Source: an uncultured Erysipelotrichaceae bacterium (GTDB lineage: Bacteria; Bacillota_I; Bacilli_A; RFN20; CAG-826). Taken from it: a stretch of 51,277 nt of DNA. Each line of letters begins with the position of its first letter. The stretch's first letter is position 1. Positions 1-51,277 of this stretch are shown here, piece after piece. Made by a program: the position numbers and the translations under genes. A model generated the notes under the pieces. That model did no database searches, was not told the origin of the DNA, and saw nothing but the letters and a program-made list of their open reading frames with translations. Where the stretch lies: positions 1-51,277 of the forward strand of contig CADBUF010000071.1 of NCBI GenBank assembly GCA_902797795.1, written 5' to 3'.

Positions 1-121
1 AAAACAAGGAAAGTCCAAAAAGATTCGTGTTTTCACTTATAAGAACAAGGCTAACGAAAGACGCACTTTAGGTCACCGTCAACCTTATACATGCTTATTA
101 ATTGAAAGCATCAACGCTTAA
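1..121 (+). CDS. rplU: Ribosomal protein L21, C-terminal end (partial)
   Basis: Only the last 39 codons are in the window, read in the frame starting at base 2 and ending in TAA at 119-121. The residues are strongly basic and end in the L21 signature GHRQPYT followed by a short hydrophobic strand. L21 is a large-subunit protein that binds 23S rRNA. The identification is supported by its neighbours: L21, the Prp protease and L27 form a classic three-gene operon in Bacillota. The start and the L21 leader lie outside the window. Confidence 0.93.
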
Positions 122-127
122 TTAACG

Positions 128-436
128 ATGATCAAAATTGTTATTAAAAGGGACGTTTCTTCTCAAAAAATTATTGAAATTGAGGTTAAAGGTCACGCCA
201 ATAGTGCTGAGTACGGCAAAGACTTAATTTGTGCCGCAGTATCAGCAATAATGATAGGAGGAGCCAATTCCTTGTTAGATAAGGATTACGACTTCAAAAT
301 GGATGAAGGTCATGCTTATATAAAGGCCTTAGATATCCCGAGTGATTATGACGCAGTTGTCTTAAAGACAATTGAGACTCAATTAAAAACAATCGAAGAA
401 AGTGAAAAGAAATACGTCCGAATCGAAAATCTATAA
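128..436 (+). CDS. prp: Ribosomal-processing cysteine protease Prp
   Basis: This 102-aa protein carries the Prp motif GHA (His23) and, 12 residues later, the catalytic Cys35 in DLICAAVSA, which is the His/Cys dyad of the family. Prp removes the short N-terminal extension of L27 before it enters the ribosome. It starts 6 nt after the rplU stop, so translation is probably coupled. Its substrate, L27, is the next gene and carries the matching cleavage sequence, which makes the assignment very firm. Length is normal for the family. Confidence 0.95.
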   Translation: MIKIVIKRDVSSQKIIEIEVKGHANSAEYGKDLICAAVSAIMIGGANSLLDKDYDFKMDEGHAYIKALDIPSDYDAVVLKTIETQLKTIEESEKKYVRIENL

Positions 437-454
437 GAAAGGATGAATCACATT

Positions 455-739
455 ATGATGTTTAAACTAAATTTACAACTCTTCGCTTCTAAAAAAGGTG
501 TCGGTTCTACTAAAAACGGACGTGATTCCGCTGGACGTAGGTTAGGTGCTAAAGTTGCAGACGGCCAATGGTGCCATGCTGGTAGCATCATCTATAGACA
601 AAGAGGAACTCGTATCTATCCAGGTGAAAATACCCAAAGAGGTAAGGATGACACAATCTTTGCAACTGCTAATGGTGTTGTCAAATACGAACGCTTAGGA
701 AAAGATCGCAAGCAAGTTAGAGTTATTGCAGATAAATAA
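455..739 (+). CDS. rpmA: Ribosomal protein L27 with Prp-cleaved extension
   Basis: L27 sits near the ribosomal peptidyl-transferase centre. The protein begins [21 protein letters not shown] followed by ASKKG is the Prp recognition and cleavage sequence, so mature L27 should begin at Ala11. An ATG exists at 443, but it overlaps the Shine-Dalgarno AAGAAAGGA (435-443), so 455 (or 458, the second Met) is the better start. The body [13 protein letters not shown] is typical L27. A strong intrinsic terminator follows at 759-785 and closes the rplU-prp-rpmA operon. Confidence 0.95.
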
Positions 740-758
740 TCTTGCAAAATGAATAATT

Positions 759-785
759 AGACCACATTAATTGTGGTCTTTTTAT
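759..785 (+). terminator. Intrinsic terminator after rpmA
   Basis: Perfect 8-bp stem AGACCACA / TGTGGTCT with a 5-nt loop, followed by TTTTT. It ends the L21-Prp-L27 operon just before the obg promoter. Confidence 0.9.
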
Positions 786-796
786 TATATTTTCTA

Positions 797-802
797 TATA
801 AT
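797..802 (+). promoter_or_regulatory. -10 box of obg, probable leaderless start
   Basis: Consensus TATAAT ends 8 nt before the obg ATG at 811, so transcription would begin at about the start codon. No Shine-Dalgarno lies between. I see no good -35 hexamer; a 17-bp spacer would place it in the terminator stem (774-779). Confidence 0.55.
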
Positions 803-810
803 ATTAGTGT

Positions 811-2088
811 ATGTTTATCGACCGTGCCATTATTGAAGTTAGAAGTGGAAAAGGTGGAGATGGCGCCATCGCTTTTAGAAGAGAAAAATATATTCCTAAA
901 GGTGGACCAGCCGGAGGAAATGGAGGACGTGGTGCTTCAGTTATTCTCCGCGCTAATAGTAAAATCAACACTCTTTTCAATTTTCGACATTCCAAATGCT
1001 TCATTGGTTTAGACGGAGAAAAAGGCGGAATTAAAAATCAATACGGACGTCATAGCGATGATGTTTATGTTGATGTCCCTGTTGGTACTGTTGTCTATGA
1101 GGAAAAAGATCACAAATTTCTTGGAGACCTTTCTACTGATGGAATGACTTTAAGAGTTGCTAAAGGTGGAAGAGGTGGAAGAGGAAATACGTGTTTTAAA
1201 AGTTCCACTAACCGCGTCCCTCGTATCGCAGAAAATGGTGAACCAGGAGAAACTAAACGCTTAATTTTAGAATTAAAATTACTCGCTGATGTTGGTTTAG
1301 TAGGATTCCCTAGTGTTGGTAAATCAACACTTCTATCCGTAGTAAGTAGTGCTAGACCCGAAATTGCTGATTATCCATTTACCACAATCATTCCTAATTT
1401 AGGAGTTGTTAGTGTTAAAGGCGGAAAAAGCTTCGTAATGGCGGATCTTCCAGGAATCATTGAAGGCGCTCATCAAGGTAAAGGATTGGGCTTACAGTTT
1501 TTAAGACATATCGAAAGATGTCGTATCATTGTTCATGTCATTGATATGGGCGAATCTGGTAGAGATCCTTACGAAGATTACAAAATCATCAACAAAGAAT
1601 TAGAAGAATATGGCTTTGGTTTATCTAAGCGCCCAGTAATTTATGTTGCTAGCAAGATGGACGAAGAAAATAGTGAAGCTAGACTAAAAGTTTTTGAGAA
1701 AAAAGCCAAAATCAAATGCATTCCTATTTCTGCATTAACCGAACAAGGGATCGATGATTTATTATATAAATGTATAGAATTATTAGAAATTACACCTCCA
1801 TTCCCACTTTTCGATGCTGAAGAGCAAGTGATGGAAGGTAAAATTTATACTCTCCCCGAAGAAGAAAAAGAATTTGAAATCAAACATCCAAATCTACACA
1901 CCTGGGAAATTACTGGTGATAAAATCATCAAATTCTATAGAATGACCAACATTACTACAGATGATGGAATGATGAAATTGCTTACCAAATTAAGAAAATT
2001 AAGAATTGACGACAAACTCGAAGAATTAGGAGCTCAAGATGGTGATTCAGTCATTTTGGATGACTTTACATTCGTCTATTACCGTTAA
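811..2088 (+). CDS. obgE: GTPase ObgE/CgtA (50S assembly)
   Basis: Obg is an essential GTPase that binds late 50S intermediates and responds to ppGpp. The 425-aa protein has all three domains: the glycine-rich Obg fold (about 1-157, rich in GGxGG turns), the G domain with P-loop GFPSVGKST (about 166-174), switch DLPG (about 212) and SKMD (about 282), and the C-terminal OCT domain (about 345-425). The gene lacks a Shine-Dalgarno; its ATG is 8 nt downstream of a perfect -10 box, suggesting a leaderless mRNA. nadE starts 2 nt after its stop, so the two are co-transcribed. Confidence 0.97.
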   Translation: MFIDRAIIEVRSGKGGDGAIAFRREKYIPKGGPAGGNGGRGASVILRANSKINTLFNFRHSKCFIGLDGEKGGIKNQYGRHSDDVYVDVPVGTVVYEEKDHKFLGDLSTDGMTLRVAKGGRGGRGNTCFKSSTNRVPRIAENGEPGETKRLILELKLLADVGLVGFPSVGKSTLLSVVSSARPEIADYPFTTIIPNLGVVSVKGGKSFVMADLPGIIEGAHQGKGLGLQFLRHIERCRIIVHVIDMGESGRDPYEDYKIINKELEEYGFGLSKRPVIYVASKMDEENSEARLKVFEKKAKIKCIPISALTEQGIDDLLYKCIELLEITPPFPLFDAEEQVMEGKIYTLPEEEKEFEIKHPNLHTWEITGDKIIKFYRMTNITTDDGMMKLLTKLRKLRIDDKLEELGAQDGDSVILDDFTFVYYR

Positions 2089-2090
2089 TT

Positions 2091-2828
2091 ATGAAACTAA
2101 AAGAATATTTAAAAGTTATTGAGAAGTTTGTAAGCGACTATTTAGCTGATACACATATGAGTCAATATGTGCTTGGTCTATCAGGTGGAGTTGATTCATC
2201 TTTAGTTGCGGCAATCACTAAATCTGCAGTTGGAAAAGATAAATTAACATGCATCATGATTCCTATTGATTCTCACCCAGATGATTTAAGTGATGCTTTA
2301 GACTTAGTCAAGCAATTAGATTTGAATTATTTGATTATCGATGGTTCTAATAGTTTTCACGCAACCGTTGAAGAATTCAAAAAACAAGGTATTGAATTAG
2401 ATAGAGGTTCTCTTTCTAACCTAAAAGTTAGAATTAGAATGACCATCTTATACGCCTACGCTCAGAAAGTCAGTGGCTTAGTGATTGGCACTGATAACAA
2501 AGATGAACGCTATACTGGTTATTTTACAAAATATGGTGATGGTGGAGTTGATTTACTCCCAATTGTTCATCTTGTTAAGCGTGAAGTAGTTGAAGCATGT
2601 AAGATTTATGGTGTTAGTGACCGCTTAGCCGAAAGAACTCCTTCTGCTGGTTTATTTGAAGGACAAACAGATGAGTCAGAGATGGGAGTCAAATACGAAG
2701 ATTTAGATAATTATCTTTTAGGTGGAGAAATCGATGAGAAAAGCAAAGCTAAAATTGAACATCTCCATCGAATTAGCGAGCATAAAAGAGTGGAAATCCC
2801 TACTCCAAAGGAGTTTATTAGAGACTAA
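2091..2828 (+). CDS. nadE: NH3-dependent NAD synthetase
   Basis: NadE makes NAD from deamido-NAD using ATP and ammonia. The 245-aa protein has the N-type ATP-pyrophosphatase motif SGGVDSS at residues 31-37 and later family motifs (GTDNKDER, TPSAGL). It lacks the nitrilase-type glutaminase domain, so free ammonia is the likely nitrogen donor. The ATG is 2 nt after the obg stop and has no clear Shine-Dalgarno, so coupled translation is likely. Its TAA overlaps the ATG of a 28-codon membrane peptide (TAATG). The preceding NAD enzyme, NadD, is encoded at 26-27 kb. Confidence 0.95.
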   Translation: MKLKEYLKVIEKFVSDYLADTHMSQYVLGLSGGVDSSLVAAITKSAVGKDKLTCIMIPIDSHPDDLSDALDLVKQLDLNYLIIDGSNSFHATVEEFKKQGIELDRGSLSNLKVRIRMTILYAYAQKVSGLVIGTDNKDERYTGYFTKYGDGGVDLLPIVHLVKREVVEACKIYGVSDRLAERTPSAGLFEGQTDESEMGVKYEDLDNYLLGGEIDEKSKAKIEHLHRISEHKRVEIPTPKEFIRD

Positions 2829-2914
2829 TGAAAACTGATTATGTTCTTTATTCCACTTTAATCGCTTCCGTTATCGGCATTATTTTATTAGTCCTATTTA
2901 TTTTAATAAATTAG
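2828..2914 (+). CDS. 28-aa single-span membrane microprotein (hypothetical)
   Basis: I do not recognise a family. The ATG overlaps the nadE stop (TAATG) and the TAG lies inside the ruvA Shine-Dalgarno AGGAGG, so the frame fills the gap exactly. The peptide is MKTDYVLY, then a continuous hydrophobic stretch of about 18 residues (about 10-27), then Asn. This looks like one transmembrane helix with a short charged N-terminus. Translation could come from termination-reinitiation at nadE, since no separate Shine-Dalgarno is seen. It could be a real microprotein or a coupling device that carries ribosomes to ruvA. Codon choice resembles its neighbours. Confidence 0.55.
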   Translation: MKTDYVLYSTLIASVIGIILLVLFILIN

Positions 2915-2923
2915 GAGGTAGTT

Positions 2924-3472
2924 ATGATTTGTTTTTTAAGAGGAAAAGTTGTTGAAGTTAATGGTGAGACAGTCACTTTAGATGTTAGAGATGTCGGCTA
3001 TCAAGTGCTTGTTAGTCATCCTAATGATTTTAAAGTTGACGAAGAGATTCTTGTATATACCTATAACGTCGTAAGAGAAGATGAAAATTATCTTGTTGGC
3101 TTTACAACCAAAGAAGAAAAAGAAGTATTTTTATCTTTAATAAAAGTCAAAGGATTAGGACCAAAAACTGTGATTAACGCACTAAGTGCAACTACACCTA
3201 GTGAAGTAATTAACGCGATTTCAAGTAATAACGTCGCTTTCTTGAAGAAACTACCTGGATTAGGTGCTAAAGCTGCAGGACAAATCATCCTAGATTTAAA
3301 AGGTGAATTAACCGGCACTAAAGGTAATCCAAAACAATATGAAGAAGTTTATGAAGCTCTTAAGACTCTAGGATTTAAAGGAGCAGCAATTGACCGCGTA
3401 TTAGCGACAATTAACGAACCAGGAGCTACAAACGAAGACATTCTTCGCATCGCTTTAAAGAGGTTAAAATAA
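2924..3472 (+). CDS. ruvA: Holliday junction DNA helicase subunit RuvA
   Basis: RuvA binds four-way junctions and loads the RuvB motor for branch migration. The 182-aa protein shows the N-terminal OB fold (about 1-63), two helix-hairpin-helix motifs (LIKVKGLGPKTVINAL and KKLPGLGAKAAGQI), and a short C-terminal RuvB-binding domain. A consensus AGGAGG lies at 2913-2918, 5 nt before the ATG. ruvB starts immediately after the stop codon, so the pair is co-translated. It is slightly short for the family (usually about 190-205 aa) but complete. Confidence 0.96.
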   Translation: MICFLRGKVVEVNGETVTLDVRDVGYQVLVSHPNDFKVDEEILVYTYNVVREDENYLVGFTTKEEKEVFLSLIKVKGLGPKTVINALSATTPSEVINAISSNNVAFLKKLPGLGAKAAGQIILDLKGELTGTKGNPKQYEEVYEALKTLGFKGAAIDRVLATINEPGATNEDILRIALKRLK

Positions 3473-4477
3473 ATGAGTAGATTACTAGACGCTAAACCTA
3501 ACGTAAGTGAAGAATCATTTGATTCATCATTAAGACCATTAAGCCTCAAAGAATATGTTGGACAAAGCGATCTTAAGGAGAATCTTAAGGTTTTTATTGG
3601 CGCCGCTTTACATCGTAACGAGCCTCTTGATCACGTCCTTTTATATGGCCCTCCAGGACTAGGAAAAACCACATTAGCGCATGTTATTGCCCATGAAATG
3701 GGTACAAATATTAAAGTTGTTACTGGAACAACAATTGAAAAAACTGGAGATTTAGCCGCGATATTATCAGAATTAGAACCAGGCGATGTTTTGTTTATCG
3801 ATGAAATTCATCGTCTTCCTAGAGTAGTTGAAGAATCACTTTATTCAGCGATGGAAGATTTCCGTTTTGATATTGTTATTAATCGCGATTCAAATTCAAA
3901 GTCCATCAGTATCAATCTTCCTCCATTTACACTCATAGGCGCTACAACGCGAGCAGGTGATTTAAGCGCTCCTCTAAGAGCAAGATTTGGAATAGTAGAA
4001 AAACTTAATTTTTACACCGTCGAAGAAATAAAAGACATCGTTAAGAGAACTTCAAAAGTCCTTAATACTGAGATTGATGAAAAAGGGCAATTAGAGATTG
4101 CCAAAAGAAGTCGTGGAACCCCAAGAATCGCTAATAGACTATTTAAACGTGTCCGCGATTTCGCTAACTATAAACATGAAGATAAAGTCACATATGAAGA
4201 CGCAATTAATGCTTTAAATGCATTAAAAGTTGATTCAATCGGTCTTGATGATGTTGATATTAGGTACTTAAAAACACTAATTGAGAGATTCAAAGGCGGT
4301 CCAGTTGGACTAGAATCTTTAGCTAACGCCATTGGAGAAGAAATAATGAATCTAGAAGATGTCTATGAGCCATATTTACTCCAGATAGGTTTTATTGATC
4401 GAACCCCTCGAGGAAGGGTGGCAAGGGATAAGGCCTACAAGCATTTAAAAATAGCTTATCAAGTTTCACTACTGTAG
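3473..4477 (+). CDS. ruvB: Holliday junction DNA helicase RuvB
   Basis: RuvB is the AAA+ hexameric motor of junction branch migration. Visible motifs are Walker [10 protein letters not shown] (59-67), Walker B and DExH-type FIDEIHRL (about 107-114), sensor GATTRAG, and an arginine-finger region APLRARFG. The C-terminal winged helix ends with the DNA-binding DRTPRGRVA. Length (334 aa) is normal. In B. subtilis ruvB is followed by queA, tgt and yajC before secDF; none is present here. The stop codon lies inside the stem of the following terminator. Confidence 0.97.
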
Positions 4478-4498
4478 TGTATTCCACTACATTTTTTT
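4473..4498 (+). terminator. Intrinsic terminator overlapping the ruvB stop
   Basis: Stem TGTAGTG / CACTACA with a 5-nt loop, then seven T. The ruvB TAG (4475-4477) is part of the left arm. Confidence 0.88.
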
Positions 4499-4502
4499 CT
4501 TA

Positions 4503-4550
4503 GCGCGTACACATAAATGTGTTGCAATATACGCGCGTTTAGAGTATTTT
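4503..4550 (+). promoter_or_regulatory. Putative secDF promoter with overlapping inverted repeat
   Basis: An inverted repeat GCGCGTA (4503-4509) / TACGCGC (4530-4536) encloses a second one, CACAT AA ATGTG (4510-4521). A promoter-like pair overlaps it: TTGCAA (4522-4527), 17 bp, TATTTT (4545-4550), 4/6 matches each. The right arm therefore sits in the spacer. Promoter and operator are inferences. Confidence 0.4.
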
Positions 4551-4595
4551 ATTACGTGAACGTAAAAGGGTTTACAAACCTCGGAGGTATTATTA

Positions 4596-7271
4596 ATGAG
4601 AAGACTATGGGCACACATTGTAATCGTCTTTGCGGCTTTAGTTGCAGTATTTGCGTCAACTCCAGCCTTGTTAAAGAAAGTTACAACCAATTCTGATTTT
4701 AGAACAAGTCGTCAATTCACATTCCAATTAAGTGAAAGAGAGCCTGTCGCTGGAGAAGCTGATCCTGCTAAACTCGATGGCGATTCCGCTAAAAATATGG
4801 CGGCTGTCATGGAACAAAGATTAAGAACATACGGTGTCGATTCTTATAAAATCGCTTACGGTGGCAATTCTGAAAAATCAGACATCATTACTATCAGTTT
4901 CTACGCTGAAAGTGAAACAAAATATAACAACGTTGTTAATTATTTAACATTTAACGGTTCTTTTGCTTTCATGAACAAAGCTGCTGAAGGCAAAGAAAGT
5001 GAAGCTGTCGTTGTTACTGAATCTGAATTTAGAAATGGTAACGCTTATTTAAAAGATGCATCTGTCAACGAATTCCCAACCATCATCCTTCCAGTTAAAA
5101 CCTCCTCCGAAAGCTGGAAAAACCTTGTTGATTACGCAAAAGATAATCCAGATACATCTGAAGAAAATGGTGGACCAATCGTCTACTTAATGCGTGATTA
5201 TTTAGCTGGAGACACTCCTCAAACTCTCGAAGAAAGTAATAAATGGAGTCAAAAAGTCTTCATCCCATTTAACTATGAAACTGCTTTTGACAATACCAAT
5301 AACTGGTTCACATACCAAGTTGGTTATAGTGACACTAATGGAAACGGATTAGCTGATCCAGATGAAATTAGAAGCTCATTTGATAACGCTAACTACTTAT
5401 TGAATTTATTCAATAGTGAAGCTCTTGATTTTGATGTTACCTGTTTAAGAGGATTATCAGTCGAAACTAGAGTTGTAATTCCTGAAGCAGTTGAAAAGAT
5501 TACAGACAAAGCTAAACTCGTCTGGAATGCTACTTTAACCGCAGTTGTTGCAGCTATTGCAATTATTGCTTTATTACTCGTTGTTTTCTATCGCTTAGGA
5601 GCGTTAAGTTCAATTACTACAACTATCTTAACTGTCTTCTTTGCTTTCTTATTCATGATCAATGCTGAAATTGAATATTCTGTCCTTGCTATCGCTGCTT
5701 TAGTTGCGGTTGCCATCATCTCCTTATCTTGTGGAGTTATTTACTTAAATAAACTCAAAGAAGACGCTTATAAAGGACACACCTTAAAGAAAGCCAATAC
5801 TGAAGCTAGCAAAAAGAGCTTATTACCAATCATCGATATTAATATCGTCGGTATTGTCGTTGGTATTATGACTTATCTATTAGGTGGAACTGCCTTCCAT
5901 CCATTTGGAGCAATTTTAGCCTTTGGTTCATTAGTTTCCTTGCTCATCAATACCTTTGGTTTGAAACTCTTGATGTGGTTACCAACAAACACCACAAAAT
6001 TAAGTGGCAAATATGGGGCTTTTGGAATTAACAAAGAGAACGTTCCAAATCATATGGCTGAAGAAAAACAAAGATTCTATGGCGCTTACGCTGAAAAAGA
6101 TTTAACCAAGAGAAAGAAACCAATTGGTATTATCGCTGGCGGTTTATTTGTTGTCGCTTTAGTTGGACTTCTTGTCGGTGTTTCTATCAAAGGTGGAATC
6201 GTTAAAGGCGACACCAGTAAAGTTGTCGGACAAGAAATCTATGTCACCAATACTTATGACGCTAAAAAAGAAGAAACTGATAATAAATTAAACAAAAACA
6301 CCCTTCAAAGCGATGTTCTTGAAAAGATTATGCTCCTCAGTGGATATGATGCAGAAATGCATGAAGTTTATACTCCATTAAAAGAATATGTCACAAATGT
6401 TGATGAATATGTTACTTTCACAAGTTCAAAAACTGTCCGTGAGGAGGAAGAAGACATTGATTATGTCACAACATATTATGTTTTAAGTCTCAAAGGTAAT
6501 ATTGATTTATCAACCAAATCATATTACATCCCATTAACTCCTGCTGATACTGAAACTCTTTCAAAGACCCTTCAATATTTCTTAGAAAACACCAATTATG
6601 GTGTCTCAATTAAAAATAACGTTACCTACGTTACTGAATCAAATATTGAATGGACAAAAGTTTTAACTGCTTCTGCAGTTGCGGTTGCGATATTAACTGT
6701 CTATTTAATGCTTAGATATCGCTTATCTCGTGGATTAGCTTCTATTGTTTTCCCAGTATTAGGCGCAACAATTACTTTAGGCGTTTTAGTCTTACTCAAT
6801 GTAATTGGTTTATCATTACCATTAACGGTAATTGCCGCTATTCCACTTATGACTATCTTATCTTACGCCTTCATGATTCCAATTATGAATCGTGAAAGAG
6901 AAATGGTCATTGATGACAAGAGTAGAGATGTCACTATTGAACATCGTAAAGAATTATCAATCAAATCCTTAGGCATTGCTTTGACTCCAGTTTTAGCTAG
7001 TGCCGTCTTAGGAATTTATTTACTCATTAACTTCTTTGGATTTGGTGTCATCGCCTCTTCTTACGTCTATTTAATCGCGATTATCGGTTCGTTAATTGCA
7101 TTAGGCTTTATTGTTGTTCTATATATGCCAATCGCTAATCTCTTATATGCCTTATTTAAGAAGATTTCCATCGAACGTAAGCCAAGAGAAAGAAAGAACA
7201 AAAAATCGAATAAACCAGTTAAGAAATCTGCTGAACCTGAAGAAGCAATCTTCATTGGTATTAACGACTAA
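4596..7271 (+). CDS. secDF: SecD-SecF fusion (SecDF) lacking the proton-relay acids
   Basis: SecDF assists SecYEG in pulling preproteins outward. This 891-aa protein has the expected layout: one N-terminal helix, a large extracytoplasmic domain (about 35-305), a SecD membrane bundle (about 308-470), a linker, then the SecF half with helix (about 510-535), external domain and membrane bundle (about 685-860), and a basic cytoplasmic tail. The SecD motif GMxVDAN aligns with residues ending SLSCG (Ser378 at the Asp), and the SecF HD and ND positions also lack Asp. PIIDINIVG keeps the ILDAN-like motif. The start follows GGAGGT with 7-nt spacing. No yajC is nearby. The assignment rests on layout and size as well as sequence. 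Confidence 0.85.
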   Translation: MRRLWAHIVIVFAALVAVFASTPALLKKVTTNSDFRTSRQFTFQLSEREPVAGEADPAKLDGDSAKNMAAVMEQRLRTYGVDSYKIAYGGNSEKSDIITISFYAESETKYNNVVNYLTFNGSFAFMNKAAEGKESEAVVVTESEFRNGNAYLKDASVNEFPTIILPVKTSSESWKNLVDYAKDNPDTSEENGGPIVYLMRDYLAGDTPQTLEESNKWSQKVFIPFNYETAFDNTNNWFTYQVGYSDTNGNGLADPDEIRSSFDNANYLLNLFNSEALDFDVTCLRGLSVETRVVIPEAVEKITDKAKLVWNATLTAVVAAIAIIALLLVVFYRLGALSSITTTILTVFFAFLFMINAEIEYSVLAIAALVAVAIISLSCGVIYLNKLKEDAYKGHTLKKANTEASKKSLLPIIDINIVGIVVGIMTYLLGGTAFHPFGAILAFGSLVSLLINTFGLKLLMWLPTNTTKLSGKYGAFGINKENVPNHMAEEKQRFYGAYAEKDLTKRKKPIGIIAGGLFVVALVGLLVGVSIKGGIVKGDTSKVVGQEIYVTNTYDAKKEETDNKLNKNTLQSDVLEKIMLLSGYDAEMHEVYTPLKEYVTNVDEYVTFTSSKTVREEEEDIDYVTTYYVLSLKGNIDLSTKSYYIPLTPADTETLSKTLQYFLENTNYGVSIKNNVTYVTESNIEWTKVLTASAVAVAILTVYLMLRYRLSRGLASIVFPVLGATITLGVLVLLNVIGLSLPLTVIAAIPLMTILSYAFMIPIMNREREMVIDDKSRDVTIEHRKELSIKSLGIALTPVLASAVLGIYLLINFFGFGVIASSYVYLIAIIGSLIALGFIVVLYMPIANLLYALFKKISIERKPRERKNKKSNKPVKKSAEPEEAIFIGIND

Positions 7272-7284
7272 TCAAAACTAATTT

Positions 7285-7309
7285 AGCTACACATCTGTGT
7301 AGCTTTTTT
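7285..7309 (+). terminator. Intrinsic terminator after secDF
   Basis: Stem AGCTACAC / GTGTAGCT with a 4-nt loop, then TTTTTT. It ends only 11 nt before the recJ ATG. Confidence 0.9.
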
Positions 7310-7319
7310 GCGGCTTTAT

Positions 7320-8879
7320 ATGAACAAATCATTATTAGAAAGACTACTTGATTATTATCGCATCAATTATGATGATTATTTAAATTTGGTTAAAGAAACA
7401 AATTTAGCCACTTTTAGTGAAGGTCATAATTTTGATAATGTCGATAAGGCTGTTAATCTTGTTAAAGAAGTAATGAATAAGAAAGGCAAAATAATCGTTT
7501 ATGGTGATTATGACGCGGATGGAGTGATGGGAACAAGCATCTTGGTAAAGATGTTCCAATATCTCGATTATGTTGTTGATTATTATATCCCTAATCGTTA
7601 TTTAGATGGCTATGGATTAACCGCAAAACACGCGCAAGAATATATCGATAAAGGCTACGATTTAGTCATTACTGTTGATAATGGGATAACTGCTTTTGAA
7701 GCGATTGAATTATTACATAATAGTGGTGTTAAGGTCTTAGTTTTAGATCATCATCAAGCAGCAGAGGATTTGCCTCTAGCAGATGCGATTTGTCATCCAA
7801 TTGTCTCTCATTTTGGTGAAGTATCTTCTAGTGGCGCTTTTACCGCTTTCATTTATTCGATTAATCTATTAGGCCATATTGATAAATATCTCGCCTTATT
7901 AGCTTCAATCTCTATTATCAGCGATATGATGCCTCTACTTGAATATAATCGTAATTTATTGCGAAGCATCTTTAAGATATATAAACCAGGAGAATATCTC
8001 GCAATTGACCTATTAGCCGACCATGAAGAATTAAATGAAGTAGTGATCGGAATGAAAATTGCTCCTCGAATCAACTCTATAGGAAGAGTAATAGAGGATA
8101 CTTCAATCAATCAAATCGTCAAATATTTTGTCAGTAATGACGAAGAATTCATTTTAAACTACTATTCCTATATTTTAGAAGTTAATGAAGAGAGAAAAAA
8201 TTACTCAAAAGTAGAAATTGATCCTTCTAAGATTGACTTAAATAAATCAGCCTTATTAATTAAAGGAGATTATAAAGAAGGAATCATTGGATTAATCGCT
8301 AATTCAGTGATGATAAAATATAGTAAACCCACAATTATTTTTGCTAATTCCCTAGACAACACTCTTAAAGGAAGCGCACGTGCTCCAGAAGGTTATGATT
8401 TAGTAGAAGCATTTACTGGATTATCTGATTTATTATTAACCGCCGGAGGACACGCTAACGCAGCGGGAGTAACAATAAAAGCAACTGATTTTGAGGTCTT
8501 TGAAAAGCGCTTCTGCGACATTATTTCAGAGAAACCAGTCAAAAAGGTGGAACATAATTATATCGACATCAAGATGAATGAACTCTCTTTTGAAAACGAA
8601 AGACTAATCAATTCATTTTCACCTTTTGGGGAAAATTGGCCAACCCCATTATTTAGATTAAGGCATATTAAAATTGACACATTATTATATTCCAAAGACC
8701 ATAAACACATTCTTACAACATTAGGCAATAATTTAAAGCTTGTTTATTTTAATTATCCACAAGAAGAATTAGCGAACAAAAAATTTATTGATGTCATAGG
8801 AGTTTTAAGTCTTAAAAACTTCCGCGGGAAAGATTATTTAGAATTTAGTTGTCGCGATTTTATTGACACTGAAAATTAA
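7320..8879 (+). CDS. recJ: Single-strand-specific 5'-3' exonuclease RecJ
   Basis: RecJ degrades 5' single strands in recombination and mismatch/base excision repair. DHH-family motifs are present: GDYDADG (Asp63, Asp65, Asp67), TVDNG, DHH (143-145), and the DHHA1 motif GGHANAAG near residue 380. The 519-aa length is the core enzyme, without the long C-terminal extension of B. subtilis RecJ. An in-frame TTG at 7308 lies in the upstream terminator T-run, so ATG 7320 is preferred. No Shine-Dalgarno and no clear promoter separate it from the terminator, so expression may depend on read-through from secDF or a near-leaderless start. Confidence 0.93.
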   Translation: MNKSLLERLLDYYRINYDDYLNLVKETNLATFSEGHNFDNVDKAVNLVKEVMNKKGKIIVYGDYDADGVMGTSILVKMFQYLDYVVDYYIPNRYLDGYGLTAKHAQEYIDKGYDLVITVDNGITAFEAIELLHNSGVKVLVLDHHQAAEDLPLADAICHPIVSHFGEVSSSGAFTAFIYSINLLGHIDKYLALLASISIISDMMPLLEYNRNLLRSIFKIYKPGEYLAIDLLADHEELNEVVIGMKIAPRINSIGRVIEDTSINQIVKYFVSNDEEFILNYYSYILEVNEERKNYSKVEIDPSKIDLNKSALLIKGDYKEGIIGLIANSVMIKYSKPTIIFANSLDNTLKGSARAPEGYDLVEAFTGLSDLLLTAGGHANAAGVTIKATDFEVFEKRFCDIISEKPVKKVEHNYIDIKMNELSFENERLINSFSPFGENWPTPLFRLRHIKIDTLLYSKDHKHILTTLGNNLKLVYFNYPQEELANKKFIDVIGVLSLKNFRGKDYLEFSCRDFIDTEN

Positions 8880-8915
8880 ACTACATTTATATTAGGCCGC
8901 ATTTAGCAATTTAAG

Positions 8916-8947
8916 CAAAATTATTTAATGGATAATTTTGTTTTTTT
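8916..8947 (+). terminator. Intrinsic terminator after recJ
   Basis: Nine-bp AT-rich stem CAAAATTAT / ATAATTTTG with a 7-nt loop, followed by seven T. Confidence 0.8.
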
Positions 8948-8989
8948 GTTAGTGGACTTTTATTTCTTTAATAAAGTAATAAAGTAGAC

Positions 8990-8995
8990 TAAAAT
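8990..8995 (+). promoter_or_regulatory. -10 box of rel, probable leaderless start
   Basis: TAAAAT ends 9 nt before the rel ATG (9005). The nine bases between contain no Shine-Dalgarno. The -35 region is weak (TTTAAT at 8967-8972 with a 17-bp spacer). Confidence 0.5.
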
Positions 8996-9004
8996 ATTTC
9001 TAAC

Positions 9005-11218
9005 ATGGCTCAAAAAGAGAAAGTTTTAATTAACGGTGGTTATCCACTTCATACCTTCGAGCAGCTTCAAGATGTTTACCAAAATTACATCACGGATGTT
9101 AATGATCGAAAAAACATCGAAAGGGCATATGCTTTCATTTTGGAAAAGCACGCTGGTCAATTACGCAAAAGTGGTGAACCATATTATCATCATCTTTTAG
9201 AAGTTGCCTATATCTTAGCCTCATTACAAGCTGGTCCTTCGACAATTATCGCTGGTTTATTACATGATGTTGTCGAAGACACCGATGTCAAAATTGAAGA
9301 GATTGAAAAACTTTGGGGCAGTGATGTTGCTAAACTAGTTGATTCTTTAACTAAAATCCAAAGATTGAAACTCTCGAAGATTGAAAGTGAAGATTTTGAA
9401 GCTGAAGATCATCGAAAAATCTTCATCGGCATGGCTAAAGATATTCGTGTCATCATTATTAAACTTGCTGACCGTTTACATAACATGAGGACGCTTTCCT
9501 CTTTAAAACCAGAAAGACAAATTGCCTTATCAAAAGAAACGAAAGAAGTTTTTGTTCCTATCGCTCATCGCTTAGGTTTAGACACGATTAAATGTGAGCT
9601 CGCGGACTTATGTTTGAAATATCTCGAGCCTGAAAAATACGACGAAATTGTTAAGCTTCTTTCTCATAAAGAGAAATTGCTTAAAAAATCACTCAACAAT
9701 TTCCAAAAGAAATTAGCTGATTTGATTTTTGCCCATGGCATTCCTTTTGAAATCTCTTCAAGAGTGAAATCCATCTCTTCAATTTATGAGAAGATGTATG
9801 TCAAAGGACACGCTTTTGATGAAATATATGACATCCTTGCTCTTCGCGTTATTTGTGAAACCGAGATGCAATGTTATGAAATATTAGGTCTTATTCACCA
9901 AAGCTACTCTCCTGTACCAATGCGTTTTAAAGATTATATTGCGATGCCAAAACCAAACATGTATCAATCATTACATACAACGGTTATTTCTGGTGATGGT
10001 AACTTCTACGAAGTACAAATCAGAACTAAAGAGATGGATGAAATTGCTGAGGCTGGTGTTGCTGCTCACTGGGCGTACAAAGAAAGAACCGGCTACAATC
10101 CTCAAGAAGAACAGAAAGAAATTGAGAATAGATTACACTGGTTTAGAGACTTTGTCTCTATTAGTAGCGAGGAGCACGAAAACGCTTCTGAATATATTGA
10201 GAGTCTAACTCATGATATATTTGAAGCGAATGTTTATGTTTTTACACCTAATGGCAAGGTTATCGAACTTACAAGTGGATCAACCCCAATCGATTTTGCC
10301 TATCGCATCCACACAAAAGTAGGTGATAGCGCAGTAGGCGCGCTTGTAAATGGAAGTATGGTCCCACTTAACACTATCTTAAAAACTGGTGATATGGTGG
10401 AAATTAAAACGAGCAAAACTTCACCTGGGCCAAGCGAAGGCTGGTTAGAATTTGTTAAAACCAATCTCGCCAGAAGCCAGATTAAAAAATATATTGCCAA
10501 AAAGAACGCTGAATTACTTAAAGATGAGAAAATTTCCAAAGGAAAGCAAAGCGCAATCGATGCTTTTAAGGACCGCGACATCAACGAAGAAGAGATGATG
10601 AATCTCATCTCTGATGATAAGGTTCTCGAACATTTTGAATGTGAGAGTGTTGATGACTTATTTATCGGAATCTCTAATAGGAAACCAACAACAACCGCTA
10701 TTATTGATTATCTTGGTATTAAAAAGCCTTTAGTACTTCCTAGTGGAAAAAGCAAAAATAGAGAAGGCGACTCTATTCCTGTCTACTGCAAAGGGGCGGA
10801 CCGCATCGCTATTTCATTAGCGAGTTGCTGTACTCCGATTCCTGGAGACATGATCAAAGGTTATATTACCAAAGGTAAGGGAATTACTGTTCATCGCTTC
10901 AATTGTCCAAATATCGTCAACGAAAAACAACGCACAATCGACGTTTATTGGAAAAAAGATATTGAGTATTCAACTTATCCGGTTGATATCTCATTAGAAG
11001 CAAATGATAGAAACAACTTGCTTGTTGATATTATGAACACAATGAGTAGTGCAAAAGTAACAGTTAGTTCTATTCACGCTCAATTACAAGGACATAATCG
11101 TTCAATTACGAATGTTAATATGACAATTTATGTCAGTGATTCAAAAAGGTTGAATGATATATTCAACATCTTATTAAACATTAAAGGCGTTTACGATGTT
11201 AAACGTGTAATACATTAA
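9005..11218 (+). CDS. rel: Bifunctional (p)ppGpp synthetase/hydrolase Rel
   Basis: The 737-aa protein is a full-length RSH enzyme of the stringent response. The hydrolase domain keeps the HD motif in LLHDVVEDTD and the histidines around HAGQLRKSGEPYYHH. The synthetase domain has RFKDYIAMPKPNMYQSLHTTV-type residues and EVQIRT. TGS (about 400-460), a Cys-rich helical/zinc region (SCCTP, HRFNC) and a C-terminal ACT domain (about 655-737) follow. Both active sites look intact, so it can make and destroy the alarmone. It precedes hisS-aspS, as in B. subtilis, but apt and dtd are missing from the usual recJ-apt-rel-dtd order. Confidence 0.96.
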   Translation: MAQKEKVLINGGYPLHTFEQLQDVYQNYITDVNDRKNIERAYAFILEKHAGQLRKSGEPYYHHLLEVAYILASLQAGPSTIIAGLLHDVVEDTDVKIEEIEKLWGSDVAKLVDSLTKIQRLKLSKIESEDFEAEDHRKIFIGMAKDIRVIIIKLADRLHNMRTLSSLKPERQIALSKETKEVFVPIAHRLGLDTIKCELADLCLKYLEPEKYDEIVKLLSHKEKLLKKSLNNFQKKLADLIFAHGIPFEISSRVKSISSIYEKMYVKGHAFDEIYDILALRVICETEMQCYEILGLIHQSYSPVPMRFKDYIAMPKPNMYQSLHTTVISGDGNFYEVQIRTKEMDEIAEAGVAAHWAYKERTGYNPQEEQKEIENRLHWFRDFVSISSEEHENASEYIESLTHDIFEANVYVFTPNGKVIELTSGSTPIDFAYRIHTKVGDSAVGALVNGSMVPLNTILKTGDMVEIKTSKTSPGPSEGWLEFVKTNLARSQIKKYIAKKNAELLKDEKISKGKQSAIDAFKDRDINEEEMMNLISDDKVLEHFECESVDDLFIGISNRKPTTTAIIDYLGIKKPLVLPSGKSKNREGDSIPVYCKGADRIAISLASCCTPIPGDMIKGYITKGKGITVHRFNCPNIVNEKQRTIDVYWKKDIEYSTYPVDISLEANDRNNLLVDIMNTMSSAKVTVSSIHAQLQGHNRSITNVNMTIYVSDSKRLNDIFNILLNIKGVYDVKRVIH

Positions 11219-11231
11219 GGAGTAACTTCAA

Positions 11232-12521
11232 ATGGAAATTATCAATAACGTTAAAGGAACTCACGATATCTTCGGAGAAGAAACTAATGCTTATGATTAT
11301 GTCGAATCGATGATGAAGTCGATTGCTGAATTATATGCATTTAATGGAGTTAGACCTCCAGTCCTCGAATCTGACAAAGTCTTTTCTCGTGGAGTCGGTG
11401 AATCTAGTGATATTGTTAGAAAGGAAATGTATACATTTCCAGACAAAGGTGGACGCATGCTCACCTTACGTCCAGAATTTACTGCTGGAATCATGAGAAT
11501 GGTCGTTCAAAATAAGCTATACGCCACAAATGAATTACCACTCAAGTTATATTATTGTGGCCCAGTCTTTAGATATGAAAGACCACAACTTGGTAGATAC
11601 CGTCAATTCAATCAATTTGGTGTTGAATCAATTGGAAACAATTCTCCAATCAACGACGTTGAAGTTATCGTTTTAGCGTATACCATTCTTTGTTCTTTAG
11701 GTCTAGAAGGTGTAAAAATCAAACTCAACACTCTTGGTGATGAAAAAAGTAGAGATAACTACCGTAGTGCGTTAAGAGAATATTTTGCTAGGCACATCGA
11801 TAACATGTGTGAAGACTGTAAACAACGTTATGAACTCAACCCATTACGTATTCTTGACTGTAAAGTCAAAGAAGATCAAGAAATCGTTAAAGGTGCTCCA
11901 AAAATTAACAATTATTTATCTGATGAGAGTAAAGCAATATTTATTCAAGTTAAAGACGCCTTAGATGTTTTAGAAATCCCTTACGAAATTGATGATGGAT
12001 TAGTTCGTGGATTAGATTATTATTCCGAAACTGTCTTCGAATTCCATTATGTAAGTAAAGCTGGTGTTGATTATGGCGCGGTGGGCGCAGGTGGACATTA
12101 TGGCAAGCTCATGAAAGAACTTGGTGGTCCTGAATTACCAGGTGTAGGCTTCTCTTTTGGAATTGAAAGAATTGTTTCAGTTTTAAAAGATGATGGTGGT
12201 CTAAAAGACATTAAGCAAGAATTAGATGCCTATGTTATGCCACTTAGTGAAGAAGCATTGCTATACGCTCAAGAAGTTGCAATATTACTCCGTAATAGTG
12301 GCGGTTATCGAGTTGATGTATGTTTCGATAAAACCAAACTTGCAAACATGTTTAAGCGCGCTGCAAACAAAAATGCAAAATTCGCCATTATCATTGGTGA
12401 AGATGAAATTAATAAAGATTCAGTCATCTTAAAAGATCTTGCTAAGCAAGAACAAAAAGAAGTTAAAGTAGATGACCTAATTAATAAATTAGACGAACAC
12501 TTCGACAAAGAGGAGGAATAG
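11232..12521 (+). CDS. hisS: Histidyl-tRNA synthetase
   Basis: HisRS charges tRNA-His. The 429-aa class II enzyme shows motif 2 (FRYERPQLGRYRQFNQFGVE), the histidine-specific motif GLDYYSETVFE, motif 3 (GVGFSFGIERI) and a C-terminal anticodon-binding domain (about 335-425). GGAG lies 9 nt before the ATG, 13 nt after the rel stop. No T-box is seen, and there is no room for one. hisS-aspS pairing is standard in Bacilli, and the aspS Shine-Dalgarno GAGGAGG is inside the end of hisS. Confidence 0.96.
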   Translation: MEIINNVKGTHDIFGEETNAYDYVESMMKSIAELYAFNGVRPPVLESDKVFSRGVGESSDIVRKEMYTFPDKGGRMLTLRPEFTAGIMRMVVQNKLYATNELPLKLYYCGPVFRYERPQLGRYRQFNQFGVESIGNNSPINDVEVIVLAYTILCSLGLEGVKIKLNTLGDEKSRDNYRSALREYFARHIDNMCEDCKQRYELNPLRILDCKVKEDQEIVKGAPKINNYLSDESKAIFIQVKDALDVLEIPYEIDDGLVRGLDYYSETVFEFHYVSKAGVDYGAVGAGGHYGKLMKELGGPELPGVGFSFGIERIVSVLKDDGGLKDIKQELDAYVMPLSEEALLYAQEVAILLRNSGGYRVDVCFDKTKLANMFKRAANKNAKFAIIIGEDEINKDSVILKDLAKQEQKEVKVDDLINKLDEHFDKEEE

Positions 12522-12523
12522 AA

Positions 12524-14257
12524 ATGGAAAGAACATGTTTTAACACTGAACTATCAGAAAAAAACGTTGGTCAAGAAGTTTGCCTTGTAGGCTGGGTTAG
12601 CAAAAAAAGAAACCTAGGTTCAATCGTTTTCATCGATTTAAGAGATCGTAGTGGCATCATTCAAATCACTGTTAACGAAGGAGTTACTATTCCTGATGTG
12701 AGAAATGAATATGTCATCCAAGTTAAAGGAAAGGTTTCTTTAAAAGAAAAAGCCAATCCAAATCTTAAAACCGGTATGATTGAGATTATTGCTAGTGAGG
12801 TTAATGTCATTAACACTGCTAAGACAACTCCGCTTATCATTGCCGATGAGACAGACGCTTTAGAAGATACAAGGCTCAAATACCGTTATCTCGATTTAAG
12901 ACGTCCAATCATGCAAAAATACATGGATGTTCGTCACACCATCAAAATGGCGGTTCATGAATATCTAAGTAAAGAGCACTTCATAGAAGTGGAAACTCCA
13001 ATTCTTACATTAAGTACACCTGAAGGAGCGCGAGATTACCTCGTCCCTAGCCGTGTGCATCATGGAAAATTCTACGCTCTTCCTCAATCACCACAAATCT
13101 TTAAACAACTTTTAATGATTGGTGGATTTGAAAGATATTATCAAATCGCAAGATGTTTTAGAGATGAAGACCTTAGGGCAGATCGTCAACCAGATTTCAC
13201 TCAAATCGATATTGAAACTAGTTTCCTTGATCAAAACCAATTCCTCACAATGATGGAAGGATTAATCAAAGAAATCTTTGCTCGCACCATTAATTATGAA
13301 GTGAAACTTCCTTTAAGAAGACTTACTTATAAAGAAGCAATGGATAATTACGGTAGTGATAAGCCAGACACTAGATTTGATATCAAATTACATGATGTCA
13401 AAGCCATTTTTGCTAAAAGCGAATTTGGTGGTTTTAAAGATGTTGAAACTATTAAAGCAATCGTTGTGCCAGGCGTCAGTGCTTCTACTAGTAGAAAAGT
13501 TATTGATGAATTAACTTTAGAAGCCAAGAAGTTCGGATTAGGCGGTTTAAGTGTTATAAAGGTTGAAAATAACGAATTTAGCGGTTCCTTCGTGAAATTC
13601 CTTTCCGAAGATGAAAAAGCTGCTCTAAGAAGCGATTTAGCGATTAAAGATAATGATTTATTAATCATCGCTGCTGGTAAATATAATCGTGTATGCCCAT
13701 TATTAGGTGCATTGCGACTCCGATATGGACGTGAGTTAGGTTTAATTAAACCAGGAACATTCGATTTATTATGGGTAGTGGACTTCCCACTTTTCGAAAG
13801 AGATGTGGAAAATGGACAAATCACCTCCACCCATCACCCATTCACACGCCCAAGAGACGAAGATTTGAAATACCTTGATAGTGATCCAACTAAGATTCTT
13901 TCATACGCTTATGACATTGTCATAAATGGCTATGAAGCAGGTGGTGGATCATTAAGAATTTATAACCAAGACGTCCAAAAGAAGATTTTCCAAGTGCTCG
14001 GATTATCTGATGAAGATATCAAACGTAAATTTGGTTTCTTTGTCGATGCTTTCCAATATGGAACTCCTCCACACGCAGGAATGGCCTTTGGCCTTGATCG
14101 ATTAACAATGATTTTAGGTGGCACTGACAATATTAGAGATGTCATCGCCTTCCCTAAGAATTTGAACGCTGTTTGCCCAATGAGTGGAGCGCCAAATATT
14201 GTTGATCAAGCTCAATTAGATGACCTCGGAATTGCGGTCACCGATTGGGAAAAATAA
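12524..14257 (+). CDS. aspS: Aspartyl-tRNA synthetase
   Basis: AspRS charges tRNA-Asp. The 577-aa protein has an N-terminal OB anticodon-binding domain (about 15-105), class II motif 1 (IEVETPILTLSTPEGARDY), motif 2 (FRDEDLRADRQPDFTQID), the bacterial GAD insertion (about 285-420) and motif 3 (GMAFGLDRL). ATG is 2 nt after the hisS stop with a strong GAGGAGG upstream. There is no obvious terminator; instead a TATATAC/GTATATA palindrome (14263-14279) and an ATTAGTA-type array follow before tkt. Whether the enzyme also charges tRNA-Asn cannot be told here. Confidence 0.96.
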   Translation: MERTCFNTELSEKNVGQEVCLVGWVSKKRNLGSIVFIDLRDRSGIIQITVNEGVTIPDVRNEYVIQVKGKVSLKEKANPNLKTGMIEIIASEVNVINTAKTTPLIIADETDALEDTRLKYRYLDLRRPIMQKYMDVRHTIKMAVHEYLSKEHFIEVETPILTLSTPEGARDYLVPSRVHHGKFYALPQSPQIFKQLLMIGGFERYYQIARCFRDEDLRADRQPDFTQIDIETSFLDQNQFLTMMEGLIKEIFARTINYEVKLPLRRLTYKEAMDNYGSDKPDTRFDIKLHDVKAIFAKSEFGGFKDVETIKAIVVPGVSASTSRKVIDELTLEAKKFGLGGLSVIKVENNEFSGSFVKFLSEDEKAALRSDLAIKDNDLLIIAAGKYNRVCPLLGALRLRYGRELGLIKPGTFDLLWVVDFPLFERDVENGQITSTHHPFTRPRDEDLKYLDSDPTKILSYAYDIVINGYEAGGGSLRIYNQDVQKKIFQVLGLSDEDIKRKFGFFVDAFQYGTPPHAGMAFGLDRLTMILGGTDNIRDVIAFPKNLNAVCPMSGAPNIVDQAQLDDLGIAVTDWEK

Positions 14258-14262
14258 TTAGT

Positions 14263-14279
14263 TATATACTCTGTATATA
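14263..14279. repeat. Short palindrome between aspS and tkt
   Basis: TATATAC (14263-14269) and GTATATA (14273-14279) flank TCT. There is no T-run, so it is a weak terminator at best. Its right arm overlaps the -10-like hexamer of the minus-strand ATTAGTA array. Confidence 0.5.
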
Positions 14280-14312
14280 TAAATACTAAACAAATACTAT
14301 TTTATTACTAAC
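14274..14312 (-). promoter_or_regulatory. ATTAGTA 11-bp tandem array, site E (upstream of tkt)
   Basis: On the minus strand three related heptamers follow at exact 11-bp steps: GTTAGTA (14312-14306), AATAGTA (14301-14295) and TTTAGTA (14290-14284). A TATATA hexamer (14279-14274) follows after 4 bp. On the + strand the same bases read TACTAA-type repeats just upstream of the tkt Shine-Dalgarno. This is the most degenerate of the five sites. Function is unknown; a transcription-factor site is inferred. Confidence 0.5.
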
Positions 14313-14327
14313 AAAGGAGATTTATTC

Positions 14328-16301
14328 ATGAAAGACATTCAAGAGTTATCAGTCGCTACAATTAGAAGCTTATGTATCGATATGATTAACAAAGCCAACT
14401 CAGGTCATCCAGGAATGGCGTTAGGAAGCGCCCCAATTTTGTATACTTTGTTTACAAAACATTTAGTGGCCGACCCAAAAGATCCTGATTGGATTAATAG
14501 AGACCGCTTTGTATTATCTGCTGGACATGCTTCTAGCTTGCTTTATGCGATACTCCACTTAAGTGGATATGAACTTTCTTTAGAAGATTTAAAGAAATTC
14601 AGACAACTCGATTCATTAACACCAGGTCATCCAGAATATCGCTGGACCAAAGGCGTTGATGCCACTAGCGGTCCTTTAGGACAAGGTATCGCTCAAGCTG
14701 TTGGTATGGCTATTGCCGAAGAATCTATTGCCGCTAATTATAGCGATGGCAAAAAGATTATGAACCATTACACATACGTATTATGTGGGGATGGGTGTTT
14801 ACAAGAAGGTTTGTCCCAAGAAGCAATTTCCTTTGCTGGTCACCAAAAATTAAATAAATTAATCTTATTCTATGACGCTAATCAAGTTACACTTGATGGT
14901 GGTCTTGATTTATCATTCTCTGAAAACGTTAAAGGAAGATTCCTCGCTAGCGAATGGGATGTTTTAGAAGTTAATGATGGTAATGATTTAAAAGCTATTG
15001 ATGAAGCAATTGCTAAAGCCAAGAAATCAAAAGACAAGCCAACCATGATTATGGTTCACACTGTTATTGGCTTTGGTAGTGCCAAACAAGGAACATCAAA
15101 AGTTCACGGTTCTCCTTTAGGAGTTGATGATGGTAAACACGCTAAAGTTGATGTTTATGGATTTGATCATGAAGACTTCTTTGTTCCAGAAGAAGTGAGA
15201 AAACATTTCAAAGAAACATTTATAGCTCGTGGAGAAAAAGCTCACGAAGAATATAAGAAAGCCTTTGAAGAATACAAAAAGAAACATGGTCCTGAAGCCG
15301 AACGTTTTGAAAATTTGAAAAATTTAGACTTATCTAAATACATTCCAGAAGAGTTACCAGATTTCGTCGAAGGTAGTGCGACTAGCACACGTGTTGCAAG
15401 CGGAAAGGCACTCAACGCCTATATGCTTGCCTGCCCAATGCTAGTAGGTGGAAGCGCCGACGTGGCAGGAAGCGTTATGACTAAACTTGATGGTGGTGTG
15501 AATTTCACTCCTGAACACCGTGAAGGTCATAATATCAACTGGGGTATTAGAGAATTTGCAATGGGATGTATGCAAAATGGTATGCTTCTCCACGGTGGTA
15601 TTCGTAGTTATGTCGGCTGCTTTGCAGTTTTCTCTGATTATATGAAACCTGCTATTAGAATGGCGGCTCTTTCTCATCTTCCAGGTATCTATTTATTCTC
15701 ACATGACAGCATAGCTGTTGGTGAAGATGGTCCAACTCATCAACCAATTGAACAATTAGCGATGCTTCGTTCTATTCCAAACGTCAGAGTTCTTAGACCT
15801 GCCGATGAAAGAGAAACATATTCTTGTTGGAAACTTGCTCTAAAGAGTACCAAGACTCCAACCGCTTTAATTCTTTCTAGACAAAACTTACCATTACTTG
15901 AAAATAGCAATGATGAAGGTGTCGCTAGAGGTGCTTATGTCGTTTCTAAAGAAAAGAAGAAAGCTGATTTAGTCTTAATTGCTACTGGTAGTGAAGTTGC
16001 ATTAGCAATTGAAGCACAAAAGAAACTTTTAGAAAGAAAGATCGATGTCCGTGTTGTCTCTATGCCTTCATGGGAAATCTTTAGCGAACAAGATAAACAA
16101 TATAGACGTGAAGTTCTCCTTCTTCCAAGTGAAAGAAGAGTGTCTGTGGAAATGCTTTCAACCTTTGGTTGGGGTAAGTGGGCAAAATACCATATGGGCT
16201 TAGATAACTTTGGTACGTCCGCTCCTGCTAAAGATGCGATTAACAAATTTGATTTCACAAGCGATCACCTCGTCGAACTCTGTGAAAAGATATTGAAGTA
16301 A
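14328..16301 (+). CDS. tkt: Transketolase
   Basis: Transketolase moves two-carbon ketol units in the non-oxidative pentose phosphate pathway. The 657-aa protein has the thiamine-diphosphate motifs in order: HPGMALG, ATSGPLGQG (about 113-121), GDGCLQEG (about 154) with the ND-equivalent YDANQVTLDGG, then the pyrimidine domain (GGSADVAGS, FSDYMKPAIRMAALS) with HDSIAVGEDGPTHQP, and the C-terminal domain from about 530. AAAGGAGA is 7 nt before the ATG. It is a single-gene unit bounded by the E array and a terminator-like hairpin. It would also supply ribose phosphate for nucleotides. Confidence 0.97.
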   Translation: MKDIQELSVATIRSLCIDMINKANSGHPGMALGSAPILYTLFTKHLVADPKDPDWINRDRFVLSAGHASSLLYAILHLSGYELSLEDLKKFRQLDSLTPGHPEYRWTKGVDATSGPLGQGIAQAVGMAIAEESIAANYSDGKKIMNHYTYVLCGDGCLQEGLSQEAISFAGHQKLNKLILFYDANQVTLDGGLDLSFSENVKGRFLASEWDVLEVNDGNDLKAIDEAIAKAKKSKDKPTMIMVHTVIGFGSAKQGTSKVHGSPLGVDDGKHAKVDVYGFDHEDFFVPEEVRKHFKETFIARGEKAHEEYKKAFEEYKKKHGPEAERFENLKNLDLSKYIPEELPDFVEGSATSTRVASGKALNAYMLACPMLVGGSADVAGSVMTKLDGGVNFTPEHREGHNINWGIREFAMGCMQNGMLLHGGIRSYVGCFAVFSDYMKPAIRMAALSHLPGIYLFSHDSIAVGEDGPTHQPIEQLAMLRSIPNVRVLRPADERETYSCWKLALKSTKTPTALILSRQNLPLLENSNDEGVARGAYVVSKEKKKADLVLIATGSEVALAIEAQKKLLERKIDVRVVSMPSWEIFSEQDKQYRREVLLLPSERRVSVEMLSTFGWGKWAKYHMGLDNFGTSAPAKDAINKFDFTSDHLVELCEKILK

Positions 16302-16318
16302 TATCAACTAACACAAAT

Positions 16319-16350
16319 AGAAAGGAATGGTTTTCCATTTCTTTTTATTT
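16319..16350 (+). terminator. Probable terminator after tkt
   Basis: AGAAAGGAATGG TTTT CCATTTCT forms a stem with a purine bulge on the left arm, followed by TTTTTATTTT. Confidence 0.5.
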
Positions 16351-16378
16351 TGCCTTTCCGATATATTTTATATATAAT
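16350..16378 (+). promoter_or_regulatory. nusB operon promoter, probable leaderless start
   Basis: TTGCCT (16350-16355), a 17-bp spacer, and consensus TATAAT (16373-16378) make the best promoter in the window. The nusB ATG is 10 nt downstream with no Shine-Dalgarno, so the mRNA 5' end should lie at or within a few bases of the start codon. Confidence 0.7.
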
Positions 16379-16388
16379 TACTACGCTT

Positions 16389-16817
16389 ATGAGCAAGATA
16401 TCTAGAACACAATCCAATTACATCATCATGACCGCGATTTATAACGAGTTAACTGATTTCACCTTCGGTGAAGGTGGGATTTATCGTGATGCAGGAGATA
16501 TCATTGCCTCTATTTGTAACTGTGAAATAAACGAAATCGATCCTTTTATTTATGACTCAGTAATGATGTCGCTTAAAAAATATGGCGAGGCTAAAACTGC
16601 CTTTACTCCATATTTAGTTAATTGGAGATGGGAAAGACTTCCATTATTAACTCAATCAATTCTATTAATGAGTTATACTCATTATAAATACATCGAGCCA
16701 AATAAGGTTGATAAAAAAGTTGTTATCAATACCGCGGTAGAACTAGCTAAAAAATATATCGACGACGCGCAAGCAAAATTCATTAATGGAATTTTAGACA
16801 ACGGAGTCTTAGATTAA
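16389..16817 (+). CDS. nusB: Transcription antitermination protein NusB
   Basis: NusB with S10 (NusE) binds boxA RNA and promotes rRNA antitermination. The 142-aa protein starts MSKISRTQSNYIIM and ends with the family motif (NKVDKKVVINTAVELAKKY.. AKFINGILDNGV), all helical. An upstream in-frame TTG at 16350 lies in the -35 box, so ATG 16389 is chosen. nusB-xseA-xseB-dxs follow without gaps, as in the B. subtilis nusB-folD-xseA-xseB-ispA-dxs cluster, but folD and ispA are absent. Confidence 0.92.
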   Translation: MSKISRTQSNYIIMTAIYNELTDFTFGEGGIYRDAGDIIASICNCEINEIDPFIYDSVMMSLKKYGEAKTAFTPYLVNWRWERLPLLTQSILLMSYTHYKYIEPNKVDKKVVINTAVELAKKYIDDAQAKFINGILDNGVLD

Positions 16818-17960
16818 ATGTTAGAAAACACTCCTGTTTTAAGCGTAAGTGATATTAATACTTACGTGAAAGCAATACTTACTGGCGATGAAAGATTAAA
16901 ATTTATCCGCATTAAGGGGGAAATAAGCAATTTTAAAGCTTACCCAAGCGGTCATTTTTATTTTTCTTTGAAAGACGCTGAATCAGTAATTAGTGCAGTG
17001 ATGTTTGCTAATTACGCAAAGCGTATTGCTTTTTTTCCTAAAAACGGAGATGAAGTTATTGTCCTTGCTAGTGTTGATGCCTATGTCCCTAGAGGCAGTT
17101 ATAATCTCAACGTCTATGAAATGGATGAAGTGGGATTAGGCTCTCAACTAGTTGAATTAGAGAAATTAAAAAGAAAACTCCAAGAAGAAGGACTATTTGA
17201 CGAAAGTCGAAAACGCCCAATCAATATTTATCCAAAAGCGATTGGGGTTATCACCGCACCAAATGGAGCGGCAGTTCGTGATATTGTTACTAATATCAAA
17301 AGGCGTTATCCAATTGCTGATATCTATGTTTTTCCTTCTCTTGTACAAGGCGAACAAGCTCCAGCAGAATTACTAAAAGCTTTCAAAAAATCACAAGAAT
17401 ATGATTTAGACACCTTGATTATCGGTCGAGGTGGGGGCGCTAGTGAGGATTTAAGCGCGTTTAACGACGAAAAACTAGTAAGAGCAGTCGCAACTAGTAA
17501 AATGCCAATAATCGCCGCTGTAGGTCATGAAATCGATACTACCTTAATCGACTATATTGCCGATAAAAGAGCGTCAACCCCAACAGGAGCAGCAGAATTA
17601 GCAACCGTGGATAGAAGAGAAATTGAGAAAGAATTCGCTTATTCGATTCTAACGATGGAACAAGCTCTCACCAACTTGCTAAACGATAAGCATGAAGAAA
17701 TAGAAGAACTTAAAAGTGATTTAATTAATTCACTGAGCGATAAACTCTCATCTCAAAAGATGGAACTCGATTATTTAAGTAAACAACTTGAATCGCTTAA
17801 TCCAAAAGCGGTGCTTGCTAGAGGATATTCCATTTCTATTGATGAAAATGGTAAAGCAATTAAATCAATTAAAGATGTATCTAAAGATAAAACGATAAAA
17901 ACCTTACTTGCTGATGGAGAAATAACAGTCAAAGTAATAGAGATAAAAGGAGAAAAATAA
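16818..17960 (+). CDS. xseA: Exodeoxyribonuclease VII large subunit
   Basis: XseA is the catalytic subunit of exonuclease VII, which degrades single-stranded DNA from both ends. The 380-aa protein has the N-terminal OB domain (about 1-100), the catalytic domain with GVITAPNGAAVRDI, GRGGGASEDL and AVGHEIDTTL, a coiled-coil region (about 265-330) that binds XseB, and the C-terminal LARGYS motif. It is shorter than E. coli XseA (456 aa), mainly in the coiled coil. The ATG follows the nusB stop directly, and its TAA overlaps the xseB ATG. Confidence 0.95.
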   Translation: MLENTPVLSVSDINTYVKAILTGDERLKFIRIKGEISNFKAYPSGHFYFSLKDAESVISAVMFANYAKRIAFFPKNGDEVIVLASVDAYVPRGSYNLNVYEMDEVGLGSQLVELEKLKRKLQEEGLFDESRKRPINIYPKAIGVITAPNGAAVRDIVTNIKRRYPIADIYVFPSLVQGEQAPAELLKAFKKSQEYDLDTLIIGRGGGASEDLSAFNDEKLVRAVATSKMPIIAAVGHEIDTTLIDYIADKRASTPTGAAELATVDRREIEKEFAYSILTMEQALTNLLNDKHEEIEELKSDLINSLSDKLSSQKMELDYLSKQLESLNPKAVLARGYSISIDENGKAIKSIKDVSKDKTIKTLLADGEITVKVIEIKGEK

Positions 17961-18157
17961 TGGAGAAAAAAGAAATTAATTTCGAACAAGAATTAAACCG
18001 TTTAAAACAAATTGTTAACGACATTCAACAAAAAGAACTCTCCATTGATGAGAGCTTAAAACTTTATGAAGAAGGACAAAAAATCATTGCTCTTCTTTCT
18101 GAAGAGTTAAAAAAAGCCGAAGATAAAGTTGAAAAGGTAATTGAAAATAGTAAATAA
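17960..18157 (+). CDS. xseB: Exodeoxyribonuclease VII small subunit
   Basis: The 65-aa helical protein has the XseB pattern: FEQELNRLKQIVNDIQQKELSID, then ESLKLYEEGQ, then a C-terminal charged coil. It coats the coiled coil of XseA. The start overlaps the xseA stop (TAATG), and an AAAGGAG-like sequence (GGAGAAAAATA) precedes it. Length is normal. Confidence 0.93.
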   Translation: MEKKEINFEQELNRLKQIVNDIQQKELSIDESLKLYEEGQKIIALLSEELKKAEDKVEKVIENSK

Positions 18158-18165
18158 TATTTACC

Positions 18166-20013
18166 ATGGCCAAAAAAGAAGTTAAACATTTTGACATTAA
18201 CGATATTAAAAATCCAGAATTCCTCAAAGGATTATCCTATAAGGAGCTAGATATTTTAAGCGAGGACATTCGTCAATATATTATTAATATCACTTCCAAA
18301 AATGGTGGACATCTTTCTAGTAATTTAGGAAGTGTCGAATCCACAATCGCGTTATGTAAAAACTTTGACTTTACTAAAGATAAGATTATTTTTGATGTTG
18401 GACATCAATCATATACATATAAGATTCTCACTGGTCGTAAACTCGACACGCTTAGACAAAAAGGTGGCATTAGTGGTTTCCAAAAACTCGATGAATCACC
18501 ATACGATCATTTTGAATGTGGTCATTCCTCGACGAGTATCAGCGCCGCTGCTGGGCTAGCGTTAGCTAGAGATTTAAAAGGCGAAAAATATAATGTCATC
18601 GCCTATATTGGTGACTCTTCAATACAAAATGGACTAGCTTTTGAAGGCTTGAATGCTTCGGCAGGATCAAATCATAAAATTATTATCATTTTAAATGATA
18701 ACGATATGTCCATCTCTAAACCTGTTGGTGGAGTAAGTAAGATGTTTAGAAAATTTTCAACGTCGCTTATTTACCGTAAAACCAAAGGATTCTTCAGAAG
18801 AACTTTAAAAGGCCGCTTTGGTCAATGGTTACTTGTTAAATTCACTAGGGTTAAAAATTGGTTTAAACGTAAAGTTATCAATATGACCATATTTGATAAC
18901 CTTGGCTATTCAGTAATCGGACCAATAGATGGCCATTATATTCGCCAAATTGATCACGCTCTAGCAAAGGCTAAACGACTCAATAAATCTGTAGTTATTC
19001 ATATCAAAACCATCAAGGGAAAAGGCTATGAATACGCCGAAGAAGATCAAGACGGTGAATGGCATGGTGTTGGTAAATTTAATATTCAAACCGGCGAAAT
19101 CAATGCCAAAAATGCGATGGTTAGTTGGAGCGCTCAATATAGTGCTTTACTCAAAAACGAAATGTCTATCAACGATAAAATCGTTGCTATTGTTCCTGCA
19201 ACTGGACACGGTAGTGCATTAGATTCTTTATTCATCTCTTATCCAGAAAGGATGATTGATGTAGGTATTGCCGAAGAACACGCTTTTACTTTTGCAGGTG
19301 GATTAGCTGTTAGCGGTTATCATCCATTCATCTCCATATATTCAACTTTCCTACAAAGAGCGTATGATGAAATCTCCCATGATGTTGCGAGAATGAATTT
19401 CAATGCGACTATTTTAATTGATAGAGCGGGATTAGTTGGAAATGACGGCGACACTCATCAAGGGATTTATGATGAAGCTTTCCTATATACTATTCCAAAT
19501 GTTACTATTGCCATGGCAAGTAGAAGTAACGAGGCACTTTCACTTGTGAAAGAATCAACATGTAACCATGGAGTGTTCGCGATTAGATATCCGCGTGAAT
19601 ATTTCTCTAATAAAGTGGATGAAGTGAAAAAAATTCCTTATGGAAGTTGGAAAGTGGAGTTAGAAGGAAAAGATGTAGCAATTGTTTCCGTTGGACCGAT
19701 GACTTTAAAACTTAAAGAAGCTCTTATTAGAGATAATTTAAACGTTACTCTTATTAATGCGATTTATCTAAAACCAATGGATATTCAAAAAATCAAAGAA
19801 TTACTAAAATATCCAAAAATCATCATCTATAACGCCTACGCAACTAAGGAAGGATTTGCTAATGCACTTGAATGCGAATTAGTTAATCAAGGCTATAAAG
19901 GACAAATTATTGTAAAATGTGTTCCAAGTATCTTTGTTAGACAAGCTACAATCGATGAACAACGCGAAGAATTTGGACTTCAAGTTGACGATATTATTTC
20001 TTCAATAAAATAG
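18166..20013 (+). CDS. dxs: 1-deoxy-D-xylulose-5-phosphate synthase
   Basis: DXS condenses pyruvate and glyceraldehyde-3-phosphate in the first MEP-pathway step. The 615-aa protein carries the thiamine-diphosphate motif GDSSIQNGLAFEGLN with LNDNDMSIS, GPIDGH, the catalytic-Glu region GIAEEHAFTFAGGLA, and DRAGLVGNDGDTHQG. The usual GDGALTGG is GDSSIQNG here. A basic helix-rich insert (about 200-245) lies before GYSVIGPIDGH as in other DXS. IspG and IspH, the last two MEP enzymes, are also in this window. No Shine-Dalgarno is visible, so translation is probably coupled to xseB. Confidence 0.93.
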   Translation: MAKKEVKHFDINDIKNPEFLKGLSYKELDILSEDIRQYIINITSKNGGHLSSNLGSVESTIALCKNFDFTKDKIIFDVGHQSYTYKILTGRKLDTLRQKGGISGFQKLDESPYDHFECGHSSTSISAAAGLALARDLKGEKYNVIAYIGDSSIQNGLAFEGLNASAGSNHKIIIILNDNDMSISKPVGGVSKMFRKFSTSLIYRKTKGFFRRTLKGRFGQWLLVKFTRVKNWFKRKVINMTIFDNLGYSVIGPIDGHYIRQIDHALAKAKRLNKSVVIHIKTIKGKGYEYAEEDQDGEWHGVGKFNIQTGEINAKNAMVSWSAQYSALLKNEMSINDKIVAIVPATGHGSALDSLFISYPERMIDVGIAEEHAFTFAGGLAVSGYHPFISIYSTFLQRAYDEISHDVARMNFNATILIDRAGLVGNDGDTHQGIYDEAFLYTIPNVTIAMASRSNEALSLVKESTCNHGVFAIRYPREYFSNKVDEVKKIPYGSWKVELEGKDVAIVSVGPMTLKLKEALIRDNLNVTLINAIYLKPMDIQKIKELLKYPKIIIYNAYATKEGFANALECELVNQGYKGQIIVKCVPSIFVRQATIDEQREEFGLQVDDIISSIK

Positions 20014-20041
20014 GGATTAGTTAACATAATCTCTTTTTTAT
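20012..20041 (+). terminator. Intrinsic terminator overlapping the dxs stop
   Basis: Eight-bp stem AGGGATTA / TAATCTCT (one G-T pair) with a 7-nt loop, followed by TTTTTT. The last base of the dxs TAG is in the stem. Confidence 0.8.
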
Positions 20042-20057
20042 TTTTATAATCTAATTA

Positions 20058-20063
20058 TATAAT
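20058..20063 (+). promoter_or_regulatory. -10 box of dinB, probable leaderless start
   Basis: TATAAT ends 6 nt before the dinB ATG (20070); another TATAAT is at 20045-20050. There is no Shine-Dalgarno and no LexA-type operator that I can see. Confidence 0.5.
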
Positions 20064-20069
20064 AATTAT

Positions 20070-21257
20070 ATGGCAAGAGTGATTGTACATATTGATTTAA
20101 ACGCCTTCTTTGTTCGATGCGAAGAAATTAAAGATCCGTCTTTAGAAAATAAAGCAGTTGCGATTGGCCACTTAGGTAGAGGTGGCATTGTTTCAACTTG
20201 TTCATATGAAGCGCGTAAATTTGGCGTTCGTAGTGGAATGCCAATGAATAAAGCAGTGCAACTATGTCCACATCTACTCATTATTCATCCTGACTACCAT
20301 TTCTATGTGGCAATGAGCCATAAATTCTATAACTTTATTTATTCGATTACCAAAAATATCGAGATGGCTTCAATTGATGAATTATTCGCTGATTTTACAG
20401 ATGTCATAAAAAAAGAAAAGAATGTCGAATTATATTTTAGACATATTCAACAAACACTATATGAATTAACAGGATTAAAATGCTCCATTGGAGTTGGTCC
20501 AACTAAGTTTTTAGCAAAGATGGGAAGCGATTATCAAAAACCAATGGGTTTAACCATCATTAGAAAAAAAGACATTGCTAGAATGCTTTATCCTCTTCCA
20601 ATAGAAGATATGTTTGGTGTAGGTAAAAAAACCGCTCCTAGACTAAAATTTATTGGTGTTAAAACTATTGGTGATTTAGCCAACTCCCTATCTAAAAATG
20701 ATGAACAAGTATTAAACATACTTGGTAAATTTGCTTTCGAATTAAATGAGTGGTTGAGTGGTAAAGGCAGTGACAAAATTATTACCGAATATGAAGATCC
20801 AAAATCAATCGGAAATTCTACTACATTAAAAGAAGACACCAACCAATATGAAACGATTAAATCAACCTTTGAAATCATTGCTGAAGAAGTAAGTGAAAGA
20901 GCAAAAAAAGAAAATAAAATTGGAAACACCATACAAATTATGGTGAAAGACACTAACTATAAAGCTCATAACAAATCAATTACTTTTAATAATCACACTA
21001 ATGATGTAAAGACTATTTTTAATTATGCTATCAAACTATATGAAAATAATTTTTTAGACCTTCCAATTAGAGCGCTAGGAATCACCTTACAAAATCTAAT
21101 TGATGTTAAAGAGATGAAAGTACAAATGACTTTCTTTGATTATGAACATCACGAAGAAGAGAGTAAGACCAAATTATTAATCAATGATTTAAATAGAAAG
21201 ATTAAAGGTAAACCTTTAAAAAGAGCGAGTGAGGTAAAAAATAATGGAAATAAATGA
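20070..21257 (+). CDS. dinB: DNA polymerase IV (Y family)
   Basis: DinB performs translesion synthesis. The 395-aa protein begins MARVIVHIDLNAFF (metal Asp9 and the steric-gate aromatic), has CSYEARKFGVRSGM, the SIDELFADFTDV catalytic acids, and SIGVGPTKFLAKMGSD. HhH thumb (about 165-225) and little-finger domain (about 235-345) follow. The acidic tail (about 350-395) may hold a beta-clamp motif (QMTFFDYE-like). The stop is a rare TGA, lying inside the xerD start region, since the genes overlap by 14 nt. Confidence 0.95.
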   Translation: MARVIVHIDLNAFFVRCEEIKDPSLENKAVAIGHLGRGGIVSTCSYEARKFGVRSGMPMNKAVQLCPHLLIIHPDYHFYVAMSHKFYNFIYSITKNIEMASIDELFADFTDVIKKEKNVELYFRHIQQTLYELTGLKCSIGVGPTKFLAKMGSDYQKPMGLTIIRKKDIARMLYPLPIEDMFGVGKKTAPRLKFIGVKTIGDLANSLSKNDEQVLNILGKFAFELNEWLSGKGSDKIITEYEDPKSIGNSTTLKEDTNQYETIKSTFEIIAEEVSERAKKENKIGNTIQIMVKDTNYKAHNKSITFNNHTNDVKTIFNYAIKLYENNFLDLPIRALGITLQNLIDVKEMKVQMTFFDYEHHEEESKTKLLINDLNRKIKGKPLKRASEVKNNGNK

Positions 21258-22125
21258 TGCAATTAGCAATTATTCTCAATTTCTATTAGTGGAAAAAGGA
21301 TTATCACCTTTAACCGTTAAAGCCTATCAAGATGATTTAAAACAATTCTTTATTTTATTTAACGATAAGAAATATGTTGAAGAATTAGAGGCTGACGATT
21401 TAGTGATATTTTTAAACGAGGAATTAAACAAAGGGTATCACGTCTCAACTGCTTTAAGAAGATTATCGTCTATAAAAAACTTTTATGCCTTCTTAAAGAA
21501 GGAAGGATTATTTTTAGAAGATCTACCAGAAATTGATCCTCCAAAAAGAGAGAAAAGACTCCCAAGTTGTTTAACAGTGGAAGAAGTTGAAGATTTACTT
21601 AACGCTCCAAATATAAAAACCCCATATGGGTTAAGGGATAAAGCAATGTTGGAATTGATGTACGCTAGCGGGCTACGTGTTAGCGAGCTTCTTTCTTTAG
21701 AAAGAAAAAACATTAATCTTCAAAAGGGAATTGTTAAAGTATTTGGTAAAGGCGCCAAAGAAAGAAAAGTGCCAATGGGGGATTTTGCCGAAGAATACGT
21801 TGTTAAATATCTTAATGAAGCAAGAGAATTACTACACGGCAAAGACTCTAAATACTTATTTTTAAATAAAAATGGAAAGCCATTGAGTCGAGTTTATTTC
21901 TTTAAACAGATTAAAAAATACGCTCTTGAAGTAGGGATAGATCGTCCAATCTCTCCACATACTCTTAGGCACTGCTTTGCTACCCATATGTTAGAAGGAG
22001 GAGCGCAGTTAAGAACAGTGCAAGAAATGCTCGGCCATTCTAATATTGCAACCACACAAATATATACACATGTATCAAGCAAGAGAATTATTAGTGCATA
22101 TGATTTGTTTATGAAACAAAAATAA
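21244..22125 (+). CDS. xerD: Site-specific tyrosine recombinase XerD-like
   Basis: Xer recombinases resolve chromosome dimers at dif. The 293-aa protein has the SAM-like N-terminal core-binding domain (about 1-85) and a catalytic domain with Arg145 (ASGLRVSELL), a Lys in FGKGAKERKVP, His239/Arg242 (HTLRHCFATHM), His265 (LGHSNIATTQ) and nucleophile Tyr274. All catalytic residues are present. The start overlaps the end of dinB, and deoB follows after 33 nt with its own Shine-Dalgarno, an arrangement like B. subtilis ripX/xerD-deoB (drm). The dif-like sequence 3.8 kb downstream is a likely target. XerC versus XerD cannot be decided rigorously. Confidence 0.92.
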   Translation: MEINDAISNYSQFLLVEKGLSPLTVKAYQDDLKQFFILFNDKKYVEELEADDLVIFLNEELNKGYHVSTALRRLSSIKNFYAFLKKEGLFLEDLPEIDPPKREKRLPSCLTVEEVEDLLNAPNIKTPYGLRDKAMLELMYASGLRVSELLSLERKNINLQKGIVKVFGKGAKERKVPMGDFAEEYVVKYLNEARELLHGKDSKYLFLNKNGKPLSRVYFFKQIKKYALEVGIDRPISPHTLRHCFATHMLEGGAQLRTVQEMLGHSNIATTQIYTHVSSKRIISAYDLFMKQK

Positions 22126-22158
22126 TGTAAACTATTAGACGTTGAAAGGAATTATATT

Positions 22159-23382
22159 ATGTCATTTCCATATAAAAGAATTTTTGTAATCGTCGCTGAC
22201 TCAGCCGGAATTGGTTATGAACCAGACGCCGATAAATTTTTTAATGGTGATAGTAGTGACTGGGGAAGTAATACCTTCGTTCATATCGCAGAAAAAATGC
22301 CTAACGGATTAAATATCCCAAATATGAATGCGATTGGTATTGCTGATTTAGCAGATATTCGCGGAACTCACAAAGTGAGTCACCCTCATTCCTATGTTGC
22401 TAGAGCAAGAGAAGTTAGTAATGGTAAAGACACAATGACAGGTCACTGGGAAATGATGGGAATTAACACCAAAGTCCCATTCAAAACATTTACAGACACT
22501 GGCTTCCCAAAAGAATTAATCGATGAATTAGAAAAGAGAACAGGACACAAAGTTATTGGCAATTGCGCCGCTAGTGGTACCGAGATTCTTGTTAGACTTG
22601 GCGAAGAACAAATGAGAGATAATTCTCTCATCGTCTACACATCAAGTGATTCAGTTCTTCAAATTGCTGCTCACGAAGAAGTTACTGGAGTTAAAGAATT
22701 ATATCGCTGCTGTGAAATCGCTAGAGATATCTGCATGAAACCTGAATGGATGGTGGGAAGAATCATCGCTCGTCCATATTTAGGTACTAATAAGAATAAT
22801 TTTAAAAGAACAAGTAATCGTCACGACCTCGCTTTAAAACCATCATTACCTACAGTAATGAATGTCTTACAAGAAAACAAATTTGAAACTGATTGCGTTG
22901 GTAAAATTAGTGACATCTTTGATGGATATGGAGTTAGCAAGACTCAAAAAACTGTCTCCAATGAAGACGGAATGGATAAGACCATCAAGGAACTCAAGGA
23001 ATTTGATTTCACCGGATTATGCTTCGTTAACTTAGTGGAATTCGATAGTGAATACGGACATCGACGTGACCCAATTGGTTATGGCGAATGCTTAGAAAGA
23101 TTTGACAAACGTGTTGGTGAATTCATGAAAAACATGAAAGATGATGATTTATTAATCATCACTGCTGATCACGGTAACGATCCAACTTGGCCAGGAACTG
23201 ATCACACTAGAGAAAAGATTCCTCTACTCATGTATTCTCCATCCATTAAAAATGGAAGATATCTTGAAGAAAGAGAAAGCTTCGGTGATATTGGCGCAAC
23301 AGTCTTAGCAAACTTCAACTTAAAAATGCCATCTAATTTAGTTGGTAAACCAATTGAAGAATTGCTCAGCAAAGACAAATAA
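22159..23382 (+). CDS. deoB: Phosphopentomutase
   Basis: DeoB interconverts (deoxy)ribose-1-phosphate and -5-phosphate in nucleoside use. The 407-aa protein belongs to the alkaline-phosphatase superfamily: metal ligand DSAGIGYEPDA near the N-terminus, the phosphorylated Thr in GKDTMTGHWEMMG, and the C-terminal metal motifs EFDSEYGHRRDP and TADHGNDPTWPGTDHTRE. GAAAGGA is 9 nt before the ATG. It closes the + strand half of the window and ends at a bidirectional terminator. Confidence 0.96.
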   Translation: MSFPYKRIFVIVADSAGIGYEPDADKFFNGDSSDWGSNTFVHIAEKMPNGLNIPNMNAIGIADLADIRGTHKVSHPHSYVARAREVSNGKDTMTGHWEMMGINTKVPFKTFTDTGFPKELIDELEKRTGHKVIGNCAASGTEILVRLGEEQMRDNSLIVYTSSDSVLQIAAHEEVTGVKELYRCCEIARDICMKPEWMVGRIIARPYLGTNKNNFKRTSNRHDLALKPSLPTVMNVLQENKFETDCVGKISDIFDGYGVSKTQKTVSNEDGMDKTIKELKEFDFTGLCFVNLVEFDSEYGHRRDPIGYGECLERFDKRVGEFMKNMKDDDLLIITADHGNDPTWPGTDHTREKIPLLMYSPSIKNGRYLEERESFGDIGATVLANFNLKMPSNLVGKPIEELLSKDK

Positions 23383-23387
23383 AAAGT

Positions 23388-23416
23388 AAGCTTAGGTTAG
23401 TCGCCTAAGCTTTTAA
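23388..23416. terminator. Bidirectional terminator between convergent genes
   Basis: Nine-bp stem AAGCTTAGG / CCTAAGCTT with a 7-nt loop; T-rich on both sides (CTTTTAATTT on +, CTTTTTATTT on -). It serves deoB and the opposing permease, whose TAG (23405-23407) lies in the stem. This is where gene orientation flips. Confidence 0.85.
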
Positions 23417-24169
23417 TTTAAGAATTTTCTTTAATATGTCTAGTAACAAAGTTACTAATAACATGAATATAATAGCGATTAAAGAGAAAGCAAAAGTTGG
23501 TACCATCCCTTTATCTGAATTAGTGTAAGCAAGTTTAATTGCTCTTCCTAGACCATAATCTGAAGAGCCAGAAATAACTTCTGCCATAATTTCAATTTTA
23601 AAGGCTAAAGCAAAGCTAGATATTAAACCTAAAGAAATGGTGGGTAACGCTAATGGAAATTTCACTTTCACGTTAGCTATAAGTCTAGATGCACCATCAA
23701 CTTGTGTAGCTTTTAAAATGTATTCATCAATATTTCCGTATCCTGCAACAGTAGCTTCATAGACTATCGGAGCAACAATTAATATCACAATAAATATTGG
23801 AGCGTCACTAAGTCCTGCTAAAACAAGGAACAAAAAAGTAAGTGCTGCTGTTGGTATTGCTTTTAAAGCAATAATAGTGGGATTAAAGACATATTTTAGA
23901 TGTCGATAATTACCAACAATAGAACCTAAAATTATTCCTCCAACTGAAGCTATACCAAAACCAATGAGCATTCTTTTAAATGAACCCCATAATGACTTAT
24001 AAGTAAATGTGTCTCCTAAATAAACCCACATTTCTTCAATGGTTTCAATGGGGTTAGGAAAGATTGATTGCTTTTGGCCGGCAATAAAATAAATTGCATA
24101 CCATAAAGCAAAAAATAAAGCGACGCCAAAAAAGGTTAAGAAGTACTTATTTATAAAAAACTTCTTCAC
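23405..24169 (-). CDS. ABC transporter permease, SsuC/TauC/ThiX-type
   Basis: A 254-aa membrane protein with about six helices and the BPD-transport inner-membrane motif (EAA loop ATQVDGASRLIANVKVKFPLALPTISLGL), of the nitrate/sulfonate/taurine/thiamine-precursor permease family. The start is GTG at 24169, 23 nt inside the end of the upstream lipoprotein gene, so translation is coupled. No ATPase gene follows: the operon ends here at a terminator. Substrate is unknown. It is probably controlled with the lipoprotein gene by the divergent Crp-type regulator. Confidence 0.85.
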   Translation of the reverse strand: MKKFFINKYFLTFFGVALFFALWYAIYFIAGQKQSIFPNPIETIEEMWVYLGDTFTYKSLWGSFKRMLIGFGIASVGGIILGSIVGNYRHLKYVFNPTIIALKAIPTAALTFLFLVLAGLSDAPIFIVILIVAPIVYEATVAGYGNIDEYILKATQVDGASRLIANVKVKFPLALPTISLGLISSFALAFKIEIMAEVISGSSDYGLGRAIKLAYTNSDKGMVPTFAFSLIAIIFMLLVTLLLDILKKILKLKA

Positions 24170-25091
24170 TTAATTCACCGATGATTGGACTTGTTAGATT
24201 GATGAAATTTTGAATCTCGTCTTTGATATCAATGGCTTTTTTAAAGCCAATACTTAGACTATTGTTATTTTCAATTGTTCTTTTAGCAATTGAAGCAGTG
24301 AAACCAAAGAGGTTCTTTTGCTCTAATTCGCTTCCTAAAGATGAAATACGATCACTTACATAACTTGGGTTCGCTAAACCAAGATTAATGCTTGTTTCAA
24401 GGGTTGATAAGAAAGCATTAACTTGAGTAGGGTTAGCTCCGTTTTTCACGAAAACAGATGCTTGTGTTAGTGTTTTTCCTCCGCTTTTTTCTTTGAAAAC
24501 ATCTTGCACATTAACGAAAGGATATTTGTTTAAAGAAGTTAAAACTGGTTCAGCGGTAAAAACGTAATCATATTGAACGTTATCAAATATTCCATTATCA
24601 GAAATAATCATTTTGGTGTCATCAGCAGAATTAACCGGTCTTACTTCTAATCCTAAATTTCCATAGCAATAGTTAAACACCTTACCAGGGATATCGTTTT
24701 CTTGGAAAATAATGATTTTATCACCGGAATTTATAGTTGCATCTAAATCAGTTCCACATGAATAAATGTAGAAGTTACCAAAGGTAACGGTTGCCGCTAT
24801 CTTATAAGAGGCATTTTGTTTTACTATCTGCATTAACCCTCCATTAGTAGGTGCAACAATGATGTCATATTTATCAGTTGCAAACATTGGAATTAAGCCT
24901 TCTTTAGGGTTAGTAGTAGTGGTAAAGGTCTTATCATTAGCGAGGTTAAATAAAGCAATAGCAGGGGCTCCTGTTGGCGCTAAAACATTTAATCCATAAG
25001 AATATGATATAGCAGATTGATCAGATCCTTCGTTCCCACAACTCATTACTCCAAATAAAGCGGCAGTCATTAATAAAATAGTTTTTTTCAT
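24147..25091 (-). CDS. ABC substrate-binding lipoprotein (NMT1/SsuA-like)
   Basis: The 314-aa protein starts at ATG 25091 (MKKTILLMTAALFGVMSC), with TTGAGG 9 nt upstream. A signal peptide ends in the lipobox VMSC, so Cys18 would be lipidated. The body, with LNVLAPTGAPAIALFNLAND and two alternating lobes, is typical of periplasmic-binding-protein-like II fold partners of SsuC/TauC permeases. The ligand cannot be read from sequence. Its promoter region shares the CGTGATT/AATCACG palindrome with the divergent Crp-type gene; the palindrome would sit near -40, suiting activation. Confidence 0.82.
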   Translation of the reverse strand: MKKTILLMTAALFGVMSCGNEGSDQSAISYSYGLNVLAPTGAPAIALFNLANDKTFTTTTNPKEGLIPMFATDKYDIIVAPTNGGLMQIVKQNASYKIAATVTFGNFYIYSCGTDLDATINSGDKIIIFQENDIPGKVFNYCYGNLGLEVRPVNSADDTKMIISDNGIFDNVQYDYVFTAEPVLTSLNKYPFVNVQDVFKEKSGGKTLTQASVFVKNGANPTQVNAFLSTLETSINLGLANPSYVSDRISSLGSELEQKNLFGFTASIAKRTIENNNSLSIGFKKAIDIKDEIQNFINLTSPIIGELSEEVFYK

Positions 25092-25129
25092 AATCGTTTT
25101 CCTCAATTGCTATTCTATATGAATAAATA

Positions 25130-25135
25130 TATAAT
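25130..25135 (+). promoter_or_regulatory. -10 box of the Crp-type gene
   Basis: TATAAT, 22 nt before the preferred ATG (25158). The operator palindrome begins 3 bp downstream and would cover the transcription start. Confidence 0.55.
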
Positions 25136-25138
25136 AAA

Positions 25139-25154
25139 CGTGATTCAAATCACG
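25139..25154. promoter_or_regulatory. Crp-type operator palindrome
   Basis: CGTGATT (25139-25145), CA, AATCACG (25148-25154): a perfect inverted repeat containing GTGA-N6-TCAC, the Crp half-site pattern. It covers the likely start site of the Crp-type gene (self-repression) and lies about 40 bp upstream of a likely start for the divergent lipoprotein gene (TATAGA at 25119-25114 on the minus strand). Confidence 0.7.
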
Positions 25155-25157
25155 AAT

Positions 25158-25745
25158 ATGAACAAATTAGTCAATTATTTAACAAAAGAATCATTAAACA
25201 ATCATGGTTCGATAAGCGCAAAAAAGAATCAAACTTTATTTTTTGAAGGCGATGAATGCCTTAAGGTAGGCATTATTCTCAGTGGAAAAGTTAGCATCAT
25301 ATCTTATTTTGACGAAGGAAAAGAAGTGATCTATAACACATTAGGAAAAGGCGAGATGTTTGGCAGTAACCTTATTTTTTCTAGTTCGCCTTACTATAGA
25401 GGCGATGTTGTCGCCATAGAAGAATCGGAAATTGTCTATATAAATAAAGAAGAACTATTAAGCCTGCTTAAAAATGATACCTCAATATTAGAGCTATACC
25501 TCAAACAGCAGTCAGACTTTAGTAAGAGGCTTAATTTTAAGATCAAACTATTAACAATAGATAGCGCAAAAGAAAGAATAAAATATTATCTTACATTTAA
25601 CAAAAACGAAATTGAGTATAAATCAATAACTAAGCTTGCTAAAGAACTATATTTATCAAGAGAAACAACGAGCAGAACTTTATATAAAATGGATAAAGAT
25701 GGCGATATCAAAATCGCTAATAAAAAAATTATCTTGAAGCAGTAA
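25158..25745 (+). CDS. Crp/Fnr-family transcription regulator
   Basis: The 195-aa protein has an N-terminal cyclic-nucleotide-binding-like beta roll (about 15-115, with the GxxFGS turn as GEMFGS), a dimer helix (about 115-140) and a C-terminal winged helix-turn-helix. The recognition helix LSRETTSRTL has the Arg-Glu...Arg pattern that reads GTGA in Crp. There is one Cys only, so no Fnr-type iron-sulfur cluster. In-frame starts exist upstream (ATG 25119), but the operator would then be coding, so ATG 25158 is preferred. No Shine-Dalgarno is visible. The effector is unknown. It is one of few + genes right of 23.4 kb. Confidence 0.88.
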   Translation: MNKLVNYLTKESLNNHGSISAKKNQTLFFEGDECLKVGIILSGKVSIISYFDEGKEVIYNTLGKGEMFGSNLIFSSSPYYRGDVVAIEESEIVYINKEELLSLLKNDTSILELYLKQQSDFSKRLNFKIKLLTIDSAKERIKYYLTFNKNEIEYKSITKLAKELYLSRETTSRTLYKMDKDGDIKIANKKIILKQ

Positions 25746-25752
25746 TAATGAG

Positions 25753-25780
25753 ATTAGTAGTTTTTTAGTAGGTGGATAAT
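25753..25780 (+). promoter_or_regulatory. ATTAGTA 11-bp tandem array, site A
   Basis: ATTAGTA (25753-25759) and TTTAGTA (25764-25770) are spaced by 11 bp, followed after 4 bp by GATAAT (25775-25780). The array begins 8 nt after the stop of the Crp-type gene and points toward the dif site. A DnaA-box-like GGTGGATAA (25771-25779) overlaps its end. Confidence 0.55.
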
Positions 25781-25798
25781 TACACATTTTGTGGATAA
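25771..25798 (-). promoter_or_regulatory. Two DnaA-box sequences near dif
   Basis: On the minus strand, TTATCCACA (25798-25790) is a perfect match to the DnaA-box consensus and TTATCCACC (25779-25771) matches 8 of 9. They are 19 bp apart and in the same orientation. Confidence 0.5.
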
Positions 25799-25886
25799 AA
25801 TCACACACTTGATAATCAATACTAAATATTTTTATATAGTTAAAATCATTATTCTAGTTTGTTAATTGGCTTTTTCTATATATTTT

Positions 25887-25914
25887 AGTTAACATAATGC
25901 TCATTACACGAAGT
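25887..25914 (-). other. dif: Putative dif site (XerC/XerD recombination site)
   Basis: On the minus strand the left arm is ACTTCGTGTAA, the centre TGAGCA and the right arm TTATGTTAACT. Against the B. subtilis dif arms (ACTTCCTAGAA and TTATGTAAACT) this is 8/11 and 10/11, with the better-kept XerD arm as expected. It lies in a 229-bp convergent gap next to the gene-strand switch and 3.8 kb from xerD. Orientation, spacing and context all agree; recombination itself is inferred. Confidence 0.8.
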
Positions 25915-25926
25915 ATTGATATTCGT

Positions 25927-25955
25927 ATAAATAAAAGCGGATAACAAAATCCACT
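25927..25955 (-). terminator. Terminator of the yqeG-yqeH-yhbY-nadD operon
   Basis: Minus-strand stem AGTGGAT / ATCCGCT (one G-T pair) with loop TTTGTT, followed by TTTATTTAT; 20 nt after the nadD-yqeK stop. Confidence 0.75.
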
Positions 25956-25974
25956 AATTCGACTCATCTACCAA

Positions 25975-27069
25975 TTATTTGTAGTACTGTTTTAAGCAAG
26001 CAACTGTTAATTCGTTTCTATAATTAATGCCATGTCTATCATAGTATTCAATATTTGATTTCATGACATCCTTAAACCCTTGTTTTAAACTACATTTCAT
26101 TGAATTTATAAGATTTTTTGAGTCAAAACCCCTAGTTGGCTCTATTTTATCTGCACAATAAATGATTAAACCGATGTCTGACATGCCACTATTTGCGGTT
26201 GTATGATACTTAATTGCGTCCAAAATCGTTTTATCATGTATACCAAAGTCTCTTTCAGCAATAATTGACCCTGTAAATTGATGATAAATAATCCTTGGGA
26301 GATACAAATATTGTGGAAAATATTCCTCCATAAGAGCTTTTTCTTCATTTCGAGGTAGTTCTTTCGCACAATCATGAATTAAACCAGCGATTAACGCCTT
26401 TTTCGGTTCCACTACTTTGTTACTTTTTGCGATTTCATAAGAAAGCTTACCAACACTTTTAGAATGAAGGTATCTATCTTCACACATTCTTTCTTTTATT
26501 TTACTCATAAAATAAAGGTCGTTATCAATGATATAATCAAGAACCGAATCGGTTGTTTCCAAATTCTTTAATTCACGAATATCTGTGGAATTAATATCGT
26601 TTATTTCTCCATCGATTTTTCGCATGTTATATTCAACGACATTCTTTTTGTTGATTTCGTAGTTATCTCGGCCAAAAAAGATAATATTCACTATTTCTGA
26701 TATCTCTTTTGCGGATTTCCATTTATGGAAGCTATTAACTTGATCAGTACCAATTAGCAGAAATAAATTGTCATTAGGATAAAGCTTTTTAAAATGCTTG
26801 ACTGTATCAATCGAATAATTGATGTCATTCTCTAGCTCTGCTTCGTATTTTGAGACACTAAAAACGCCTTCGCGATGAAAATCCTTAATTGCTAGTTCAA
26901 TCATTCTAATTTTGTCGTTAATTGGGGCAGAGTCACTCTTCCATACAGAAATCTTTGCAGGAATAAAAATCACTTCAGCATCTAAAGTCTTGCTGGCGGC
27001 TTCCGCCATATTTAGATGACCGAGGTGAATTGGATCAAAAGCACCACCAAATAGAATTATGTTTTTCAT
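25975..27069 (-). CDS. nadD: NadD-YqeK fusion: nicotinate-nucleotide adenylyltransferase plus HD hydrolase
   Basis: Residues 1-190 are NadD, which makes deamido-NAD: GGAFDPIHLGHLNMAE (nucleotidyltransferase HxGH), and SSTDIR-like NSTDIREL near 180. Residues about 193-364 are a YqeK-type HD domain with RYLHSKSVG, LIHDCAKE, YHQFTG and YHTTANSGM; YqeK enzymes hydrolyse Ap4A symmetrically. In B. subtilis these are adjacent separate genes; fusion is known in mycoplasmas. The ATG overlaps the yhbY TGA (ATGA). The usual next genes, rsfS and yqeM, are absent: the operon ends at the dif gap. Confidence 0.92.
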   Translation of the reverse strand: MKNIILFGGAFDPIHLGHLNMAEAASKTLDAEVIFIPAKISVWKSDSAPINDKIRMIELAIKDFHREGVFSVSKYEAELENDINYSIDTVKHFKKLYPNDNLFLLIGTDQVNSFHKWKSAKEISEIVNIIFFGRDNYEINKKNVVEYNMRKIDGEINDINSTDIRELKNLETTDSVLDYIIDNDLYFMSKIKERMCEDRYLHSKSVGKLSYEIAKSNKVVEPKKALIAGLIHDCAKELPRNEEKALMEEYFPQYLYLPRIIYHQFTGSIIAERDFGIHDKTILDAIKYHTTANSGMSDIGLIIYCADKIEPTRGFDSKNLINSMKCSLKQGFKDVMKSNIEYYDRHGINYRNELTVACLKQYYK

Positions 27070-27356
27070 TTCAATTTGATTTTAGGGTTTTCTTTATTCC
27101 TACGGAATAATATAATTACTCTCCCAACAACAGATACCACGTCAGCGTGTAGTTTGCTTGATAAATCAAGGGTGAGTTCCATGATTGGAGTCACTGCGCT
27201 CTTAAGCACTTCAATGCGTATTAATTCACGCGCTTCGAGTGCCTTATCAAGCATGGTTAGTAAAGATTCGGTAATCTCACTTTTACCAACTTGATATTTT
27301 GTTTTATCTTGTAAAGACAAAGTCTTTAATTGCCTTTTTTCTTCTTTTGTAAGCAT
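27066..27356 (-). CDS. yhbY: YhbY/YqeI CRM-domain RNA-binding protein
   Basis: The 96-aa protein is a single CRM domain: LTKEEKRQLKTLSLQDKTKYQVGKSEITESLLTMLDKALEARELIRIEVLK. The family GxxG loop is here KYQVGKSEIT. YhbY binds pre-50S particles. It lies between yqeH and nadD as in B. subtilis, though the intervening aroE is absent. Its stop is one of the few TGA codons in the window and overlaps the nadD ATG. The Shine-Dalgarno is weak. Confidence 0.92.
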   Translation of the reverse strand: MLTKEEKRQLKTLSLQDKTKYQVGKSEITESLLTMLDKALEARELIRIEVLKSAVTPIMELTLDLSSKLHADVVSVVGRVIILFRRNKENPKIKLK

Positions 27357-27358
27357 TT

Positions 27359-28495
27359 TTATCTCACTTTAGATAAGCATTCTTTAACAGCACATCCTTT
27401 TGGAAGAAGGATTCTTAATGTTTGACCTTTGCCTCTTGTAGAGAACCAGCAAAGTCCTTCTACAGAGATGTCGTGTCTTAAATCATCATCCTCGAGTTCA
27501 TATTCGAACATGTCGTAGTCTCTAAAGGAATCAAATCTTTCACTAACTGGACGGCAGAATTTTTTCTTTAAGTTTAATTTCAATAAATCATCAACTTTGT
27601 TGATGGCACAGACTTTAATCTCTGTTTTCTCAGACATGAATGTACGCACAGATGTGCGATGTCCGCTGATGATGTATAAAACAGCAAGATTACCAACCAT
27701 AATCGCGCTACCTTCACCAATGAATTTTCTTGTCATCACCACTTCCTTTTTAGGAACGATGATTTTTTGTAAATCTTTTTCAACTTTGGATAAAACAGAA
27801 GTTGAATTGCTCAAATCAGGAAGCTCATATAGATATGAGGAATTAGAAAGAGGAATTTCTAGAACACTGGAATTGGTTCCTGGATACAATTCAGTCTTGA
27901 TTTGCCACTTTGTAGTGTTGACATAGTTCTTAAGGAATTTGTTAATGAGGGTGGTCTTGCCACTATTAACTTCACCGATAAGATAAATATCTCTATATTT
28001 ACGTTGTTCTTTAAACGCTTGTCTTAAAGTGTTGATGTCAATTTGATCTTCGTTACCAATTAATTTGATATCGACTGGATTAATACCAAATTCAGAGAAT
28101 CTTTCATCAAGATACCTTATAAGCATGCTATCAGTAACATCTTTAGGGAATAAATCACGTTTAGAGCCAATAACGATAACATTAAGCTTTTTGACTTTGC
28201 GAACAACATCAGGGTTTAATGTTCCATTAAAGGAGAATAAATCAACAACCCAAACAATTAAAGAATCGGTAGCCACTGCATCATTAAGAATTTTAATGAT
28301 ATCTTTGTCAGTTTCGTGTAACAAAGAACCCGCATTCAAAGTAACCATCTTTTGGTAGCAGTTATTACAATAAGGGATTCTCGGAACACCGTTCTCAATG
28401 ATTTCTTTAGAAATGTAACCAATCTGTTTTGGGCTATCACTTTGAAGAATTGCACCACAGTTGTGACATCTCAATACTCTTTTTGCTGTTGCCAT
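27359..28495 (-). CDS. yqeH: Ribosome-assembly GTPase YqeH (RbgA-like, circularly permuted)
   Basis: YqeH acts in 30S assembly. The start ATG 28495 gives MATAKRVLRCHNCG, following GGAGG with 10-nt spacing; an earlier in-frame codon at 28516 lies inside yqeG and has no support. The N-terminal zinc finger has CHNC and CNNC. The GTPase motifs come in permuted order: G4 GSKRD (about 123-127), then G1 GEVNSGKTTL (about 175), then G3 ELPD. The C-terminal domain (about 230-378) is normal. 378 aa is about the usual length. Confidence 0.94.
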   Translation of the reverse strand: MATAKRVLRCHNCGAILQSDSPKQIGYISKEIIENGVPRIPYCNNCYQKMVTLNAGSLLHETDKDIIKILNDAVATDSLIVWVVDLFSFNGTLNPDVVRKVKKLNVIVIGSKRDLFPKDVTDSMLIRYLDERFSEFGINPVDIKLIGNEDQIDINTLRQAFKEQRKYRDIYLIGEVNSGKTTLINKFLKNYVNTTKWQIKTELYPGTNSSVLEIPLSNSSYLYELPDLSNSTSVLSKVEKDLQKIIVPKKEVVMTRKFIGEGSAIMVGNLAVLYIISGHRTSVRTFMSEKTEIKVCAINKVDDLLKLNLKKKFCRPVSERFDSFRDYDMFEYELEDDDLRHDISVEGLCWFSTRGKGQTLRILLPKGCAVKECLSKVR

Positions 28496-28496
28496 A

Positions 28497-29018
28497 TTAT
28501 TTATTCCTCCAGTCAACTAGTTTGCCTTTTTTTCTCAAATGCCTGCGTATTGGTCGATCAAAGATTCGATTAATATGTGTTGTCCATTGGTCTTCTTTAA
28601 CAACTTTTTCTGTAAGAACAACTCGTATCTTTGCACCTCTAGCAGCAATGACATCAGTCATCGTTTGGTCTCCAACCAACATGACTTCTTCTTTTTTTAG
28701 ACCACGTTTATTGATTTCTCGGTCGAGCCTTTTATGACCTGGCTTATGGGCACTCGCAAGAAATTCAACGCCAAGAGCGTTAGCGTATCCACATACACGA
28801 TGAGGCTTGTTATTACTAATAATAACGGGATTTAAGCCGTGTTCTTTAAGTTTTTTAACAAGATCCAACGTTTTTTGTTGTGGAGTTCTAGCTCTAAAAC
28901 TATCTAATGTGTTATCCAAGTCCATAAACAATGTTTTCACGCCATTTCTAACAAAGAAATCAACATCAATTTCGTAAATTGATTGAGCGTGAGCAAACGG
29001 AATGAACTTTTTAAACAT
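28497..29018 (-). CDS. yqeG: YqeG-family HAD phosphatase
   Basis: The 173-aa protein has HAD motif I as FMDLDNTLD (about 31-39), motif II in VIISNN (about 63-68), and motif III/IV as KPGHKRLD..MLVGDQTMTDV. It resembles phosphatidylglycerophosphatase/YqeG-type HAD enzymes; the true substrate of YqeG is uncertain. It opens the yqeG-yqeH-yhbY-nadD cluster, as in Bacilli. AGGAAAATT precedes the ATG. A terminator-like hairpin and ATTAGTA site C lie upstream. Confidence 0.92.
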   Translation of the reverse strand: MFKKFIPFAHAQSIYEIDVDFFVRNGVKTLFMDLDNTLDSFRARTPQQKTLDLVKKLKEHGLNPVIISNNKPHRVCGYANALGVEFLASAHKPGHKRLDREINKRGLKKEEVMLVGDQTMTDVIAARGAKIRVVLTEKVVKEDQWTTHINRIFDRPIRRHLRKKGKLVDWRNK

Positions 29019-29044
29019 AATTTTCCTATCAATAATGATAAACG

Positions 29045-29070
29045 AAAAAGTCTCTACTTTATAGACTTTT
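29045..29070 (-). terminator. Terminator between parC and yqeG
   Basis: Minus-strand stem AAAAGTCT / AGACTTTT with a 9-nt loop and trailing T residues. It is 113 nt downstream of the parC stop, and about 45-50 nt downstream of the start predicted for array C. It could end parC, a short RNA, or both. Confidence 0.65.
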
Positions 29071-29121
29071 ATTATTTTTTAGCAATATTTCCTTTCTTTT
29101 AAAAGAAAAAGTAGTCAATTG

Positions 29122-29156
29122 TCTATATACTAATTAACTACTAATTTCATACTATA
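29122..29156 (-). promoter_or_regulatory. ATTAGTA 11-bp tandem array, site C
   Basis: Minus strand: ATTAGTA (29145-29139) and ATTAGTA (29134-29128), 11 bp apart, with a degenerate TATAGTA one step further upstream (29156-29150), then TATAGA (29127-29122) immediately after. The stretch 29145-29121 matches site B, differing by a 3-bp gap. Confidence 0.6.
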
Positions 29157-29182
29157 TTTTTATTAGATATAACTATGTTATA

Positions 29183-31792
29183 TTAATCTAAATCGTCAAA
29201 TATAGAAATCTGCTCAAAACTGCCAGAATCCTTCTTTTCTTCACTATTATCTTCGTCTTCATTTACTGGTTTGCTAGTTTCTTGAACAGGAGATTCTTTA
29301 GCAATGATTGGATGAGAGACATTGTCTTTACCAATATGAATAATATTGGTATCAAATACAAAGCTCAGCTTTTGTTTAGCAGTCATCTCGTCAATATTCT
29401 TTTTGGCGTATTGAGCTTCGGTATTTCTAAAGTCACTAACTTCAATTGTTTTGACGCTGCGATCATTTAAATATAATGTTAAGAACAAACTATCAACCTT
29501 TTCAAGCCTCATAGCATTAATAATGCTATGTGGTTCACCTTTAAATGATTGAAGGATTGATTGAACCTTTCCTAATCTACCGGTTCTAAAGAATTTTGTG
29601 CTATCTGTGATGCGCATGTGTCCTTTATCAGTAAATAGTAATATCTTTGCTCTTTCGTCGCGCTCAAAGGCCAATAAGCCCGCTCCTTGGTTATTTCCAA
29701 GAGCTGAGATCGACTTCACGCCACCAGCTTTATTACCTAATATCGTCAATTCGTTCTCATTAAACATTGAACAATTACCGTTATTAGTTATAACTAATAA
29801 ATCACTATCACCAGTTAATAATTCAACAGCAACAACCGCGTCATTAGTTAAAAGTTTCATGTATCTGACTGGACGTGAATGTTTAGCTAAATCAATCATC
29901 GATAGAGGCATACGCTTGATTTGACCAAATTTGGTCAATATACCAAGATATAAGTCATTTCTCATCTCACTTAAAGTCATGGCCCTAATAATCTTTTCAC
30001 CACTTCCTAAAGTTGTGAATTCATTAATATGGCTTCCTTCGTCTTTCCATTTGTTATCAGTGAGATTATGCACACCTATAACTGCATAGTTACCTAAATT
30101 TGTAAAACAAATTAGGTAATCGGTTGTCATAGCCTTACCAATTCCAACAGCCATATCACCATCTTTTAAGCCTGGTAGTTCATTATTATAACTGTTATAG
30201 CTCCTTATAGAGCTACGTTTTAAATAACCATCATAGCTAACAGCGACCATTACTTCTTCTTTAGCAATGAGTTCACGTTTATCAATTTCTTTTGTCTCGC
30301 CTTTTTCAATTATTTGAGTACGACGATCGTCACCATATTTTTCCGAAATTGCTTTAAGCTCTCTAATTAAAACTCTGCTGAGTTTTGCTGGATCTTCAAT
30401 AATCCCTTTTAAGGTTTCAATCTCGTTTTCTAATTGAGCCTTTTCCTTTTCTAAAATCAATTCATCAGTGTGACTTAATTTATATAAAGGCATGGTCACG
30501 ATTGCTTCTGCTTGTTCATTTGTTAAGGAGAAACGATTGATCAAGTTAACTTTACTATCTGCTTTGTCTTTACTCTTACGAATAATATCAACAACTTCAT
30601 TAATATTTAATGAAGCAAGAATCAACCCTTCAACGATATGGAGTCTATCACTATTCTTCTTTAAGTCAAATTTACTCTTACGAGTAATAACGTCAACTTG
30701 ATGGTCGATATAGGCATCAACAAAATCTAATAAATTGAGAGTCTTTGGGCGTCCATCAACAATCGCCACCATATTAGCTGTATAACCGGTAAGAAGATTA
30801 GTTTTCTTCATTAAATACTGAAGAATGAGATCAGCTTTAGCGTTCTTTTTGATATCGACAACGATACGAATTCCTTTGTAATCGGATTCATCTCTAACTT
30901 CTATAATGCCGTCAATAGCCTTAGAATGCCTAATTTTGTCTATTTCATAGACAAGTTGAATTTTCACCACTTTATAAGGTATTTCTGTGATGATTATTTG
31001 ATTCATGTCTTTTCTTTCGATGATTTCCGCTTTACCCGCTACTTCGATTCTCCCTCTACCGGTTTGATATATAGAGTCAAGTCCACTAGAGCGGTAAATA
31101 TATCCACCTCCTGGGAAGTCTGGGCCCTTAACAAAAATCATTAAATCTTCCACTGTTGCGGTCTTATGTCCAATGCGGTAAATAACCGCATCAATAACTT
31201 CTCTTAAATTATGTGGAGGTATTTCAGTTGCTAAAGCAACTGCAATTCCTTCAGTTCCGTTAACTAATAGGTTTGGAAATCTCGCTGGTAAAACAACTGG
31301 TTCAAATTCTGTATCATCAAAGTTGTACTGCATATCAACAGTTTGCTTTTCAATGTCAGAGATGAGTTCGTTTGATAATTCCGCTAATCTACTTTCGGTA
31401 TAACGATATGCCGCAGGAGAGTCGCCATCAATAGAACCATTATTACCTTGGAAATCAATTAATGGGTATCTCACTTTCCAATCTTGGCTCATTCTTGCTA
31501 GAGCTTCATAAATTGATGTATCGCCATGTGGGTGATAAGTACCCATAACCGCTCCAACGGTGTGAGCACATTTCTTTGTTGGCTTATTAAAAGTGTTACC
31601 ACTTTTATACATTGAAAAAATAATTCTTCTTTGAACAGGTTTTAAGCCATCTCTAACATCAGGAATAGCACGATCTTGAATGACATATTTTGCATAAGTT
31701 GCATAACGATCACTCATTACATCTTCAAGGGGTTCAGTGCTAATATTTTCGTCAAAGGTTTCTTCAACGATGACATCTTTTTTCTTTGCCAT
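29183..31792 (-). CDS. parC: DNA topoisomerase IV subunit A
   Basis: ParC is the DNA-cleaving subunit that decatenates sister chromosomes. The 869-aa protein has the quinolone-region GTYHPHGDTSIYEA (about 84-97), catalytic Arg130-Tyr131 in AAYRYTE, and a C-terminal beta-pinwheel (about 500-830) without a GyrA box, ending in an acidic tail. ParC is preferred over GyrA because parE precedes it and plsY is divergent, the B. subtilis plsY/parE-parC order. AAGGAGG within the parE end precedes its ATG. Topo IV acts late in the cycle, near dif. Confidence 0.92.
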   Translation of the reverse strand: MAKKKDVIVEETFDENISTEPLEDVMSDRYATYAKYVIQDRAIPDVRDGLKPVQRRIIFSMYKSGNTFNKPTKKCAHTVGAVMGTYHPHGDTSIYEALARMSQDWKVRYPLIDFQGNNGSIDGDSPAAYRYTESRLAELSNELISDIEKQTVDMQYNFDDTEFEPVVLPARFPNLLVNGTEGIAVALATEIPPHNLREVIDAVIYRIGHKTATVEDLMIFVKGPDFPGGGYIYRSSGLDSIYQTGRGRIEVAGKAEIIERKDMNQIIITEIPYKVVKIQLVYEIDKIRHSKAIDGIIEVRDESDYKGIRIVVDIKKNAKADLILQYLMKKTNLLTGYTANMVAIVDGRPKTLNLLDFVDAYIDHQVDVITRKSKFDLKKNSDRLHIVEGLILASLNINEVVDIIRKSKDKADSKVNLINRFSLTNEQAEAIVTMPLYKLSHTDELILEKEKAQLENEIETLKGIIEDPAKLSRVLIRELKAISEKYGDDRRTQIIEKGETKEIDKRELIAKEEVMVAVSYDGYLKRSSIRSYNSYNNELPGLKDGDMAVGIGKAMTTDYLICFTNLGNYAVIGVHNLTDNKWKDEGSHINEFTTLGSGEKIIRAMTLSEMRNDLYLGILTKFGQIKRMPLSMIDLAKHSRPVRYMKLLTNDAVVAVELLTGDSDLLVITNNGNCSMFNENELTILGNKAGGVKSISALGNNQGAGLLAFERDERAKILLFTDKGHMRITDSTKFFRTGRLGKVQSILQSFKGEPHSIINAMRLEKVDSLFLTLYLNDRSVKTIEVSDFRNTEAQYAKKNIDEMTAKQKLSFVFDTNIIHIGKDNVSHPIIAKESPVQETSKPVNEDEDNSEEKKDSGSFEQISIFDDLD

Positions 31793-31795
31793 AAG

Positions 31796-33730
31796 CTACT
31801 TTGCCTCCTTTAAAAATGTATCAATTTGGTTGAAATCAACGTTTTCTTCAACCCATTTTCTTCTTAAACTTGCATCATTTCCCATGAGAATTTTTACTCT
31901 TTTCTCCACTAGGAAAGGATCACTGATGTCAACTTGGATAAGTTGACGAGTCTTTGGATCCATTGTTGTTTCCTTTAATTGAATAGCGTCCATTTCACCA
32001 AGACCTTTATATCGAGTGACTTTTGCTCCTCCACCAACAACCTTCTTTGCTTTTTCTAAATCAGCGTCATTCCAAGCATATTGTTGAATGATTTTTTTGC
32101 CTTCTTCTTTATATATTCTATATAAAGGTGGAACAGCAATATAAATGTGTCCACTAGTAATAAGGGTTCTCATGTAGTGGTAAAAGAACGTCAATAAAAG
32201 CGTTTGAATATGAGCACCATCGGTATCAGCATCGGTCATAATGATAATTTTTCCGTATTTGATGTCTTCGATATCAAAACTTTGACCAAATCCGGCACCT
32301 ACGGTGTTAATAATTGTGGCAATTTCCTCATTATGGAGAAGTTTGTCCAAAGAAATAGAATCTGTATTAAGTGGTTTACCACGAAGTGGTAATATAGCTT
32401 GATGGATTCGATCTCTTCCCTTTTTAGCGGTTCCACCAGCGGAATCACCTTCAACAATAAAGAGCTCGTTTTTAAGGTAGTCTTTAGATTGAGCAGGTGT
32501 TAATTTATCAGACAAAATAACTTCTTGTTTGGCTTTTTTAGAACTACGAGCTTCATCTTTAGCTTTTCTAGCAGCAATACGTGCTTGTTGACTATCAACG
32601 CATTTTTTAATAATCCTTAACGCATTTTCCTTATTTTCAGTTAGATAATAAGTAAACTTATTATAAATAAGATTGCTAACTACTGGTAAGGCTGCTGGTG
32701 TACCAAGTTTTCCTTTAGTTTGTCCTTCAAATTCAAGCAATTCTTCAGGAACTTTCAAAGAGATAATCGCGGTTAAGCCTTCACGGATATCACTACCTTC
32801 AAGTTTCTTTCCTTTCAATAGTCCTTGAGCTTCTGCAAAATCATTAACTGCACGAGTAATTCCGGCTCTAAAACCAGACTCATGAGTACCACCATCTGAA
32901 GTTTTTACGTTATTAACGTAAGAATAGATTGTTTCGTTATAATCTTCATAGCAATATTGAAGAGCAATTTCTGTTTCAATATTAGTCACCGCATCAACAT
33001 CAGAAAAGGAAAAAACGTCAATAATTGGATTCTTTTCTTCATTGAGGTTAGTGATGTATTCAACAAGACCATTTTGATAAAAATATTCTTGTTTTTCGTT
33101 TGTTCTTTCATCATAAATGATGAAACGTACGCCTTTCATTAAGAAGGCACTTTCTTGTAAGTGTGAGGAGATTGTGTCGTATTTAAAATCAACAGTAGAG
33201 AAAATTGAGGCATCTGGTTTAAAGCGAACCAAAGTACCGTGTTTCTTTGAAGCGCCAAGGTTTTCTAAAGGTGTAACTAAATGGCCACCATTTTCAAATC
33301 TGAGGTGATAAGCACCACCATTTTGATAAACCGTGACATCACACCATTCACTTAATGCGTTGGTGACTGAAGCACCAACACCATGAAGTCCACCAGCGCT
33401 TTTATAGACTGATGAATTAAATTTTCCACCAGCGTGTAATTCAGTGAAAACGATTTCTACACCTGGTCTGCCTGTTTCTTTATTGATTCCAACCGGAATT
33501 CCACGACCTTCGTCTAATACGGAACAGCTCCCGTCTTTATGAAGAGTAACTGTGATGTTTTTACCGTATCCACTTAATGCTTCATCGACTGCGTTATCGA
33601 CTACTTCCCAAACGAGGTGATGGAGGCCACTTGAATTAGTGCTACCGATATACATTGCAGGTCTTTTTCTAACACCTTCAAGGCCTTGCAAAATGTGAAT
33701 ATCGTTCGCAGTATATTGTCTCTCCGCCAT
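31796..33730 (-). CDS. parE: DNA topoisomerase IV subunit B
   Basis: ParE is the ATPase subunit. Start ATG 33730 (MAERQYTANDIHILQGLEGVRKRPAMYIGS) follows AGGTAGG; in-frame codons further upstream run into the plsY promoter region. The 644-aa protein has the GHKL ATPase motifs (DNAVDEALSGY; DEGRGIPVG; GGLHGVGASVTNALS), the transducer domain, and the TOPRIM domain with EGDSAGGTAKKGRDR and TDADTDGAHI. The C-terminal tail motif TRYKGLGEMD..L is present. It is co-transcribed with parC. Confidence 0.94.
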   Translation of the reverse strand: MAERQYTANDIHILQGLEGVRKRPAMYIGSTNSSGLHHLVWEVVDNAVDEALSGYGKNITVTLHKDGSCSVLDEGRGIPVGINKETGRPGVEIVFTELHAGGKFNSSVYKSAGGLHGVGASVTNALSEWCDVTVYQNGGAYHLRFENGGHLVTPLENLGASKKHGTLVRFKPDASIFSTVDFKYDTISSHLQESAFLMKGVRFIIYDERTNEKQEYFYQNGLVEYITNLNEEKNPIIDVFSFSDVDAVTNIETEIALQYCYEDYNETIYSYVNNVKTSDGGTHESGFRAGITRAVNDFAEAQGLLKGKKLEGSDIREGLTAIISLKVPEELLEFEGQTKGKLGTPAALPVVSNLIYNKFTYYLTENKENALRIIKKCVDSQQARIAARKAKDEARSSKKAKQEVILSDKLTPAQSKDYLKNELFIVEGDSAGGTAKKGRDRIHQAILPLRGKPLNTDSISLDKLLHNEEIATIINTVGAGFGQSFDIEDIKYGKIIIMTDADTDGAHIQTLLLTFFYHYMRTLITSGHIYIAVPPLYRIYKEEGKKIIQQYAWNDADLEKAKKVVGGGAKVTRYKGLGEMDAIQLKETTMDPKTRQLIQVDISDPFLVEKRVKILMGNDASLRRKWVEENVDFNQIDTFLKEAK

Positions 33731-33748
33731 ACTATACCTACCTTTTCG

Positions 33749-33764
33749 CCGTTCATAATAACGG
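33749..33764. repeat. Palindrome in the parE/plsY divergent region
   Basis: CCGTT (33749-33753), CATAAT, AACGG (33760-33764). It lies 19-34 bp upstream of the parE ATG and includes TATTAT on the minus strand, a possible parE -10. An operator role is speculative. Confidence 0.4.
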
Positions 33765-33814
33765 AAAATATTGAAAATATAAAGCAATTTAGTAGAATAG
33801 ATAAGGGGCAAAAA

Positions 33815-34582
33815 ATGGATATTATTTTATATAATATATTGGTTGCAATTTTAATCATAATTATTGGTTATTTGTTTGGTTCCATTCCAAATGGTATTTG
33901 GATTGGCAAGCTCTTTTTCCATAAGGATCCACGTGATTTTGGAAGTGGAAATTCTGGTGGCACAAATGTCGGCAGAGTCTTTGGCAAAAAGTTTGGTGTA
34001 ATCGTAATTATTTTAGATGCCGCCAAAGCTGTGGTGCCTTTATATTTAATCTACCTTTTCCTTGTTAAAGTACCGCTATATAATAGTCTCCCTTTAATGC
34101 CATATCTCACTCAAATTGTTGATAAGGTCGATGTCAGCGGATATTTAATTCAATGGCCAATTTACTGGTTATCAATCGTTGGAGCAAGCTTAGGGCACTG
34201 CTATCCGCTTCTAAATGGATTCAAAGGTGGAAAGAATGTTGCCGTGTACTACGGCACCGCTATTGCAGGAGGATGGTTATATGGCATCATCCCTGGTTTT
34301 TTCTTTCTCTTTGTCCTCAAACTTAAAAAATGGGTTTCATTAGCAAGCGTTTCAGGGGCATGGTTCTCCGTCCTGTTATCCTGGATTTGGTCAATTTTAA
34401 TCCTTACTGACGCCATTAGTGGTGAACTAGTCTGGTTACCAGGCTATGGACCAGGATTATATTGCAACTATGTCTTCTCAATCATTCTAACTTTCAGCGC
34501 CACAATTTTAACCATCAAACATAAAACAAATTTTGAGAGAATTAAAAACGGAACTGAAAGCAAGATTAAGTGGATGAAATAG
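33815..34582 (+). CDS. plsY: Acyl-phosphate glycerol-3-phosphate acyltransferase PlsY
   Basis: PlsY transfers acyl from acyl-phosphate to glycerol-3-phosphate, starting phospholipid synthesis. The 255-aa protein is multi-spanning with the three family motifs: GSIPNG (about 18), FGSGNSGGTNVGR (about 44-56), and GHCYPLLNGFKGGKNVA (about 127-143). ATG 33815 has AAGGGG 6 nt upstream; earlier in-frame codons lack support. It is longer than B. subtilis PlsY (193 aa), with extra hydrophobic residues around 70-100 and 165-230. It is divergent from parE, as in B. subtilis. Site B starts 5 bp after its stop. Confidence 0.92.
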   Translation: MDIILYNILVAILIIIIGYLFGSIPNGIWIGKLFFHKDPRDFGSGNSGGTNVGRVFGKKFGVIVIILDAAKAVVPLYLIYLFLVKVPLYNSLPLMPYLTQIVDKVDVSGYLIQWPIYWLSIVGASLGHCYPLLNGFKGGKNVAVYYGTAIAGGWLYGIIPGFFFLFVLKLKKWVSLASVSGAWFSVLLSWIWSILILTDAISGELVWLPGYGPGLYCNYVFSIILTFSATILTIKHKTNFERIKNGTESKIKWMK

Positions 34583-34586
34583 ATAT

Positions 34587-34624
34587 ATTAGTATTATATT
34601 AGTAGTTAATTAGTAGTTTATAGA
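34587..34624 (+). promoter_or_regulatory. ATTAGTA 11-bp tandem array, site B
   Basis: Three perfect ATTAGTA copies at 34587, 34598 and 34609, each 11 bp apart, followed after 3 bp by TATAGA (34619-34624). It lies in the convergent plsY/yneF gap, upstream of an AT-only palindrome and three DnaA boxes. Confidence 0.65.
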
Positions 34625-34655
34625 CTGTGTTAATTGGGCTTTCCACATATGGGGT

Positions 34656-34696
34656 AAAACTCAATTTTTATTTTATATTATATATAAAAGAGTTTT
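34656..34696. repeat. AT-only nested palindrome (unwinding-element-like)
   Basis: AAAACTC (34656-34662) and GAGTTTT (34690-34696) enclose TTTTATAT / ATATAAAA (34671-34678, 34682-34689). The centre is pure A+T. It could be an easily melted segment or, as RNA, a weak hairpin. Confidence 0.55.
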
Positions 34697-34733
34697 CATT
34701 GACTTTTATATTGATTTTCCCATTAACACAAGG

Positions 34734-34764
34734 TTATTCACCACTATCCACATCATTATCCACA
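34734..34764 (+). promoter_or_regulatory. Cluster of three DnaA boxes
   Basis: TTATTCACC (34734-34742, 7/9), CTATCCACA (34744-34752, 8/9) and TTATCCACA (34756-34764, perfect), all on the + strand within 31 bp. A weaker CTTTCCACA (7/9) lies at 34639-34647. This is intergenic, between plsY and yneF. Confidence 0.6.
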
Positions 34765-34771
34765 AAGAAGC

Positions 34772-34806
34772 AAAAATAAAAGCACCGAACTACTAAATTC
34801 GATGCT
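34772..34806 (-). terminator. Terminator of the efp-yneF unit
   Basis: Minus-strand 10-bp stem AGCATCGAAT / GTTCGGTGCT (two G-T pairs), 6-nt loop, then TTTTATTTTT; 20 nt after the yneF stop. Confidence 0.8.
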
Positions 34807-34826
34807 TATTATTAACCTTCTTGTAA

Positions 34827-35045
34827 TTAGCGTTGTTGTCTTTTAACAGCGTTCATTGTGCGTTGGATATCTGCTTCACTTGGCTTTCTTCCAACGCTTT
34901 GGTAAAGGGCTCTAATCATTCCTTCATTAATTGGAGGGTTCTTTTCAATTTGTCTTTTGAAGAACCAACGGGCTCCAAAGAAGCCAATGATGAGTCCAGC
35001 AACTAAAGCTGCTACAAGAACACCAATCCATCCACCTGTTGACAT
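34827..35045 (-). CDS. yneF: YneF-family (UPF0154) small membrane protein
   Basis: A 72-aa protein with one N-terminal membrane helix (about 5-27, WIGVLVAALVAGLIIGFFGARWFF) and a basic cytoplasmic tail containing the family motif NPPINEGMIRALYQSVGRKPSEADIQ. This UPF0154 family has no settled function but is widespread in Bacilli and Mollicutes. AAAGGAG precedes the ATG. It follows efp by 15 nt and is probably co-transcribed. Confidence 0.92.
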   Translation of the reverse strand: MSTGGWIGVLVAALVAGLIIGFFGARWFFKRQIEKNPPINEGMIRALYQSVGRKPSEADIQRTMNAVKRQQR

Positions 35046-35060
35046 GAGCGTTCTCCTTTA

Positions 35061-35618
35061 CTAGGCTCTTCCGTCGTAATCGCCGTTATCGGTTCTTACT
35101 AAGACGACTTCGCCTTCTTCAATAAATAATGGGACGCGGACTTTAAGTCCGGTTTCAAGTTCGGCGTCTTTCATTGCCTTATTAACTGTATCGCCTCTAA
35201 TAGCAGGTTCGCAGTGTGTAATCTTTAAAGCAACTTTGGCTGGTAAGTTGATACCAAGAACTTCTCCATCATAGCTGGTAATTTCTACGATTTCTTCGCC
35301 TTTGAGGAATTGAACTTCCCATGCAAGTCTATCTTTAGAAATTTCAATTTGATCATATGTTGCTTGATCCATAAAGCAAAGGGCGTCGCCTGTGTCATAT
35401 AAATATTGCATTTGACGTTTTTCAAGTCTGATTGTTTCAATGCCATATCCACTATTACGTGCCATTTCAGTAACAGCACCAGAACGAAGATTCTTAACTT
35501 TAACTTTAGCAACCATCTTTCTCATTGCGGTTTTATTTAATAAAATGTCTAAAACCTGATAGATGTTACCATCTTCAATAAAGTAATTGCCTGGTCTTAA
35601 TTCAGTAACGTTAACCAT
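35061..35618 (-). CDS. efp: Elongation factor P with Met at the tip position
   Basis: EF-P rescues ribosomes stalled at polyproline. The 185-aa protein has the three beta-barrel domains and normal length. At the tRNA-facing loop, B. subtilis KPGK32G aligns without gaps to K29-T-A-M32-R33 here, so the modifiable Lys32 is Met and the Pro-Gly turn is lost. As I recall, Mycoplasma EF-P has a very similar NKTAMR loop, which would make this a lineage trait. Start follows AAAGGA. Its promoter is an extended -10 inside a 17-bp palindrome. The modification route cannot be the usual Lys one. Confidence 0.94.
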   Translation of the reverse strand: MVNVTELRPGNYFIEDGNIYQVLDILLNKTAMRKMVAKVKVKNLRSGAVTEMARNSGYGIETIRLEKRQMQYLYDTGDALCFMDQATYDQIEISKDRLAWEVQFLKGEEIVEITSYDGEVLGINLPAKVALKITHCEPAIRGDTVNKAMKDAELETGLKVRVPLFIEEGEVVLVRTDNGDYDGRA

Positions 35619-35646
35619 TGTATTTTTCCTTTCTTTATAAAATTCC

Positions 35647-35663
35647 TTTGGTATTATACCAAA
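35647..35663 (-). promoter_or_regulatory. efp promoter inside a perfect 17-bp palindrome
   Basis: Minus strand: TTTGGTAT, A, ATACCAAA. The centre contains TGG TATAAT, an extended -10 (TATAAT at 35658-35653), placing the start about 28 nt before the efp ATG. TTTTTC is at the -35 position with a 17-bp spacer. A repressor binding here would block the promoter directly. As RNA it could also act as a hairpin after the MBL gene. Confidence 0.55.
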
Positions 35664-35666
35664 TAT

Positions 35667-36302
35667 TTATCTTCTGAAAAAGTCATTTAGCATTAACTCT
35701 GCTGCTAAAACTGTGTTTTGTCCATGACCTGGATATATTTTTACATCTTTTGGAAGCTTTTTGAGCTTGGCTAATGAATCATATTTACTTTTAGGAATAG
35801 ATCCAGGTAAATCATCTCTTCCAATTGATAATCTAAATAAAGTGTCGCCAGAAAAAAGCCAATTATTATTTATAAAATAATAACATACGCTTCCAACTGT
35901 ATGAAATGGAGTGTGAATCACTTTAATGGTCTCATCATTTAAAAGATGTAACTCCTCATTATCTTTGACTAAGATTGGTTCTTTATCAATTTTGACATTT
36001 GTTCCATATATTAACGAACAATTCAAATATGGATCTTGCAAAAAATTTTTATCTAATTCATGGATATAAATAGGAACATCATATTTTTTTAATAAATTAT
36101 TAACACCACGGATATGATCAAAGTGACCATGAGTTAGCATAATAGCGACAGGAGTTAATTTGTTCTTTTCTAGGTATTTTAAAAGACCGTCTCCTTCGCT
36201 AGAAGGGTCAATAATAACTGCGTGATTCTCACTATCGCTTATTACGTAAGTATTAGAAAGCAGCTCTTCTATGTCGTTATAATCAAATTTATCTAAACGC
36301 AT
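35667..36302 (-). CDS. Metallo-beta-lactamase-fold hydrolase (glyoxalase II-like)
   Basis: The 211-aa protein has the THGHFDH metal motif (about 58-64), later ligands His (HTPFHTVGS), Asp (FSGDTLF) and His (YPGHGQNT). This set matches small glyoxalase II-like/YqgX hydrolases. The substrate (a thioester or similar) is unknown. It starts at 36302 after the rpmG terminator with no good Shine-Dalgarno, and ends next to the efp promoter palindrome. Confidence 0.88.
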   Translation of the reverse strand: MRLDKFDYNDIEELLSNTYVISDSENHAVIIDPSSEGDGLLKYLEKNKLTPVAIMLTHGHFDHIRGVNNLLKKYDVPIYIHELDKNFLQDPYLNCSLIYGTNVKIDKEPILVKDNEELHLLNDETIKVIHTPFHTVGSVCYYFINNNWLFSGDTLFRLSIGRDDLPGSIPKSKYDSLAKLKKLPKDVKIYPGHGQNTVLAAELMLNDFFRR

Positions 36303-36306
36303 AACC

Positions 36307-36333
36307 TAATAAAAAAATAGGTATAACCTATTT
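36307..36333 (-). terminator. Terminator overlapping the rpmG stop
   Basis: Minus-strand perfect 8-bp stem AAATAGGT / ACCTATTT with a 3-nt loop, then TTTTATT. The rpmG TAG is in the stem. Confidence 0.85.
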
Positions 36334-36492
36334 CTTTTTCTCACGATGTAATGTTTTCTTTTGGCAACGTGGGCAATATTTCATCTTCTCTAAACGATCA
36401 GGATTGTTCTTTTTATTTTTAGAGCTGAGATAATTCTCCTCGCCGCATTCAGTACATTTCAATGTGATTGAGATTCTTTCATCTTTGGCCAT
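36328..36492 (-). CDS. rpmG: Ribosomal protein L33
   Basis: A 54-aa basic protein with two CxxC pairs (Cys13/Cys16 in LKCTECG, Cys40/Cys43 in [14 protein letters not shown]), the zinc-ribbon form of L33. The core [23 protein letters not shown] and the C-terminal HREKKK are diagnostic. AAGGAGA lies 7 nt before ATG 36492. The stop codon is inside the terminator stem. Being the Cys4 type, it needs zinc; no zinc-free paralogue is seen in the window. Confidence 0.95.
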
Positions 36493-36579
36493 AGATAGTT
36501 TCTCCTTAAATTGCTATGTAATGTTAACACAACAAATAAAATAATAAAAGTATATTTTTATTAATCTCAAGGGTAAAAT

Positions 36580-37638
36580 ATGAGTGTTATGAAAAGAAAT
36601 CAAACCCGTCAAGTCAAAGTCGGAAATATTTATATCGGTGGACAAGACAAAGTCGTTATTCAATCGATGTGTAACATCAAGACCGAAAAATACATCGAAG
36701 TCAGTGAGCAAATTAATGAATGCGCGAAATTGGGCGCTGAATTAATGCGTGTTTCAGTGATGGATGAAAAAGATGCCTTAGCAATTAAAGAAATCAAAAA
36801 AAGAATCAATATTCCTTTAGTTGCTGACATTCATTTCGATTATCGCTTAGCTCTTTTAGCGATGGAAAACGGAGTTGATAAGATAAGAATTAATCCAGGA
36901 AACATTGGAGACATTGAAAATGTCAAAAAAGTTGTTTCTGTGGCTAAAGAAAAACATATTCCAATTCGTATCGGTGTTAATTCTGGATCATTAGATAAAG
37001 AAATACATAACTATTCCAATAAATACACTGCTGAAAAATTAGTTGCATCCGCTAAAAAGCATGTTGAAATATTAGAATCTTTAGGGTTTTATGACATAGT
37101 CATATCTCTTAAAGGTAGTAACGTTTTAGAAACAATCGCGGCCTATAAATTAGCAAGCGAAACATTCCCATATCCTTTACATTTAGGAATTACAGAAGCC
37201 GGTTTTAAAGATTTAGCGGTCATTAGAAGTTCTGCTGGCTTAGCGCCTTTACTTTTAGAAGGTATCGGAGACACGATTAGGATATCTATCTCTGGAAGCG
37301 TCAAAGATGAAATTATAACTTGTAAGCGTCTACTACATGACTGTGGATTATATCCAAATTATCCAACATTAGTTGCGTGTCCAACGTGTGGAAGAACCCA
37401 AGTCGACGTTGAAAGTTTGGCTAGAAAAGTCATGTCATATTTAGAAACAATTAGTAAACCAATTCATGTCGCTGTTATGGGATGCATTGTTAACGGCCCT
37501 GGAGAAGCTAAAAATGCCGACATTGGAATAGCAGGTGGAAAGCATGAGTTTGTTATCTTTAAAAAAGATAAAGTTATAAAAAAGGTTCCAGAGGCTGAAG
37601 CCTATGAAGCCTTAGTAGAAGAAATAGATAAATTCTAA
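36580..37638 (+). CDS. ispG: 4-hydroxy-3-methylbut-2-en-1-yl diphosphate synthase
   Basis: IspG converts MEcPP to HMBPP using a [4Fe-4S] cluster. The 352-aa bacterial-type enzyme has the TIM-barrel N-terminus (RNQTRQVKVGNIYIGG, VQSM-like VIQSMCN) and cluster Cys ligands in LVACPTCGRTQVD and VMGCIVNGPGEA. AAGGG is 6 nt before ATG 36580; a second in-frame ATG is at 36589. It is convergent with nfo, their stop codons overlapping by 4 nt. In B. subtilis ispG, nfo and ispH are near neighbours, as here. Confidence 0.95.
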   Translation: MSVMKRNQTRQVKVGNIYIGGQDKVVIQSMCNIKTEKYIEVSEQINECAKLGAELMRVSVMDEKDALAIKEIKKRINIPLVADIHFDYRLALLAMENGVDKIRINPGNIGDIENVKKVVSVAKEKHIPIRIGVNSGSLDKEIHNYSNKYTAEKLVASAKKHVEILESLGFYDIVISLKGSNVLETIAAYKLASETFPYPLHLGITEAGFKDLAVIRSSAGLAPLLLEGIGDTIRISISGSVKDEIITCKRLLHDCGLYPNYPTLVACPTCGRTQVDVESLARKVMSYLETISKPIHVAVMGCIVNGPGEAKNADIGIAGGKHEFVIFKKDKVIKKVPEAEAYEALVEEIDKF

Positions 37639-38519
37639 TCTCGCCAATTCTCTTTATATTCACCGCTCCTTAGCATTGCGATTTCTTGCTTATAAGGGGC
37701 TTTTTCATTGATATAAGGAGTTTCAAGAATCATTGGTATACCTTGTAGACGTGGATGATGAACAACGCGATATAAAACATCAAATCCCAAATACCCATAT
37801 CCAATGTTTTCGTGCCTATCTTTATGAGCAGCAACTGGATTTTTAGTATCATTAACATGAACGACAAGTAGACGATCAAGACCAATTACTTTATCGAATC
37901 TTTCGATAACTCCATCTAAATCGCCTCTAAGATCATATCCAGAATCATGGACGTGGCATGTATCTAGGCATACACCCAAGCGATTTTTAAGTTTGCAGTG
38001 GTCAATAATTGATTTGATTTCTTCAAAGTTCACACCAATCTCATGTCCTTTACCAGACATTGTTTCAATTGCGATTTTAACATCTGTTCCATCACAAGAT
38101 AGAGCGGTATCTAGTGCTTTTGCTAAAGCAAGAATACCGTTTTCAACGCCCATTCCTACATGGCTACCAGGATGAAGAACTAAGATTTTGGCCCCAAATC
38201 CTGCTGTTCTTCTAAGTTCGCTAACAATTGTGTTTATCGACATTTCATATAAATCGAGGCGAGAGCTATTCGCTGCATTAATAATATAAGGGGCGTGAAC
38301 AACAATCTTACTCTCGTCAATTCCGGATTCTTTAATCAATTTACGTCCTTCCTGAATTTTTAATTCAGATAATGGTTTTCTAAAGGAATTCTGTGGAGCG
38401 CCTGTATAAAACATAAAAGTGTTTGACCCATAAGAGAGAGCCTCTTTAACACTACCTAAATAGAAATCTGGAGCGCTTAATCCAACATGGCTTCCTAAAT
38501 AAATGTTTTCATTTTTCAT
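37635..38519 (-). CDS. nfo: Endonuclease IV (AP endonuclease)
   Basis: Nfo cuts DNA 5' to abasic sites using three metal ions. The 294-aa TIM-barrel protein has family motifs LVLHPGSHVG, IETMSGKG (Glu ligand), LGVCLDTCHVHDSGYD, VVHVNDTKNPVAAHKDRHENIGYG and IPMILETPY, so the His/Asp/Glu metal set is present. AAAGG precedes the ATG. It is divergent from ispH, with a 12-bp palindrome between them. Confidence 0.95.
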   Translation of the reverse strand: MKNENIYLGSHVGLSAPDFYLGSVKEALSYGSNTFMFYTGAPQNSFRKPLSELKIQEGRKLIKESGIDESKIVVHAPYIINAANSSRLDLYEMSINTIVSELRRTAGFGAKILVLHPGSHVGMGVENGILALAKALDTALSCDGTDVKIAIETMSGKGHEIGVNFEEIKSIIDHCKLKNRLGVCLDTCHVHDSGYDLRGDLDGVIERFDKVIGLDRLLVVHVNDTKNPVAAHKDRHENIGYGYLGFDVLYRVVHHPRLQGIPMILETPYINEKAPYKQEIAMLRSGEYKENWRD

Positions 38520-38536
38520 ATTTTTATACCTTTAAC

Positions 38537-38548
38537 TATGTTAACATA
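38537..38548. repeat. Palindrome between nfo and ispH
   Basis: TATGTTAACATA, a perfect 12-bp palindrome in the 34-bp divergent gap. It supplies -10-like hexamers in both directions (TAACAT on + ends 6 nt before the ispH ATG). Confidence 0.45.
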
Positions 38549-38553
38549 ATTTT

Positions 38554-39414
38554 ATGAAAGTCGCATTAATCAAACCACAAGGTTTTTGTTCAGGTGTTAC
38601 TCGAGCTGTAAAATTGGCGAAACAAGCTAGAGAAGAACATCCAAATAAGAATATTTATATTCTTGGCATGCTTGCTCATAACCAATCTTTGATTGATGAT
38701 TTAAATAAAAAAGGATTTATTACCTTAGAAGGAAATGAAGAAGAAAACATCAAGTCTTTAAAAGAAGACGATATTTTAATCTTTACAGCGCATGGTCATG
38801 ATGAAAAATTAGATAATCTAGCAAAAGCCAAAGGCTTAGTTACATATGATGCGACATGTTTTAAAGTAAAAGACAATTTACAAAAGATCAAAAAAGAAAT
38901 AGAGAACGGGCATCAAGTAATTTATATCGGTCAAAGCGGCCATAAAGAAACAAATGCATCTTTATCGGTTTCAAGAAATGTATCATTATATGATACAAAA
39001 CTACTATTTAACTACTATTTAATTACTGATAGTTCTCCATTCGTTATCAATCAAACTACCCTTAATTATTATGAACTCTCTAAATATCACGATGATATTA
39101 AGAGCAACATTCCTGGCGCAAGAATTGAAAATGAAATATGTAACGCCACAAGATTAAGACAAGAAGCAGTACTTAAAATCGATGATGACACTGATTTGAT
39201 TATTATTGTTGGTCATAAGATTTCTAGTAACTCAAATAAGTTATTTGAGATCGCTTCTAAAAGCTTCCCTAAAGCATTAACGCTTATGGTTAATAACCTA
39301 GAAGAGCTTAAATCTTACAATATAAGCGACAAGAAAAAAGCTGCCTTAGGTTCAGGGGCTTCAACTCCACAATACATCGTAGATGAGATTTATAAATATC
39401 TAACTAACGTATAA
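38554..39414 (+). CDS. ispH: 4-hydroxy-3-methylbut-2-enyl diphosphate reductase
   Basis: IspH makes IPP and DMAPP from HMBPP, the last MEP step. The 286-aa protein has the conserved N-terminus KPQGFCSGVTRAV (Cys12 cluster ligand), AHG (His of the active site), YDATCFKV (second Cys), and NEICNATRLRQEAV (third Cys, with family TQ-like residues altered). No Shine-Dalgarno is present; a -10-like TAACAT is 6 nt upstream. It overlaps the opposing Nif3-like gene by 11 nt at the 3' end. Length is normal. Confidence 0.94.
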   Translation: MKVALIKPQGFCSGVTRAVKLAKQAREEHPNKNIYILGMLAHNQSLIDDLNKKGFITLEGNEEENIKSLKEDDILIFTAHGHDEKLDNLAKAKGLVTYDATCFKVKDNLQKIKKEIENGHQVIYIGQSGHKETNASLSVSRNVSLYDTKLLFNYYLITDSSPFVINQTTLNYYELSKYHDDIKSNIPGARIENEICNATRLRQEAVLKIDDDTDLIIIVGHKISSNSNKLFEIASKSFPKALTLMVNNLEELKSYNISDKKKAALGSGASTPQYIVDEIYKYLTNV

Positions 39415-40174
39415 CCGTTGGTTCTTTTTCGTGATCAATGCACACTATTTCAATGCTCTCATCCATGTTATGGATGATTTTTTTCATTTGTGGGATGAAT
39501 ATCTTTTCGATTTCATGAGGCATATCTAAATAATTGTATTTTGCGTTAATAATTTCACGACGAACGTGATGTGGGCAATCTCCAGAGATATAGATATCAT
39601 ATCCAGCGTCTTTAGCGATTGGCCAATTACCACTTCCCCCTCCTCCAATAAGAGCAACGCTTTCAATTATTTCTTTACCTTTATTAATTAATAAAGAGTA
39701 GTCGACTTTAAAACATTTGTTCGCATATTTAGCAAAGTCCGAAACTTTCATCGATGAAGGGAGTTTGCCGCCTCTCATCATGATATTTCCTTCAATAACT
39801 TTAACATCTGTTAATCCTAAAGCTTCGCTTAAAGCATCGTTCATCCCGCCTTTACCAGTGTCAAAATTAGTGTGCATGCTATAAACGGGGACACCAATAT
39901 CCTCTAAAGCATCACATAATTCTTTTTTGCTTGGATCCCTTTTAAAAACACGAGATCTATAACCATATATTAACGGGTGATGAGTAAGAACAAGGTCTGG
40001 TTTTTCCTCTTTCATCAGAGGAAATATGTCCCAGTCACAATCTAAACATAAAACAATTTTATGAACTTCGTTTGGTAATTTTCCCACCATTAAACCAACA
40101 AAATCGTGATTCGCTTTTGCGTATCTTTTAGGGAATTGCTTTGCTAGTTTATTTAATAAACTTCTGGTGTTCAT
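39404..40174 (-). CDS. Nif3-like dinuclear metal-centre protein (YqfO family)
   Basis: The 256-aa protein has the Nif3 motifs: VLTHHPLIYG (metal His pair, about 60-70), HTNFDTGKGGMNDAL (about 100-115), and a C-terminal pair in YISGDCPHHVRRE and DMPHEIEKIF. Some family members act as GTP cyclohydrolase-like enzymes, but function is mostly open. It lacks the central PII-like insertion of B. subtilis YqfO, being shorter (YqfO is about 370 aa). Its start overlaps the trmK TGA (ATGA). Confidence 0.92.
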   Translation of the reverse strand: MNTRSLLNKLAKQFPKRYAKANHDFVGLMVGKLPNEVHKIVLCLDCDWDIFPLMKEEKPDLVLTHHPLIYGYRSRVFKRDPSKKELCDALEDIGVPVYSMHTNFDTGKGGMNDALSEALGLTDVKVIEGNIMMRGGKLPSSMKVSDFAKYANKCFKVDYSLLINKGKEIIESVALIGGGGSGNWPIAKDAGYDIYISGDCPHHVRREIINAKYNYLDMPHEIEKIFIPQMKKIIHNMDESIEIVCIDHEKEPTVIR

Positions 40175-40830
40175 AAAACGGATCTAATCCTTTCTTTTTC
40201 AGAATTAAGTTCTCTAGTTTTTTTAGAAGGAATGTTCTTATTAGACAATATTTTGTCTATTTCATTTATTCTGGTTTGATATTTTTCTTTAAATGTAATC
40301 GATTTTTCATTTCTTAAAATCGGTCCAAATTCGATGTCTGGATCATCTAGATAGCCGACTTCACCAGCGTTGAATTTGATTATTTCATAATAGATACCTT
40401 TTTCATAAACGATATCTTCATCCGCAATAACAAAACCCATCTTACATACTTGGTTTCTTAATTCAGGGATTGCATTATGAGCGTCAACGATGATGGTTTG
40501 TACATTTTTCAATTTCAACGGATTCTTTTTAAGAATATCGATGACATTTTGCCCGCCCATCCCCGCAATAATGACAATATTTACATCACTAGGAAGTTCA
40601 CTAATACCATCAGAAAACATGGGGACAACATTATCAATACATCCACTATTCTTGATGGCTTCTACTAAACGGGAATATGGACCTTTCTTATTTTCAATCG
40701 CATAGCCTTTACAAATAATTCCATTTTGAAAGAGGGAAATAATTAATTTCCCGTGGTCACTTCCAACATCAGCAGCGACGCCAGAAGGCACCATATCATA
40801 AATAGCTTGTAAACGCTTTGAAAGTTTCAT
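40171..40830 (-). CDS. trmK: tRNA (adenine22-N1)-methyltransferase TrmK
   Basis: TrmK methylates N1 of A22 in tRNAs. The 219-aa Rossmann methyltransferase starts KLSKRLQAIYDMVP with SAM motif ADVGSDHGKLIISL (about 19-32) and catalytic-region IIAGMGGQNVIDIL (about 86-99). The C-terminal part is a coiled-coil-like helical tail (about 170-219). ATG overlaps the rpoD stop (TAATG). The order dnaG-rpoD-trmK-yqfO equals B. subtilis. Confidence 0.94.
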   Translation of the reverse strand: MKLSKRLQAIYDMVPSGVAADVGSDHGKLIISLFQNGIICKGYAIENKKGPYSRLVEAIKNSGCIDNVVPMFSDGISELPSDVNIVIIAGMGGQNVIDILKKNPLKLKNVQTIIVDAHNAIPELRNQVCKMGFVIADEDIVYEKGIYYEIIKFNAGEVGYLDDPDIEFGPILRNEKSITFKEKYQTRINEIDKILSNKNIPSKKTRELNSEKERIRSVL

Positions 40831-42083
40831 TATGAGTTTCTATAATCTCCTAATTTTTTACGTCTTGTTGGGTGCTTGAGTTTTTTAATCGCTTTAGCTT
40901 CAATTTGACGAATACGCTCACGAGTAACACCAAATTCTTTTCCAACTTCCTCAAGAGTTCTTGGGCGATTATCATCAAGCCCATAACGGAGTCTTAAGAC
41001 TCTTTCTTCTCTATCGGTTAAATCTTTAAGAATAGAATCAAGCTCTTCCTTTAAAAGTTCTTTAGTTGTATATTCAACAGGTGATTCGTTATCTTTATCT
41101 TCGATAAAGTCAATTAAATGCGAATCATCTTCTTCACCGATTGGGGTTTCAAAGGATACAGGCTCAAGAGCAATACGTTGAATTTCACGAATTCTCTTAG
41201 GAGAAAGTTCTCCGCCCATTGCTTCAGAGATTTCCTCAGCAGTTGGATCTCTATCTAAATCTTGAACGAGTTGACGTTGCACTCTTGTCATCTTGTTGAT
41301 GGTTTCAACCATATGAACAGGAATACGAATTGTACGAGCTTGGTCAGCAATCGCTCTAGTGATAGCTTGACGAATCCACCATGTGGCATAAGTTGAAAAC
41401 TTAAATCCTTTTGTGTAGTCAAATTTATCAACAGCCTTCATTAAACCAAGGTTACCTTCTTGAATTAAATCAAGGAATTGCATTCCTCTACCAACATAGT
41501 GTTTAGCAATGTTAACGACCAAACGCAAGTTAGCGTTAATAAGTCTTTGTTTAGCTTCTTCATCACCTTCTAAAATTTTAGCGGCAAGAATTGGCTCTTC
41601 TTCAGCTTTAAGAAGTTCGTATTTACCAATCTCTTTAAGATAAATCTTAACAGAGTCATTGATTTTTACTTCTCCACCAATAGCGGCATCTAAATGGTCG
41701 ATGTCAAAGTCGATTTCTTCACGCTCTTCATCATCGACATCGTCTTCAAAGAAATCTTCGTCGTCATCTAAAGAGCCCATTTTGCTTTCATCAAAATCAA
41801 TATCAGCGTCATCTTCCTCTTCCTCTTCGGAATCATCAGAGATAACTTCAATTTTTTGCTTTGCAAAATATTCAATTAAATCATCGATAACATCATCTTC
41901 AAGCTCGTAATTATTTAAAGCGTCATAGATATCGCTTTGATCCAAACTGTCGCCATTGCTCTTAGCTTTCTTAAGAAGTTTTGCTTCGATCTCTGCTAAA
42001 GTGGCAAGAGTTTCAGAATCTCTTTTTTTGCTAACTTTTTTTACTGGGGCTTTTTCGGCCTCTACTTTTTTTGGTCTTCCCAT
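40830..42083 (-). CDS. rpoD: Housekeeping RNA polymerase sigma factor RpoD/SigA
   Basis: Primary sigma factor, 417 aa from ATG 42083, which follows GGGAG by 9 nt (a TTG in frame at 42107 lacks a Shine-Dalgarno). Regions: 1.1-like helical part (about 20-85), an unusually acidic linker rich in Asp/Glu (about 85-140), 1.2 ([14 protein letters not shown]), 2 ([21 protein letters not shown] and [18 protein letters not shown]), 3 ([14 protein letters not shown]) and 4.2 ([20 protein letters not shown]). It follows dnaG, the conserved macromolecular-synthesis operon, without rpsU. Confidence 0.97.
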
Positions 42084-42119
42084 TGTTTTATTCTCCCTAT
42101 TCAACAATTTTCAACTTTT

Positions 42120-43913
42120 TTATTTTTTCATCTTTCGTCTTCGGAATTCAGCGATTATTCGAGCTTGCTCGAGTTCACTTTTTCCCTCTAACGAATTCTC
42201 TAATATATCTTCATCAGTTATTCTGCTCTTCTCGTCATTAATCGTATCTAACAAATTATTTAAGAGTTGAGTAGAACATGTATCTGGATGTGTCTCTACA
42301 AGTAGAGAAGTAAGGTCATTAAGTAGTTCATCCTTATTTTCCGCTTCACTATCTTGAACAAGGACCATCACTCCACTTGGATCCATTTCTTCATGATTTT
42401 CAGCATATTCAACCATGAAGTTTGCAATCTGGCGGTAGACATCATCATAAAATCCACCGATTCTCTCTTCATAAAAGGCCACTGCTTGCTTGTTTTGACT
42501 CATTTGGTATAAAAGTTCACGTTCAGCAGTTACGAGTTTCTGGAGGGCTTCTCTTTCTGGATGGAAGTTTTGAATCACTGCCTTAGAAACGGCTTGTTTA
42601 TCCTCAGAAGCGCTCATCATACGTGCACGAGTGACAAGGTCTCTAATGGATTCAACATCAAATCCAGTAATCTTGCTCAGTTTTCTTAAATAACTGTCGA
42701 ATTCAATTTGACTATTAAGTCTAAGAAGAATTGGTATGAACTCTTTAATAAGAGTTTTCTTTTCTTCATTGGTCTTAAGTGGATTGCTTCTCAAATAATA
42801 ATTGAGAGCAAAATCAACTTGGTTAGTGAGCTTGTTGAGATATTCCTCCAAAGCCTCTTTACCATCTTCGTTAAGAATTTCGTCAGGGTCTCTATCACTT
42901 CCCTGATTATCGACAACGCGGAAGTTGATTCCACTTTTAGCGAGGTTTCTAGCAATTTTCATCATTGCTGATTGACCTGGAAGATCGCCATCAAGGCATA
43001 GCCTTATTTCTACATTCAAACTCCTAAGTATTTGTATGTGTTCACTAGTTAAGGCTGTTCCCATAATTGCAACCGCAGCATCAATCCCAATTTTGCCTAA
43101 TGCATATACATCCATGAACCCTTCACAGACATAAATGTATCCCTTTAATTTAGCAGCATCCTTAGCAATGTGGATGTTATATAAATTATTAGTCTTATGA
43201 AACAAATATGTTTCAGGTGTATTCATATATTTAGCAGTGTCATCATTTTTTAATCTTCTAGCACTGAAACCAATGACATTACCGTCAATATCGCAAATTG
43301 GGAAAGTCACTCTTCCTTCGTTCATGTCGCGATATACACCAGCGCTAATAATCTTGCATACGCCAGTATCCTCAATGGTTTTTAACGAGTGACCTTTCTT
43401 TTGAAGGAATTCAATTGTGGCTTTTCCGTCTTTTGGAGCGTAACCAAGTTTATATTTGTTTCTGATAGAAACATCTAGGTTACGTCTTTCAAAATAATCG
43501 AGTCCTTCTTTACCTTCTGGGGTGTTAAGAGCAAATTGATAATAAAGATTTAAGTCGTGCAAGCATTTAAGGAGCTCTTCTTTTCTAGTATCAACCTTTT
43601 GAGGGCGGCCTACGCGTTCAAGACCTTCTGGGTGATAATCCATTAGATCAGCAACTTTTCTCATGGCTTCTCCAAAAGAGATATGCTCATATTTTTGAAC
43701 AAAGCCAATCGCGTTACCACCAGTGCCGCAAACAAAACATTTGAAGAATTGCTTCTCTGGAGACACAGTTAAAGAAGGATTTGTATCGTCGTGGAATGGA
43801 CATACACACTTATAATTCTTTCCTTGTTTGATTAAAGGAATGTATGATTCGACAACTTTAACAATATCCGCATGTTTAATAATGTCTTCTGCTAACGAAT
43901 TGTTATTTGCCAT
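42120..43913 (-). CDS. dnaG: DNA primase
   Basis: DnaG makes RNA primers for replication. The 597-aa protein has the N-terminal zinc-binding domain (CPFHDDTNPS .. FFKCFVCGTGGNAIGF), the polymerase core with TOPRIM (YVCEGFMDVYAL; CLDGDLPGQSA) around 255-320, and a C-terminal helicase-binding domain (about 440-590). The ATG has no Shine-Dalgarno; TATAAA lies 9 nt upstream (43928-43923), preceded by three ATTAGTA copies (site D). So dnaG-rpoD may have its own leaderless promoter under that array. Confidence 0.96.
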   Translation of the reverse strand: MANNNSLAEDIIKHADIVKVVESYIPLIKQGKNYKCVCPFHDDTNPSLTVSPEKQFFKCFVCGTGGNAIGFVQKYEHISFGEAMRKVADLMDYHPEGLERVGRPQKVDTRKEELLKCLHDLNLYYQFALNTPEGKEGLDYFERRNLDVSIRNKYKLGYAPKDGKATIEFLQKKGHSLKTIEDTGVCKIISAGVYRDMNEGRVTFPICDIDGNVIGFSARRLKNDDTAKYMNTPETYLFHKTNNLYNIHIAKDAAKLKGYIYVCEGFMDVYALGKIGIDAAVAIMGTALTSEHIQILRSLNVEIRLCLDGDLPGQSAMMKIARNLAKSGINFRVVDNQGSDRDPDEILNEDGKEALEEYLNKLTNQVDFALNYYLRSNPLKTNEEKKTLIKEFIPILLRLNSQIEFDSYLRKLSKITGFDVESIRDLVTRARMMSASEDKQAVSKAVIQNFHPEREALQKLVTAERELLYQMSQNKQAVAFYEERIGGFYDDVYRQIANFMVEYAENHEEMDPSGVMVLVQDSEAENKDELLNDLTSLLVETHPDTCSTQLLNNLLDTINDEKSRITDEDILENSLEGKSELEQARIIAEFRRRKMKK

Positions 43914-43922
43914 ATAAATTTA

Positions 43923-43961
43923 TTTATAAATATACTAATTTGCTACTAATATATTACTAAT
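43923..43961 (-). promoter_or_regulatory. ATTAGTA 11-bp tandem array, site D, with dnaG -10 box
   Basis: Minus strand: ATTAGTA at 43961-43955, 43950-43944 and 43939-43933, each 11 bp apart, then 4 bp, then TATAAA (43928-43923), 9 nt before the dnaG ATG. The glyS TAG (43959-43957) is inside the first copy. It sits where a -35 element would be. Confidence 0.62.
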
Positions 43962-45330
43962 AAAATAATTTGACGGATAAGTATTTGACAAGTTCTTTAA
44001 TAGGCATTCTCACTTGTTGCATGCTGTCTCTATCTCTAACTGTAACTTCGTTATCTTCTAAAGTTTGGAAGTCAACTGTAATACAGAATGGAGTTCCGAC
44101 CGCATCTTGACGTCTATATCTCTTTCCGATACTTCCAGTATCGTCATATAGAACTGGGAAATATTTTGAAAGGATAGTTTCTAATTCACGCGCTTTTTCT
44201 TCAAGCTTTTTACTTAATGGAAAGATAGCGGCTTTAATTGGAGCAATGTATGGAGATAAATGCATAACGATACGAGTATCGTTCTCTCCTACTTGTTCCT
44301 CATCATATGAGTTACATAAGCACATAAGCACTAAACGGTCTAGACCAACGGATGGTTCAATACAATATGGAATATATTTCTCATTTGTCTCAGGATCTAA
44401 ATATTCAAGAGATTCACCACTGTAATTCATATGACGTTTTAAATCATAATCAGTTCTATCGGCGATGCCCCAAACTTCACCCCATCCAAATGGGAATAAG
44501 TATTCAATATCAGTTGTTGCTTTTGAATAAAAAGCAAGTTCTTCTGGATCGTGATCGCGATAACGTAATTTATCGCTATCAATGCCTAAATCATTTACGA
44601 ATTGTAAACATTGCTTTTTCCAATGAGCAAACCATTCAAGGTCAGTTCCTGGCTTACAGAAGAATTCCATTTCCATTTGATCAAATTCACGTGTTCTAAA
44701 TGTCATTTGACCTGGAGTGATTTCATTTCTAAAAGCTTTACCAACATTGCAAATACCTAAAGGTAATTTTCTTCTTGTGGTTCTAACAACATTTTTAAAA
44801 TTCACGAAAACACCTTGAGCGGTTTCTGGTCTTAAATACACAGTTGATTTGTTGTCTTCGGTAACACCAATATGAGTTTTGAACATCATATTGAATTGAC
44901 GAATATCAGTGAAGTTTTCTGCTCCACAATTTGGGCAAGCAATATGATGGGAACGAATATATTCCATCATTTGTTCGTTATTCATAGAAGTTACTGGAGC
45001 GTTTGGATCGGCTTGTTCAATTAATTGATCAGCTCTAAAACGCTGTTTACATTTTTTACAATCGATTAATGGATCGTTAAATGTTTGAACGTGGCCAGTA
45101 GCCTCCCAAACTTTTGGGTTCATAAGAATTGCCGCATCGATTCCTACATTAGTAGGACTTTCTTGGACAAACTTCTTCCACCACATCTTTTTGATGTTGT
45201 TTTTAATTTCGCTTCCTAAAGGACCGTAATCCCAAGTGTTAGATAATCCACCATATATTTCACTGCCTTGGAAATAATAACCAGAGGAAATAAAATGGCT
45301 ACATAATTTATCAAAACTGTATTCACTCAT
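43957..45330 (-). CDS. glyS: Glycyl-tRNA synthetase, single-chain type
   Basis: Charges tRNA-Gly. The 457-aa class II enzyme is the alpha2 (archaeal/eukaryotic-like) type, with [21 protein letters not shown], zinc-site Cys pairs ([17 protein letters not shown]), motif 2 ([25 protein letters not shown]) and motif 3 (EPSVGLDRL), and a C-terminal anticodon domain. B. subtilis has the heterotetrameric glyQ-glyS form at this position; the single chain is typical of Mollicutes and some Gram-positives. GGAGGT precedes the ATG. The 97-bp upstream gap is too short for a T-box. Confidence 0.95.
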
Positions 45331-45427
45331 TGTGAGATACCTCCAAAAAATTGCGTACAGGAAAAAATATATGAGTTATTACATGCTTTGTCAACCATTT
45401 ATTAGTGTATTATTTTAAGACTTAAAT

Positions 45428-46144
45428 TTATTTAATTATTTTTTTGAGCGATTCAATATACACTCCAACCGCATCAATTATGTAATTTCTTAAAGAATGT
45501 AAAACCGCATTTTTGTCTTGTTCAGTAAACTTATCTGTTTTTACACAGCTAAAGTTTGGTGCTCTATAGATGTATCTAATAAGATGCATCTGTGATGAAT
45601 TTAAATCAATTGGAGTATCTGGCTCTAAACATTTGCGGCAATAGAATCCTCCATCCGCAAAAGAGAAAGCAACGATATCTGATGTAGAACCACAGTTGAT
45701 ACAAGAATCAACGTTCAATTCTGCACCAGCAAGCTTAGTTGCATTAGCTAAAAAGATTAGAATTACCATCTTATAGTCTTTCTTTTCTTTAAGAGCTTTT
45801 AGTGCTCCTTCAATATAAGGAAACATCAAATGTTTCTCATCATCATCAAGCATTTTATTAGCGGCCTCGCCAATTACCGACAAAGAGAACAAGTAATTTA
45901 AATCACCATCTCCTATTAGTGAAGAAGATATGGGTTTAGCTTCTTTTAATGATAGATATTTAGATCTTTTATCTTCGCTAACTTCGATATCAGCGATAGT
46001 AAGTTCATTATTAAGCCAGACATATGGTGATTTATTGTCAATTACCCCTCTAGCGCGAAAGGAAAAATATTTATCTTCACTAATCGCGTTAAAAATAACA
46101 TCTTTTTCTTTGTATGGGGTTTTAGATAAAATAATGACTTTCAT
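45428..46144 (-). CDS. recO: DNA repair protein RecO
   Basis: RecO anneals strands and, with RecR, loads RecA. The 238-aa protein has an N-terminal OB fold (about 1-78), a helical middle, and the Cys4 zinc site CINCGSTSDIVAFSFADGGFYCRKC-type (two CxxC pairs about 146 and 165). The order era-recO-glyS-dnaG matches B. subtilis. The ATG lies 2 nt after the era stop, without a clear Shine-Dalgarno, so translation is probably coupled. Confidence 0.92.
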   Translation of the reverse strand: MKVIILSKTPYKEKDVIFNAISEDKYFSFRARGVIDNKSPYVWLNNELTIADIEVSEDKRSKYLSLKEAKPISSSLIGDGDLNYLFSLSVIGEAANKMLDDDEKHLMFPYIEGALKALKEKKDYKMVILIFLANATKLAGAELNVDSCINCGSTSDIVAFSFADGGFYCRKCLEPDTPIDLNSSQMHLIRYIYRAPNFSCVKTDKFTEQDKNAVLHSLRNYIIDAVGVYIESLKKIIK

Positions 46145-46146
46145 TA

Positions 46147-47034
46147 TTATTTTGATTTATTTTTATATCCGTAGGTTTCAAGTAATTCGTCACTATTTCG
46201 CCAATCATTTTGAACTTTGACGAATAGTTCTAAGAAAACATGTTTATTTAATAATCTTTCAATATCTCTTCTAGCTTTTAAACCAATATCTTTGATTCTT
46301 TTTCCGCCCGCGCCAATAACTATTCCCTTTTGGGAATCTTTTTCAACGATAATCGTCGCGTGGATATGAACTGGGTCTTCCTCCCAGGCGATATTATTCA
46401 CGTATATCGCAATTGAGTGAGGGACTTCATCTCGTAATGTCTTCAAAATCTTTTCTCGAATAATTTCTTTGATTTGGAAAACTTCATCTTTGTCAGTGAT
46501 CTCACTACCAGGGTAATATTCTGGACCTTCTGGGAGCAGTTTTTCCACTAAAGCGATTAATTCCTCTAAATTGAATCTTTCATTCGCTACAACGTCAATA
46601 AAGTGGCTTTCTGGTAGTTTTGAACGATAGATGTCTTTTAACTTTTCAACTTCCGTGATTCTTGCGAGATCAATTTTGTTAAAAGCGATAATAAGAGGAG
46701 CGTTCTTGATATCTAAATGTTCCAAAAGGAAATCATCACTATCACTATAAGATTTAGAAGCATCAACAACTAAAATATTTACATCAGCTTCATGAGCACT
46801 GCTATAGGCCATGGAATTCATTTCCACACCGAGTTTAGCGTGTGGCTTATGAATGCCAGGGGTGTCAATAAAGATAATTTGGCTATCTTTACCGCGATAA
46901 ATACCACGTATAACGTTCCTTGTAGTTTGACTTTTATCTGTGACAATAGAAATTTTTCTATTGATAACACCATTGAGGATTGTTGATTTGCCAACATTAG
47001 GATGGCCAAGGATGGTCACAAAACCAGATTTCAT
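46147..47034 (-). CDS. era: GTPase Era
   Basis: Era binds the 3' end of 16S rRNA during 30S maturation. The 295-aa protein has P-loop GHPNVGKST (about 10-18), switch I SQTTRNVIRG, DTPGIHKP, NKIDL and a C-terminal KH domain (about 200-285) with VIGAGGKRIKDIG. The ATG overlaps the cdd stop. The cluster ybeY-cdd-era-recO is standard in Bacilli. Confidence 0.97.
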   Translation of the reverse strand: MKSGFVTILGHPNVGKSTILNGVINRKISIVTDKSQTTRNVIRGIYRGKDSQIIFIDTPGIHKPHAKLGVEMNSMAYSSAHEADVNILVVDASKSYSDSDDFLLEHLDIKNAPLIIAFNKIDLARITEVEKLKDIYRSKLPESHFIDVVANERFNLEELIALVEKLLPEGPEYYPGSEITDKDEVFQIKEIIREKILKTLRDEVPHSIAIYVNNIAWEEDPVHIHATIIVEKDSQKGIVIGAGGKRIKDIGLKARRDIERLLNKHVFLELFVKVQNDWRNSDELLETYGYKNKSK

Positions 47035-47435
47035 TATTTCAAATCATCCTCGCTGAAAGCGTATGGTAGTAATTCGCCAATAGTTGTTTCTTGCTCGTCA
47101 CCTTTAAGGTTTGTCATAACAATAACACCATCTTTTGGGAAGAGTTCGCTGATAACTTGACGACATGCTCCACAAGGAGAACAAGGTCCATCAGTGTCAG
47201 CACTTAATGCAAGCATTACAAAGTCGCTTTTCTTATATCCGTGTAGCATCGCGTTATAAATCGCATTTCTTTCTGCACACATGCAAAGTGGATAAGACGA
47301 ATTTTCAATGTTGGCGCCTACAAACACTTGTCCATCTTTTGTTAGAAGAGCAGCTCCTACTGCGAAATGACTATATGGTGAATATGAGAGGCTTCTTGCC
47401 TCGATAGCTTTTTTAATCAATTCTTTCTTATCCAT
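47034..47435 (-). CDS. cdd: Cytidine deaminase
   Basis: Converts cytidine/deoxycytidine to uridine/deoxyuridine. The 133-aa tetrameric-type enzyme has YSPYSHFAVGAAL, the zinc/catalytic motif CAERNAIYNAM (Cys and Glu) and SPCGACRQV with two zinc Cys. It sits between ybeY and era, where dgkA would normally also be found. AGGAGTGTAACC precedes the ATG. Confidence 0.96.
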   Translation of the reverse strand: MDKKELIKKAIEARSLSYSPYSHFAVGAALLTKDGQVFVGANIENSSYPLCMCAERNAIYNAMLHGYKKSDFVMLALSADTDGPCSPCGACRQVISELFPKDGVIVMTNLKGDEQETTIGELLPYAFSEDDLK

Positions 47436-47437
47436 GG

Positions 47438-47893
47438 TTACACTCCTTTTTCTTTTAAAATCTCTTCTTGAAGAGAAAACATCACTTTTTCATCTTTTTC
47501 ATTCATGTGGTCATAGCCGAGCAAGTGGAGAAGGCCATGAACGAAGAGGAACGAGAGTTCACGATTCAACGAATGGCCATATTCTTTTGCTTGCTCTATC
47601 GCTTTTTCGATAGAGATATAAATATCTCCTAAAGCTACTACACCTTCTTGAAATAAGATTTTATCGTATTCATGACCGTCATCAAGAAAAGCAAAACTAA
47701 TTACATCTGTTGGACGATCAATGTGACGATATTTTTTGTTGATACGATGGATATAACGGTTATCCACCAAAGAGACAGAAACAATTGGATCACATTTGAT
47801 TCCAAGTTTCTTCATAGTAACTTCCATGAGTGATAAATAAACATCCTCGTAGTTACTGTATTCTTCGAATTTTGAATTAAAATCCAATTCCAT
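47438..47893 (-). CDS. ybeY: Endoribonuclease YbeY
   Basis: YbeY is a metal-dependent RNase involved in 16S 3' maturation. The 151-aa protein has the diagnostic metal motif HGLLHLLGYDH (about 117-127, three His) and RPTDVISFAF. The usual phoH gene upstream is missing; a C39-peptidase membrane gene is there instead. No Shine-Dalgarno precedes ATG 47893. The gene ends 2 nt before the cdd start. Confidence 0.95.
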   Translation of the reverse strand: MELDFNSKFEEYSNYEDVYLSLMEVTMKKLGIKCDPIVSVSLVDNRYIHRINKKYRHIDRPTDVISFAFLDDGHEYDKILFQEGVVALGDIYISIEKAIEQAKEYGHSLNRELSFLFVHGLLHLLGYDHMNEKDEKVMFSLQEEILKEKGV

Positions 47894-47932
47894 CGTATAG
47901 TTAGTTTATCATAGATAAGAAGTGATAATCTA

Positions 47933-49132
47933 TCAATTATTACTTTCTTCTTTTATGGAGTTAAGAATTTTCGCCTTTGCAAATGTATATTCATCGTATT
48001 TTGAAGAATATTCGAAGAGTCTAGAAAACGTTTGCTTAAGGAAGAAAGTAACACAGATGTTGAAGATGATATAGATGATATTGGTCGTCTTTGTTAATGT
48101 CATCACCGTAACAATTACTAAAAGTAAAATAGCAATCTCAACATAGCTATACATGTTTTTACTAAGTCCAAGATGATAGGCGATGTTATGAGCCTCACCG
48201 CTTTTCATCTTGAACTGATAATCATTCTCCACATCGAGTAGTTCACTTTCTTTTTCCATCACTTCAATTTCTTTGTTTTTGAAGAATGGGTTGGAAATGA
48301 ATACTTGTATGAAGGCTAACGCCATTGGAAGGAAAACATAAATCGCGTTAATTGGACCATTGATAATTAAAACGATAGTGACGAATATTGAAATCATTAC
48401 AGAGTAAATGAAATTAGGGAGAAGTGACAAAGATATTTGTCGATATTTTTCAATACTCTTATATAGTTCAACATATTCACCCTTAGGAACGTTATATTCA
48501 TAATTAGCAATGAGATCATCCATATGACGCATCGCGTTTACTAAATTCCAACGATAGAGAATTTCAATAATGATAAAAGCACATAGCAATGTGATCGGAA
48601 TGTAAACGCTATAATTACTACTGATAAAATAGGTACCAACGAGTAAACTAACTCCGCTCAATACTTGCAAGACTGGGAGAATAGTCTTGTCTTTCTTATC
48701 AATGAAATCAGGATACTTCTTTTGACATTTTGTCGGTGTGAACTCACTGACAACTAATGCCTTTTTGGTCCATTCGCTCATAAAAATTTCAGTTAGTAGT
48801 TTTCTTTTTCCAACTTCTGGATCATAAACATATACATATTTTCTATTAGCCTTTAAGACTAATACGCTGTGTTTGACTCCTTTTCTTTTTTGGAGAGTTA
48901 CAATAACTGGAAACTTCTTACATTTAAGTAATTCATTAGAGTCTTCCACTTTCACTCCTACTAGAGTCATGTTGTGCTTACTAGCTTCCACAATTAAATC
49001 TTGGAAGTTATAACTTTTATCAAGCGAACATGATAAATAGAGATAATTCCGATCTTTGTGATAATTAGCAAGCATCATTTTTAGGCATGCATAGGCGCAA
49101 TCTTGCTTACCTAATTGGGATATAAAATACAT
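47933..49132 (-). CDS. C39-type peptidase fused to six-helix membrane domain, no ATPase
   Basis: Start ATG 49132 (MYFISQLGKQDCAYACLKMM) follows AAAGGAG. Residues 1-120 are a C39 (papain-like) peptidase domain as in bacteriocin-exporting ABC transporters: Gln6-x-Asp-Cys10, His in GVKHSVLVL (about 83) and Asp in VYDPE (about 100). About six membrane helices follow (around 152-170, 176-194, 232-255, 262-280, 330-350, 353-373), laid out like an ABC transmembrane domain, but the protein stops at 399 aa with no Walker motifs. No ATPase or leader peptide gene is adjacent. It uses a TGA stop and interrupts a conserved gene order, suggesting acquisition. Confidence 0.8.
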   Translation of the reverse strand: MYFISQLGKQDCAYACLKMMLANYHKDRNYLYLSCSLDKSYNFQDLIVEASKHNMTLVGVKVEDSNELLKCKKFPVIVTLQKRKGVKHSVLVLKANRKYVYVYDPEVGKRKLLTEIFMSEWTKKALVVSEFTPTKCQKKYPDFIDKKDKTILPVLQVLSGVSLLVGTYFISSNYSVYIPITLLCAFIIIEILYRWNLVNAMRHMDDLIANYEYNVPKGEYVELYKSIEKYRQISLSLLPNFIYSVMISIFVTIVLIINGPINAIYVFLPMALAFIQVFISNPFFKNKEIEVMEKESELLDVENDYQFKMKSGEAHNIAYHLGLSKNMYSYVEIAILLLVIVTVMTLTKTTNIIYIIFNICVTFFLKQTFSRLFEYSSKYDEYTFAKAKILNSIKEESNN

Positions 49133-49221
49133 CTTTTCTCCTTTCCGGGGCATAATTATCCCCTCACTTCTTTAATATGAGAAAAAGACGATTTTTTTAC
49201 GAAAAATTTCAAAAATTTTTA

Positions 49222-49244
49222 TAAAAAAAAGACCCAAAGGGTCT
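49222..49244 (-). terminator. Terminator overlapping the dnaJ stop
   Basis: Minus-strand stem AGACCC / GGGTCT with a 3-nt loop, then seven or more T. The dnaJ TAG is in the stem. Confidence 0.9.
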
Positions 49245-50385
49245 ATTTTTTAAATTTTTTCTTAAATTTGTTAAACAAGGAATCTTCTTCTTTGGAAGCG
49301 CTCTTATAAGCGTTGAGAGCTTCTTTTTGTTTCTTGTTCAAACTTGTTGGTCCTTTAATATCGAGATGGATATATTGATCACCAGGTTTACCAGAACGCA
49401 AATCCTTGATACCTTGTCCTTTTAATCTTAAGATCTGGCCAGGTTGGGTTCCTTCAGGAACAGTAACCACCATATCGCCATAAACCGTTGGGACTTCAAT
49501 CTTACATCCAAGAAGAGCGTCAGCAAAATCTAACGGCACTTCTAAATGGATATCGTTACGTTCACGTTTGAAGAATGGGTGCTCTTTGATATTGATTTCA
49601 ACGAACAAATCACCATGAGGACCACCATTAGCGCCTGCTCCACCCATGCCGCTTAAACGAATTTGTTGTCCGTTATTAATGCCGACAGGGATATGAATTT
49701 TCGTGGTTTTCTTTACGCGTTTATGTCCAGAGCCGCCACAGACAGAACATTTCTTAGAAATGGTTTTGCCTCTGCCTCCACAATCAGGACAGACAACCTC
49801 TGTATTAACAGCACCAAAAATGCTTCTTTGTTGACGAGTAACAGAGCCTCTTCCTCCACATGTTGGACAAGTTTTGATGTCGCTTGGTGAATCCGCTCCA
49901 CTTCCGTGGCAATGAGGGCAATCATCATCAAAATCAAAACTGATTTCTTCGTCCTTCCCATTAACCGCATCCATGAAATCGACTTTTAAGCGCATGAGAA
50001 TATCATCGCCCTTAACTGGACCGGTTTGTCGACGGCTACGAGACCCTCCACCTCCAAAGAAGGAAGAGAAGATATCGCCTAGATTGATGTCTTCACCATT
50101 AAACCCACCACCGAATCCACCAAAACCACTGAATGGATTGCCACTAGCAGGTCCGCCTCCAGTTTGTTCAAATGCTGCATGACCAAATTGGTCATAAGCG
50201 CTTCTTTTTTGGTCATCATAAAGGATGTCATATGCCTCTTGAACTTCCTTGAACTTCGCTTCATCGCCAGTTTCTTTGTTATCAGGATGGTATTGTTTAG
50301 CGAGTTTACGGTAACTTGATTTAATTTCATCTTTAGTGGCGTTTTTCTTCACACCTAAGACTTCATAATAATCTCTTTTTGCCAT
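49243..50385 (-). CDS. dnaJ: Chaperone DnaJ
   Basis: Hsp40 co-chaperone that stimulates DnaK. The 380-aa protein has the J domain with HPD at 33-35, a Gly/Phe-rich linker (about 70-115), the zinc domain with four CxxCxGxG repeats (CPHCHGSG, CPTCGGRG, CPDCGGRG, CSVCGGSG) and the C-terminal substrate domain. AAAGGA precedes the ATG. It lies 63 nt after dnaK, with a strong hairpin between. hrcA/grpE and any CIRCE operator would be beyond the right edge. Confidence 0.97.
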   Translation of the reverse strand: MAKRDYYEVLGVKKNATKDEIKSSYRKLAKQYHPDNKETGDEAKFKEVQEAYDILYDDQKRSAYDQFGHAAFEQTGGGPASGNPFSGFGGFGGGFNGEDINLGDIFSSFFGGGGSRSRRQTGPVKGDDILMRLKVDFMDAVNGKDEEISFDFDDDCPHCHGSGADSPSDIKTCPTCGGRGSVTRQQRSIFGAVNTEVVCPDCGGRGKTISKKCSVCGGSGHKRVKKTTKIHIPVGINNGQQIRLSGMGGAGANGGPHGDLFVEINIKEHPFFKRERNDIHLEVPLDFADALLGCKIEVPTVYGDMVVTVPEGTQPGQILRLKGQGIKDLRSGKPGDQYIHLDIKGPTSLNKKQKEALNAYKSASKEEDSLFNKFKKKFKK

Positions 50386-50404
50386 AATGATCCTTTCTTT
50401 ATCA

Positions 50405-50430
50405 CTAAAGAGGGCATATGCCCTCCTTAG
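50405..50430 (-). repeat. Strong hairpin between dnaK and dnaJ
   Basis: The perfect palindrome GAGGGCATATGCCCTC (50410-50425) extends to CTAA/TTAG on each side with one mismatch, a 12-step stem. No T-run follows on the minus strand, so it is not a normal terminator. Its left arm holds AAGGAGG followed by an ATG that opens a 20-codon frame overlapping the dnaJ start. Confidence 0.75.
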
Positions 50431-50448
50431 GAAATGTTGTTAATTTGA

Positions 50449-51277
50449 TTAAGCTTTGTTTTTATCTGAGAAATCAGCGTCGACGACATCATCAGGATTA
50501 CTTCCTGGGGTGCCATTATTTGCATTAGCTTGTCCACCAGCTTGAGCATTAGCCATATACGCCGCTGCTTGTTCTAATTCATTGATTCTTGATTTTAATG
50601 TTTCAATGTCATTATTATCAAGAGCGGTCTTGAGCTCATCTCTTAATTTTTGAGTTTGCTCTTTTTGAGTTGGATCGATGCTATCGCCTTTTTCTTGTAA
50701 AGAAATGTCAATATCGTTAATCAAGGTTTCAGCCTTGTTTTTCACTTCGGTTTCTTCTTTACGTTTGGCATCAGCTTCAGCGTTTTCTTCAGCTTCTCTG
50801 ACCATTCTATCGATATCCTCTTTAGATAGACCATTACTACCGGTGATAGTAATTTCTTGTTCTTTTTGAGTATCTAAGTCTTTTGCAGATACTTTAACAA
50901 TGCCATTAACGTCAATTGAGAATGTAACTTCAATTCTTGGTTCACCACGTCTTGCTGGTTTAATACCAGTTAATTGGAAGTGACCAAGTAATTTGTTATC
51001 GTGGGCCATTGGTCTTTCTCCTTGATAGACCATGATATCAACAGCAGGTTGATTATCAGCAGCAGTTGAGAAGATTTGGCTTTGAGTGGTTGGAATTGTG
51101 GTATTTCTCTTAATGAGTGGAGTGAGAACGCCACCTAATGTTTCAATACCAAGAGTTAATGGAGTAACATCGAGAAGGACAACGTCCTTGACATCACCAC
51201 TAACGACACCACCTTGATAAGCAGCACCGATAGAAACAGCTTCATCTGGGTTGACAGATAAGTTTGGTTTCTTACCA
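50449..51277 (-). CDS. dnaK: Chaperone DnaK, C-terminal part (partial)
   Basis: About 275 codons are visible; the gene continues past the right edge. The sequence covers the end of the ATPase domain ([15 protein letters not shown]), the hydrophobic linker [16 protein letters not shown], the beta substrate-binding domain ([43 protein letters not shown]), and the helical lid (from about the ETEVKNKAE region), ending in a Gly/Asn/Ala-rich segment and [10 protein letters not shown]. It is the Hsp70 partner of the downstream dnaJ. Confidence 0.97.

Follow-up and report, generated by a model that had tools for sequence, protein, structure and literature searches.

A very probable dif site with a variable centre at the replication terminus of uncultured rumen and gut Bacilli

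Is a 28-bp motif lying between two converging genes of an uncultured Erysipelotrichaceae bacterium the dif of its chromosome, the site at which chromosome dimers are resolved? The motif occupies positions 25887–25914 of the window, by which we mean the whole 51,277-nucleotide stretch of DNA analysed (contig CADBUF010000071.1), and reads ACTTCGTGTAA-TGAGCA-TTATGTTAACT on the minus strand; the exact sequence confirms the position, strand and centre proposed in a first-pass annotation. It has the 28-bp layout of dif, with two imperfectly inverted 11-bp arms set 6 bp apart: an XerC-type arm, ACTTCGTGTAA (25904–25914), for which the order consensus is ACTTCG(C/T)ATAA; a central hexamer, TGAGCA (25898–25903), that follows the clade pattern T-N-N-N-Y-A; and an XerD-type arm, TTATGTTAACT (25887–25897), invariant except for its last base across 12 genus-level loci, all three read on the minus strand. 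Compared with the Bacillus subtilis dif, ACTTCCTAGAATATATATTATGTAAACT (PMC3025954; also given in two B. subtilis papers), a direct count returns the 8/11 matches on the XerC side and 10/11 on the XerD side that had been reported for the arms.

Like a dif, the motif is found once: the draft genome (1.17 Mb in 78 contigs, 86% complete) contains a single exact copy, and no better or second match was found in either the window or that 86%-complete draft. A degenerate dif pattern allowing up to 3 mismatches has a single match in the window, shuffled sequences averaging 0.01. Set against the consensus of its relatives, ACTTCGCATAA-N6-TTATGTTAACT, the site shows 2 mismatches in 22 positions, and matches that good are expected, under a composition model, 8e-5 times in the window and 2e-3 times genome-wide. 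A second exact XerD arm, at 20019–20029, was rejected as another dif because it has no left arm, and the window holds no repeated or oppositely oriented dif copies.

The surroundings are those described at first sight, intergenic and convergent. A 229-bp gap (25746–25974) holds the site and separates a Crp-family regulator on the XerD-arm side (25107–25745, plus strand; PF00027, 1.6e-19) from a nadD-yqeK fusion on the XerC-arm side (25975–27069, minus strand; NF005519, above cut-off), the latter followed by an intrinsic terminator-like hairpin (25936–25955, minus strand) that adjoins dif. From left to right across the site GC skew changes from positive to negative; its cumulative maximum for the window falls inside the gap at 25794, 93 bp from dif, and the AT-skew extremum at 25753; the motif is intergenic and at the terminus skew switch, as a dif should be. 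Elsewhere in the window, xerD, dif and both topoisomerase IV genes fall within 13 kb at the terminus (21244–33811). A chromosome-wide view comes from a relative, G037, the window's own genome being fragmented into 78 contigs. On the 1.482-Mb contig that makes up almost the whole G037 assembly, dif lies at 298.5 kb and dnaA at 1,023.7 kb, a separation of 725 kb or 48.9% of the contig that places dif opposite the origin, and the sampled skew changes sign at both. These results support the proposal that the window spans the terminus region. Among the loci of 18 relatives, skew is positive before and negative after dif in 16, and the adjacent genes converge on it in 17, the exception being the phage-carrying genome G043.

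The 28-mer is kept in close and distant relatives alike, whereas its flanks are not. An 11-6-11 dif site with near-invariant arms and divergent flanks is present in 245 of the 279 genomes of the order, and in 142 of the 150 order genomes whose completeness is 90% or more and whose contamination does not exceed 5%; the dif pattern was found in 70 of 77 genomes searched. Across 12 loci of the window's genus, aligned in ungapped register, the arms average 1.78 and 1.96 bits per position against 0.60 and 0.74 for the 60-bp flanks. Across hundreds of genomes dif mostly occurs as one copy per genome. A second dif-like site in G009 (C8:55234) was set down to chance, having an imperfect arm (GTATGATAACT) and lying inside an ORF and off the skew switch. 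A second, inverted dif-like site lies 4 to 23 bp from dif in two genomes (G308:C1:764335-764394 and G288:C1:1181635-1181713) that share a genus in another family of the class.

Gene order around the site is conserved as well. The arrangement parE-parC-yqeG-yqeH-nadD/yqeK-[dif]-variable genes-deoB-xerD is kept in most loci of the order, and with it the orientation of dif relative to the gene cluster, down to 25–50% protein identity. In the window, deoB (22159–23382, plus strand) sits between xerD and dif, as in most relatives, and topoisomerase IV subunits A (parC, 29183–31792; best model TIGR01061, 804 bits, cut-off 813) and B (parE, 31796–33811; best model TIGR01058, 889 bits, cut-off 900) follow on the minus strand. 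The exceptions are two loci of family f8, L158 and L165, with deoB on the other side of dif (and xerD too in L158): either the genes moved while dif kept its orientation, or dif itself flipped. An xerD–dif link unique to the order can be rejected, as several other orders of the class share it; in these, 12 of 20 loci have deoB-xerD beside dif and a further one has xerD alone, and the link is therefore older than the order. The tendency reported across bacteria is the opposite, with xerC near dif and xerD near the origin (PMC3025954). In relatives (L035-L053, L155-L174), the dif–deoB segment on the XerD-arm side differs in cargo: some carry an ABC transporter, some a Crp regulator and some neither of these, a pattern reminiscent of an insertion hot spot.

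Might the motif instead be the attachment site, or its remnant, of a phage or plasmid that exploits the Xer recombinases? Such elements do carry dif-like sites, and one occurs at the same spot in G043, a member of the same family (locus L035), where two dif-like sites 5,455 bp apart flank a filamentous-phage-like element of 5.5 kb (L035:6101-11583; G043:C3:94100-99582). It encodes a rolling-circle-type Rep (PF01719, 1.3e-15) and a Zot-family ATPase whose match narrowly passes the curated cut-off (PF05707, 2.6e-4); it also has several membrane ORFs of about 64 residues and a larger ORF placed where an adhesion protein would be expected. A stretch of 17 bases, TTCACTTCGTATAATAT, is common to its two sites, which diverge on the XerD side: on the right, the arm is host-like, TTATGTAAATT, and the centre TATCTA is also that of G173 of the same genus; on the left, the XerD-side arm is degenerate, TTATGATTACT. 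Integration catalysed by XerC, of the CTXphi/VGJphi type, predicts just this, identity confined to the XerC side (PMC4246890; PMC5357621). We read the element as inovirus-like and integrated at dif, and it may be active. Such integration implies that Xer recombinases act at dif in this family, and the insertion suggests that dif is a live Xer target. A search of IMG/VR found no relatives of the G043 phage proteins, nor did the family's other 223 genomes yield any for the Zot protein. Another inovirus-like contig, in the window's genus, carries a 66-residue protein resembling a coat protein and an unambiguous Zot (3.6e-21) (L175, G003:C51), and is distinct from the dif-bearing contig of that genome.

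For the window, however, an attachment site is a highly improbable explanation. There is one site, with no second copy and no element between flanking dif-like sites; it is flanked by housekeeping genes whose arrangement most of the clade shares; and in hundreds of genomes the site occurs mostly once, at the skew switch. A lone site in the same syntenic place across families is not an occasional insertion. More improbable still is a replication-fork arrest site of the RTP/Tus type, or another protein-binding site resembling dif: the location at the terminus would suit it, but the conserved unit is exactly 11-6-11 with a free centre and is linked to xerD, and the window lacks the repeated or oppositely oriented copies noted above. 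Chance resemblance can practically be dismissed, for, the isolated exact right arm at 20019–20029 (no left arm) notwithstanding, only about 8e-5 matches are expected in the window and the site is conserved across the order at the same syntenic place. On the sequence evidence, the 28-mer is almost certainly the chromosome's dif; with no better match found in the window or the draft genome and the 28-mer conserved, the proposal of a dimer-resolution site is well supported.

The genome encodes the partners of such a site. The tyrosine recombinase gene xerD (21244–22125, plus strand; TIGR02225, 331.1 bits, cut-off 329.6) ends 3.76 kb from dif, in agreement with the 3.8 kb given at first. A second recombinase, on contig C53, has XerC as its best model, slightly under the cut-off (TIGR02224, 327.7 bits against 335.15), and stands directly behind a topoisomerase I-like ORF (the name topA was assigned by eye); an FtsK gamma domain is encoded on contig C46 (44.9 bits, cut-off 30.6). 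FtsK-guiding sequences are another matter. In B. subtilis, FtsK/SpoIIIE is guided by the octamer GAGAAGGG, for which we find no support here: it is absent from the window, where no FtsK-guiding motif was identified, and its counts over 400 kb of G037 are 5 against 2. Strong polarisation is seen for purine-rich heptamers such as GAAGAAG, but codon usage can account for it.

What is observed, then, is a conserved sequence, unique in the draft genome and placed at the skew switch, together with genes for an XerC-like protein, XerD and FtsK gamma; binding, cleavage order and activation by FtsK would follow the analogy of E. coli and B. subtilis. XerC would bind the arm at 25904–25914 and XerD that at 25887–25897. 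After recombination had fused sister chromosomes, FtsK at the septum would pair the two dif copies, its gamma domain activating XerD. XerD would act first, cutting at the 25897/25898 edge and exchanging the first pair of strands, and XerC second, cutting at the 25903/25904 edge and exchanging the other pair. The strands would thereby be swapped across TGAGCA, leaving two monomers.

That centre had been remarked upon as unlike the usual AT-rich TATATA. TGAGCA does differ, but it is not an oddity: variable centres are a feature of the clade. At least 52 different centres occur among the 133 sites listed for families f1, f3 and f5 of the order (raw counts that ignore kinship, f1 being represented by a sample of its sites), and 13 in the 19 genomes of the window's genus among the sites listed. 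Other orders of the class have 9 centres in 51 sites, with TATATA or TGTATA in 40, and the variation in this order is the larger in extent. Within it, the outer T and A hardly vary, and the fifth base is mostly T or C. In Proteobacteria the dif centre varies between species but not within them (PMC2731167). One conceivable, though rather unlikely, cause is selection for escape from filamentous phages that hijack XerC. Such phages would need an attachment site matching the dif bases beside the XerC arm, and a changed centre would be cheap for the host, because both sister copies change together. A neutral alternative, in which self-identity suffices and TATATA is no longer preferred, currently fits just as well; between drift and pressure from dif-using phages, drift is the simpler reading.

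The site itself is an ordinary, well-supported dif of a known kind, and what is unusual is the freely varying centre of its clade. With it, the replication terminus is located for a large group of uncultured Bacilli from rumen and gut, together with their site of dimer resolution, and the clade consensus, ACTTCG(C/T)ATAA-T-NNN-Y-A-TTATGT(T/A)AA, can be used to find dif in draft genomes. What deserves attention is chiefly the variability of the centre and the conservation of the gene cluster at the terminus: with fixed arms, a variable centre and one dif-integrated filamentous-phage-like element, the group offers hundreds of natural variants for asking whether mechanics or phage pressure constrains the centre.

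Among known systems, the closest parallel is dif/XerCD of B. subtilis and other Bacilli, which shares the 11-6-11 layout, arms matching at 8/11 and 10/11, the place at the terminus and the trio of XerC, XerD and FtsK gamma. It differs in the arm consensus, here ACTTCG(C/T)ATAA, in the centre, here TGAGCA and not TATATA, and in the neighbourhood of dif, here beside xerD (and parC/parE), an association not seen in several other Bacilli sampled (L314-L317, L320-L321). Linkage of a recombinase gene to the site recalls difSL/XerS and difH/XerH, but those systems use one recombinase where two are found here. The site does not belong with difSL/XerS, whose centre is 11 bp (PMC5357621) as against 6 bp here, and the XerS model gives the two recombinases 112 and 126 bits against a cut-off of 267. 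From the Proteobacteria (E. coli, Vibrio), the XerD arm is close to the TTATGTTAAAT of Vibrio, and there too the centre varies between species (PMC2731167); but whereas no specific genetic environment is reported for dif there (PMC2731167), most of the order studied here keeps the same one.
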